Below, one piece after another: positions 1 to 38,421 of a stretch of 38,421 nucleotides of DNA (position 1 is the first letter of the stretch; every line of letters starts with the position of its first letter). The position numbers and the translations under genes are program-made. The notes under the pieces are model-generated. The model worked only from the letters and a program-made list of their open reading frames with translations, had not been told where the DNA came from and made no database searches. Source of the stretch: an uncultured Bacilli bacterium (GTDB lineage Bacteria; Bacillota_I; Bacilli_A; RF39; UBA660); NCBI GenBank assembly GCA_944358825.1, contig CALVSA010000010.1:1-38421 (forward strand), written 5' to 3'.

Positions 1-107
1 TTCAGTTTTGTTAGAATTAAATCTGATGGGACTTTTTTCTTTGTCCTTGAACAGAGAACTTTCCTATTCAATAAAAAAAATAAAATCAAGAAAAAAGAAA
101 CTAATTA
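1..107 (+). other. Unresolved end sequence, possible 3' tail of a truncated plus-strand ORF
   Basis: The first frame is open from base 3 or earlier to a TAA at 105-107 and would give a lysine-rich tail of about 35 residues. I do not recognise it. Bases 30-50 contain a short inverted repeat (GGAC/GTCC arms around an A/T-rich loop on the minus strand). The base composition is less AT-rich than the flank, which would fit the edge of a repeat or mobile element cut off by the window. It could also be simply non-coding. Confidence 0.15.
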
Positions 108-117
108 ATTAATTTCT
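96..117 (-). terminator. Terminator of the pepF operon
   Basis: A 22-bp near-perfect palindrome (AGAAA...TTTCT, one mismatched pair) is followed on the minus strand by a run of T at 96-91. The pepF stop codon lies inside it, so it probably ends the DUF951-abgT-ychF-pepF transcript. Confidence 0.5.
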
Positions 118-1852
118 TAAATTCTTCTTGAATCTCTTTAAAATAATCAATTGCACTTTCAATAACTTCTGGCTTAGTAATATCAATACCCGCTACCATT
201 AAAGTATCAAAAGGATTTTTAGTATCCCCTACTTTTAACATTTCTAAATATTTATCTCTAAATTCCAAATTATCAAGATTTTTGACAATATAAGTAGCAC
301 AAGATAAACCAGTCGCATACTTATAAACATAAAACTTATAATAAAAATGCGGAATTCTTAACCATTCATATCTTATTTCTTTATCAAGTTTCACTTCATT
401 ACCAAAATACTTTTTATTTAACTCATAATATTTATCTGATAACAAATCATTAGTTAAAGGAATTTCATTTTCCACTAAATTATAAGATAATTCTTCAAAC
501 TCTGCAAACATAGTTTGACGATAAATAGTAGACTTATATAAATTCATAAGTTTATCTAAAATGTATAATTTTTCTTCCTTAACATCAGTATTTTTTAACA
601 TATAATTAGCAAACAATAACTCATTAACTGTTGATGCAACTTCCGCTACAAAAATACGATAACTAGCGTAATGATAATCATTATTTTTAATAGTATAATA
701 ACTATGCATAGAATGACCAGATTCATGAGCTAAAGTTGAAACATCATTATAAGTTCCTTCAAAATTTAGTAACATATAAGGTTTAGTTAAATAACTACCA
801 CTAGAATAAGCACCACTTCTTTTTGCTTTTTTTGGATAAACATCAACCCAACCAGACTTATAACCCTTCTCTAAAGTATTTAAATAGCTTTTTCCCAAAG
901 GTTTTAAAGATGCTAATACTAACTTAACCGCCTCATCAAAAGTATAACTAAATTTAGAATTATTAATAAGTGGAGCATATGTATCATATATATGAAAATC
1001 AGATAAATTTAAATAATCTTTTTTAATTTTAAAATAACTATATATAACATCCATTCGCTCATTAACTACTTTAACTAAATTTTGATAAACACTCTTATCT
1101 AACTCATCACCAAAAACAACCATATCTAAAATAGAAGGATAATTTTTAAGCTGACTAACTACTTTTAATTCATTAATTTGTGAATAATATAAAGAAGAAA
1201 TAGTATTAGCAAACTTTGAATAACCACGATGTAGAGTTAAAAAAGCATTTTTTCTAACTTTTTGATTATTACTTTGTAAAAACAATTGATAATTACTATC
1301 AGTAAGTTCAACACGCTTATTATTAGTATCTGTAATCTTTCCAAACGAAATATCACAATCAGTTAAAACATTATAAGTCTTTCCACTTCGATCAAAAACA
1401 GAACTAATTTTAGATAATAATTCTTCATTTTCTTCATTTAAAGTATGCTCTTTATAACGATAAATTCTATCTAAAGATATCTTATATTTTTTTAATTTAG
1501 AACATTCTTTATAAAATTTATCAACAACTTCTTTTTCTAAAGATAAAAACTTTGGTGTAAAAAAAGATACTTGTTTATTATATTCTTGATATAAATCAAC
1601 TGCTTTTTCCTTTAACGCTAATGCTTTATTATTAGAAGTATCTAAATCATAAGATAAACTAGCATAATTATATATCTTTTCTAAAACCATCAAGATGTCA
1701 TCTTCTTCTTCTAAAAAATTATACAAACTAACTCCATCTTTAAAACAATCCTTATTCATATTAGCAAGTCTTACCCTAGTCAAATTATAATCAATTAAAA
1801 ACTCTTTATCATCTTTATATAACTCATCCAAATCCCATTTAGTTTTATACAT
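101..1852 (-). CDS. pepF: Oligoendopeptidase F (M3 family zinc metallopeptidase)
   Basis: This is a cytoplasmic zinc endopeptidase that cuts short peptides, probably in peptide recycling. The 583 residues are near the usual 600 for PepF. The zinc site is visible as HESGH at residues 376-380, with a likely third ligand Glu at about 404 in the segment FVAEVAS. The N-terminal half is helical and charged, as in M3B enzymes, and there is no signal peptide. The ATG has a strong AGGAGG site about 5 bases upstream. It starts 9 bases after the end of ychF and is therefore the last gene of that operon. Family assignment is secure; the substrate is not known. Confidence 0.93.
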   Translation of the reverse strand: MYKTKWDLDELYKDDKEFLIDYNLTRVRLANMNKDCFKDGVSLYNFLEEEDDILMVLEKIYNYASLSYDLDTSNNKALALKEKAVDLYQEYNKQVSFFTPKFLSLEKEVVDKFYKECSKLKKYKISLDRIYRYKEHTLNEENEELLSKISSVFDRSGKTYNVLTDCDISFGKITDTNNKRVELTDSNYQLFLQSNNQKVRKNAFLTLHRGYSKFANTISSLYYSQINELKVVSQLKNYPSILDMVVFGDELDKSVYQNLVKVVNERMDVIYSYFKIKKDYLNLSDFHIYDTYAPLINNSKFSYTFDEAVKLVLASLKPLGKSYLNTLEKGYKSGWVDVYPKKAKRSGAYSSGSYLTKPYMLLNFEGTYNDVSTLAHESGHSMHSYYTIKNNDYHYASYRIFVAEVASTVNELLFANYMLKNTDVKEEKLYILDKLMNLYKSTIYRQTMFAEFEELSYNLVENEIPLTNDLLSDKYYELNKKYFGNEVKLDKEIRYEWLRIPHFYYKFYVYKYATGLSCATYIVKNLDNLEFRDKYLEMLKVGDTKNPFDTLMVAGIDITKPEVIESAIDYFKEIQEEFKKLIN

Positions 1853-1861
1853 AAATTCCTC

Positions 1862-2962
1862 CTATACATTAAATCTAAAATAACAAATATCACCATCTTG
1901 CATCAAATAATCTTTACCTTCTAGTCTAACTCTACCTGCTTCTTTTACTAAAAGTTCACTGCCAAACTCAACTAAATCTTCATACTTCATAACTTCAGCA
2001 CGAATAAAGCCACGCTCAAAATCACTATGAATTAAACCAGCACAAGCAGGAGCTTTCATACCTTTTTTAAAAGTCCAACTCTTAATTTCATCCTTACCAA
2101 CAGTAAAGAAATTAGCAAGTCCAAGAAGCGAATATGTCTTTTTAATTAGTTTATCTAAACCACTTTCTTCAATTCCAAGTTCAGATAAAAATATAGCTTT
2201 ATCCTCATCATTTAACTCTGATAGTTCACTTTCTATCTTTGCACATATCATAACTGCTTCACTATTATCTTCTTTAGCATAATCAAAAACTCTATAAACA
2301 TACTCATTACCATTATTATGAAGATCTAGTTCATTAACATTAGCAACATAAATAATTGGTTTTAATGTAATTAAGTTAAAAGAAGACAAAATCTTTAATT
2401 CTTCTTCATCAAGTTCTAATTTACGAACAGCAATGTTTTTCTCTAAATTCTCTTTTACTTTATTAAGTAACTCTAATTCCATTAAATCATCTTTATTTTT
2501 AGTAGTCATTGCCTTTTTTCCTATTTTATTAATACGATTATCTACTATTTCTAAATCAGATAAAATAAGTTCAACATTAATAACTTCAATATCTCTAATT
2601 GGATCTACATCACCATCAACATGAATAACATTTTTATCTTCAAAACATCTAACTACTTCAACAATCGCATCAACTTCACGAATATGAGATAAAAACTTAT
2701 TACCAAGACCTTCTCCACGTGATGCTCCTTTAACCAAACCCGCTATATCTTTAAATTCATAAGTTGCAGGAACAACACGCTCTGGTAAATACATTTTTTC
2801 TAATACTTCTAATCTTTTATCTGGCAAACTTACCATTCCTACATTTGGATCAATAGTAGCAAACGGATAATTAGCAGCCAATATATTTTTCATTGTAATT
2901 GCATTAAATAAAGTAGATTTACCAACATTAGGTAAACCAACTATACCCGCTGTTAAGCTCAT
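1862..2962 (-). CDS. ychF: YchF/OLA1-type ribosome-associated GTPase/ATPase
   Basis: This is an Obg-related P-loop NTPase that binds ribosomes. Family members hydrolyse ATP as well as GTP and are linked to stress responses. The P-loop GLPNVGKST is at residues 9-17. NVNE replaces the usual NKxD base-specificity motif, which is the YchF hallmark. A coiled helical insert covers roughly residues 130-190 and the C-terminal 80 residues are a TGS domain. The length of 366 matches the family. The ribosome site AAAGGGTGG precedes the ATG. pepF follows after 9 bases, and abgT and DUF951 lie upstream on the same strand. Confidence 0.95.
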   Translation of the reverse strand: MSLTAGIVGLPNVGKSTLFNAITMKNILAANYPFATIDPNVGMVSLPDKRLEVLEKMYLPERVVPATYEFKDIAGLVKGASRGEGLGNKFLSHIREVDAIVEVVRCFEDKNVIHVDGDVDPIRDIEVINVELILSDLEIVDNRINKIGKKAMTTKNKDDLMELELLNKVKENLEKNIAVRKLELDEEELKILSSFNLITLKPIIYVANVNELDLHNNGNEYVYRVFDYAKEDNSEAVMICAKIESELSELNDEDKAIFLSELGIEESGLDKLIKKTYSLLGLANFFTVGKDEIKSWTFKKGMKAPACAGLIHSDFERGFIRAEVMKYEDLVEFGSELLVKEAGRVRLEGKDYLMQDGDICYFRFNV

Positions 2963-2989
2963 ATAACCACCCTTTCAATAATTTATTTA

Positions 2990-4528
2990 CTATATCATTA
3001 CAGATACACTAGGACCAATAGGAAGTCCAATAATATAAAATGCAAGAATAATTAATAACCATAAAATAGTATAAGCAATCGTATATGGAACCATTAATGA
3101 CATTGCATCTGTAATAGTTACAGTATCATTTTTTCGTTTATTATAAATCTCCAAAAATCCAATTAAAATAACAAAATAAGTAAATAAAGGTGTAATACCT
3201 AAAGTAGCAGAAGAAGCACCTCTAAAAACTGCTTGAGCAAATTCTGGAGTCAAAGAATTTTGCATAAACATAGGAACCATTATTGGTGATATAATTGCCC
3301 ATTTAGTCCCTAAAGCAGGAACAAAAATAGAAGATATAATTATCATAATAAAACACACTATAATAAGTAAAATACCACTTAATTCTAAATTAGATAAAAG
3401 TTCAGTCAAAGATGCCACTATAAATACTCCAATATTAGTCTCTCTAAAGATTAAACAAAACTGTGCTGCAAAAAAGATTAAAACTAAAATAGAAGAAATC
3501 TCTTTCAAATAATAATTCATCGCATTAACTAAATCTCTACTACTCTTAATTGTCTTTACTCTCATTCCATATACTAAACCTGCAAAAATAAGTAAAAAAG
3601 ATACAATAGTTACAATTCCTTGTTTAAAATAAGAATTATAACCAAATAATTGATCAACATAATTATTATCTTTTAAATATAAAAGCAAACCAGAAAAAGG
3701 AAGTCCAGGAGTAATACAATAAATTAATATCAATATTAATATTAAAGACACTAATAAAGATAAAATAACACCTTTTTTCTCTTTAATACTAACTAAAGTA
3801 TCTTGTGATGGTTCTTCTTCATCAAAAGTATATTTACCAAGTTTTGGAATAATATAACGCTCAGTAATAAAAGTACCCAAATAAGCAATTAAAACAGTAC
3901 TTATAATCATAAAAAATAAATTACCACCAATACTAACATTATAAGTACTATCCAAAATAGAAACAGCACTACCAGTATAATCTACTAAAATACTATCAAT
4001 ATTATTAGCAACCACTCCTGCTCCCATACCAAAAGTAATACCCGCAAAAGCAGCACAAATACCTGCAGATGGATGACGACCTAAATTCATAAATAAAATA
4101 GCAGATAAAGGAATTAAAATAACATAACCAACCTCTGAAAACATAGTAGAAATAACACCAAGTAAAACAACAATAAAAGTTAATGTCTTCCTAGGAACAA
4201 CCTTACCAATCATTTTAAATAAAGAATTTAGAAAACCAGACTTATAAGCAACACCAACACCAATTAATCCAACAATAATATTAACAAGTGGGGCAAAATT
4301 AATAAAATTAGTTATCATATTACTAATAAGATACTGAATACCAGTTCGATTAAATAAATTATTAATATTAACAACCTGCGTAGTAATATCACCAGTAACA
4401 GCATTAACAGAATTATAACTAGTCTCTAAATGCAAAATACCACCAATACTACTAATAACCATAACAATAATAGTTAAAATTAAAAACACAACCGCCGGAT
4501 GTAACCTTATATTTCTCTTACTCTTCAC
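2990..4528 (-). CDS. AbgT-family transporter
   Basis: This is an integral membrane protein of 512 residues with about 12 hydrophobic segments. It belongs by sequence to the AbgT/MtrF family, whose characterised members import p-aminobenzoyl-glutamate or export sulfonamides. The stretch from residue 155 (RHPSAGICAAFAG) and a re-entrant-like hydrophobic segment near residue 400 (FVPALGTKWAIISPIMVP) are typical. The N-terminus is short and cytoplasmic before the first helix at about residue 12. Its start overlaps the end of the DUF951 gene by 11 bases, so translation is probably coupled. Direction and substrate cannot be told from sequence; a folate-precursor salvage role is inference. Confidence 0.85.
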   Translation of the reverse strand: MKSKRNIRLHPAVVFLILTIIVMVISSIGGILHLETSYNSVNAVTGDITTQVVNINNLFNRTGIQYLISNMITNFINFAPLVNIIVGLIGVGVAYKSGFLNSLFKMIGKVVPRKTLTFIVVLLGVISTMFSEVGYVILIPLSAILFMNLGRHPSAGICAAFAGITFGMGAGVVANNIDSILVDYTGSAVSILDSTYNVSIGGNLFFMIISTVLIAYLGTFITERYIIPKLGKYTFDEEEPSQDTLVSIKEKKGVILSLLVSLILILILIYCITPGLPFSGLLLYLKDNNYVDQLFGYNSYFKQGIVTIVSFLLIFAGLVYGMRVKTIKSSRDLVNAMNYYLKEISSILVLIFFAAQFCLIFRETNIGVFIVASLTELLSNLELSGILLIIVCFIMIIISSIFVPALGTKWAIISPIMVPMFMQNSLTPEFAQAVFRGASSATLGITPLFTYFVILIGFLEIYNKRKNDTVTITDAMSLMVPYTIAYTILWLLIILAFYIIGLPIGPSVSVMI

Positions 4529-4703
4529 CTTTAATCACCTTTTTCATCTTTTTATTAAAATCAACACGAGACATCATAATATATCTATCACACTTAATGC
4601 ATCTAATCTTAATATCAGCACCAACTCTAACAATCTCCCATAAATTACTACCACAAGGATGTCCTTTTTTCATAATAACTTTATCACCCACTACATATTC
4701 CAT
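4518..4703 (-). CDS. DUF951 family small protein
   Basis: This 61-residue protein has the DUF951 pattern: VGDKVIMKKGHPCGSNLWE, then RVGADIKIRC and a CxxC pair (CIKCDRYIM), which suggests a small beta-barrel with a metal site. DUF951 proteins are widespread in Firmicutes and often lie next to ychF, as here; their function is unknown. I chose the ATG at 4703 because GGGAGG lies 9 bases upstream. A longer reading from 4754 would add 17 hydrophobic residues, has no ribosome site and runs into the promoter. Confidence 0.85.
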   Translation of the reverse strand: MEYVVGDKVIMKKGHPCGSNLWEIVRVGADIKIRCIKCDRYIMMSRVDFNKKMKKVIKGEE

Positions 4704-4725
4704 ATAAGATGCCTCCCTCTTATTA

Positions 4726-4754
4726 ATTATAACAAATAGATAAAAAAATAACAA
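4726..4754 (-). promoter_or_regulatory. Sigma-A promoter of the DUF951-abgT-ychF-pepF operon
   Basis: On the minus strand TTGTTA (4754-4749), a 17-base spacer and TATAAT (4731-4726) with an extended TGT before the -10 form a near-consensus promoter. It lies between the reverse transcriptase remnant and the DUF951 ribosome site. Confidence 0.75.
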
Positions 4755-4772
4755 GAAAGAGAAATAAATTAT

Positions 4773-5123
4773 TTAAAAATATAAATTATTATAACTATTA
4801 ACAGTAGAATAATAACTCTTATAACTAATATATCCCATATCATATAATTTTCTTTTTCTTCTAATATTTTTTCTTATTTTATTTCTTTTACTACTACTAA
4901 TACTTATAATAGTCTTCTTATTAATAACCCTATATCTACTACCTAAAAATACAAATCCATGACTTGCTTTTAATATCATTGTCTTATTAGTATTTATCTT
5001 AAGTTTATACTCCATATTCAATTTGTTTATTATAATCTTATAAATATACTTTAAATACTCTTTATCACGATGAATCAATATAAAATCATCAACATATCTA
5101 ATATAATATTTAATACTTATAAC
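4773..5123 (-). pseudogene. C-terminal remnant of a reverse transcriptase, cut off by an insertion sequence
   Basis: The frame runs open from the left edge of the insertion sequence (base 5123) to a stop at 4773, giving 116 residues with no start of their own. It opens with YYIRYVDDFILIHRDKEYLK, which contains the catalytic YxDD box of reverse transcriptases, followed by the LKINTNKTMI and FVFLGSRYR segments and the basic thumb-like tail expected after it. All of the fingers and most of the palm are missing, so the enzyme must be inactive. Group II intron, retron and DGR enzymes all share these motifs. The neighbouring lectin-type target gene on the same strand points to a DGR. No maturase or HNH domain follows, which argues against a group II intron. 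Confidence 0.82.
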
Positions 5124-5134
5124 CGGACAGTTTT
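5124..5134. repeat. Left terminal inverted repeat of the IS
   Basis: CGGACAGTTTT here is the exact reverse complement of 6596-6606. Confidence 0.85.
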
Positions 5135-5151
5135 TGAAATGATATAAAAAA

Positions 5152-5173
5152 GACCTAGATAATTATCTAAGTC
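5152..5173 (-). terminator. Hairpin terminator inside the left end of the IS
   Basis: A 22-bp inverted repeat (GAC.TAGATAA / TTATCTA.GTC, one mismatch) is followed on the minus strand by six T (5151-5146). It would stop minus-strand transcripts leaving the element towards the reverse transcriptase remnant. As an RNA hairpin upstream of the transposase it may also slow read-through on the plus strand. Confidence 0.6.
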
Positions 5174-5189
5174 ATTTTGCTTCTTACAA

Positions 5190-5218
5190 TTGAAATAAAC
5201 AACCTTTTTTGATATTCT
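5190..5218 (+). promoter_or_regulatory. Transposase promoter
   Basis: TTGAAA (5190-5195), a 17-base spacer and TATTCT (5213-5218) form a plausible sigma-A promoter. The start of transcription would be near 5225, about 29 bases before the transposase ATG. Confidence 0.55.
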
Positions 5219-5253
5219 TATTATAGAACAAAAATAAAGAATAGAGGTTGTTT
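5197..5253 (+). promoter_or_regulatory. Inverted repeat that would hide the transposase ribosome site in read-through RNA
   Basis: AAACAACCT (5197-5205) pairs exactly with AGGTTGTTT (5245-5253), which contains the AGAGG ribosome site and abuts the ATG at 5254. Inner arms TATTCTTATT (5213-5222) and AATAAAGAATA (5233-5243) extend the stem. The left arm lies upstream of the predicted start of transcription, so only RNA entering from outside the IS could fold this way. IS10 and IS50 are known to use such a device against activation by outside promoters; its use here is inference. Confidence 0.6.
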
Positions 5254-6423
5254 ATGAATAAAGTATATAATAATCAAAATGAAATTGCAAGTAAAATGAG
5301 AGATTTTTTACTAAAATGTAATCCTAATATTAGAAAAACTCAACTTAAAATTATTCCTTATATTGTTTTAGGTATGATTTTATCTGAATCTTCTGTTGCT
5401 AGTGATATTGCTAAATCTCTTAAAGATGATTTTTCTCTAATTCAACATGAATCTGTTATTAGAAGAATTAAAAGATTATTTAAAAATAAATTATTTGATC
5501 CTTATAAATTTTATGATGACATTATTAGATATATTATTTCTAATTATAAACCTAAACATGATGATAAAAGAATACATCTAACTTTTGATCACATGTTTTC
5601 TCATGATAATTATACTGTTTTTATGATTACTATGAGAATTGGCAAACAAGGCATTCCCTTATGGTTTAGATGTTTTAAAGATAAAGATGACTCTAATGCT
5701 TTTGATGAAAATCTTTTAAAGGAAGGTATTTCTTATGTTTCTTCTTTATTCGATTCTTCTTATAAGTTAATATTTCTTGCTGATAGATGGTTTAACTCTA
5801 CTACTTTAATGCAACACATTGAATCTTTGGGGCATACTTATTGTATTAGATTAAAAAGAAACATTAAAGTATTTGTTTATGATAAAAAAGAAAATAATAA
5901 AGTTTGGAAACCTTTAAGCGAATTAAAAACTTATAAATATCATTCTAAATCTTTTAACGATATTCTAATTACTGATAACTCTTATAAAACTAACATTGTT
6001 ATTAGTAAATCAGATGGTGTTAATGAACCTTGGATTATTGTTACTAATGGTTCTACTCAAAGGGCTATTAAAGATTATAGTTTTCGTTTTGGTTCTATTG
6101 AATCAGTATTTAAAAATCAAAAGTCTAATGGTTTTTATATTGAATCTGTTGTTAAAGCAGACTTAGATTATTTTTCTTCTATGTACACTCTTGTTTGTTT
6201 TTCTACTCTTTTCTTAACTATATTAGGGGCTGACTATTCTAAAAACAGTAGTTGCTATAAAAATGTTAAAATCATAACCCATAAGTGTTTTATAGAAAAT
6301 GGTAAAAGAGTAAAGAAAAGAGTTTTATCTTTATTTAATACAGGACTTACTTTATTTAATCTTGCCTTTAACTCTTTAAAATATGTTAGGCTCTCCTTTT
6401 CTTTTACTCTTTATGACATTTAA
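5254..6423 (+). CDS. IS4-family DDE transposase
   Basis: This 389-residue transposase catalyses cut-and-paste movement of the IS. The DDE triad can be placed at D112 (LTFDHMF), D177 (IFLADRWFNS) and E283 (YSFRFGSIESVFKNQK). The last segment is close to the Y-R-E-K signature of the IS4 family, with one extra residue between R and E. A helical, basic N-terminal region suited to DNA binding precedes the first Asp. The gene appears intact. I start at the ATG at 5254 with AGAGG 6 bases upstream; a TTG two codons earlier lies within the ribosome-site stem. Confidence 0.88.
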   Translation: MNKVYNNQNEIASKMRDFLLKCNPNIRKTQLKIIPYIVLGMILSESSVASDIAKSLKDDFSLIQHESVIRRIKRLFKNKLFDPYKFYDDIIRYIISNYKPKHDDKRIHLTFDHMFSHDNYTVFMITMRIGKQGIPLWFRCFKDKDDSNAFDENLLKEGISYVSSLFDSSYKLIFLADRWFNSTTLMQHIESLGHTYCIRLKRNIKVFVYDKKENNKVWKPLSELKTYKYHSKSFNDILITDNSYKTNIVISKSDGVNEPWIIVTNGSTQRAIKDYSFRFGSIESVFKNQKSNGFYIESVVKADLDYFSSMYTLVCFSTLFLTILGADYSKNSSCYKNVKIITHKCFIENGKRVKKRVLSLFNTGLTLFNLAFNSLKYVRLSFSFTLYDI

Positions 6424-6471
6424 AATTTTTTATATGGTCTAAAGCTCTTTTTGTCGTGGCCTGATATTTTA

Positions 6472-6508
6472 AAAAGTGTAACTTTTCAATACCCAAAGTT
6501 ACACTTTT
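6472..6508. terminator. Strong bidirectional terminator at the right end of the IS
   Basis: Perfect 14-bp arms AAAAGTGTAACTTT (6472-6485) and AAAGTTACACTTTT (6495-6508) enclose a 9-base loop, with T-rich sequence on both sides. It would end transposase transcripts and also block minus-strand transcription coming from the surface protein gene. Confidence 0.75.
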
Positions 6509-6595
6509 CTTAAATTCTATTGTAGACACCGTTAAATCGTACTTTTTTGGTCGTATTTTAATAGATACTTTTTCTTTATCTATCAATAATTCACT

Positions 6596-6606
6596 AAAAC
6601 TGTCCG
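6596..6606. repeat. Right terminal inverted repeat of the IS
   Basis: AAAACTGTCCG is the exact reverse complement of the left end at 5124-5134. Confidence 0.85.
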
Positions 6607-6624
6607 TTACTCAGCGTTACTCAG
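6605..6624. repeat. Two tandem copies of a 10-bp unit at the IS right border
   Basis: CGTTACTCAG occurs twice head to tail (6605-6614, 6615-6624). The first copy shares its first two bases with the IS end. It may be a leftover of target duplication or of a nested insertion and excision; there is no matching copy on the left flank. Confidence 0.6.
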
Positions 6625-6629
6625 TCAGC

Positions 6630-8681
6630 TTAGTTAAGTAATTGATAAGGAGAACTAGAAGTTCCATTACCACCAACTATTGTAACATTAGAACTTAGAT
6701 AAAGGACTGGACGGGAAGCGCTAAAGACAGCAGCATAGTTGGTGGTAACAAAACCCGCACTACCAACGTCAAAGACGTAGCTGAAATCACCAGTGTGAGA
6801 AGTAAGTGTCCATTGATAATTAGATGAATCATATAAATAATCATTGTTTTTACAATCACTATAGCTTGAGCTATCCCAGTTACGTAATTCTTTGGCTAAA
6901 CATGATGCTCTATTAGTTGTTGTTCCACCACTTGTTGCATACCCATAATCTGATGGATACATTAGGGCTATTTTACCTACCCATGTGGTTGGATTCCCAG
7001 AATATACTGTCGTTCCTCTTTCATAATTATACCAGTGGCTGGCTAGTCCATTAGATGCACTTGTATATGAAGATGTTCCACCTAAATTCCATAAAGTATC
7101 ACCGATTAATTTTTGTGATGCGCTATCTATACTATTTAAATATTCTCCATTCAAATATTTTTCCAAACTAGCTTGACTCCAATCATTTTCACCATTACCT
7201 TTTTCAGGTACAGAGAATCTTACCAATTCAACTCCAGAATCCCATGCATAATTTCCTATACTCTCATCTCTTATTATTTTTAATCTCTTTTCACTTTCTC
7301 CATTTTCACTAGATTTTACATCAAATACTCCTATTATTCGCCATAATTCATTATTAAAACTTACATAGTTATTTGGATCTGCTCCCATATATCTTATATT
7401 ACCATCTGGATCATCATTATTCATGGTAGTTGGATTAGATGATAATAACTCTGTTATCATACTTGCTGCCGATGTTCTTTTCATATCAACTTCACATACT
7501 GTATCACTAGTTATATTATTTATTGTTATATTATTTCCTGATATAGTAATATCATTAGTATTATCACATGTTACTTTATCTATTTTATAACTACTATTTG
7601 GTGTAATTGTATAAGTCTTACTTTTAGTTGTTACTTCTTCAGCATTATATGATATAGTTCCCTCAAAATATGGTATTTTATCTAATGTTTCTTTATCTGG
7701 TATATTAGTTCCATAACTATTAGTTAAATCTAGTAGCATACCTCCATCATAATATACTGTTCCATTATTATTTCTATTATCATAATCAAATCTTAATTGT
7801 TGATTACCATTAGCAAAACTACTTCTTGTTGCTATTAAGCTATATATATTCCATTTATTTATATCTTTAAATTCTACTGATCCAAATGATGGTTCTGCGA
7901 TTGGCCAATATACTTGCCAACCTTGTGATCCTGTTTTTGATGTTTGATATCCTTCTACTCTAGAATAATATGTATGAGTATTATTCAAACTAATTGCCGT
8001 ATTATTAGTAGCAAGTACTTCTGGAGTTGATGTTGTACCAGTTAAACTACATGAATAACTTCCATATTTTTTATATGTTGCATTATAAGAACAACCACTC
8101 CAGCCACTATTTTCAAAACTACTATTAGGTAATATATTACTAAGTGTATTACCACCACTTATACTTCCATTTCTAACCATTAAAGTTAGATTAAACTTTC
8201 CATATTCTCCACTTATTATATTTCTATTAGTTGGTAAATTTAAACTATTAGTCTCACTATAGGCTACTCCTATATTTATAATAATACTACTATCTGTTTG
8301 ATTACTTACTGCTAATGTTACTTTCTTTTTACTACTTGCATTTATACTTCCAAATGTTTCATTTTCACTATCTATATATTTTGCTATTATTATATTATCA
8401 TTAATAGAAGTTGGTTCTACCATTTCATACCATGCTCCATAATATAAATTACTAGTTGTATTATTATTTATATTAAAATCAATTATCTTTGTATCTTTTG
8501 CATTTATTGTTATTCTTTCATATTCTAGTATTTGAGTTTCTGTAGGGAGAGATGATGCTGATAGATTAACAAAATCATCAGTTTCTATGCTCATTGTAAA
8601 CATTGCATATGTTGAATATAAAGCTAATGTAAATAAACCTAATACACTTAATATAATTAAATAACTTTTTCTTATTCCCAT
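6630..8681 (-). CDS. Anchored surface protein with C-terminal lectin-like domain; probable DGR target
   Basis: This protein has 683 residues. A single hydrophobic segment at about 7-27 acts as signal or anchor, and a TasA/SipW-substrate-like domain follows (to about 170). A jelly-roll-like carbohydrate-binding region comes next (about 180-320; GWSGCSYNATYKKYGSYSCS), then a short bacterial-repeat-like stretch (about 340-400). The C-terminal domain (about 405-683) begins at DGNIRYMGADPNNYVSFNNE and ends in SRPVLYLSSN; this resembles formylglycine-enzyme/C-type-lectin-fold domains used as DGR variable proteins. Codons for residues 629-656 are unusually rich in C at the third base. The ATG has GAGGTG 6 bases upstream. 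Downstream on the same strand lies the reverse transcriptase remnant. Ligand unknown; display of a variable binding face is inference. Confidence 0.75.
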   Translation of the reverse strand: MGIRKSYLIILSVLGLFTLALYSTYAMFTMSIETDDFVNLSASSLPTETQILEYERITINAKDTKIIDFNINNNTTSNLYYGAWYEMVEPTSINDNIIIAKYIDSENETFGSINASSKKKVTLAVSNQTDSSIIINIGVAYSETNSLNLPTNRNIISGEYGKFNLTLMVRNGSISGGNTLSNILPNSSFENSGWSGCSYNATYKKYGSYSCSLTGTTSTPEVLATNNTAISLNNTHTYYSRVEGYQTSKTGSQGWQVYWPIAEPSFGSVEFKDINKWNIYSLIATRSSFANGNQQLRFDYDNRNNNGTVYYDGGMLLDLTNSYGTNIPDKETLDKIPYFEGTISYNAEEVTTKSKTYTITPNSSYKIDKVTCDNTNDITISGNNITINNITSDTVCEVDMKRTSAASMITELLSSNPTTMNNDDPDGNIRYMGADPNNYVSFNNELWRIIGVFDVKSSENGESEKRLKIIRDESIGNYAWDSGVELVRFSVPEKGNGENDWSQASLEKYLNGEYLNSIDSASQKLIGDTLWNLGGTSSYTSASNGLASHWYNYERGTTVYSGNPTTWVGKIALMYPSDYGYATSGGTTTNRASCLAKELRNWDSSSYSDCKNNDYLYDSSNYQWTLTSHTGDFSYVFDVGSAGFVTTNYAAVFSASRPVLYLSSNVTIVGGNGTSSSPYQLLN
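6711..6797 (-). other. Probable variable region (VR) of a diversity-generating retroelement
   Basis: In these 29 codons 12 end in C (CAC, TTC, AGC, TAC, GTC, GAC, ACC, ACC, AAC, GTC, AGC, TCC), against 4 of the 29 codons just upstream. Most differ from AAC only in their first two bases, which is what random replacement of A in a template full of AAC codons produces. The stretch sits 79-165 bases before the stop, just before the conserved RPVLYL segment, where VRs of lectin-fold targets usually lie. No template repeat remains in the window. Confidence 0.6.
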
Positions 8682-8754
8682 ACTTTCACCTCTATTTTTT
8701 AATAGTCTAACACAAAATAATTAAAAAATGTGTAGATTTAACTAATAAGAAACA

Positions 8755-8806
8755 AAAAAATACAAGAAAACAATTCTATTTACATAGAATAATTCTTGTA
8801 TTTTTT
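8755..8806 (-). terminator. Terminator/attenuator hairpin between small ORF and surface protein gene (copy A)
   Basis: An outer stem of 14 bp (8755-8768 with 8793-8806, AAAAAATACAAGAA) encloses an inner stem ATTCTAT/ATAGAAT (8773-8779, 8784-8790), with a T run on the minus strand. It lies after the promoter and small ORF and 74 bases before the ATG of the 683-aa protein. The small ORF stop codon falls in the apical loop, so translation could affect folding. The same two-tier hairpin occurs at 25139-25183. Confidence 0.7.
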
Positions 8807-8887
8807 TTGTTTAACCCTTATATTTTCTTCATTTTTTAATAAAAATGCCCCCCCGTATTTACTTGTAGTTAACTTAACTTTCATCAT
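8780..8887 (-). CDS. Small leader-like protein of 35 residues (copy A)
   Basis: The reading starts at ATG 8887 (a second ATG follows immediately) with GGTAGTG-type ribosome site 5-10 bases upstream, and ends in the loop of the following hairpin. The N-terminal part [15 protein letters not shown] matches the end of the small ORF at 25207-25293 (LTTCECGG), with Ser and Tyr where the other has Cys. The TACGGGGGGGC segment holds seven G in a row, a possible slippage site. Both copies stand directly upstream of a hairpin and a TasA-like surface protein gene. It may be a leader peptide, a small protein, or a conserved RNA element that is not translated. Confidence 0.45.
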
Positions 8888-8907
8888 CTTATCACTACCT
8901 TTTCTTA

Positions 8908-8936
8908 ATTTTAACATAACTTTAATATTTTGTCGA
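8908..8936 (-). promoter_or_regulatory. Promoter of small ORF A
   Basis: On the minus strand TCGACA (8936-8931), a 17-base spacer and TAAAAT (8913-8908) with an extended TGT. Transcription would pass through the small ORF into the hairpin at 8755-8806. Confidence 0.55.
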
Positions 8937-8990
8937 GAATATATTAACATAAATTTAAATAAATTAACTATTATATTAATGGTGATAAAA

Positions 8991-9569
8991 ATGAATTTAA
9001 TTCCAACAGTAATAGAAAAAAGTAATTTAACAGAAAGAGCTTACGATATTTATTCACGTCTATTAAAAGATAGAATTATTATGTTAAACGGCGAAATTGA
9101 TGATAATTTAGCTAATAGTATTGTTGCCCAACTATTATATCTAGATAGTATAAATAACGATGATATAAGCCTTTATATTAACTCTCCAGGCGGTTCAATA
9201 ACCGCGGGCATGGCTATTTATGACACTATGAATTATATAAAAAGTGATGTTAGCACAATATGTATTGGCATGGCCGCATCAATGGGAGCTTTCTTACTAG
9301 CTAGTGGTGAAGATAAAAAAAGATATTGTCTACCAAATTCTGAAGTCATGATCCATCAACCACTAGGAGGTGCTCAAGGTCAAGCAACAGAAATAAAAAT
9401 AGCAGCAGAACGTATATTAAAATTAAAAAATAAATTAAATACTATTCTAGCTAAAAAAACTAAAAAAACTTTAAAACAAATAGAAAAAGACACCGAAAGA
9501 GACAACTTTATGGACTCTAACGAAGCCTTAAGTTATGGTTTAATAGACAAAATAATAAAGAAAAAATAG
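8991..9569 (+). CDS. clpP: ATP-dependent Clp protease proteolytic subunit
   Basis: This is the serine protease subunit that forms the tetradecameric chamber fed by ClpX or ClpC. From the ATG at 8991 the protein has 192 residues, the normal size. Ser97 (GMAASMGA), His122 (MIHQPLGG) and Asp171 (TERDNFMD) fall at exactly the canonical positions of the triad. The start is supported by GGTGAT 5 bases upstream; a longer reading from 8796 crosses the hairpin and small ORF and is artefactual. I see no CtsR direct repeat or CIRCE box in front. A TATATT at 8972-8977 may be the -10. The gene is monocistronic and ends in a shared terminator. Confidence 0.96.
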
Positions 9570-9585
9570 TTGCTATTTTTTCTTT
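9557..9585. terminator. Shared bidirectional terminator between clpP and the 837-aa gene
   Basis: A perfect 13-bp stem (AAAGAAAAAATAG with its complement, 9557-9569 and 9573-9585) has a 3-base loop TTG. The clpP stop TAG ends the left arm and the stop of the convergent gene begins the right arm, so both genes end inside one hairpin. Confidence 0.7.
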
Positions 9586-12086
9586 TTCTTATATTTTTTT
9601 CTAAACAAGTAATCTAAATTCTCATAATTATCTATATATTCAGCTTCTGCCTCATCATCACCACATAAAAACAAACCATCAATTACCTTATTATTATCAT
9701 ATACAATATACCAGTTATCTCCTCGTATAACCATATCATTATCATGTAATTTCAAATAATCAAATCTATTTTTAGATGTATAACTATCAATAGCCCTAAT
9801 TCTATTAACATAAGCTTCATTATCACTACTTGCACTTAAAACCTTAACATCATTTCTCTTTCTTTTATATATAGCTTTCACATCACAAAAATTAATCTTA
9901 TCTTTAGTAATATCCCCAATACAAGAATAAACACAAACCAAATTAGAAACACCAAAATCTATCTTAATTTTATTATTCTTATAACTATTTAAATTATTAG
10001 CATTATTAACAAACTCAAACCAATTAGGATTTTTATTATCTAAACATCTTGGAACAACATAATCAAAAACATCATCATCTAAAGAAGAATTAAAATCATA
10101 TAAAGGAAGTGTCCTATTTGCAATAACAAAATCTATCTTCACCTTCTCATCACTTCTTTGAGAAGTTAAAACAATATCTTCACATGCTTTATAAAAAGCT
10201 TTTAAAATATCATCCTTTTCCACACAGTTAAAAGCATTAATCTTATTATAAATAGTAACAAACTGATTAATATAAACCCCATTACCATGTCTAAAACCAG
10301 CTGCTCTACCAATAGGTTTATTATCTTTATTAGTAATTTTTAATATAAATCCATTTTTATTTAAAATAGAATACTGAAGCAAATCACTATCAGTACCAGT
10401 TAACCTCAAACAAGTACTAATATCAATACCACATGTTAAAACAGAATTATCAACAACATCATACATACTATAATTATAATCAGCTACACTTCCACTAACA
10501 TATGGAACTGTAGATTTATTTTTCTTATACATTTTACTTACTAAATCACATGCAGCATTAATTCTTTGTTTGCGTGAAGAAGCAGTATACTCACTTTTAT
10601 AAGCAATTTTAGCTAAATTATCACTACCAATCATACATAATTCAGATAAAGTAGCATTCTTAAAAGCATCCTTAATTTTTAAAATATTATATAAATTATC
10701 TAAATTAAACTCATCTTTACCAATAACTACACTAATTTTATCATAAAAACTCATAACCTCAACTAAACTAAAAACATTAATCGCATTTATAAAAACATCA
10801 GCAAAATAAGAATCTTCATTCAAAGTACTAATATTACTAGAATTTAGTAAAGTAAAACCAAATAAACCGGAATCAACAAAGAAACTTAAAAATTTCTTAT
10901 CATCAAGATATGAAAAATCACTTTTAGCTAAAAAATCGACAATTTCAGTAAAAAGCATCAATTTAGAAGATTTAAACTTAACATCATTTAATGCATAATA
11001 ATCATCATCAAAACTAAAATCACTATTTAAACTATTTATCTCTTCATTGCTAAGGCAAACATCTAAACCTTTACTAAAAATAGCAATATCACGTCTAATC
11101 TTATTAAAAACATATTCTAAATATTTATAGTTTTTAAACTCTAAAATCTTTTTATCACTAAACTTAATACCACAATATTCATATTTACCATTATTATTAG
11201 TAATCAAATCACGATACTTATAAACTTCCTTTGAATCATAATTAATATAATTAGAATTTAATCTATTAATAATTTTTAAAACCTCTTCATATCTAATATA
11301 ATCAGCCATATCATCAGGCATTTTAACAAACTCATCACACTTTGATATATTTTTAACAATTATTTTATCAATAATCGATTCAATTTCATTATGAGATAAA
11401 CCACTATAAGCATTTTTTTCTACAATACCTTTAATAGCGCCATCTAACTCTTTATTTATATACATATCTCTTAACTTATCACGCTGTTTTTTAATAACAA
11501 GTTTCTCTTTTATTTTATCATTATCGGTTTTAATATCAAAAAAGCATTTATACTTATTAGTAAGATTCGAAACATATTCTTTTATATAATCTTCTTTTGC
11601 TTTTGCACCAAATAAAGATAAACTAGTAGAAATAAAATTCAACTCAACCTTAAAATCATTATCTTTATTATGAAACTTATAATGTAATTTAAATAAAGCA
11701 TCACAAAACAGATCATAATTATCCTTATCCATTTTTTCTTTAAACAACTCAATGTATTTTAAATTAGAAAAAGCTTTATCAAAATCATCATATTTTTTTA
11801 AAGTAGCAACAGTTTTATTAAAATTATTAAAATAAATATCAAGATAAAAATTTTTATATTTATTCCAATTTTCAATAGCAACCACTTTAAAAACACTTTG
11901 CATAGTCTTAATACTAATAGAAGAATTTAAAAACTCATAAATAAACTTTTTCATTTTACTAAATTTTGGATTATCTTTCTCAATTCCTAACCTTGATAAA
12001 TATAAATCTATCTTCTCATCACTAGAAAAATAACTCAAATCAAATTCTTGTAAATCCTTTAATCTAATATAATCATCAATTTTCAT
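9573..12086 (-). CDS. Large protein of unknown function (837 aa)
   Basis: I do not recognise this family. It has no signal peptide or membrane segment and is very rich in Lys, Asp and Asn. The first 500 residues are mostly helical. The most conserved-looking part lies at about 545-640: LTCGIDISTCLRLTG, then NGFILKITNKDNKPIGRAAG and FRHGNGVYINQF. This resembles in layout the Cys-containing C-terminal region of PcfJ-like proteins, but only loosely. The tail ends in a lysine run. The ATG at 12086 has a poor AGGGGGTAGT-like site. It is a single gene between clpP and gatCAB. Function cannot be given. Confidence 0.6.
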   Translation of the reverse strand: MKIDDYIRLKDLQEFDLSYFSSDEKIDLYLSRLGIEKDNPKFSKMKKFIYEFLNSSISIKTMQSVFKVVAIENWNKYKNFYLDIYFNNFNKTVATLKKYDDFDKAFSNLKYIELFKEKMDKDNYDLFCDALFKLHYKFHNKDNDFKVELNFISTSLSLFGAKAKEDYIKEYVSNLTNKYKCFFDIKTDNDKIKEKLVIKKQRDKLRDMYINKELDGAIKGIVEKNAYSGLSHNEIESIIDKIIVKNISKCDEFVKMPDDMADYIRYEEVLKIINRLNSNYINYDSKEVYKYRDLITNNNGKYEYCGIKFSDKKILEFKNYKYLEYVFNKIRRDIAIFSKGLDVCLSNEEINSLNSDFSFDDDYYALNDVKFKSSKLMLFTEIVDFLAKSDFSYLDDKKFLSFFVDSGLFGFTLLNSSNISTLNEDSYFADVFINAINVFSLVEVMSFYDKISVVIGKDEFNLDNLYNILKIKDAFKNATLSELCMIGSDNLAKIAYKSEYTASSRKQRINAACDLVSKMYKKNKSTVPYVSGSVADYNYSMYDVVDNSVLTCGIDISTCLRLTGTDSDLLQYSILNKNGFILKITNKDNKPIGRAAGFRHGNGVYINQFVTIYNKINAFNCVEKDDILKAFYKACEDIVLTSQRSDEKVKIDFVIANRTLPLYDFNSSLDDDVFDYVVPRCLDNKNPNWFEFVNNANNLNSYKNNKIKIDFGVSNLVCVYSCIGDITKDKINFCDVKAIYKRKRNDVKVLSASSDNEAYVNRIRAIDSYTSKNRFDYLKLHDNDMVIRGDNWYIVYDNNKVIDGLFLCGDDEAEAEYIDNYENLDYLFRKKYKKKKK

Positions 12087-12150
12087 AATACTACCCCCTA
12101 AAAATTACGATTATTCTATCATACATTTGTACATAAGTCAAATAAAAATT

Positions 12151-13578
12151 CTACAATGTAGAATTTTCAAGTTCTTCTCTTAAAATGTCCGCAGTAAGTT
12201 TTGGATTAGCTCTTCCCCTAGTCTTTTTCATAATCTGACCAATTATATAATCAAAAACTCTTTTTCCATCATGATAATCTTTAACTAAATTTGGATTTTC
12301 TTCTAACACTTCTCTAACTACTTTTAAAATTTCATCTTTACTTGTAATTTGAGAAATATTCATACTATTAACTAAATAAATAGGATTTTTATCTTCTTCC
12401 AACGCTTTAGTTAATACTTCTTTAGCTTGCTTATTAGATATCTTACCTTCTTCAATCATCTTAATTAAACTATTTAAATCATTAACATCTAAATTAATCT
12501 TATCGATAGTTAAATTAAACTTATTTAAATGCGATAAAATAACACCAGTAATAAAATTAGCCAAAGTAATAGGATTACCACCATTTCTAATACATTCATC
12601 ATAATAATTAGCAATCTTTTTATCTTTAACAATCGTATTAGCGTCCACTCTTGATATATTATAAGTATTTATATATTTATTAACTAAATCATATTGTAAC
12701 ATTGGAATTTCATCTTTTATATTTTGAATTAATTCATCACTAATTTTAATCTTTGGAATATTTGGTTCAACAAAATATTTATAATCAACAGCATCCTCTT
12801 TACTACGCATAGAAAAATTCATCTTTAAATTATCATCATATCTTCTAGTTTCTTGAACAACTTTACCACCATTATCTAAAATTTCAGTTTGTCTTTTAAT
12901 CTCATATTCAAGCGCATCTTTTACATTATTAAAAGTATTAATATTTTTCATCTCTACTCTAGTACCTAATTTAGTATCAGTATCCTTCATCAAAGATACA
13001 TTAACATCACATCTAATTTGTCCTTTATCACTACGCGCCTCTGTTATATTACAATATAAAAATAAACTACGAAGCGCTTCTAAAAAACTAATTGCTTCTT
13101 TTACAGAATAAAGACAAGGCTCAGTAACAGTTTCAAGTAAAGGAATACCCGCTCTATTATAATCAATTAATGAATAGTTAGAATAATGATTTAAATTAGC
13201 AGTATCTTCTTCTAAATGTGTATCATGAATTAACACTTTTTTATCAACACCATCAACATTAATCATTAAATAACCATTTTTACCTATCGGATTATGCATC
13301 TGTGTTATTTGATAACCTTTTGGTAAATCAGGATAAAAATAATTCTTTCGATCAAAACTCAAAAACTTTGGTATCTCACAATTAAGTGCAATAGCAGTTT
13401 TTAAAGATTTTCTAACTGCTTCTTTATTAACAACCGGTAAAATGCCAGGGTATCCCAAATCAGTAGGAGAAATATTAGTATTAACTAAACTATTATAAGA
13501 ATTAAGTGAAGAAGAGAAATTTTTACTATTAGTATTCAATTGACAATGAACTTCTAAACCAATAACAACTTTATACAT
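12151..13578 (-). CDS. gatB: Asp-tRNA(Asn)/Glu-tRNA(Gln) amidotransferase subunit B
   Basis: GatB binds misacylated Glu-tRNA(Gln) or Asp-tRNA(Asn) and activates the side chain with ATP, so that ammonia from GatA can form the amide. The N-terminal hallmark VVIGLEVHCQLNT is present, as are FYPDLPKGYQITQ and the YqeY-like C-terminal tail domain (about 330-475). From the ATG at 13578 the length is 475, normal. AGGTGA lies 6 bases upstream of this ATG; a GTG three codons earlier would overlap that site. The start overlaps the end of gatA by 8 bases, which indicates coupled translation in the order gatC-gatA-gatB. Confidence 0.96.
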   Translation of the reverse strand: MYKVVIGLEVHCQLNTNSKNFSSSLNSYNSLVNTNISPTDLGYPGILPVVNKEAVRKSLKTAIALNCEIPKFLSFDRKNYFYPDLPKGYQITQMHNPIGKNGYLMINVDGVDKKVLIHDTHLEEDTANLNHYSNYSLIDYNRAGIPLLETVTEPCLYSVKEAISFLEALRSLFLYCNITEARSDKGQIRCDVNVSLMKDTDTKLGTRVEMKNINTFNNVKDALEYEIKRQTEILDNGGKVVQETRRYDDNLKMNFSMRSKEDAVDYKYFVEPNIPKIKISDELIQNIKDEIPMLQYDLVNKYINTYNISRVDANTIVKDKKIANYYDECIRNGGNPITLANFITGVILSHLNKFNLTIDKINLDVNDLNSLIKMIEEGKISNKQAKEVLTKALEEDKNPIYLVNSMNISQITSKDEILKVVREVLEENPNLVKDYHDGKRVFDYIIGQIMKKTRGRANPKLTADILREELENSTL

Positions 13579-15019
13579 TATCTTCACCTACAATCATATC
13601 TTTATATCCTAATTTCTCTTCTATTTTATTTGCAATATTTAAAAGCTCTAAATCTTTTTTTACTCCACTAGTTATATTAACACCAACTGGCATTTTATTA
13701 ACAAAACCACTAGGAATTGTTATACTAGGAAAGCCACCAAAATTAGCAAGCGCTAAATGATTTTCTAATAATAAATATTTATCTGATAATTTATCTGATT
13801 TTTGATCAAATTTAGGAGCAATTCCCCCACTAGCGGGCATAATTAATCCATCATATTCCATAAATAATGAAGTTAGTTTTTCCACTAATAATCTTCTAAT
13901 ACGACAAGCATTTAAATATAATTTTTCTTGATTTTCTTTTTGTAATATATAACTACCAAGTACAAATCTTCTTTTAATAAGTTCTGAAAAACCTTGAGTT
14001 CTAGTTTCAAACATAATATCTTCAATTGAATCTTTACCTAATCTATTACCAAAATGAATTCCCACTAAATTAGCATTATTACTAGTAGCCTCAGCACAAG
14101 AAATAGACATATAAGTAGGATAAATAGCATTTAACAAATCTTTATCAATAGAAACTTCACATACACTTGCACCAAGAGCTTCAACTTTTTTAACAACATC
14201 AAAAAAATTATCTAAAACAGCTTTTGATTCTTCATCATTAGAAGTATTATAATCACAAATCTCTTTAATATAAAATAACTTTTTACCACTTATATCTTTA
14301 TCTAAATTATCACTAAAAATAATATTATCACTAGCAAGTGAAGTCATATCTTTAGGATCATGACCTTTAATAACATCTGTAACCAAACTAACGTCTCTAA
14401 CACTACGTGCTAAAACACCAACATGATCTAAACTAGATGCAAAAGCAAATAAGCCATAACGAGAAATTAACCCATAAGTAGGCTTAAATCCTACAACTCC
14501 AGCATAAGCCGCAGGTTTTCTGATTGAATCACCAGTATCACTTCCAATTGCATAAGGAACAATATCTAGACAAACAACTCCAGCACTACCAGAAGAAGAT
14601 CCCCCTATTTGTCTTGTCTTATCCCATGGATTTCTAACTAAACCAGTATGTGCAGTAGTTCCTGTTCCGCCCATAGCAAGCTCATCCAAAGTAGTCTTAC
14701 CAACTAAAACTGCCCCTGCGTTTTTTAATTTTTCATAAACAGTCGCATCATAAACTGGAACATAATCTTTTAATAAATTAGAAGACGCTGTAGTTAAAAT
14801 ACCTTTAGTAGATATATTATCTTTTAAAGCATAAGGAATACCAGCTAATATACTATTAGATTCTTGTTCTATTTTCTCATCCATAATTGTTACAAACAAA
14901 TTATAATCGTCTTGATACATATGAGCTTTATTAGAAGCTTCAGTAAACAAATCCAAACTACTTACTTCTTTATTATCTAATTTTTGACGTAAATTCAAAA
15001 TACTATTATTAGACTTCAC
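13571..15019 (-). CDS. gatA: Asp-tRNA(Asn)/Glu-tRNA(Gln) amidotransferase subunit A
   Basis: GatA is the glutaminase subunit, an amidase-signature enzyme with a Ser-cisSer-Lys triad. Lys66 (YALKDNIS), Ser141 (GGSSSGSAG) and Ser165 have the canonical spacing of 75 and 24 residues. The motif around Ser165 reads GSDTGDSIRKPA, where most bacteria have GGSIRQPA; as far as I recall mycoplasma enzymes carry the same GDS variant. The start codon is GTG at 15019, sharing its G with the gatC TAG stop, with AAGGTGG upstream. The length of 482 is normal. Confidence 0.96.
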   Translation of the reverse strand: MKSNNSILNLRQKLDNKEVSSLDLFTEASNKAHMYQDDYNLFVTIMDEKIEQESNSILAGIPYALKDNISTKGILTTASSNLLKDYVPVYDATVYEKLKNAGAVLVGKTTLDELAMGGTGTTAHTGLVRNPWDKTRQIGGSSSGSAGVVCLDIVPYAIGSDTGDSIRKPAAYAGVVGFKPTYGLISRYGLFAFASSLDHVGVLARSVRDVSLVTDVIKGHDPKDMTSLASDNIIFSDNLDKDISGKKLFYIKEICDYNTSNDEESKAVLDNFFDVVKKVEALGASVCEVSIDKDLLNAIYPTYMSISCAEATSNNANLVGIHFGNRLGKDSIEDIMFETRTQGFSELIKRRFVLGSYILQKENQEKLYLNACRIRRLLVEKLTSLFMEYDGLIMPASGGIAPKFDQKSDKLSDKYLLLENHLALANFGGFPSITIPSGFVNKMPVGVNITSGVKKDLELLNIANKIEEKLGYKDMIVGEDNV

Positions 15020-15309
15020 TATTCCACCACCTTTGGAACAACTATTTGATTGTTTTCAACTTCATCTGCATTTAATAACAAATCATGAGTACTAAGTTCA
15101 TTATTAACAGTATCATCTCTTAATACAACATCATCTAGCATAAATGGATATGACATTGGCTCTACTAAAGAAATATTTTCAATTTTTTCAATCAACTCCA
15201 TTTGCTTCAAAATAATAGAAAACTCCTCTTGTAAAGTATCATATTCACTTTCTTCCATATCAAACATTAATTTTCTTGCATATTCTTTTAATTTATCTTT
15301 TTCTATCAT
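15019..15309 (-). CDS. gatC: Asp-tRNA(Asn)/Glu-tRNA(Gln) amidotransferase subunit C
   Basis: GatC is a small belt protein that wraps GatA and GatB. The 96 residues match the family, with two N-terminal helices (KLKEYARKLMFDMEESEY) followed by the extended segment containing LVEPMSYPF and LRDDTV. The ATG has GAGGAG 7 bases upstream and a near-consensus promoter at 15328-15356. It is the first gene of gatCAB. Presence of the operon implies that Gln-tRNA and/or Asn-tRNA are made by transamidation. Confidence 0.93.
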   Translation of the reverse strand: MIEKDKLKEYARKLMFDMEESEYDTLQEEFSIILKQMELIEKIENISLVEPMSYPFMLDDVVLRDDTVNNELSTHDLLLNADEVENNQIVVPKVVE

Positions 15310-15327
15310 ATTATCTCCTCGATGAAA

Positions 15328-15356
15328 ATTATATAATTAAACGCTTTAGAAGTCAA
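15328..15356 (-). promoter_or_regulatory. Promoter of gatCAB
   Basis: TTGACT (15356-15351), 17-base spacer, TATAAT (15333-15328) on the minus strand; the gatC ATG is 19 bases downstream of the -10. Confidence 0.8.
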
Positions 15357-15400
15357 GTAATAATCAAAAATAAGCATTTAAGGTAAAAAACGCGACATTA

Positions 15401-15417
15401 TGGTAATGATTTTACCA
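15401..15417. promoter_or_regulatory. Palindromic site, candidate operator of the XRE regulator
   Basis: TGGTAA and TTACCA form a perfect inverted repeat with a 5-base spacer, five bases upstream of the -35 box of the XRE gene and between the two divergent promoters. Autoregulation by the adjacent helix-turn-helix protein is a reasonable guess. Confidence 0.45.
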
Positions 15418-15422
15418 AATAA

Positions 15423-15451
15423 TTGATTAGAAGTTAATTTTATTATATATT
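15423..15451 (+). promoter_or_regulatory. Promoter of the XRE regulator
   Basis: TTGATT (15423-15428), 17-base spacer, TATATT (15446-15451), 25 bases before the ATG. Confidence 0.65.
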
Positions 15452-15476
15452 TTACTTAAGAAATAAGGAGGTTATC

Positions 15477-15815
15477 ATGACATTAGGAGAAAAAATAAAA
15501 CGACTTAGAAAATTAAATGACATGTCTCAACAACAACTTGCAGATTATTTAGAAATAAATAGAAACTATTTATCAAGAATAGAGACAAATAAATCAGATC
15601 CTACCACCAGCATCATAATCAAACTAACTCATCTTTTTGAAATAAACGTAAACTCCCTACTCGGTCTAAATAATAATACTTCTAAACGAGAAGAAAAACA
15701 AAAATATATAAATGAAAATTGTACCAGTTTATCAGATGAAGATTTAGACTTTATTATTAGAATTATTAATATTATGAAAGAAGAATATGTAAAAAGAGAT
15801 ATAAAAACAAAATAA
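15477..15815 (+). CDS. XRE-family transcriptional regulator
   Basis: This is a 112-residue DNA-binding protein. An N-terminal Cro/CI-type helix-turn-helix covers residues 1-65 (KIKRLRKLNDMSQQQLADYL, then NRNYLSRIETNKSDPT). The C-terminal part (about 80-112) is a short charged helix that may dimerise. AAGGAGG lies 6 bases before the ATG. A palindrome upstream of its promoter is a likely operator. The small membrane protein gene that follows after 28 bases is probably cotranscribed. Its targets are unknown; there is no phage context here. Confidence 0.88.
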   Translation: MTLGEKIKRLRKLNDMSQQQLADYLEINRNYLSRIETNKSDPTTSIIIKLTHLFEINVNSLLGLNNNTSKREEKQKYINENCTSLSDEDLDFIIRIINIMKEEYVKRDIKTK

Positions 15816-15843
15816 AGTATCTTTTTTTTTAATATATTATAAT

Positions 15844-16212
15844 ATGAATATAGATATAGATAAAGATAAATTAAAAGAAATAAATAACGATATCATATTT
15901 TTCTTCTTATTAATAGTAATTTCTATTATGTCTTTTTATATTGTAATAAATAAGAAAAAAGATCTTCTAAACTTAAAACATGCAAGTTATGAAGAATTAA
16001 ATAAAATATTTCAAACATCACATATCCTACAAGTTATAGTAAATATATACTTTGTAATAAGCGCTTATAATGCCTTAGAAAAAATAAATAAAAATAAAAA
16101 TGAAGAACAATATAATACACAATATATAGTATTAGTTGCCAATGTATTAGTATTAATATCTTCATTAATGTATCTACCTATTTTAGATAGTGAATATGTA
16201 TTAACAAGATAA
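15844..16212 (+). CDS. Small membrane protein of unknown function
   Basis: The 122 residues contain three hydrophobic segments at about 18-35, 60-75 and 93-112, separated by lysine-rich loops. I recognise no family. It follows the XRE gene after 28 bases. There is no ribosome site: the ATG is preceded directly by a T run and TATAAT, so it may be translated by coupling or from a leaderless RNA. Its stop is one base from that of the convergent gene. The ORF is probably real because its length and membrane pattern are hard to get by chance, but the start is uncertain. Confidence 0.6.
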   Translation: MNIDIDKDKLKEINNDIIFFFLLIVISIMSFYIVINKKKDLLNLKHASYEELNKIFQTSHILQVIVNIYFVISAYNALEKINKNKNEEQYNTQYIVLVANVLVLISSLMYLPILDSEYVLTR

Positions 16213-16213
16213 T

Positions 16214-16816
16214 TTATCTTTTCTTTATTTTATTCTTTTTTATATTATTTATTTTATCTTCTAAACAATATATTTTCTCATCAAGCAAATTTCTTTGATA
16301 ATAAAGACTTTGTAACTGAAACAATAAATAATCTAAATCATCTTTCTTTTTACTTTTTCCACTATAAAAATCGATCAAAATACTAAATTTAGCAATTATC
16401 TCATCAACTGATTTTTCTCCCAAACTATTAATTTTTAATAAACGCTCTTTAATATTACCAATTTCAAAAAGATTTAAAATCCTATCTCGTCCAATACCAG
16501 CTTTAGCCAAACAATTAGCACTTTTAACAGATAAACCCATACGATATAAAAAATCAAATTGTCCTTTAATAGTTAAAGGCTCATAAATATCAAATAATGG
16601 ATCTTCTAAAAAATACTTACACTTTAATAATTTAACAGTTCCATTAATCTCTTTATACATCTTAATAGAACTACCACTATTAGTGGGAAATAAATCAATA
16701 AAAGACATTTTATCAGCCCAATTAAATAAATCGCTTAAAGTTCTTATTCCATTATCTTTTAAATAGTTTATAGAATAAGCACTAAAATACAAAGAATAAT
16801 TATCTAAACCATCCAT
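16214..16816 (-). CDS. Protein with RNA polymerase alpha-CTD-like helix-hairpin-helix repeats
   Basis: This protein has 200 residues from ATG 16816, chosen because AAAGGTGAT lies just upstream; an upstream ATG at 16837 lies before that site. Two regions resemble the helix-hairpin-helix fold of the alpha subunit C-terminal domain: INYLKDNGIRTLSDLFNWA (about 17-35) and LLKINSLGEKSVDEIIAKF (about 126-144); the second contains the LGEKSVDEI signature. The last 50 residues form a charged coiled coil. Such proteins may bind DNA or RNA polymerase, but no function is established. It has its own strong promoter, divergent from the methyltransferase gene. Confidence 0.7.
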   Translation of the reverse strand: MDGLDNYSLYFSAYSINYLKDNGIRTLSDLFNWADKMSFIDLFPTNSGSSIKMYKEINGTVKLLKCKYFLEDPLFDIYEPLTIKGQFDFLYRMGLSVKSANCLAKAGIGRDRILNLFEIGNIKERLLKINSLGEKSVDEIIAKFSILIDFYSGKSKKKDDLDYLLFQLQSLYYQRNLLDEKIYCLEDKINNIKKNKIKKR

Positions 16817-16837
16817 AATATCACCTTTTCTAAGCAT

Positions 16838-16866
16838 ATTATAACAATATTAAAAATTAATGTCAA
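16838..16866 (-). promoter_or_regulatory. Promoter of the alpha-CTD-like gene
   Basis: TTGACA (16866-16861), 17-base spacer, TATAAT (16843-16838) on the minus strand, a perfect consensus. Confidence 0.8.
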
Positions 16867-16871
16867 ACTTA

Positions 16872-16880
16872 TGTTATAAT
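16872..16880 (+). promoter_or_regulatory. Extended -10 promoter of the methyltransferase gene
   Basis: TGTTATAAT at 16872-16880 is an extended -10 without a good -35. It is divergent from the 16838-16866 promoter and only a few bases from it, so the two promoters may compete. Confidence 0.55.
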
Positions 16881-16902
16881 ATATAAAGAAAAGAGGGATA
16901 CC

Positions 16903-17775
16903 ATGTTAGAAATAAGCAAAGATTGGCAAGATTATGAATGTATAGCAACCGGTAATGGACAAAAATTAGAAAGATGGGGAAAAATAATATTAAATAGACC
17001 AGATCCCCAAATAATATGGCCAAAAACAAATAAAGAAATATGGAATAAAAGTGATGCCAATTACATTAGAAGTAATAAAGGTGGAGGACATTGGGAATAT
17101 GTTAAAAATATTCCTGAAAAGTGGACCATAAAATATAAAGATTTAACATTTAAAATAAGTCCTACTAATTTTAAACATACAGGAATTTTCCCTGAACAAG
17201 CCACTAACTGGGATTACATTATTAAAAAAATTCAAGAATTTAAAAAAAATAATGATGGCCCAATGCGAATTTTAAACCTCTTCGCATACACTGGAGCTGC
17301 AACAATGGCAGCATCTTTCGCCAAAGCAGATGAAGTAGTACATGTTGATGCCAGCAAAGGAATGGTAGAATGGGCCAAAGAAAATATGAAATTATCTAAT
17401 TTAGAAAACAATTATATTCGTTTTATTGTTGATGATGTTATTAAATTTTTAGAAAAAGAAAAAAGAAGAGGACGTACTTATCATGGAATAATAATGGATC
17501 CTCCTAGTTTCGGTCATGGACCAAATAAAGAACTATGGCGTCTTGAAGATAATATAGAAGAACTTCTTCAAAAAAGCAAAGACATTTTAGATGATAACTT
17601 TTCTTTTCTACTTATTAACTCTTATACCACTGGATTATCTTCTATTTCTCTTAAAAACATATTAACTCTAATTTTTCCAAATACAAACATAATAACTGGA
17701 GAAATTGGACTTCCTGTTAGTGAAAATAATTTAGTACTACCTTGTGGTATTTATGGAAAAATTACCAAAAATTAA
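16903..17775 (+). CDS. Class I SAM-dependent methyltransferase, RlmI/RlmK-like
   Basis: A 290-residue protein of the COG1092-like group, whose known members methylate 23S rRNA. The SAM-binding motif ILNLFAYTGAATMAA lies at about 121-135, the acidic ribose-binding loop VVHVDASKG at about 145-153, and the catalytic-loop MDPPSFGHG at about 200-208. There is no N-terminal PUA domain of the RlmI type; the first 80 residues are a different, short domain. The ribosome site GAGGGAT precedes the ATG. The following pseudouridine synthase gene overlaps by 23 bases, so the pair probably acts in RNA modification. The exact target nucleotide is unknown. Confidence 0.85.
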   Translation: MLEISKDWQDYECIATGNGQKLERWGKIILNRPDPQIIWPKTNKEIWNKSDANYIRSNKGGGHWEYVKNIPEKWTIKYKDLTFKISPTNFKHTGIFPEQATNWDYIIKKIQEFKKNNDGPMRILNLFAYTGAATMAASFAKADEVVHVDASKGMVEWAKENMKLSNLENNYIRFIVDDVIKFLEKEKRRGRTYHGIIMDPPSFGHGPNKELWRLEDNIEELLQKSKDILDDNFSFLLINSYTTGLSSISLKNILTLIFPNTNIITGEIGLPVSENNLVLPCGIYGKITKN

Positions 17776-18415
17776 TATAATTTATGAAGATAATCACTTA
17801 CTTGTAGTAGAAAAGCCAATAAATATACCTACTCAAAAAGATAATTCTAATGACATTGATTTGTTATCAATCTTAAAACAATATCGAAAAGAAAAAGAAC
17901 AAAAAAAAGGAAATGTCTATTTAGGATTGGTTCATAGATTAGATAGACCAGTTGGAGGTATTATGGTCTTTGCTAAAACTTCTAAAGCCGCTAGTAGATT
18001 AACTAAACAAATACAAAATAATGAATTTCATAAAACTTATTATGCGACTGTTTTAGGAAAAGTAAAAGATAAAGATACCTACAAAGATTATTTAATAAAA
18101 GATAAAAGAAAAAATATAACAACCACTACTAATTCAAAAGAAGGAAAATTAGCTATACTAAACTATGAATTAATAGCGTATAAAAACAACTTATCGTTAG
18201 TTAAAATAAATTTAATAACAGGACGTTCTCATCAAATAAGAGTACAATTTTCATCCAGAAATCATCCACTAATTGGTGATCAAAAATATTCAAATACAAA
18301 AAAAATACCAATCGCTCTATTTGCAAAAGAAATAAGTTTTTATCATCCAATAACAAAAGAAGAAGTAACATTCAAATTACCTCTTCCAAAACGTTATCCT
18401 TTTGATCTATTCTAA
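17753..18415 (+). CDS. RluA-family pseudouridine synthase
   Basis: The enzyme isomerises uridine in rRNA or tRNA. The catalytic motif GLVHRLDRPVGG (about 58-69) contains the active-site Asp, and NLITGRSHQIRVQFSSRNHP (about 154-173) is also typical. No S4 domain is present, so it is a short RluA/RluC-like protein of 220 residues. I start at ATG 17753, within the end of the methyltransferase gene; a GTG three codons earlier is less likely. The 3' end overlaps the convergent dnaE by 9 bases. Its substrate position cannot be deduced. Confidence 0.88.
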   Translation: MEKLPKINIIYEDNHLLVVEKPINIPTQKDNSNDIDLLSILKQYRKEKEQKKGNVYLGLVHRLDRPVGGIMVFAKTSKAASRLTKQIQNNEFHKTYYATVLGKVKDKDTYKDYLIKDKRKNITTTTNSKEGKLAILNYELIAYKNNLSLVKINLITGRSHQIRVQFSSRNHPLIGDQKYSNTKKIPIALFAKEISFYHPITKEEVTFKLPLPKRYPFDLF

Positions 18416-21322
18416 AATATCTAATCTTCTAACAACTAACTGATATTGATCATATCTTCTTTCAATAACACCAAATACCCTAATGATATTACCATTTGTA
18501 ATATCATTATATTTTTTATAAATATTAGGAAATAAAACCATATCAATAAACGAATATTCATCAGATCCTTTAATAAAAGCCATAACATCATTTTTTTTAG
18601 TAACAACTTCTCTTATACTATTAACCTTTAAAATTAAACTAACTTCTTTTGCATATAAATCTTCTAACTCAAGTAAAGTATTCTCCCCCTCACGATACTT
18701 ACTAACAGGATGTTCTACTAAATAAAAACCAAACATCCTAAATTCAATATCAATTAACTCCTCTTTGGAATATTCTTCATAAATAACCATTTCTGGTATT
18801 TCAATTTCAACAATAGTACTATCTTCATTTAACTCTGCATAATTAAATAAATCATCTAAATTTTCAATTAAAGTCCTTTTATTATAACCAAATTCATAAA
18901 AACAACCAGCATAAATCAAATTCTCAACTAATTTTTTACCTATTTTAGCCTTATAAGCTCTCTTTATAAAATCAATAAAACTAACAAATTCATCTTTTTT
19001 CCTCTCATTAATAATCATATTACTACCTACTGTACCAACTCCTTTAATAATAGATAAAGGACAAATAATACCATCTTCTACTATCTCATATTGATTAGTA
19101 CTCTTATTAATATTAGGAGCAAATACCTTTATATTATTAATTCTACACTCATTGATATAAGTTTTTGTTTTAGTTTCACTACCAATCGAATTAGTAAGCA
19201 AATAATTCATAAAATATTTATAAAAATAAGTCTTCAAAAATGCCATTTTACATGCTACTGTCGCATATCCAACTGAATGAGATTTATTAAAGCCATAATT
19301 AGCAAACTTTAAAATTAATTTATAAACCCTCTCACTTATTTCTCTACTATGTCCTTTTTCCATACTCCTTTTTATAAATTTCGGTTCTTCTTTAATCAAA
19401 ATATCTTCTTTTTTCTTTGACATAGCTCTTCTTAAACTATCAGCCTCTGCCAAAGTATAACCCGCAAGTACTTGAGCTATTTGCATTATTTGCTCTTGAT
19501 AAATAATAATACCATAAGTAGGCTTTAAAATATTTTCTAAACAAGGATCAATATAATCAACTTCTTCTTTTTTATTCTTTCTTTTAATATAAGTATCTAT
19601 ATTATCCATAGGTCCAGGTCTATAAAGTGCTAAAGCAGCTACTATATCTTCAAAACAATTAGGCTCAAGTTTCCTTAAAAATTTCTTCATGCCAACAGAT
19701 TCAAATTGAAAAATACCATCAGTATAAGCCGAAGAAAATATTTTAAAAGTTTTCTTATCAGTAAGAGGGATTCTACTAAAAGTAATATTTAACTTTTCCT
19801 TACTTCTTATATCTCTAATAACATGATCTATTAAAGTTAAATTACTTATTCCTAAAAAATCCATTTTCAAAAGCCCTAAACTCTCCAAATAATTCATCGA
19901 ATAAGCTGTTACATACATTCCAAGCGGACTTTTATATAAAGGAATAGTCTCATCCATATCATACTTACTCATTACAATACCAGCAGCATGAATAGAAACA
20001 TGACGAGGAAGGCCTTCTAAATGAATAGCAATATCATATAACTTTTTAAAAGTAGAATTATTATCAATTACAGCTTTAAACTCTTTATTAGATAAATAAC
20101 ACTCTTCTAATGTATTTTTTTTGGCCATCTTACAAACAGCATCAATACTAGAAACACTAATATCTAAAACACGACCAACATCTCTTAATACTTGTCTAAC
20201 ACCTAAAGTATTAAAAGTAATAATTCCAACTACTTTTTTCTCTCCATATTTATTTATAACATAATCAATTACTTCACTACGCCTCTCACTATCAAAATCA
20301 ATATCAATATCAGGCATAGTAATACGCTCGGGATTCAAAAACCTCTCAAATAATAAATCATATTCTAAAGGATCTATATCAGTAATACCTAAAGTATAAC
20401 TAACTAAACTCCCCGCTGCACTACCACGACCAGGGCCCACTAAAATATCATTAAATTTCGCATATTTAACATAATCCCAAACAATTAAAAAATAGTTACA
20501 AAAGCCCATTTTATTAATAACATCTAACTCATAATCTAATCTATCTTGATAACTTTTACTAACATTGTTATTTAACCTTTTCTTTAGTCCTTTATTACAT
20601 AATTCTACTAAATAAGAATAAGCATCAATATTCATATCATAAACAGGAAGCAAATCAGGATTATAACCAATTTCTACTTCACACATAGAAACTATTTCAT
20701 CACAAGTTTTAATATCCTCTTCACTAACAATATTTTTGTATTCATCCAAACTATATAAATGCTTATTTTTATGAGTATTCAACTCATAACTTCCTATTTT
20801 TTTATCTAAATTAATCATATATAAATAATCTAAATATTTATAATCATCTTTATTTAAATAAGAAACATCATTAATAAAAACCTTTTTGCCATTAATTTTT
20901 TCTTTTTCCTCTTGTGTAAAATAACCTAAATAATGATCATTATATATATTAAAAATACCCTCATCATAAAAAGAATAAGGCATAATTAAAATTAAATTAT
21001 CTCTAAATTTAACTAAATCATCTACAGTAACATTTCTATCTGATACAATAGTTGATAATTTAATTAAATTTTTATAACCCAAATTATTTTTAGCATAAAG
21101 TAAAATCTTCAAATCATCAATAGCTAATTCTAATCCAATAATAGGCTTAATATCATTTTTTCTACATTCTAAATAAAACTCCATTACACCAAACATATTA
21201 TTATGATCAGTAATAGCTAAAGAAGTGTATCCTAATTCTTTAGCTTTTAAAACTAATTTTGTTATATCGTTTAAACTTTCTAAAAGTGAATAACTAGTTT
21301 TAACTTGCAAAGCTAAATTCAT
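18407..21322 (-). CDS. dnaE: DNA polymerase III alpha subunit, DnaE type (short form)
   Basis: This is a family C replicative polymerase. A PHP domain covers residues 1-200, the palm carries PDIDIDFDSERRSEVIDYVI at about 336-355 and LKMDFLGIS at about 490-498, and fingers and a helix-hairpin-helix region follow. An OB-fold ends the protein (about 890-971). At 971 residues it is shorter than the 1100+ of typical DnaE and lacks a C-terminal tau-binding tail, as in mycoplasma-type DnaE. The N-terminal PHP motif reads LALQVKTSYSLLES where active PHP domains have HxH, so the PHP site is probably not catalytic. GGAGGTG precedes the ATG. It ends the dnaB-dnaI operon; PolC is expected elsewhere in the genome. 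Confidence 0.94.
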   Translation of the reverse strand: MNLALQVKTSYSLLESLNDITKLVLKAKELGYTSLAITDHNNMFGVMEFYLECRKNDIKPIIGLELAIDDLKILLYAKNNLGYKNLIKLSTIVSDRNVTVDDLVKFRDNLILIMPYSFYDEGIFNIYNDHYLGYFTQEEKEKINGKKVFINDVSYLNKDDYKYLDYLYMINLDKKIGSYELNTHKNKHLYSLDEYKNIVSEEDIKTCDEIVSMCEVEIGYNPDLLPVYDMNIDAYSYLVELCNKGLKKRLNNNVSKSYQDRLDYELDVINKMGFCNYFLIVWDYVKYAKFNDILVGPGRGSAAGSLVSYTLGITDIDPLEYDLLFERFLNPERITMPDIDIDFDSERRSEVIDYVINKYGEKKVVGIITFNTLGVRQVLRDVGRVLDISVSSIDAVCKMAKKNTLEECYLSNKEFKAVIDNNSTFKKLYDIAIHLEGLPRHVSIHAAGIVMSKYDMDETIPLYKSPLGMYVTAYSMNYLESLGLLKMDFLGISNLTLIDHVIRDIRSKEKLNITFSRIPLTDKKTFKIFSSAYTDGIFQFESVGMKKFLRKLEPNCFEDIVAALALYRPGPMDNIDTYIKRKNKKEEVDYIDPCLENILKPTYGIIIYQEQIMQIAQVLAGYTLAEADSLRRAMSKKKEDILIKEEPKFIKRSMEKGHSREISERVYKLILKFANYGFNKSHSVGYATVACKMAFLKTYFYKYFMNYLLTNSIGSETKTKTYINECRINNIKVFAPNINKSTNQYEIVEDGIICPLSIIKGVGTVGSNMIINERKKDEFVSFIDFIKRAYKAKIGKKLVENLIYAGCFYEFGYNKRTLIENLDDLFNYAELNEDSTIVEIEIPEMVIYEEYSKEELIDIEFRMFGFYLVEHPVSKYREGENTLLELEDLYAKEVSLILKVNSIREVVTKKNDVMAFIKGSDEYSFIDMVLFPNIYKKYNDITNGNIIRVFGVIERRYDQYQLVVRRLDILE

Positions 21323-21333
21323 AATACACCTCC

Positions 21334-21609
21334 TTAAAAACTAAATAATAAATACGCTACTACTACACCTGCAATTGCCACTAAAGACGCTAAAAAGAAG
21401 ACTTGAGCAAAACCACCACTTTTAACACCAATATCAGATACAAATAAATTGCGTCCAACTTTTTTCATCTTATCAGGTCTCATCTCTTTAGCAATACGAT
21501 AATTATTTTTACCCATATTTAATTGATATGGATTAGTAGGTTCAATAATCATCTTCACTTCTTCTCCTCTTTCATCTTTAAATTCTCTTTCTATTCTTTC
21601 ATCTTTCAT
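21334..21609 (-). CDS. Small C-terminally anchored membrane protein
   Basis: From ATG 21609 (GTGAGG 6 bases upstream) it has 91 residues. The N-terminal 60 are highly charged and the end is one hydrophobic helix (VFFLASLVAIAGVVVAYLLF), so it is probably tail-anchored with the charged part in the cytoplasm. I recognise no family. It lies between dnaI (9-base gap) and dnaE (11-base gap) in the replication operon. A role in placing the replication machinery at the membrane would fit, but is only a guess. Confidence 0.7.
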   Translation of the reverse strand: MKDERIEREFKDERGEEVKMIIEPTNPYQLNMGKNNYRIAKEMRPDKMKKVGRNLFVSDIGVKSGGFAQVFFLASLVAIAGVVVAYLLFSF

Positions 21610-21617
21610 ACTTTTCC

Positions 21618-22538
21618 TCACTTTCTTCTATTTTCACTAATCATTTCCATATTAATTGTTAATTGTTTAATTCTCTCCATTATTCTTCTAGCTTTTACTT
21701 TCTCATCTATCTTTCCCACTAAACTAAAATGTTCTTCCAATTGTTCTAAATTAAAATTAGAAGTAAAAAACGTTGGCAAATGCTGTTGCATACGATATTG
21801 TAAAATATTACCTAAAATCTCATCTCGAGACCAAGCTGTTGCAGTTTCTGCTCCAATATCATCTATTAATAACAATTCAACTTTTTTTATATAATTAAAT
21901 TTTATCATATATTCATTATCATCATTAAATGATGCTTTTAAACTTCTTAAAAATTCCGGATAATAAACAATTGCTACTTTTTTTTCTAATTTAGCAAGCT
22001 CATTTAACATCGCAGAAATCAAATAAGTCTTACCACATCCAAAATTACCATGCAAATACAAGCCCTTATTTTTAATACCTAACTTATAATCATCAATATA
22101 CTTTTTAAGCCATTTTATAACTTCAAAACGCGATGCATCATCTGTATAAATATCTTTCATAGATGCATTTCTAATTTCAAGTGGCATATCATATAACTCA
22201 ATATTTTTATAATAAGCACTATCTTCATCAGCCTTTTTTTGATATTTACAAGGTATATAACACATAATTAACTGATCATTTTCAACAGTTGGATAATATA
22301 CATGTCCATCAACAGTATTTTTGCACATAAATAAATTTTTACATTTACTACAATTATTAAGTTCTTCTACACATTCTTCTATTTTAGTAGTATGCTTCAT
22401 TATTTCTTTTTTAGGTATTTTCAAAGACGAAACAACTCTTCTAAATTTATCATCTTCCATCGCTTTATTAAAATCATACTCTAACTTATCATCATTAACA
22501 TGATATTTTTTTATTATATTAGAAATATTATCCATCAT
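21618..22538 (-). CDS. dnaI: Primosomal protein DnaI (helicase loader)
   Basis: An AAA+ ATPase that loads the replicative helicase in Gram-positive bacteria. The N-terminal helicase-binding part has a Cys-rich zinc site (CSKCKNLFMC at about 58-67). The AAA+ part has Walker A GNFGCGKTYL at about 164-173, Walker B LLLIDDIGAE at about 222-231, and sensor-type TSNFNL near 258. The 306 residues match DnaI of Bacillus. The ATG overlaps the dnaB stop (ATGA) and AAAGGAG stands 5 bases upstream. The TGA stop confirms use of TGA as a stop in this organism. Confidence 0.94.
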   Translation of the reverse strand: MMDNISNIIKKYHVNDDKLEYDFNKAMEDDKFRRVVSSLKIPKKEIMKHTTKIEECVEELNNCSKCKNLFMCKNTVDGHVYYPTVENDQLIMCYIPCKYQKKADEDSAYYKNIELYDMPLEIRNASMKDIYTDDASRFEVIKWLKKYIDDYKLGIKNKGLYLHGNFGCGKTYLISAMLNELAKLEKKVAIVYYPEFLRSLKASFNDDNEYMIKFNYIKKVELLLIDDIGAETATAWSRDEILGNILQYRMQQHLPTFFTSNFNLEQLEEHFSLVGKIDEKVKARRIMERIKQLTINMEMISENRRK

Positions 22539-23824
22539 TGATACTCCTTTAACAGCTCTTCTATTTGCATTTTCTCCTCAGTATTGACAATCTTTTTTTC
22601 TATTTTTTTATCAAACCAATCAGGAATAACTTCTTTATTTATAACAACTTTTTTCTCCTCTTTTTTATTATACTTCTTATGCTCTTTTTCTGCAAGCCTC
22701 ATCGCATCATCAACAGTCTCTATTTTTAATCTTTGCCACTGCCCCGCGATTGTTTCCACAAAACTTCTATTTAATTTATTATCCTGAGTCTTTAGAGTAT
22801 AATCTATAAGAACATTAACAACACCCGGTTTTAAACCATAATCAACAATTAAATCTTCGGCTAATTTTAAATCCCTTTTAGTAGGTTCATTTCCATTATT
22901 TTTAGCCTTTAATAAATCATATGGAGAAATAGTTTCAAAAGTATAAATCATCTTAGCCCGATTAGAGCTATCTCCCATAGGCTTTCGCAAATATTCAGGC
23001 TGTACAGTAGCAATACTAGGAAGCAAGCCCCCATTATCAAACTGATAATAATTACGACATGATTTTCTTAATTCCTCTTTATTTATTAGACCTCTTTCAT
23101 TTAAACAAGCTTTAATAATATTTTGCATTCGCATAGCATCTATATCATATAAAAAAGCTAAATTAAGAATTAATTCTTTTATATCTTTATTAAAACATCT
23201 ATTAATATCAATACTCTTAGGCATAGAAGCAACTAGAAAATCAAAATCAAAATTAGTATTAATATCTAACTTTAACTTATTACATCTTCTAATATTATCA
23301 TTTAAATTTTGATAAGAAGTTAGTGGAACAGATTCAAAAACATCAGAAAAAGATTTAGTAATATCTTCATAGCCACTAGTATTTATACGTGGCATACGAA
23401 AATAATCTTTTAATTTCTCATATTCTAATTTACCAATATTATTATATAAAATAACATTTAATATCGGATGATTAAAAACTTCACTAGCACTAAGAGGAGT
23501 ATATAATTCATAAATATAATTATTAATATTATCTTCTTTTACTTTAGTCTTAAGAAGCCCAATAGCCTCTAATTTCTCACGTGCCATAACAATCTCATCC
23601 AAACTAAGATGCATATTACTAACTAAATGATGATGGGTATGTTCCAAACTAATCATAGCACTTTTATCTAAATCAACAAGAAAAGTCAAATACAAAATAA
23701 TAGGCATAGGACCTATAATAGGTTGATATAACATACTAAGTATTTTTTTATCTTCATCACTAATAATACTTTTATTAATTACAACATAAGTATCCGCAGG
23801 CAGTAAAACATACTTACTCATCAT
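22535..23824 (-). CDS. dnaB: Replication initiation and membrane attachment protein DnaB (DnaB/DnaD family)
   Basis: The Gram-positive DnaB remodels origin DNA and brings in the DnaI-helicase complex. The N-terminal winged-helix DDBH1 domain covers about 1-115 (ILSMLYQPIIGPMPIILYLT). The DDBH2 domain lies at about 305-375, ending in VNVLIDYTLKTQDNKLNRSF and the IAGQW segment. The C-terminus is charged. The length of 429 is normal. Two ATG codons in tandem follow AAAGGTGAT; the second (23821) has the better spacing. dnaI overlaps its end by 4 bases. Confidence 0.88.
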   Translation of the reverse strand: MMSKYVLLPADTYVVINKSIISDEDKKILSMLYQPIIGPMPIILYLTFLVDLDKSAMISLEHTHHHLVSNMHLSLDEIVMAREKLEAIGLLKTKVKEDNINNYIYELYTPLSASEVFNHPILNVILYNNIGKLEYEKLKDYFRMPRINTSGYEDITKSFSDVFESVPLTSYQNLNDNIRRCNKLKLDINTNFDFDFLVASMPKSIDINRCFNKDIKELILNLAFLYDIDAMRMQNIIKACLNERGLINKEELRKSCRNYYQFDNGGLLPSIATVQPEYLRKPMGDSSNRAKMIYTFETISPYDLLKAKNNGNEPTKRDLKLAEDLIVDYGLKPGVVNVLIDYTLKTQDNKLNRSFVETIAGQWQRLKIETVDDAMRLAEKEHKKYNKKEEKKVVINKEVIPDWFDKKIEKKIVNTEEKMQIEELLKEYQ

Positions 23825-23879
23825 ATCACCTTTCCTTAACTATATTTTATAATAATTTAATATAATTGTAAAGATAATA

Positions 23880-25115
23880 TTAACAACTAAATCCGCCATT
23901 TCCAATATCTTCGGCATCACTTCCACCATTTATTGCTGTTACATTAGCATTATCTGATATAAATATATTAGGAGCTGTTGTTGCAGGAAAGCAAGACGTC
24001 ATCATTGGCCCTCCTCCTCCAATTCCCGCTGCTCCTCCACCACCTTTTGCATAAACAACTCCACCATTTATTTCTACTAGCACTAAATCATATCCTCCTA
24101 TTCCGGCACCAAAACCAGTAGAACTTGCATTTATAGTTCCTCCATTAATTATAATAGAACCCGACTTATAGGTATAACATCCTCCTATTCCTCCAGCATG
24201 ACCTTCTGAATTTAATACTCCTGTTCCATCTATTACTAATTTTGATAAACTAGAAACAAATAGTCCAACTCCAAATGAAAAAGATCCAGAAGGTGCTATT
24301 AAATTATTTTCTCCTTCAACTTACAAATTAACTACTGAATCATTAAGCAATCTAAATGCTCCATTTCTGCCTGTTATACTAACATTATTTAATGTTATAT
24401 TAGATTCTCCTCCATTAATAGTTACTCCTCCATTATCTGTTGCTGTTCCTGTTATAACAATAGGTATTTCATTTGATATTTCTTGTTGAGAATCTAGTCC
24501 TCCACCACTTACTAATAATGTATTATCACTATTTCCTTTATCTATAGTAATTGCTCCTTTTGATATATCTAAATTCATTATTTCTGGAGCCTCACTACCT
24601 ATTCCCTCACTTACTATTTTTGCACTAAAAATCTTACCAATTTCACTATTTGGTGTATTTATATCTAACCATATTCTTATACTTATTATCTTACTTTCTT
24701 CTGGATTTAGGGTTAAATCACTGGCAATAATATTATTATCTAGATTAGATAAAGTAACTGGCTCTTTATTATCTACCATTATTTTTATATAATCAGCATT
24801 TATTTGATTATTTGTAGTTGTATTATTTAATAACAAATCAAATGTATAAGATAAATTACCTTTATTAGTTATCTTAAACTTATATGGATTACTTTTCTTA
24901 CCTTCTTCATCTGTTATCGGCAAACTATTTGTAAGATTTAGAGTTTCCCCTAATCCCTCTTCATCATTTTCTATTACTATATCTAGTATCCCAGCAGTAT
25001 AACTTTCCGTATTTTCTAGCTTATCTTTTCTAAAAAATAAAGCATAAGTAGTAGTAGATAATATAATTAACACTACTATTATTGATATAACTAATATAAT
25101 TACTTTCTTTTTCAT
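23880..25115 (-). pseudogene. TasA/camelysin-like anchored surface protein, interrupted by one stop codon
   Basis: One reading frame of 411 codons runs from ATG 25115 to the stop at 23880, with a single TAA at 24323-24321 after residue 264 (SVVNL-stop-VEGENN). Residues 7-27 are a signal/anchor helix and 28-160 look like a TasA/camelysin domain of SipW substrates. From about 195 onward Gly/Asn-rich beta-solenoid repeats follow (ITGRNGAF, GHAGGIGG, GFGAGIGG). They continue without change in frame beyond the stop to GNGGFSC. AAA or ACA to TAA would need one or two changes. Either the gene is truncated to 264 residues, or the base is a sequencing error or variant. The upstream small ORF and hairpin mirror those at 8755-8887. 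Confidence 0.78.
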
Positions 25116-25138
25116 TTCTTACTTCTTTACATAACAAA

Positions 25139-25183
25139 AAAAACAGAAAAAGATTCTAAAAATTAGAATTATTTTCTGTTTTT
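25139..25183 (-). terminator. Terminator/attenuator hairpin (copy B)
   Basis: A 12-bp outer stem (AAAAACAGAAAA, 25139-25150 with 25172-25183) and inner ATTCTAA/TTAGAAT stem (25153-25159, 25163-25169) are followed by a T run on the minus strand. Only about 20 bases separate it from the surface protein ATG. There is no room for a promoter in between, so expression of that gene must pass this hairpin. Confidence 0.7.
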
Positions 25184-25206
25184 ATCATTAAATAACTTAT
25201 TATTTT

Positions 25207-25293
25207 TTAGTAATAAATTTGACCCCCGCATTCACATGTAGTTAACATATTATTTATCTTATTATTTATATTTAGGCTTTGCTCTTTTAACAT
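25207..25293 (-). CDS. Small leader-like protein of 28 residues (copy B)
   Basis: From ATG 25293, with GAGG and GTGG 6-14 bases upstream, it reads 28 residues ending in LTTCECGGQIYY. The CxC-GG block matches LTTSKYGG of the small ORF at 8780-8887; 18 bases around it are nearly the same in DNA (GTTAACTACA.GT.AAT.CGGGGG). It has its own strong promoter at 25318-25346 and is followed by a hairpin and a TasA-like gene. An earlier ATG at 25314 lacks a ribosome site. It may be a leader peptide or a small metal-binding protein. Confidence 0.45.
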   Translation of the reverse strand: MLKEQSLNINNKINNMLTTCECGGQIYY

Positions 25294-25317
25294 ATTAACC
25301 ACATCCTCTACCATTTA

Positions 25318-25346
25318 AGTATATCATATTAGTTAACTTTCTGCAA
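25318..25346 (-). promoter_or_regulatory. Promoter of small ORF B
   Basis: TTGCAG (25346-25341), 17-base spacer, TATACT (25323-25318) with an extended TGA before it, on the minus strand. It overlaps the last codons of the CPBP protease gene. Confidence 0.6.
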
Positions 25347-26012
25347 CTTATAAATTAAATAACCACTAAATATAAAACCATAAATACTAAGTAGTAAAAT
25401 ATATAAATTAAAACCACTTAAAAACAATACCAAAATATTAGATAACATATGCCCTAACATACAAATTTTAATATCATTAGTCTTAAGATAAATATAAGAT
25501 AAAATAATACCTAAAAAGAAAGCATAAATAAACCCATTAATAGAAGTATGAAACAAACCAAAAATTAACGACGAAATTAAAATAGACTTTTTATTACTAT
25601 AGTATTTATTTAAATTATTAAATAAAATCCCTCTAAATAATAATTCCTCAACAACAGGACCAATAACACCACTACTAATTATAAGTAAAATTATATTAAT
25701 ACTTGCAACATTACTATTAGTTAAATTAAATATAAAAAATATATTATTCATAATTAAAGCATAACAAATAATCAAATAAATATATGGAAAATATAAACTA
25801 AAACTAACTTTATTAGTAATTAACTTATATCTTTTATTAAGTAATATAATTACTATAATATTAAAAACAACAACTATAAAATAACCAATACTACCCATAA
25901 AATTATTAATATCATAACCAAATAACAAATAAATAACACCACATAAAACAACTAATAAATATTGTAATATAAAAACTATAATTATCTCTTTTAAAGACCT
26001 TAAAATATTCAT
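25329..26012 (-). CDS. CPBP-family intramembrane metalloprotease
   Basis: A CAAX-protease/bacteriocin-processing (Abi) family membrane protein with about 7 helices. Motif 1 is PVVEELLFRG, followed by LIFGLFHTS and LGHMLSN, which supply the Glu/His residues of the metal site. From ATG 26012 it has 227 residues, typical of the family. There is no ribosome site: the ATG follows directly on the T run of the terminator of the preceding gene. It may be poorly translated or read from a leaderless RNA. Family members act in bacteriocin self-immunity or peptide maturation; the role here is unknown. Confidence 0.85.
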   Translation of the reverse strand: MNILRSLKEIIIVFILQYLLVVLCGVIYLLFGYDINNFMGSIGYFIVVVFNIIVIILLNKRYKLITNKVSFSLYFPYIYLIICYALIMNNIFFIFNLTNSNVASINIILLIISSGVIGPVVEELLFRGILFNNLNKYYSNKKSILISSLIFGLFHTSINGFIYAFFLGIILSYIYLKTNDIKICMLGHMLSNILVLFLSGFNLYILLLSIYGFIFSGYLIYKLQKVN

Positions 26013-26019
26013 ATAAAAA

Positions 26020-26040
26020 AGCAAACTAAATTAGTTTACT
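26020..26040 (-). terminator. Terminator of the nucleotidyltransferase gene
   Basis: The arms AGTAAACTAA and TTAGTTTGCT (one G-T pair) are followed by six T on the minus strand (26020-26015). It lies between the nucleotidyltransferase stop and the CPBP start. Confidence 0.65.
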
Positions 26041-26948
26041 TATTTCCACAAATGTTGTGGATATTCATTATTATTTCTTTTCTCATTTAGTTTTTCTATT
26101 ACAAAATCTAAATCCTCTTTATAAGTCATTCCTAACCAATCAGCATTAGAAGTCTCATACTTTAAAGTAATCTCATTATTATCTAAACACTTTAAAATAC
26201 AATCAGGAAGTAAAGCCTCATCCTTAAGAAAATCATTATCTTCCTTAAAAAAGTCATTAAAATAAGATTCTAACTTATTAAAGAAACTATGCTTAAAACC
26301 AAACATATTCATAGACACTGGATGATTATCTTCAATATAAAACTCTTTATCACCATTAAGTGGTTGGGCTAAAATTTTATCACCTTCATGAGTAATACTA
26401 CACTCAATTATCTTCTCCACATTACCAGCCTCATCATAAAATAATACACCACGCTTTACACTACCATATTTACTATCAACGCGATTAATAGGATATGGAA
26501 TAGCCAAATGAGTATTATCATCATGATTATCCTTTAAAAACCTTGCTGTAATAGCATATGATTCATAACCATAAAAATCATCAGCATTAATAACCGCAAA
26601 TGATGATGGTACTAAATCTTTAGCACACAAAATAGCTTGCACTGTTCCCCAAGGTTTAACCCTATCATCAGATAATTTAGTTAAATCAGGAATATCATCC
26701 ATTTTTTGAAAAGCATAATCAACTTCTATTTTATCTTCAATTCTCTTACCTACTGTTTCTTTAAAAACATCTAAATTTTCTTCTTTAATAATAAAAACCA
26801 CTTTTTGAAAACCCGCCTTTATAGCATCGTAAACAGAATAATCAAGTAAAAAATTATTATCTTCATCAACTGGAGTTATTTGCTTCAAACCACCAAATCT
26901 TGATCCCATACCCGCTGCCATAACTACAAGCGTTAATTTTTCATTCAT
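26040..26948 (-). CDS. Nucleotidyltransferase family protein (sugar-phosphate NTP transferase fold)
   Basis: This is a 302-residue GT-A-type nucleotidyltransferase. The N-terminal nucleotide-binding motif is LVVMAAGMGSRFGGLKQ (residues 7-23), where the usual GxGxRxxP...K motif is seen with a Gly-Gly variant. The metal-binding VINADDFYG lies at about 116-124, and KPWGTVQAILCAKD upstream of it binds the base. It resembles UTP- or dTTP-sugar pyrophosphorylases and related enzymes of cell surface sugar synthesis. No sugar operon surrounds it, so the substrate is unknown. It has its own promoter and terminator; GAGGTGAT precedes the ATG. Confidence 0.85.
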   Translation of the reverse strand: MNEKLTLVVMAAGMGSRFGGLKQITPVDEDNNFLLDYSVYDAIKAGFQKVVFIIKEENLDVFKETVGKRIEDKIEVDYAFQKMDDIPDLTKLSDDRVKPWGTVQAILCAKDLVPSSFAVINADDFYGYESYAITARFLKDNHDDNTHLAIPYPINRVDSKYGSVKRGVLFYDEAGNVEKIIECSITHEGDKILAQPLNGDKEFYIEDNHPVSMNMFGFKHSFFNKLESYFNDFFKEDNDFLKDEALLPDCILKCLDNNEITLKYETSNADWLGMTYKEDLDFVIEKLNEKRNNNEYPQHLWK

Positions 26949-26966
26949 TAAATCACCTCTACCTAC

Positions 26967-26995
26967 AGTTTAACATAATATTTATTTTTTGACAA
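26967..26995 (-). promoter_or_regulatory. Promoter of the nucleotidyltransferase gene
   Basis: TTGTCA (26995-26990), 17-base spacer, TAAACT (26972-26967) with TGT before it, minus strand, 19 bases before the ATG. Confidence 0.6.
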
Positions 26996-27000
26996 TATTT

Positions 27001-28260
27001 TTATATTTTAACATAATAATCTGTCTTGTAAACCTTATCATCTATTTTTACATAAATATCATACCTACCACTTAAATTAACCGTATTAATATAATACTTA
27101 TTACTATTCATATTATATACTTTTCGCTCCCCAAACTTATCCAAAATAATATATATTTCTTTATCCTTTTTTTTGCTCACAACAATTCTATCAAACTCAT
27201 AATTAAATTCTATTTGATAATCATCATAATTTTTATCTACCTTTTTATAAAAAAGCAAATTAATATCTAAATCGTCAGTATTAGTCTCTTTACTTTGTCC
27301 AAATCTATTTTGGACAGCCTTTTTATAATAATTACCATATCTTATATGTATCTTATTTTCTAAAATGCTATTTTGTTCATTAACAACATCTTTAGTACTT
27401 TTATCATAATCAAAATAAATCGTTTTACTTTTACCAGTTAAAACAACTTGATTATTCTCATATGATAAACTTAACCACTCATCTTCTTCATCAAAACTAA
27501 ACTCATGAACAACATTACCATTTTGTCTATCAATTTCTAAAACACTATTACTTAAAACTAAATAATTACCATTTTCCATCTGATAACTTAAAGATTTATA
27601 ACCATCAAATATCACATAATCATTATAAATTTTACCTAACATATCAATTTCAGTAACACTTACATAACTATTATCGTTATTAACTCTATTAGTAGTTACT
27701 AGTAAATGCCCATTACTAAGTTGTATAACATTATTAGTAAAACCCTCTAAATAATAAACAACTTGATTATTTGAATTTATTCCCACTAAAAAGTTATCAA
27801 TACTAACAAATAAAATTTCATCTTTATCAACAGTTACTGTGGGTAAATCAATTTCAATATTATCAGTTTTAATATCATATTCATATTTTTTATCATCTAA
27901 AACTAACGATACTTTATTATCATTAATTAACAAATTATAAATATCTAAATAATGCTCTTTAGTATCATCCTCTTCTTCATATAAAAAAACATCATTTACA
28001 TAAACCTTAACCCTAGATGCAGACTTAGTCTCAAACATAATTAAAGCACTAAGAGGAGCATTATCATAAGGATCAACAACAATCTTAGGATTATCTATAG
28101 TATATCCATAACAAGAATAAGTATCATCTAATTTAGTTTGTAAAGATAAAATATCATCTACTTTTTTTATTTCCTCATTAGAAGATACTAAAATAGAACC
28201 AATAACCGCGATTAATAAAATTACTACAAATATAATACCAATAATAATAACTTTTTTCAT
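27001..28260 (-). CDS. Membrane-anchored arylsulfotransferase-like beta-propeller protein
   Basis: The 419-residue protein has an N-terminal membrane anchor (residues 3-27) and an extracellular remainder. At about 55-85, TIDNPKIVVDPYDNAPLSAL and IMFETKSASRVKV resemble the N-terminal beta-domain of aryl-sulfate sulfotransferases. A propeller-like region follows (VIQLSNGHLLVTTNR, MENGNYLVLSN, SVLEIDRQNGNVVHEF). I cannot place the catalytic His of true enzymes with confidence, so activity is uncertain. It is a single gene with its own promoter (28292-28320) and a weak ribosome site. Confidence 0.65.
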   Translation of the reverse strand: MKKVIIIGIIFVVILLIAVIGSILVSSNEEIKKVDDILSLQTKLDDTYSCYGYTIDNPKIVVDPYDNAPLSALIMFETKSASRVKVYVNDVFLYEEEDDTKEHYLDIYNLLINDNKVSLVLDDKKYEYDIKTDNIEIDLPTVTVDKDEILFVSIDNFLVGINSNNQVVYYLEGFTNNVIQLSNGHLLVTTNRVNNDNSYVSVTEIDMLGKIYNDYVIFDGYKSLSYQMENGNYLVLSNSVLEIDRQNGNVVHEFSFDEEDEWLSLSYENNQVVLTGKSKTIYFDYDKSTKDVVNEQNSILENKIHIRYGNYYKKAVQNRFGQSKETNTDDLDINLLFYKKVDKNYDDYQIEFNYEFDRIVVSKKKDKEIYIILDKFGERKVYNMNSNKYYINTVNLSGRYDIYVKIDDKVYKTDYYVKI

Positions 28261-28291
28261 ATTTCGACTTCTTTCTTATTTCTTTTATATT

Positions 28292-28320
28292 ATTATACAA
28301 TAAATTAAAGTTATTAACAA
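28292..28320 (-). promoter_or_regulatory. Promoter of the arylsulfotransferase-like gene
   Basis: TTGTTA (28320-28315), 17-base spacer, TATAAT (28297-28292), minus strand. A divergent TATAAT at 28334-28339 probably serves the plus-strand gene at 28356. Confidence 0.65.
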
Positions 28321-28355
28321 CAAAAGAGTAAAATATAATTTAATGAGGTGAAAAA

Positions 28356-28880
28356 GTGTTAAAAAAAACTAGAATATATGCAGTAATTGGAATATTTTTA
28401 CTATCATTTATTTGTCATTTTGTCTTTGATCTTTTTCCAAACGTATTATTTTCAATATTCTTCCCTGTAAATGAAAGTATATGGGAACATATGAAGATTT
28501 TATTTACTGCAACATTACTTTACTCATTTATAGATAAAATAATATTAAAAAAACTTAATGTAAATTATAATAATTATTATCTACAATTATTTATATCAGC
28601 TTTTATATCTATACCAATTTATCTAATAATATACCTACCAATTTATAATTCCATCGGAGAAAATATGTTTGTATCAATCTTTTTATTACTAATAGTATAT
28701 ATAATTATGCAATATATAAGTTATAAAATAATGCAAAAAAAAGAAACTAAAATACCAAATTATATATTTAGCATCCTAATTATCTTAACATATATTATTT
28801 TTATATATTTGACATATAATCCACCACAAAACTATATATTCTACGATAGTGAAAATGAAATATATGGAATAGAACGCTAA
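28356..28880 (+). CDS. DUF6512-like multi-pass membrane protein
   Basis: This 174-residue protein has about five hydrophobic helices. The conserved-looking segment FPVNESIWEHMKILF at about 37-51 is the DUF6512 hallmark; function is unknown. The start codon is GTG at 28356 with GAGGTG 7 bases upstream and a TATAAT at 28334-28339. The stop overlaps the convergent pyruvate kinase end by 4 bases. Confidence 0.75.
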   Translation: MLKKTRIYAVIGIFLLSFICHFVFDLFPNVLFSIFFPVNESIWEHMKILFTATLLYSFIDKIILKKLNVNYNNYYLQLFISAFISIPIYLIIYLPIYNSIGENMFVSIFLLLIVYIIMQYISYKIMQKKETKIPNYIFSILIILTYIIFIYLTYNPPQNYIFYDSENEIYGIER

Positions 28881-30286
28881 TCCAAGCGCTCTATTTTCAT
28901 AAAATTAGTTGTCTTATTAACAGTATTATTAGGAAAACCACCAGTAATAATAATTATATCATCACTATCAGCATTAAACATCTCCTTATATAACCTTTTA
29001 GCATCTTCAACTATTTCATCAGTACTCTCATATTCTTTAACAACCTGACTATACACTCCATAATTAAGAGACAAACTTCTAGCAACTTCTTCACTAATAC
29101 AAGCCGCAATTATTGGAACATTCGGTTTTAAATTACTAATCTTAATAGCACTGTTTCCACTCATAGTAGCCGCCACTATAGCCCTCACACGTAGAGTCTT
29201 AGAACATTCAATAACACTCTTGGCAATAGTCATTGCAATATCAACATCTTTTGTAATTGGTATAATTTCATCATAATTTTGACTATTTTCAGCCATTTTA
29301 CAAATTTTTGCCATGTATTCAACAACCGTAATTGGATGTTTACCAGTAGTAGTCTCACCACTTAACATAACCGCATCTGTTCCATCAAAAACAGCATTAG
29401 CAACATCGCTTACTTCAGCCCTAGTTGGACGAATATTTTTCTTCATTGACTCTAACATTTCAGTTGCAACAATAGCGATTTTTCCATACTTACGACATTT
29501 TTTAATTATTTCCTTTTGATAAATAGGTAACATTTCCAAAGGAACTTCCACTCCCAAATCACCACGTGCAACCATCGCACCATCAGCAACTTCTAAAATT
29601 TCATCTAAGTTTTTAATACCTTCTTGATTTTCTATTTTAGCAATTAGTTTTATATTCTTATTCTTATTTTTAACTAACTCTCTAGCTTCCATAACATCAT
29701 CTTTACAACTAACAAAAGATAAAGCAATAAAATCTCCTTCACTAATAAGATCAGACGTTAAATCCTTATAATCTGCCTCGCTTACAAACGGTATTGATAA
29801 ATTAACTCCAGGAACATTTAAACTCTTTTTATTTCCTAATTTACCACCATCAATTATCTTACAAGTAACTCCATCCTTTTCAATAGAAATAACTTCAATT
29901 TTCATTAAACCATTTTCAAGTAAAATAACATTACCTACTTTTAAATCATCAATTGCCTCAGGATGATTTAGTGAAAACCTATTTTCATTTCCAATAACTT
30001 CATCTTTAACTATTCTAATTGTTTTACCTTCAACCAAATTAATCTCATCATTTTCCATCATTTGATTTCTAAATTCTGGTCCTTTAGTATCAAATAAAAT
30101 ACCAATATGTTTACCTGTTTTTTCTCTTACTTTCTTAACAGTCTCAATTACATTAATTCTCTCTTCCATTGTTGCATGAGAAAAATTAATTCTCGCAACA
30201 TTCATTCCTGCTTCTACCATTTTCTCCATAACTTCAACACTAGAACTAGCAGGTCCTATACTACAAATAATTTTAGTTTTTTTCAT
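28877..30286 (-). CDS. pyk: Pyruvate kinase
   Basis: Catalyses phosphoenolpyruvate + ADP to pyruvate + ATP, the last step of glycolysis. Seen are TKIICSIGPAS (residues 3-13), the RINFSHA loop, FDTKGPEFRN, the signature IKLIAKIENQEG at about 210-221 and the metal/substrate loop ARGDLGVEVPLE at about 235-246. The C-terminal allosteric domain is complete, but there is no extra PEP-utiliser-like domain of the Bacillus type. The 469 residues are normal for the short form. The ATG overlaps the S51 gene stop (ATGA), making this the last gene of a five-gene operon. Confidence 0.96.
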   Translation of the reverse strand: MKKTKIICSIGPASSSVEVMEKMVEAGMNVARINFSHATMEERINVIETVKKVREKTGKHIGILFDTKGPEFRNQMMENDEINLVEGKTIRIVKDEVIGNENRFSLNHPEAIDDLKVGNVILLENGLMKIEVISIEKDGVTCKIIDGGKLGNKKSLNVPGVNLSIPFVSEADYKDLTSDLISEGDFIALSFVSCKDDVMEARELVKNKNKNIKLIAKIENQEGIKNLDEILEVADGAMVARGDLGVEVPLEMLPIYQKEIIKKCRKYGKIAIVATEMLESMKKNIRPTRAEVSDVANAVFDGTDAVMLSGETTTGKHPITVVEYMAKICKMAENSQNYDEIIPITKDVDIAMTIAKSVIECSKTLRVRAIVAATMSGNSAIKISNLKPNVPIIAACISEEVARSLSLNYGVYSQVVKEYESTDEIVEDAKRLYKEMFNADSDDIIIITGGFPNNTVNKTTNFMKIERLD

Positions 30287-30963
30287 ACTATCCCTCTTTC
30301 TATTTTTATAACATTACCATAAGTTTTAACATCTAAACTACTTCTATTTAAAACAACTGCTCCATCATCAGCAATCGCATAAATATCTTTATCATATTCA
30401 TTAGCAACTTCTCTTAAAAAATCCAAATACTCTTTAGTATCTAAACTATGAACATCAATATAAAATGGATCATCAACAATCCCAAATCCATCATAAAAAG
30501 CAAAGTATTTATAATAATTATTCTCTTTCGTAATAAAATATCTTTTAAACTCTAAAACTGCCCCTGCACTCTCACCAATGACAATACCTTCAAAATATTT
30601 AATATCATATAATAATTCAGTCCCATGCACAACTTTAGAAAAAAGCATTTCAGGATTTCCTCCTGTTAACAATAAAACATCAGCCTTTTTAATTTTTTCT
30701 CTCAAAAGTTCTTTAGAATCACTATAACAGTTTCCAATAAAAATATTTTCTTCTCTAATACCTAAATTAATCAAAGAATTAATATACTTATTATATTTAT
30801 CAGATCCCTTTTTAAAATAATCATTTAAAAGCCTATTAGCATCTAACTCTTGTGGCATCGACCAAGGCAAAACAACTGCATTAGCATCCCTTTTAATTAA
30901 CCTTCTTAAATCGTCATTAATTAAAGCCATCGCCTTTATTTTAGAAACAAAAACACTATACAT
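30283..30963 (-). CDS. Peptidase S51 / class I glutamine amidotransferase-like protein
   Basis: This 226-residue protein is of the PepE (dipeptidase E) type. The nucleophile elbow IVIGESAGAV puts Ser at residue 132, and LLLTGGNPEML at about 97-107 forms the oxyanion side. A His in FYIDVHSLD (about 170) can complete the triad. It overlaps the preceding synthetase-like gene by 8 bases and pyk by 4, so translation is coupled. PepE enzymes cut Asp-X dipeptides and relatives process cyanophycin; which applies here is not known. AAGGAGAG precedes the ATG. Confidence 0.82.
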   Translation of the reverse strand: MYSVFVSKIKAMALINDDLRRLIKRDANAVVLPWSMPQELDANRLLNDYFKKGSDKYNKYINSLINLGIREENIFIGNCYSDSKELLREKIKKADVLLLTGGNPEMLFSKVVHGTELLYDIKYFEGIVIGESAGAVLEFKRYFITKENNYYKYFAFYDGFGIVDDPFYIDVHSLDTKEYLDFLREVANEYDKDIYAIADDGAVVLNRSSLDVKTYGNVIKIERGIV

Positions 30964-32023
30964 TACGTCTCTCCTTTACTTTTTTCATGACTTTTTGAAA
31001 ATTAAATTGCTCATTAAAAATATAGGCAAGATCTTTATTAAAATTACCAACACAATTATTATAACAAATAGTCTCATAAATATCAAACTTCTTGTCCAAA
31101 GGCATTCTTCTTAACTTACTAACTAAATCATAATCTATCTTCCGTTGTTTAACACTCCATTTAGTATTTAAAATAACAATCAATTTCTTAGTAATAACAT
31201 CATCAATATTATTAACAGAAAAATTGCAATCATTAATCCCCTCAATAATAGGAGTTCCAACATAAATACTGTTAATATGACTATTTAAAACATACTCTAA
31301 TACACTAACCATATATAATTGATATAACTCTTTATTTCCACATAAAATAACCTTCTCATCATCATCAAATAAACTAACATAAACTTCCCATAAAAAATCT
31401 ATATCAATATTATATTTATGATTATTATAATTAATATAAATACCAGTATCTCTTTTTCTAGAAATAATTGTATAAGATGGCAAAATAACTTTATTAAAAC
31501 TTTTTATATCCTTATTTAAATAATCAGGCATAAACTTAACATAAAAATTATTAACTTTAGAAAAATCAAAAACTAATTCATCTTCCTCATACAACTTACA
31601 AACACTACCACATTTCAAACACACCATTTGATCGTTATTAAAACTATATAAAGTATTATTTGGATTACAAGTCTTAATATTATTTTTATCTACTTCAATA
31701 ACACCACAATCACATCTATACATCATAACTTTCTTCTCGTATATAAAATTTTTCTTAATTAACAAAAAAACTTTCTCTAACAAGAGTTCAATATGATCAA
31801 TATCAACCCATAAATCACAGTTTATCTTATGTTTATTTATATTATCCAAATAACTATCTAAATTATCACTTCTATCCTTAAAAGAATCTAATAAATTAAG
31901 TGCCAAATAAAAATTAGCCCCCAATTCTTTACTCAACGTCTCACCTATAATCGGACTAACTAATCGCGAAAATTCATGATTTTTTAAAGGAGAAAGTGGT
32001 AAAGTAATAACTGCCCTACTCAT
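30956..32023 (-). CDS. Degenerate class Ia aminoacyl-tRNA-synthetase-like protein
   Basis: Over 355 residues the order of segments follows MetRS-like class Ia enzymes. First comes a Rossmann start VITLPLSPLKNHEFSRLVSP, where the HIGH box would lie (only His16 remains). KINCDLWVDID (66-76) follows, then a zinc-knuckle region (Cys104, 106, 119, 135, 138, 142), IISRKRDTGIYI (186-197), and DIDFLWEVYVS with VILCGNKELYQLYMVSVLEY (225-244). No KMSKS motif is visible, and the anticodon-binding domain is absent. It is therefore probably not a working synthetase. It overlaps a nucleotidyltransferase gene upstream and an S51 gene downstream by 8 bases each. The relation is my reading of motif order, not a search result. 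Confidence 0.5.
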   Translation of the reverse strand: MSRAVITLPLSPLKNHEFSRLVSPIIGETLSKELGANFYLALNLLDSFKDRSDNLDSYLDNINKHKINCDLWVDIDHIELLLEKVFLLIKKNFIYEKKVMMYRCDCGVIEVDKNNIKTCNPNNTLYSFNNDQMVCLKCGSVCKLYEEDELVFDFSKVNNFYVKFMPDYLNKDIKSFNKVILPSYTIISRKRDTGIYINYNNHKYNIDIDFLWEVYVSLFDDDEKVILCGNKELYQLYMVSVLEYVLNSHINSIYVGTPIIEGINDCNFSVNNIDDVITKKLIVILNTKWSVKQRKIDYDLVSKLRRMPLDKKFDIYETICYNNCVGNFNKDLAYIFNEQFNFQKVMKKVKERRNV

Positions 32024-33131
32024 TTATCATCATCCTTAACTTTTTTAAAACATCTAACAAATTGTTACAAACAACCAAACGCAAATTCTCTAACTGCTCT
32101 AAATTCTGATAATTAATATCACCATGAACATGAATACTATAAATTATATTATTATTAAGACAATATAATGATAATTTTTTAACTAACCACAAATATTTAT
32201 ATATATTAAATTTAATATCCAAATCATCAAAAAAACTAGAATTCAAAACCTCATTTAATGTATATAAATTCTTATTATTATACATCCTAACTAAATTAAG
32301 AGTATTATAAATATTAGCAAACATATCCTGTTGATAAACTCTTTTGATAACAGAAATATCATTATTTAATTTAACATCTTTCTTAATATTCTTTCTAACA
32401 TTTTCAATTAAATCAATTAATCTATTTCTATCTTCAAATTTAATAAGCTTACTATAATTATCATTAAACCTTTTCTCATTTAAAACAACATAAAAATTAT
32501 GTGCCCATTCCCTATTTTCATTTAAAATCTCTCTAATAATATATTTATTAAACGCCTTATATGATTTACTATTATTATATTGCAAAAAAAATCTCTTTTT
32601 AGTATTCTCATAAAATGAATAAGATATATAATTAGCATCATCTTTATATAACCTAACAGTTAAAGGATTAGCATTAGAATTAAATTTCTTATTTAATTTA
32701 GTAGTAATAACAGAATGAATATTATTACGCTTAATACCTAACACATAAGATACAATATAAAAATACATCTCTTCATACTTATAAATAAACCTCTTAAAAA
32801 CATCACTATATAAAAAGTGAATATCAACATCACTATTAATTTTATTTGAAAAACGAGCAAAACTACCAGTAACAAAAATAGACACAGAAAAAAGTTTAAA
32901 AACTCTAAATTCAGCCGCTAATTCTTTTAAAAACATTTTAACCAAAAAATTATGCCTATTAATAAAGTCAACTTCTTTATCATAAGAAAAGTCTAAATCA
33001 TCTTCACATCTAAATTCATCTAACTGATAATGATATTTTAAATAGTATTTATTAGCCAAATAATTTAGTTTTTTCCATTCATAATTATTAAATTTAATAT
33101 CCAAAACATCTACATTATAGTCCTTAAACAT
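32016..33131 (-). CDS. Polymerase-beta-superfamily (MNT/GlnD-like) nucleotidyltransferase
   Basis: The 371-residue protein carries the nucleotidyltransferase signature VTGSFARFSNKINSDVDIHF, with Gly89-Ser90 and metal ligands Asp101 and Asp103 in the hG[GS]x(9-13)DhD pattern. The rest is helical and basic, with many Tyr/Asn/Lys. Relatives transfer UMP or AMP to proteins or act on RNA or small molecules. AAGAGGT precedes the ATG and the gene overlaps the synthetase-like gene by 8 bases. The pairing suggests that both act on one substrate, possibly tRNA, but that is inference. Confidence 0.7.
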   Translation of the reverse strand: MFKDYNVDVLDIKFNNYEWKKLNYLANKYYLKYHYQLDEFRCEDDLDFSYDKEVDFINRHNFLVKMFLKELAAEFRVFKLFSVSIFVTGSFARFSNKINSDVDIHFLYSDVFKRFIYKYEEMYFYIVSYVLGIKRNNIHSVITTKLNKKFNSNANPLTVRLYKDDANYISYSFYENTKKRFFLQYNNSKSYKAFNKYIIREILNENREWAHNFYVVLNEKRFNDNYSKLIKFEDRNRLIDLIENVRKNIKKDVKLNNDISVIKRVYQQDMFANIYNTLNLVRMYNNKNLYTLNEVLNSSFFDDLDIKFNIYKYLWLVKKLSLYCLNNNIIYSIHVHGDINYQNLEQLENLRLVVCNNLLDVLKKLRMMINE

Positions 33132-33133
33132 AA

Positions 33134-33541
33134 TTACCTCTTATAAGCAATTAATAGCTCTTTTTTACGTGCATCTAACTGTTCTTTATCACTAGATTCC
33201 ATTAAATAATTAACAAGTTCACAACGATATTTCTTCAAATTTTTAATATACTCATTATTATTTTTAAACTCATATCGAAAATAAATAATATTAGAAATAG
33301 TATTAATTCCAACTAACCCTCCAAAAAGAATTGAAATAAATAAAACTTTATCAGCAGTAACACCAATTAGCAATGCACAAGCAGAAATGTTTAACAATGG
33401 CCTAATTAACAAAAGCATTCTCTTTTGTCTTGCAATACGCAGTTCATCTTTCAACTGAGCATTAACAAATTTTAAAGATTCCTCTCTACTAATAACTAAT
33501 TTTTGACTAGAGTTTTTTTTGAAAAAATTATCATTAATCAT
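33134..33541 (-). CDS. Small two-helix membrane protein, first gene of the pyk operon
   Basis: From ATG 33541 (AGGAGGGG 5 bases upstream; a GTG at 33565 would lie before that site) the protein has 135 residues. A basic, coiled N-terminal part is followed by two hydrophobic segments at about 44-62 and 64-82 and a charged C-terminal coiled coil (about 88-135). I recognise no family. It heads the operon and has a perfect promoter. Two bases separate it from the nucleotidyltransferase gene. Confidence 0.7.
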   Translation of the reverse strand: MINDNFFKKNSSQKLVISREESLKFVNAQLKDELRIARQKRMLLLIRPLLNISACALLIGVTADKVLFISILFGGLVGINTISNIIYFRYEFKNNNEYIKNLKKYRCELVNYLMESSDKEQLDARKKELLIAYKR

Positions 33542-33607
33542 CAATACCCCTCCTATTCTATTCACTTTTCACAACAATTAAATAAATTATTACTCAATTG
33601 GTTACGT

Positions 33608-33636
33608 ATTATAATATATTTAACTTTTTTTGTCAA
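33608..33636 (-). promoter_or_regulatory. Consensus promoter of the five-gene pyk operon
   Basis: TTGACA (33636-33631), exactly 17 bases, TATAAT (33613-33608) on the minus strand: a perfect sigma-A promoter, implying strong expression of all five genes down to pyk. Confidence 0.85.
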
Positions 33637-33662
33637 GTTGCTTAAAATTTTTGTTTTAAAAA

Positions 33663-33681
33663 AGCGTAAGAAAATTACGCT
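33663..33681 (-). terminator. Terminator of ftsEX
   Basis: AGCGTAA/TTACGCT arms with a 5-base loop, then six T on the minus strand. The ftsX stop overlaps the first arm. Confidence 0.8.
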
Positions 33682-34582
33682 AAATTTTTAGATACTTTTT
33701 AACAGCTCTATAACTTCCAAACATACCAACTAACATACCAATTATAAGTAAAATAACAGAAATAATGTATACAAATGGAACAGGAGAAATTATTTGAGCC
33801 AAATTAGAAGAGAACAACATACCACCAAAATAATCATATAAAGTAGTATAACCATAAATAGTAACAATAATTGGTATAATTGAGCCAATGCCTCCTAAAA
33901 ACAATCCTTCAATAATAAACGGAATCTTAATAGAAATATTAGAAGCACCAACTAATCTCATAATCTCAATTTCTGTTTTTCTTGCAAATATCGCAAGCTT
34001 AATAGTATTGGCAATCAAAAATGCAGTAACAACTATTAATGCAATAACAGCACCAATACAAACTTTATCAATAACCTCAAATACTGGAAGTATCTGATTA
34101 ATCATATCCTCACCATAATTAATAGTATCGATTTTATCCATTTTTTCAATTTCATTTGCTGTATCATGAATTTTCTCAATATCTTTAACTTTAATCATAT
34201 AACTATCAAGTAATGGATTAGTCTCATCAGTCCATTCTTGAGTTACAGTATTAAAAGTAGAATCACTCTCTGCTAACTCACTAGCAGACTCTTCTTTTGA
34301 TTTGAAAGTTACTTCTTCAACATTACTAATCTTTTTTATTTCTTCCCCTATTTGTTTTACTTCATCTTCAGTAGCGCCATTATCAATAAATACAATCATA
34401 GTAACATCTTGCTTAATTTTAGAAGCAATCTCTTCAACGTTATATGAAATAACAATTGATAATGCTACTACTATTAACGTAATAGTAATACAAGAAATAG
34501 AGGCAAGTGAAAGGGAAAAATTTCTAACTAAACTCTTCGCAGCATCGCGAAAATATCTTTTAACAGTTCTAATACCTTTCAT
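33680..34582 (-). CDS. ftsX: Cell division protein FtsX
   Basis: The membrane half of the FtsEX complex, which activates peptidoglycan hydrolases during division or elongation. There are 300 residues with four membrane helices, at about 20-42, 173-195, 223-243 and 270-290. The large extracellular loop (about 43-170) has the ECD fold (VTMIVFIDNGATEDEVKQIG). The C-terminal half is the FtsX permease domain (EIEIMRLVGASNISIKIPFI). It overlaps ftsE by 14 bases, so the two are translated together. Confidence 0.94.
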   Translation of the reverse strand: MKGIRTVKRYFRDAAKSLVRNFSLSLASISCITITLIVVALSIVISYNVEEIASKIKQDVTMIVFIDNGATEDEVKQIGEEIKKISNVEEVTFKSKEESASELAESDSTFNTVTQEWTDETNPLLDSYMIKVKDIEKIHDTANEIEKMDKIDTINYGEDMINQILPVFEVIDKVCIGAVIALIVVTAFLIANTIKLAIFARKTEIEIMRLVGASNISIKIPFIIEGLFLGGIGSIIPIIVTIYGYTTLYDYFGGMLFSSNLAQIISPVPFVYIISVILLIIGMLVGMFGSYRAVKKYLKI

Positions 34583-35264
34583 TTACATATTGTCCTTTCT
34601 CATAATCTTTTACTAATTTTCCCTCACTTATAACAATAACTCTCTTCTTCATACGATTAACAATTTCTCGATCATGAGTCGCCATAATAATAGTAGTACC
34701 CATATTGTTAATCTGCTCTAACACTTGCATAATCTCCATGCTAGTATCAGGATCCAAATTACCAGTAGGCTCATCACAAATTAATAATTTTGGCTTATTT
34801 ACAATTGCCCTAGCAATAACAACTCTTTGTTGTTCTCCTCCTGATAATTGACTAGGATACTGTCTTACTTTATTTTTAAGTCCAACTAACTCTAATACTT
34901 GCATAACTCGACGATATATTTCTTTCTTATCGCACGCAAAAACTTCAAGAGCAAAAGCAACATTCTCATAAACAGTTAATTTTGGAAGCAACTTAAAATC
35001 TTGAAAGACAACACCAAGTTTTCTTCTTAATATATACACTTTTCTATTTTTTAACTTTGCAACATTAATACCACCAATAATTATCTCACCTTTATCAGGC
35101 TTTTCCTCACGATATAACATTTTTATTAAACTACTCTTACCAGAGCCAGATGCACCAATTACAAAAACAAATTCGCCTTTTTTAATACTTAAATTAAAAT
35201 CATATAAAGCAACAACTCCATTTTTATAAGTCTTTTGAACATCGGCAATTCTAATTAATTCCAT
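34569..35264 (-). CDS. ftsE: Cell division ATP-binding protein FtsE
   Basis: The ABC ATPase partner of FtsX. Walker A is [10 protein letters not shown] (about 37-46), the Q-loop [11 protein letters not shown] follows, the ABC signature [16 protein letters not shown] lies at about 139-154, and Walker B is [12 protein letters not shown]. The H-loop is MATHDREIV. The 231 residues match the family. AAAGGTGGT precedes the ATG. Up to three extended -10 sites lie upstream. Confidence 0.96.
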
Positions 35265-35292
35265 CTATATTACCACCTTTAATTCAAACATC

Positions 35293-35381
35293 ATTATAAC
35301 ATTCATTATAACATATTAATAAATATTTTACTATAAAATTAATAACATTTATAACATTTTACATGCATAAATATTATAACA
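35293..35381 (-). promoter_or_regulatory. Cluster of three extended -10 elements upstream of ftsE
   Basis: The nonamer TGTTATAAT occurs three times on the minus strand (35381-35373, 35313-35305, 35301-35293), two of them only 12 bases apart. None has a good -35. This may be a multi-start promoter region of ftsEX. Confidence 0.5.
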
Positions 35382-35412
35382 AATTTTTCTAAATTTTAAA
35401 ATAGAAAAAAAT

Positions 35413-35437
35413 GGTAAAATAAATTTTATATTTCACC
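35413..35437 (-). terminator. Terminator of the prfB-yitT-yitT operon
   Basis: GGTGAAAT and ATTTTACC arms (one G-U pair in RNA) are followed by seven T on the minus strand (35411-35405). The stop of the second YitT gene lies in the loop. Confidence 0.65.
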
Positions 35438-36283
35438 ATCCATAACAACATTTTTCCCATTTGATACTTCATAAGTATCTGTAATTAAGAAAAATGCATC
35501 ATCATCCAAAGTTTGAACTGCTTCTTTTAAAATAAAATATTCTTTCGTTGGAATAACAGTCATTAAAAGCTTTTTATTATTATTAGTGTAACCTCCTTTT
35601 GCACTTATTTCCGTTACCGTATGAGACAATTTATTAATAACTAACTCTTTTACTTCACTTTCCTTATCAGTAACTATATAAAAAGTTTTTGCCCTTGATA
35701 CTCCAATAATTACATGATCAGTAATATAAGAAGAAATACATAAAGCAATAACAGCATAAAGTGCATTAGTAAGACCAAACACATACGTTCCTAAAAGTAA
35801 AATAGATAAATTAATAAATAAAAGCGACTTTCCATAAGAAATATTAAAATATTTATTAAACAATTGATATAAAATATTAAAACCACCTATTGTAAAACCA
35901 CTTCGCATCATTAACCCAGTAGCAACACCGATAGTAATTCCTCCATATATAACAACTAATAACATACTAGACAAATTAATATTTAACATCGCAACAAGAT
36001 TTTCTGTAAGCGCTAAGAAGGTTGGATAAATTAAAGTCCCAATAATATTTTTAAAAGTAATATCAAATCCCATATAAATAAAACTAACAAGTAGTAAAAG
36101 ACCAGAAACAATTGCCACAAAAGTACTTGGAGAAATACCAATCCACTCTCTAAAAACCAAAGATAATCCTGTGGTTCCACTTATAACAACATTATAAGGA
36201 GAATAAAATAAATTAAAACCTAAAGCATACAAAAAAGCAGCCACAATAAACATAAAATAATTTTTCATTAATACTTTGCCCAT
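35426..36283 (-). CDS. YitT-family membrane protein (second of a tandem pair)
   Basis: Start at ATG 36283, with AAGGGG 7 bases upstream and formed partly by the end of the preceding gene; the protein has 285 residues. Five to six hydrophobic helices form the YitT membrane domain (residues 1-190), and the cytoplasmic DUF2179 domain follows (about 200-285; FYIVTDKESEVKELVINKLS). The function of YitT proteins is not established; some are put forward as transporters. Its sequence resembles its neighbour throughout (GTTGLSLVFR, GGFNILYQLFNKYF), which shows gene duplication. Confidence 0.88.
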   Translation of the reverse strand: MGKVLMKNYFMFIVAAFLYALGFNLFYSPYNVVISGTTGLSLVFREWIGISPSTFVAIVSGLLLLVSFIYMGFDITFKNIIGTLIYPTFLALTENLVAMLNINLSSMLLVVIYGGITIGVATGLMMRSGFTIGGFNILYQLFNKYFNISYGKSLLFINLSILLLGTYVFGLTNALYAVIALCISSYITDHVIIGVSRAKTFYIVTDKESEVKELVINKLSHTVTEISAKGGYTNNNKKLLMTVIPTKEYFILKEAVQTLDDDAFFLITDTYEVSNGKNVVMDGEI

Positions 36284-36284
36284 A

Positions 36285-37169
36285 TTATTTCCCCTTACTA
36301 CTAACCTCATATGCATCGCATACTAAAAAGAAGACATCAGGATCAATCGTTTGTAACCCTTCCTTAACAGTAAAATACATTCTAGTGGGAACTACAGCAA
36401 GTAATAGATTATGACGATCTTGAGAAAATCCACCTTTAGAATTAATAAGAGTAACACCACCATTTACAATAGACAGCAAAAATTCACGGGCTTCTTTTTC
36501 TTTATCGGTAATAACATAAAAAGCTTTGCTTTGTGAAATACCTAGTATTACTTTATCAGTAATAACACTAATTATGTATAAAACAATAAATCCATATAAA
36601 ACAATTTCAACACTAAATACAGTAATAGCCGATAAAACTACTAATCCATCAACCATCATCATAGCTTTTCCCATACTAACTTTAAAATATTTAACCAAAA
36701 TCTGATTCAAAATATCAGTACCACCAGTAGTAAAACCAGTCTTAAAGATAATACCATAACCAATTCCTGTTAAAACTGCACCAAATATAGCAATAACTAT
36801 TAACTCTAATCCTCTTAAATCTATATATGGAACAAAAACTTTTGTCAAACTAACAAAAACAGGAAATAATAACGATCCAACAACAGAATTTTTAGTTTTT
36901 GCAAAACCTAACAAAAAATAACTAACGATTAATAAAATTATATTACATACCAAAATAAAGATTGAAGGATTAACACCAAACTGATTTAAAATAATAGACA
37001 CACCACTTATACCAAAACAAACAATATTATATTGTAAAAAGAAAACATTAAAAGAAAAAGCAACAATAAAACAACCAACAAATAATAAGGCATATCTTTC
37101 TATCAAATTCTTTTTATCTATTTTTCTTAAAACATCTTCCACCCTTTTTCTTCTTAACCACTTAAACAA
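36285..37169 (-). CDS. YitT-family membrane protein (first of a tandem pair)
   Basis: This 294-residue paralogue of the next gene has a membrane domain at about 25-205 and a C-terminal DUF2179 domain (FYVITDKEKEAREFLLS). Typical YitT segments GISGVSIILNQFG and TTGGTDILNQILVKYFK are seen. The start codon is TTG at 37169: AAGGAGG lies 8 bases upstream and overlaps the prfB stop. The second YitT starts one base after its stop. A heteromeric complex of the two is possible. Confidence 0.88.
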   Translation of the reverse strand: MFKWLRRKRVEDVLRKIDKKNLIERYALLFVGCFIVAFSFNVFFLQYNIVCFGISGVSIILNQFGVNPSIFILVCNIILLIVSYFLLGFAKTKNSVVGSLLFPVFVSLTKVFVPYIDLRGLELIVIAIFGAVLTGIGYGIIFKTGFTTGGTDILNQILVKYFKVSMGKAMMMVDGLVVLSAITVFSVEIVLYGFIVLYIISVITDKVILGISQSKAFYVITDKEKEAREFLLSIVNGGVTLINSKGGFSQDRHNLLLAVVPTRMYFTVKEGLQTIDPDVFFLVCDAYEVSSKGK

Positions 37170-37174
37170 AACAA

Positions 37175-38252
37175 CTACCTCCTTAATCCAGCCATAATCA
37201 TCTCATCAATCTCACCATCTAAAATAGCATCTACATTAGAAGTCTCATATCCACTTTCATTATCTTTTACTAATGTATATGGACACATTACATAACTTCT
37301 TTTAGCAGAACCAAAACCAATTGTCATTTGTCCCTCTTTTAAATTATCAATTTTATCTTTTTGCAACTCTAACTCCAACAAATATAATTTACTCTTTAAA
37401 ATTTCTAATGCTTTTTGCTTATTTTGAATTTGGCTACGCTCATTTTGACAAGTTACAACAATAGAAGTTGGTATATGAGTAATCCTAACAGCACTATCAG
37501 TAGTATTGACACTTTGTCCACCTGCACCACTACTACGATAAACATCTATCTTTAAATCACTATCTTTTATTTCTATATTAATCTCTTCATTAATTTCTGG
37601 AACAACCTCCACAGACGCAAAAGAAGTATGACGTCTTTTATTACTATCAAAAGGACTTATTCTAACTAACCTATGAACTCCCTTCTCATGTTTCAAATAA
37701 CCATAAGCATAAAGTCCACTTACCTTTAACATAACACTTTTAATTCCTACTTCTTCACCTGGTTGCATAGATAATAATTCTACTTTGTAATTTTTCTTTT
37801 TTAAATAACGCTCATACATTCTTTCCAACATTAAAGCCCAATCACAACTCTCTGTACCACCAGCACCAGCATGAATTTCTAAAAGACAATTATTCTTATC
37901 ATAATCACAAGACAAATAAGTAAGCAAACTAATCTCTTCTAATTTAGAAGAGAGTTTATCATATTCTAAAGACAATAAACTAATAATTTCTTCATCATCT
38001 TCTAGTAAAGATATATTATCATCAAGTTCTTTTTTCAAATCCACTAAAGGATTAATAATATTTTTTAAATCACTAACTTCTCTAATTACTTCATTAGCTT
38101 TATCTTTATTGTCCCAAAAAGTTATATCATTCATACTTAATTCTAGCTCATTTAATTTTCTTATTTTCGTATCTAAGTCAAAGAGACCTCCAAATATCAT
38201 TAACCTCAACTTCTAAATCTAAATATTTTTTCTTAAGTTCTCTAAACTCCAT
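37175..38252 (-). CDS. prfB: Peptide chain release factor 2, made by programmed +1 frameshift
   Basis: RF2 ends translation at UGA and UAA. The gene starts at ATG 38252 and reads 24 codons (MEFRELKKKYLDLEVEVNDI...WRSL) to an in-frame TGA at 38180-38178. A +1 shift at CTT continues with GAC TTA (DLDTKI...) for 334 more residues, giving 358. The SPF anticodon-like tripeptide lies at residues 199-201 (RISPFDSN) and the catalytic GGQ at 244-246 (SSGAGGQSVN). A reading that starts only at 38209 misses the true N-terminus. The presence of RF2 shows that UGA is a stop codon. YitT follows after 5 bases. Confidence 0.95.
38177..38192 (-). promoter_or_regulatory. prfB autoregulatory frameshift site
   Basis: The minus strand reads GGAGGTCTCTTTGAC: a Shine-Dalgarno-like GGAGG, three bases, then the slippery CTT before TGA and C. 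When RF2 is scarce the ribosome slips +1 on CTT. This is the classic bacterial arrangement, with slightly shorter SD-like sequence than in E. coli. Confidence 0.93.
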
Positions 38253-38272
38253 AATACCACATCCCTATTATA

Positions 38273-38300
38273 ATTATACATAATTTTTACATAAAAGCAA
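38273..38300 (-). promoter_or_regulatory. Promoter of prfB
   Basis: TTGCTT (38300-38295), 16-base spacer, TATAAT (38278-38273) on the minus strand; a second TATAAT overlaps just downstream (38272-38267). Confidence 0.6.
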
Positions 38301-38326
38301 TTAATAATTTAAAGTTTAGGACAAAA

Positions 38327-38348
38327 GAAACAAAATAAATTTTATTTC
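38327..38348 (-). terminator. Terminator of the transcript entering from beyond the window edge
   Basis: GAAATAAAAT and ATTTTGTTTC form a 10-bp stem (one T-G pair) with a T-rich tail on the minus strand. It closes the structured segment at 38349-38421. Confidence 0.55.
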
Positions 38349-38421
38349 TTCCTTGTCGTTACCTCCAAGGTTTCCTACTTCATAGATAGTCTCTGACTAG
38401 TCTCCATAGGCTTAAATTCCG
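38349..38421 (-). ncRNA. Structured RNA end, possibly the right end / omega-RNA of an IS200/IS605-type tnpB element
   Basis: The minus strand holds a compact fold. CCTA (38410-38407) pairs with TAGG (38377-38374) around a hairpin TAGTC-AGA-GACTA (38399-38387), and a second hairpin CCTTG/CAAGG (38370-38366, 38355-38351) follows, then a terminator. The linker GAAGTAGGAAACC resembles the GAAGCAGGGAACC-type segment that ends guide RNAs of TnpB elements. The tnpB gene itself would lie beyond the window, so the assignment rests on this likeness from memory. It could instead be another structured RNA. Confidence 0.4.

Follow-up and report, generated by a model that had tools for sequence, protein, structure and literature searches.

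The window analysed here, a 38,421-nucleotide stretch of contig CALVSA010000010.1 from an uncultured Bacilli bacterium, carries on its minus strand an operon (33565-28877) of overlapping genes, with a promoter at its start and a terminator-like stem at its end (Table 1). Because the promoter stands before a gene for a small membrane protein (MEM) and a terminator-like stem follows the pyruvate kinase gene pyk, the operon is read in the order MEM-NT-SynL-S51-pyk, where NT is a nucleotidyltransferase, SynL a synthetase-like protein and S51 a serine peptidase. NT overlaps SynL by 8 bp, SynL overlaps S51 by 8 bp and S51 overlaps pyk by 4 bp. The open reading frame list and a promoter with 12 of 12 consensus matches agree with the four reading frames, the overlaps and the single perfect promoter first described for this region. 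A possible internal promoter near the 3' end of SynL could drive S51 alone; the candidate is weak, as it lies in AT-rich background and its equivalent position is conserved only in part across loci. Elsewhere the window encodes a DDE transposase (5248-6423; PF01609, E 1e-5), beside which lies a 101-residue open reading frame (4773-5078) that has no Pfam match and appears by eye to be a reverse-transcriptase fragment.

Table 1. Position, strand and supporting evidence for the features of the operon in the window.
Feature	Position	Strand	Evidence or description
Terminator-like stem 3' of the upstream gene, just before the operon promoter	33681-33663		Sequence scan
Promoter, sigma-70-type, perfect	33608-33636	-	TTGACA-17-TATAAT, 12/12 consensus matches
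MEM, small membrane protein, first gene of the operon	33134-33565	-	ORF list
NT, pol-beta-fold nucleotidyltransferase	32016-33131	-	NTP_transf_2 match
SynL, 355 aa, MetRS-like class Ia synthetase core	30956-32023	-	AlphaFold, Foldseek, VIA-align, hhalign, motif counts
Possible internal promoter near the 3' end of SynL	31058-31086	-	TTGATA-17-TATAAT, TG-extended
S51 serine peptidase	30283-30963	-	PF03575, E 1.1e-9; triad residues
pyk, pyruvate kinase	28877-30286	-	TIGR01064, E 4e-153
Terminator-like stem-loop at the operon end, just after pyk	28868-28895	-	11-bp stem, then T-rich tail

Comparison across 21 separate loci with a complete or partial SynL separates the core of the operon from its flanks. 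The placement of pyk in the operon by the initial annotation stands for the window, where the gene overlaps S51 and is probably cotranscribed with the cassette, but pyk lies near the cassette in just one other locus (L035, for 2 of the 21 in all), and there on the opposite side. The suggestion that the small membrane protein always goes with the pair was not borne out, since a phmmer search found no MEM homologue in any other locus. Neither pyk nor MEM is a conserved member of the cassette. A housekeeping or regulatory role linked to glycolysis, to which the shared operon and overlap with pyk would point, is already contradicted by the relatives and is extremely improbable.

The NT protein matches the NTP_transf_2 family (E 1e-4), as do 12 of 12 relatives, and its putative active-site motif GSFARFSNKINSDVDIHF (GS...DxD) is intact, with G89, S90, D101 and D103 invariant. 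It resembles CdnE and MNT chains weakly, as well as candidate models of PADLOC. It is not recognized as MntA, scoring 13.9 bits against a model cut-off of 60, and a HEPN protein is absent from the operon. The fold is that of pol-beta, and no ThiF match was found among the operon proteins.

SynL has no sequence match in Pfam, NCBIfam or the PDB. The relatives used come partly from genomes in the same family-level group and partly from named contigs, which all belong to uncultured Bacilli or Tenericutes. AlphaFold gave no confident model when supplied with three SynL sequences (pLDDT 48); with 20 sequences it gave a model of pLDDT 91 and pTM 0.88, in which a class I Rossmann catalytic core with a connective peptide is present. 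Structure prediction thus finds the synthetase fold that had been proposed for this gene. The top Foldseek match of the model is methionyl-tRNA synthetase (MetRS, E 6e-12), and VIA-align superposes 326 residues at 3.5 A (Z 22.0), the whole model corresponding to about residues 3-417 of MetRS. An independent profile-profile comparison (hhalign) of SynL with MetRS of related genomes returned E 3.4e-6 and a probability of 88%. GluRS/GlnRS reached 64% (N-terminal part), CysRS 4% and GatB, an unrelated control, 0.5%. These three lines together identify SynL as a class Ia core. The SynL profile also matches CysRS in two loci (L016 and L017), a match within the synthetase superfamily that the profile-profile comparison resolves in favor of MetRS. 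Matches of the profile to prion sequences (E 0.01-0.3) are due to chance, as are weak search matches to a MutL-like protein (L018) and a lipoprotein (L019 and L020). A viral structure library gave no significant matches other than to ordinary synthetases of giant viruses and a single uncharacterized protein.

The Rossmann core, the connective domain with its cysteine cluster and the stem-contact region of SynL all align with MetRS over those 326 residues, and a SynL string of the form ISRxRxTG resembles the synthetase motif ISRxxxWG. SynL nevertheless departs from MetRS in several respects, beginning with an identity of about 10%. None of 18 sequences has a HIGH histidine at either motif position; they have E, N, S or K at one and R, K, M or L at the other. 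A KMSKS-like string is missing from all 20 sequences examined, and the region is variable. The position of the conserved aspartate in the GxD motif, assigned by reading of the alignment, is occupied by H, K or R across the SynL family. The C-terminal anticodon-binding helix bundle is also missing, as the final residue of SynL pairs with about residue 417 of the 500 in MetRS. The initial annotation had described a synthetase without HIGH, KMSKS or anticodon domain; the structural model, both structural searches, the profile comparison and the column counts concur on the two motifs, and the end point of the model on the domain. SynL has instead its own invariant residues. N43, R191, D207, D209 and N230 form a polar pocket set that is unchanged in all 16 rows of alignment A3, W212 and W289 are likewise kept throughout the family, and C104, C106, C135, C138 and C142, in the pattern CxCG...CxxCxxxC, are invariant in the same 16 rows at the site of the MetRS zinc knuckle. 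The invariant residues and the five cysteines indicate a pocket that has been remodelled and conserved rather than one in decay. Since the ATP-binding motifs are gone, amino-acid adenylation is most likely no longer possible for SynL.

Several proteins with synthetase-like folds work outside translation or on charged tRNA. The ATP-dependent hydrazine synthetase PyrN joins a MetRS-like domain to a cupin domain (PMC11705231), and that MetRS-like domain is one of SynL's close matches in structure (Z 19.8). SynL could in principle be an enzyme of this kind that is still ATP-dependent with altered motifs, but the equivalents of the HIGH histidines, KMSKS and GxD are absent in every relative and the operon proteins include no cupin partner, so we consider this very improbable. 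SbzA and AcmF are synthetase-like aminoacyl transferases that move an amino acid from aminoacyl-tRNA onto a small molecule (PMC12945691). SbzA is IleRS-like and hence class Ia, as is SynL, although it retains HYGH, AMSKA and the full IleRS architecture, whereas SynL has neither motif and is far smaller. Cyclodipeptide synthases, which are HUP-superfamily relatives of the class I synthetases, also take aminoacyl-tRNA as substrate (PMC13062777). SynL shares with them a class I-like fold without ATP motifs, but what it matches best is MetRS, a class Ia enzyme that has a cysteine cluster.

The pairing of NT with SynL extends well beyond the window. NT adjoins SynL or sits one gene away in 19 of the 21 loci, which confirms the two genes as neighbors in relatives; in the loci that lack NT (L062 and L063/L064), SynL is truncated or broken. 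S51, which the initial annotation had noted as a following gene, proved as constant a partner, being present in 19 of 21 loci, and both exceptions have a GNAT instead. The usual arrangement is NT-SynL-S51 in the same order and on the same strand. Variants place NT after S51 (L036), a GNAT between NT and SynL (L027) or, between SynL and S51, an RlmN/Cfr-like radical SAM protein of 282 residues (L034:3055-3903; TIGR00048, E 8e-45, below the cut-off). Among 145 genomes, four have both SynL and the S51 subfamily, one has SynL only, one S51 only and 139 neither (Fisher p = 1.4e-6, with SynL status taken from a separate search and assuming no further SynL-positive genome among the 145). The recurrence of the arrangement in most relatives, together with this co-occurrence, argues that it is more than chance. 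The divergences of NT, SynL and S51 are also correlated (Spearman 0.65-0.74), to which shared ancestry contributes. The anatomy of the system is very well supported.

The cassette is patchily distributed. Of 337 genomes in the order, 15 have it, as do 6 of 35 from a single genus, counting a few weak or partial matches. Among the genomes searched it is found in one family-level group only. No SynL was found in 392 genomes across the phylum besides the genome of the window itself, nor in the PADLOC, PHROGs, phage, plasmid and viral contig collections searched. Recombinases lie near the cassette in L033, L034 and L039, and Mob_Pre proteins in L039, L064 and L067. Nudix, HAD and RelA/SpoT-type proteins recur as additional neighbors, although not constantly, and are compatible with nucleotide chemistry. 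The RelA/SpoT-type proteins (HD+RelA_SpoT+TGS, or HD+TGS only) are encoded beside the cassette or its S51 at L034:6123-7565, L037:9841-10554 and L181:1662-3104. A second, different S51 gene directly follows that of the cassette in two loci (L025:7844-8548 and L182:302-730). In genome G007, a second MetRS gene split by frame breaks (L023:10029-11674, contig C19) lies about 2.2 kb downstream of S51, and another MetRS is encoded on a different contig.

These surroundings bear on one alternative, namely that the genes form a resistance cassette against synthetase inhibitors from outside, in which NT nucleotidylates the drug, S51 hydrolyses it or GNAT acetylates it, SynL is a decoy that binds aminoacyl-adenylate analogues and nothing toxic is made. 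Various loci contain or adjoin NT, GNAT, S51, S66, glyoxalase and an RlmN/Cfr-like radical SAM protein, each from a resistance-like family; mobilisation genes are close by, and the broken second MetRS of G007 would fit as well. A decoy, however, needs no invariant set of polar pocket residues, and resistance genes usually act singly, unlike NT and SynL, which nearly always occur as a pair. On balance we find this reading rather doubtful.

The best functional clue is S51. Its putative triad, S132/H172/D199, is invariant in 15 aligned relatives. The S51 peptidase MccG cleaves the isoaspartyl-nucleotide of processed microcin C by means of a Ser-His-Asp triad and so protects cells (Yagmurov et al. 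2022, PMC9239234), and microcin C immunity is also conferred by MccE2, a GNAT, and MccF, an S66 peptidase (PMC9239234). The triad of the cassette enzyme corresponds to that given for MccG in PMC9239234, and differs from the Ser/His/Glu of PepE; an MccG-like triad may, however, be common to S51 enzymes with other substrates, and two clade V relatives gave no protection against microcin C (PMC9239234). The two modules without S51, in G012 and G180, belong to draft assemblies in which no S51 was found genome-wide, and each holds a GNAT, the two being 52% identical. G150 has neither NT nor SynL beside its copy of the same S51 subfamily; the S51 gene there follows an S66 gene that finds its best PDB matches in MccC/MccF-family proteins (E 7e-113). 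The likeness to microcin C self-immunity thus lies in the constant S51 partner, the GNAT that replaces it in two loci and the MccF-family S66 beside the S51 of G150. The G150 genes belong to a cluster (L181:1662-8460, contig C18) encoding a RelA/SpoT-type protein (480 aa), an AsnRS-like class II core (343 aa), a methyltransferase, an uncharacterized protein of 365 residues, a kinase, the MccF-like S66 and S51; this cluster may be another cassette built on a synthetase paralogue, with a pair of immunity peptidases.

S51 also outlasts its partners. It is intact where NT and SynL have decayed, in L065, L066 and L067 and also in L062 and L064, and between the solo copies of L065 and L066 dN/dS is 0.10, at a dS of 0.41. 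None of the SynL loci examined was seen to combine a broken S51 with an NT and a SynL that are both intact, in draft assemblies where a lone frame break may be an error. L039 and L183 contain fragments of a second S51 copy. That S51 persists while NT and SynL decay is what one would expect if it encodes an immunity protein or antidote, but it could also reflect the place of S51 as last gene. Additionally, the exchange of GNAT for S51 is seen in two loci, and other Bacilli that lack SynL commonly have standalone S51 genes, both of which temper an immunity reading.

The same pattern could be produced by a toxin-antitoxin or anti-phage module acting on tRNA, in which NT modifies tRNA ends in the manner of MenT-type toxins, SynL recognises the acceptor arm and S51 or GNAT counteracts or regulates the pair. 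Such a module would account for damage being more common in NT and SynL than in S51, for a distribution that is patchy even inside one genus, for the nearby recombinases and Mob_Pre proteins and for the weak likeness of NT to CdnE, MNT chains and PADLOC candidates. As a rule, however, no defence island was seen beside the cassette, CRISPR-like genes being recognized by eye in L030 alone; SynL is absent from the defence, phage, plasmid and viral collections named above; and the constant third partner is a peptidase of metabolic type, which is unusual in such systems. We judge a module of this kind to be unlikely.

The explanation that we prefer, tentatively and at somewhat less than even chances, is that NT and SynL make or handle a molecule resembling an aminoacyl-nucleotide, from which S51 or GNAT protects the cell. 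The cassette would be a mobile accessory unit of three genes. SynL, derived from MetRS and most likely without amino-acid adenylation, would most likely act on or transfer an aminoacyl group that is already activated, whether on aminoacyl-tRNA or on an aminoacyl-nucleotide, a role we infer from the known synthetase-like enzymes that hand amino acids from aminoacyl-tRNA to small molecules. The nucleotide would be supplied or attached by NT, and the product, an aminoacyl-nucleotide-like small molecule, would block a synthetase or impair translation in some other way. S51, or GNAT where S51 is absent, would destroy or cap this product inside the cell, as MccG and MccE2 do. The parallel with microcin C does not extend to biosynthesis. 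MccA, MccB and MccC were not seen in the cassette; a simple scan of 16 loci found no conserved short open reading frame upstream of NT that could be a precursor peptide, and the cassette core holds neither a ThiF-like MccB nor an exporter. This makes a secreted antibiotic of the microcin C type unlikely; the product may remain intracellular, or may not exist.

Taken to its fullest form, this explanation would make SynL an ATP-independent aminoacyl transferase that arose from MetRS, in parallel with the cyclodipeptide synthases, and that, with NT, builds an intracellular aminoacyl-nucleotide toxin or signal guarded by interchangeable S51, GNAT and S66 antidotes, in all a new mobile small-molecule system; so complete a picture is improbable at present. 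What the cassette presents is a known fold in undescribed use within a conserved gene trio. A literature search yielded no paper on a nucleotidyltransferase paired with a synthetase-like protein, in line with the initial annotation, and no description was found of a MetRS-derived look-alike tied to a nucleotidyltransferase. New chemistry arises among synthetase look-alikes that have no ATP motifs, and the trio, with its one predicted antidote, offers a small and direct test set. Should the immunity reading be true, gut Bacilli with small genomes would carry a mobile aminoacyl-nucleotide system, of a compound class that targets translation.
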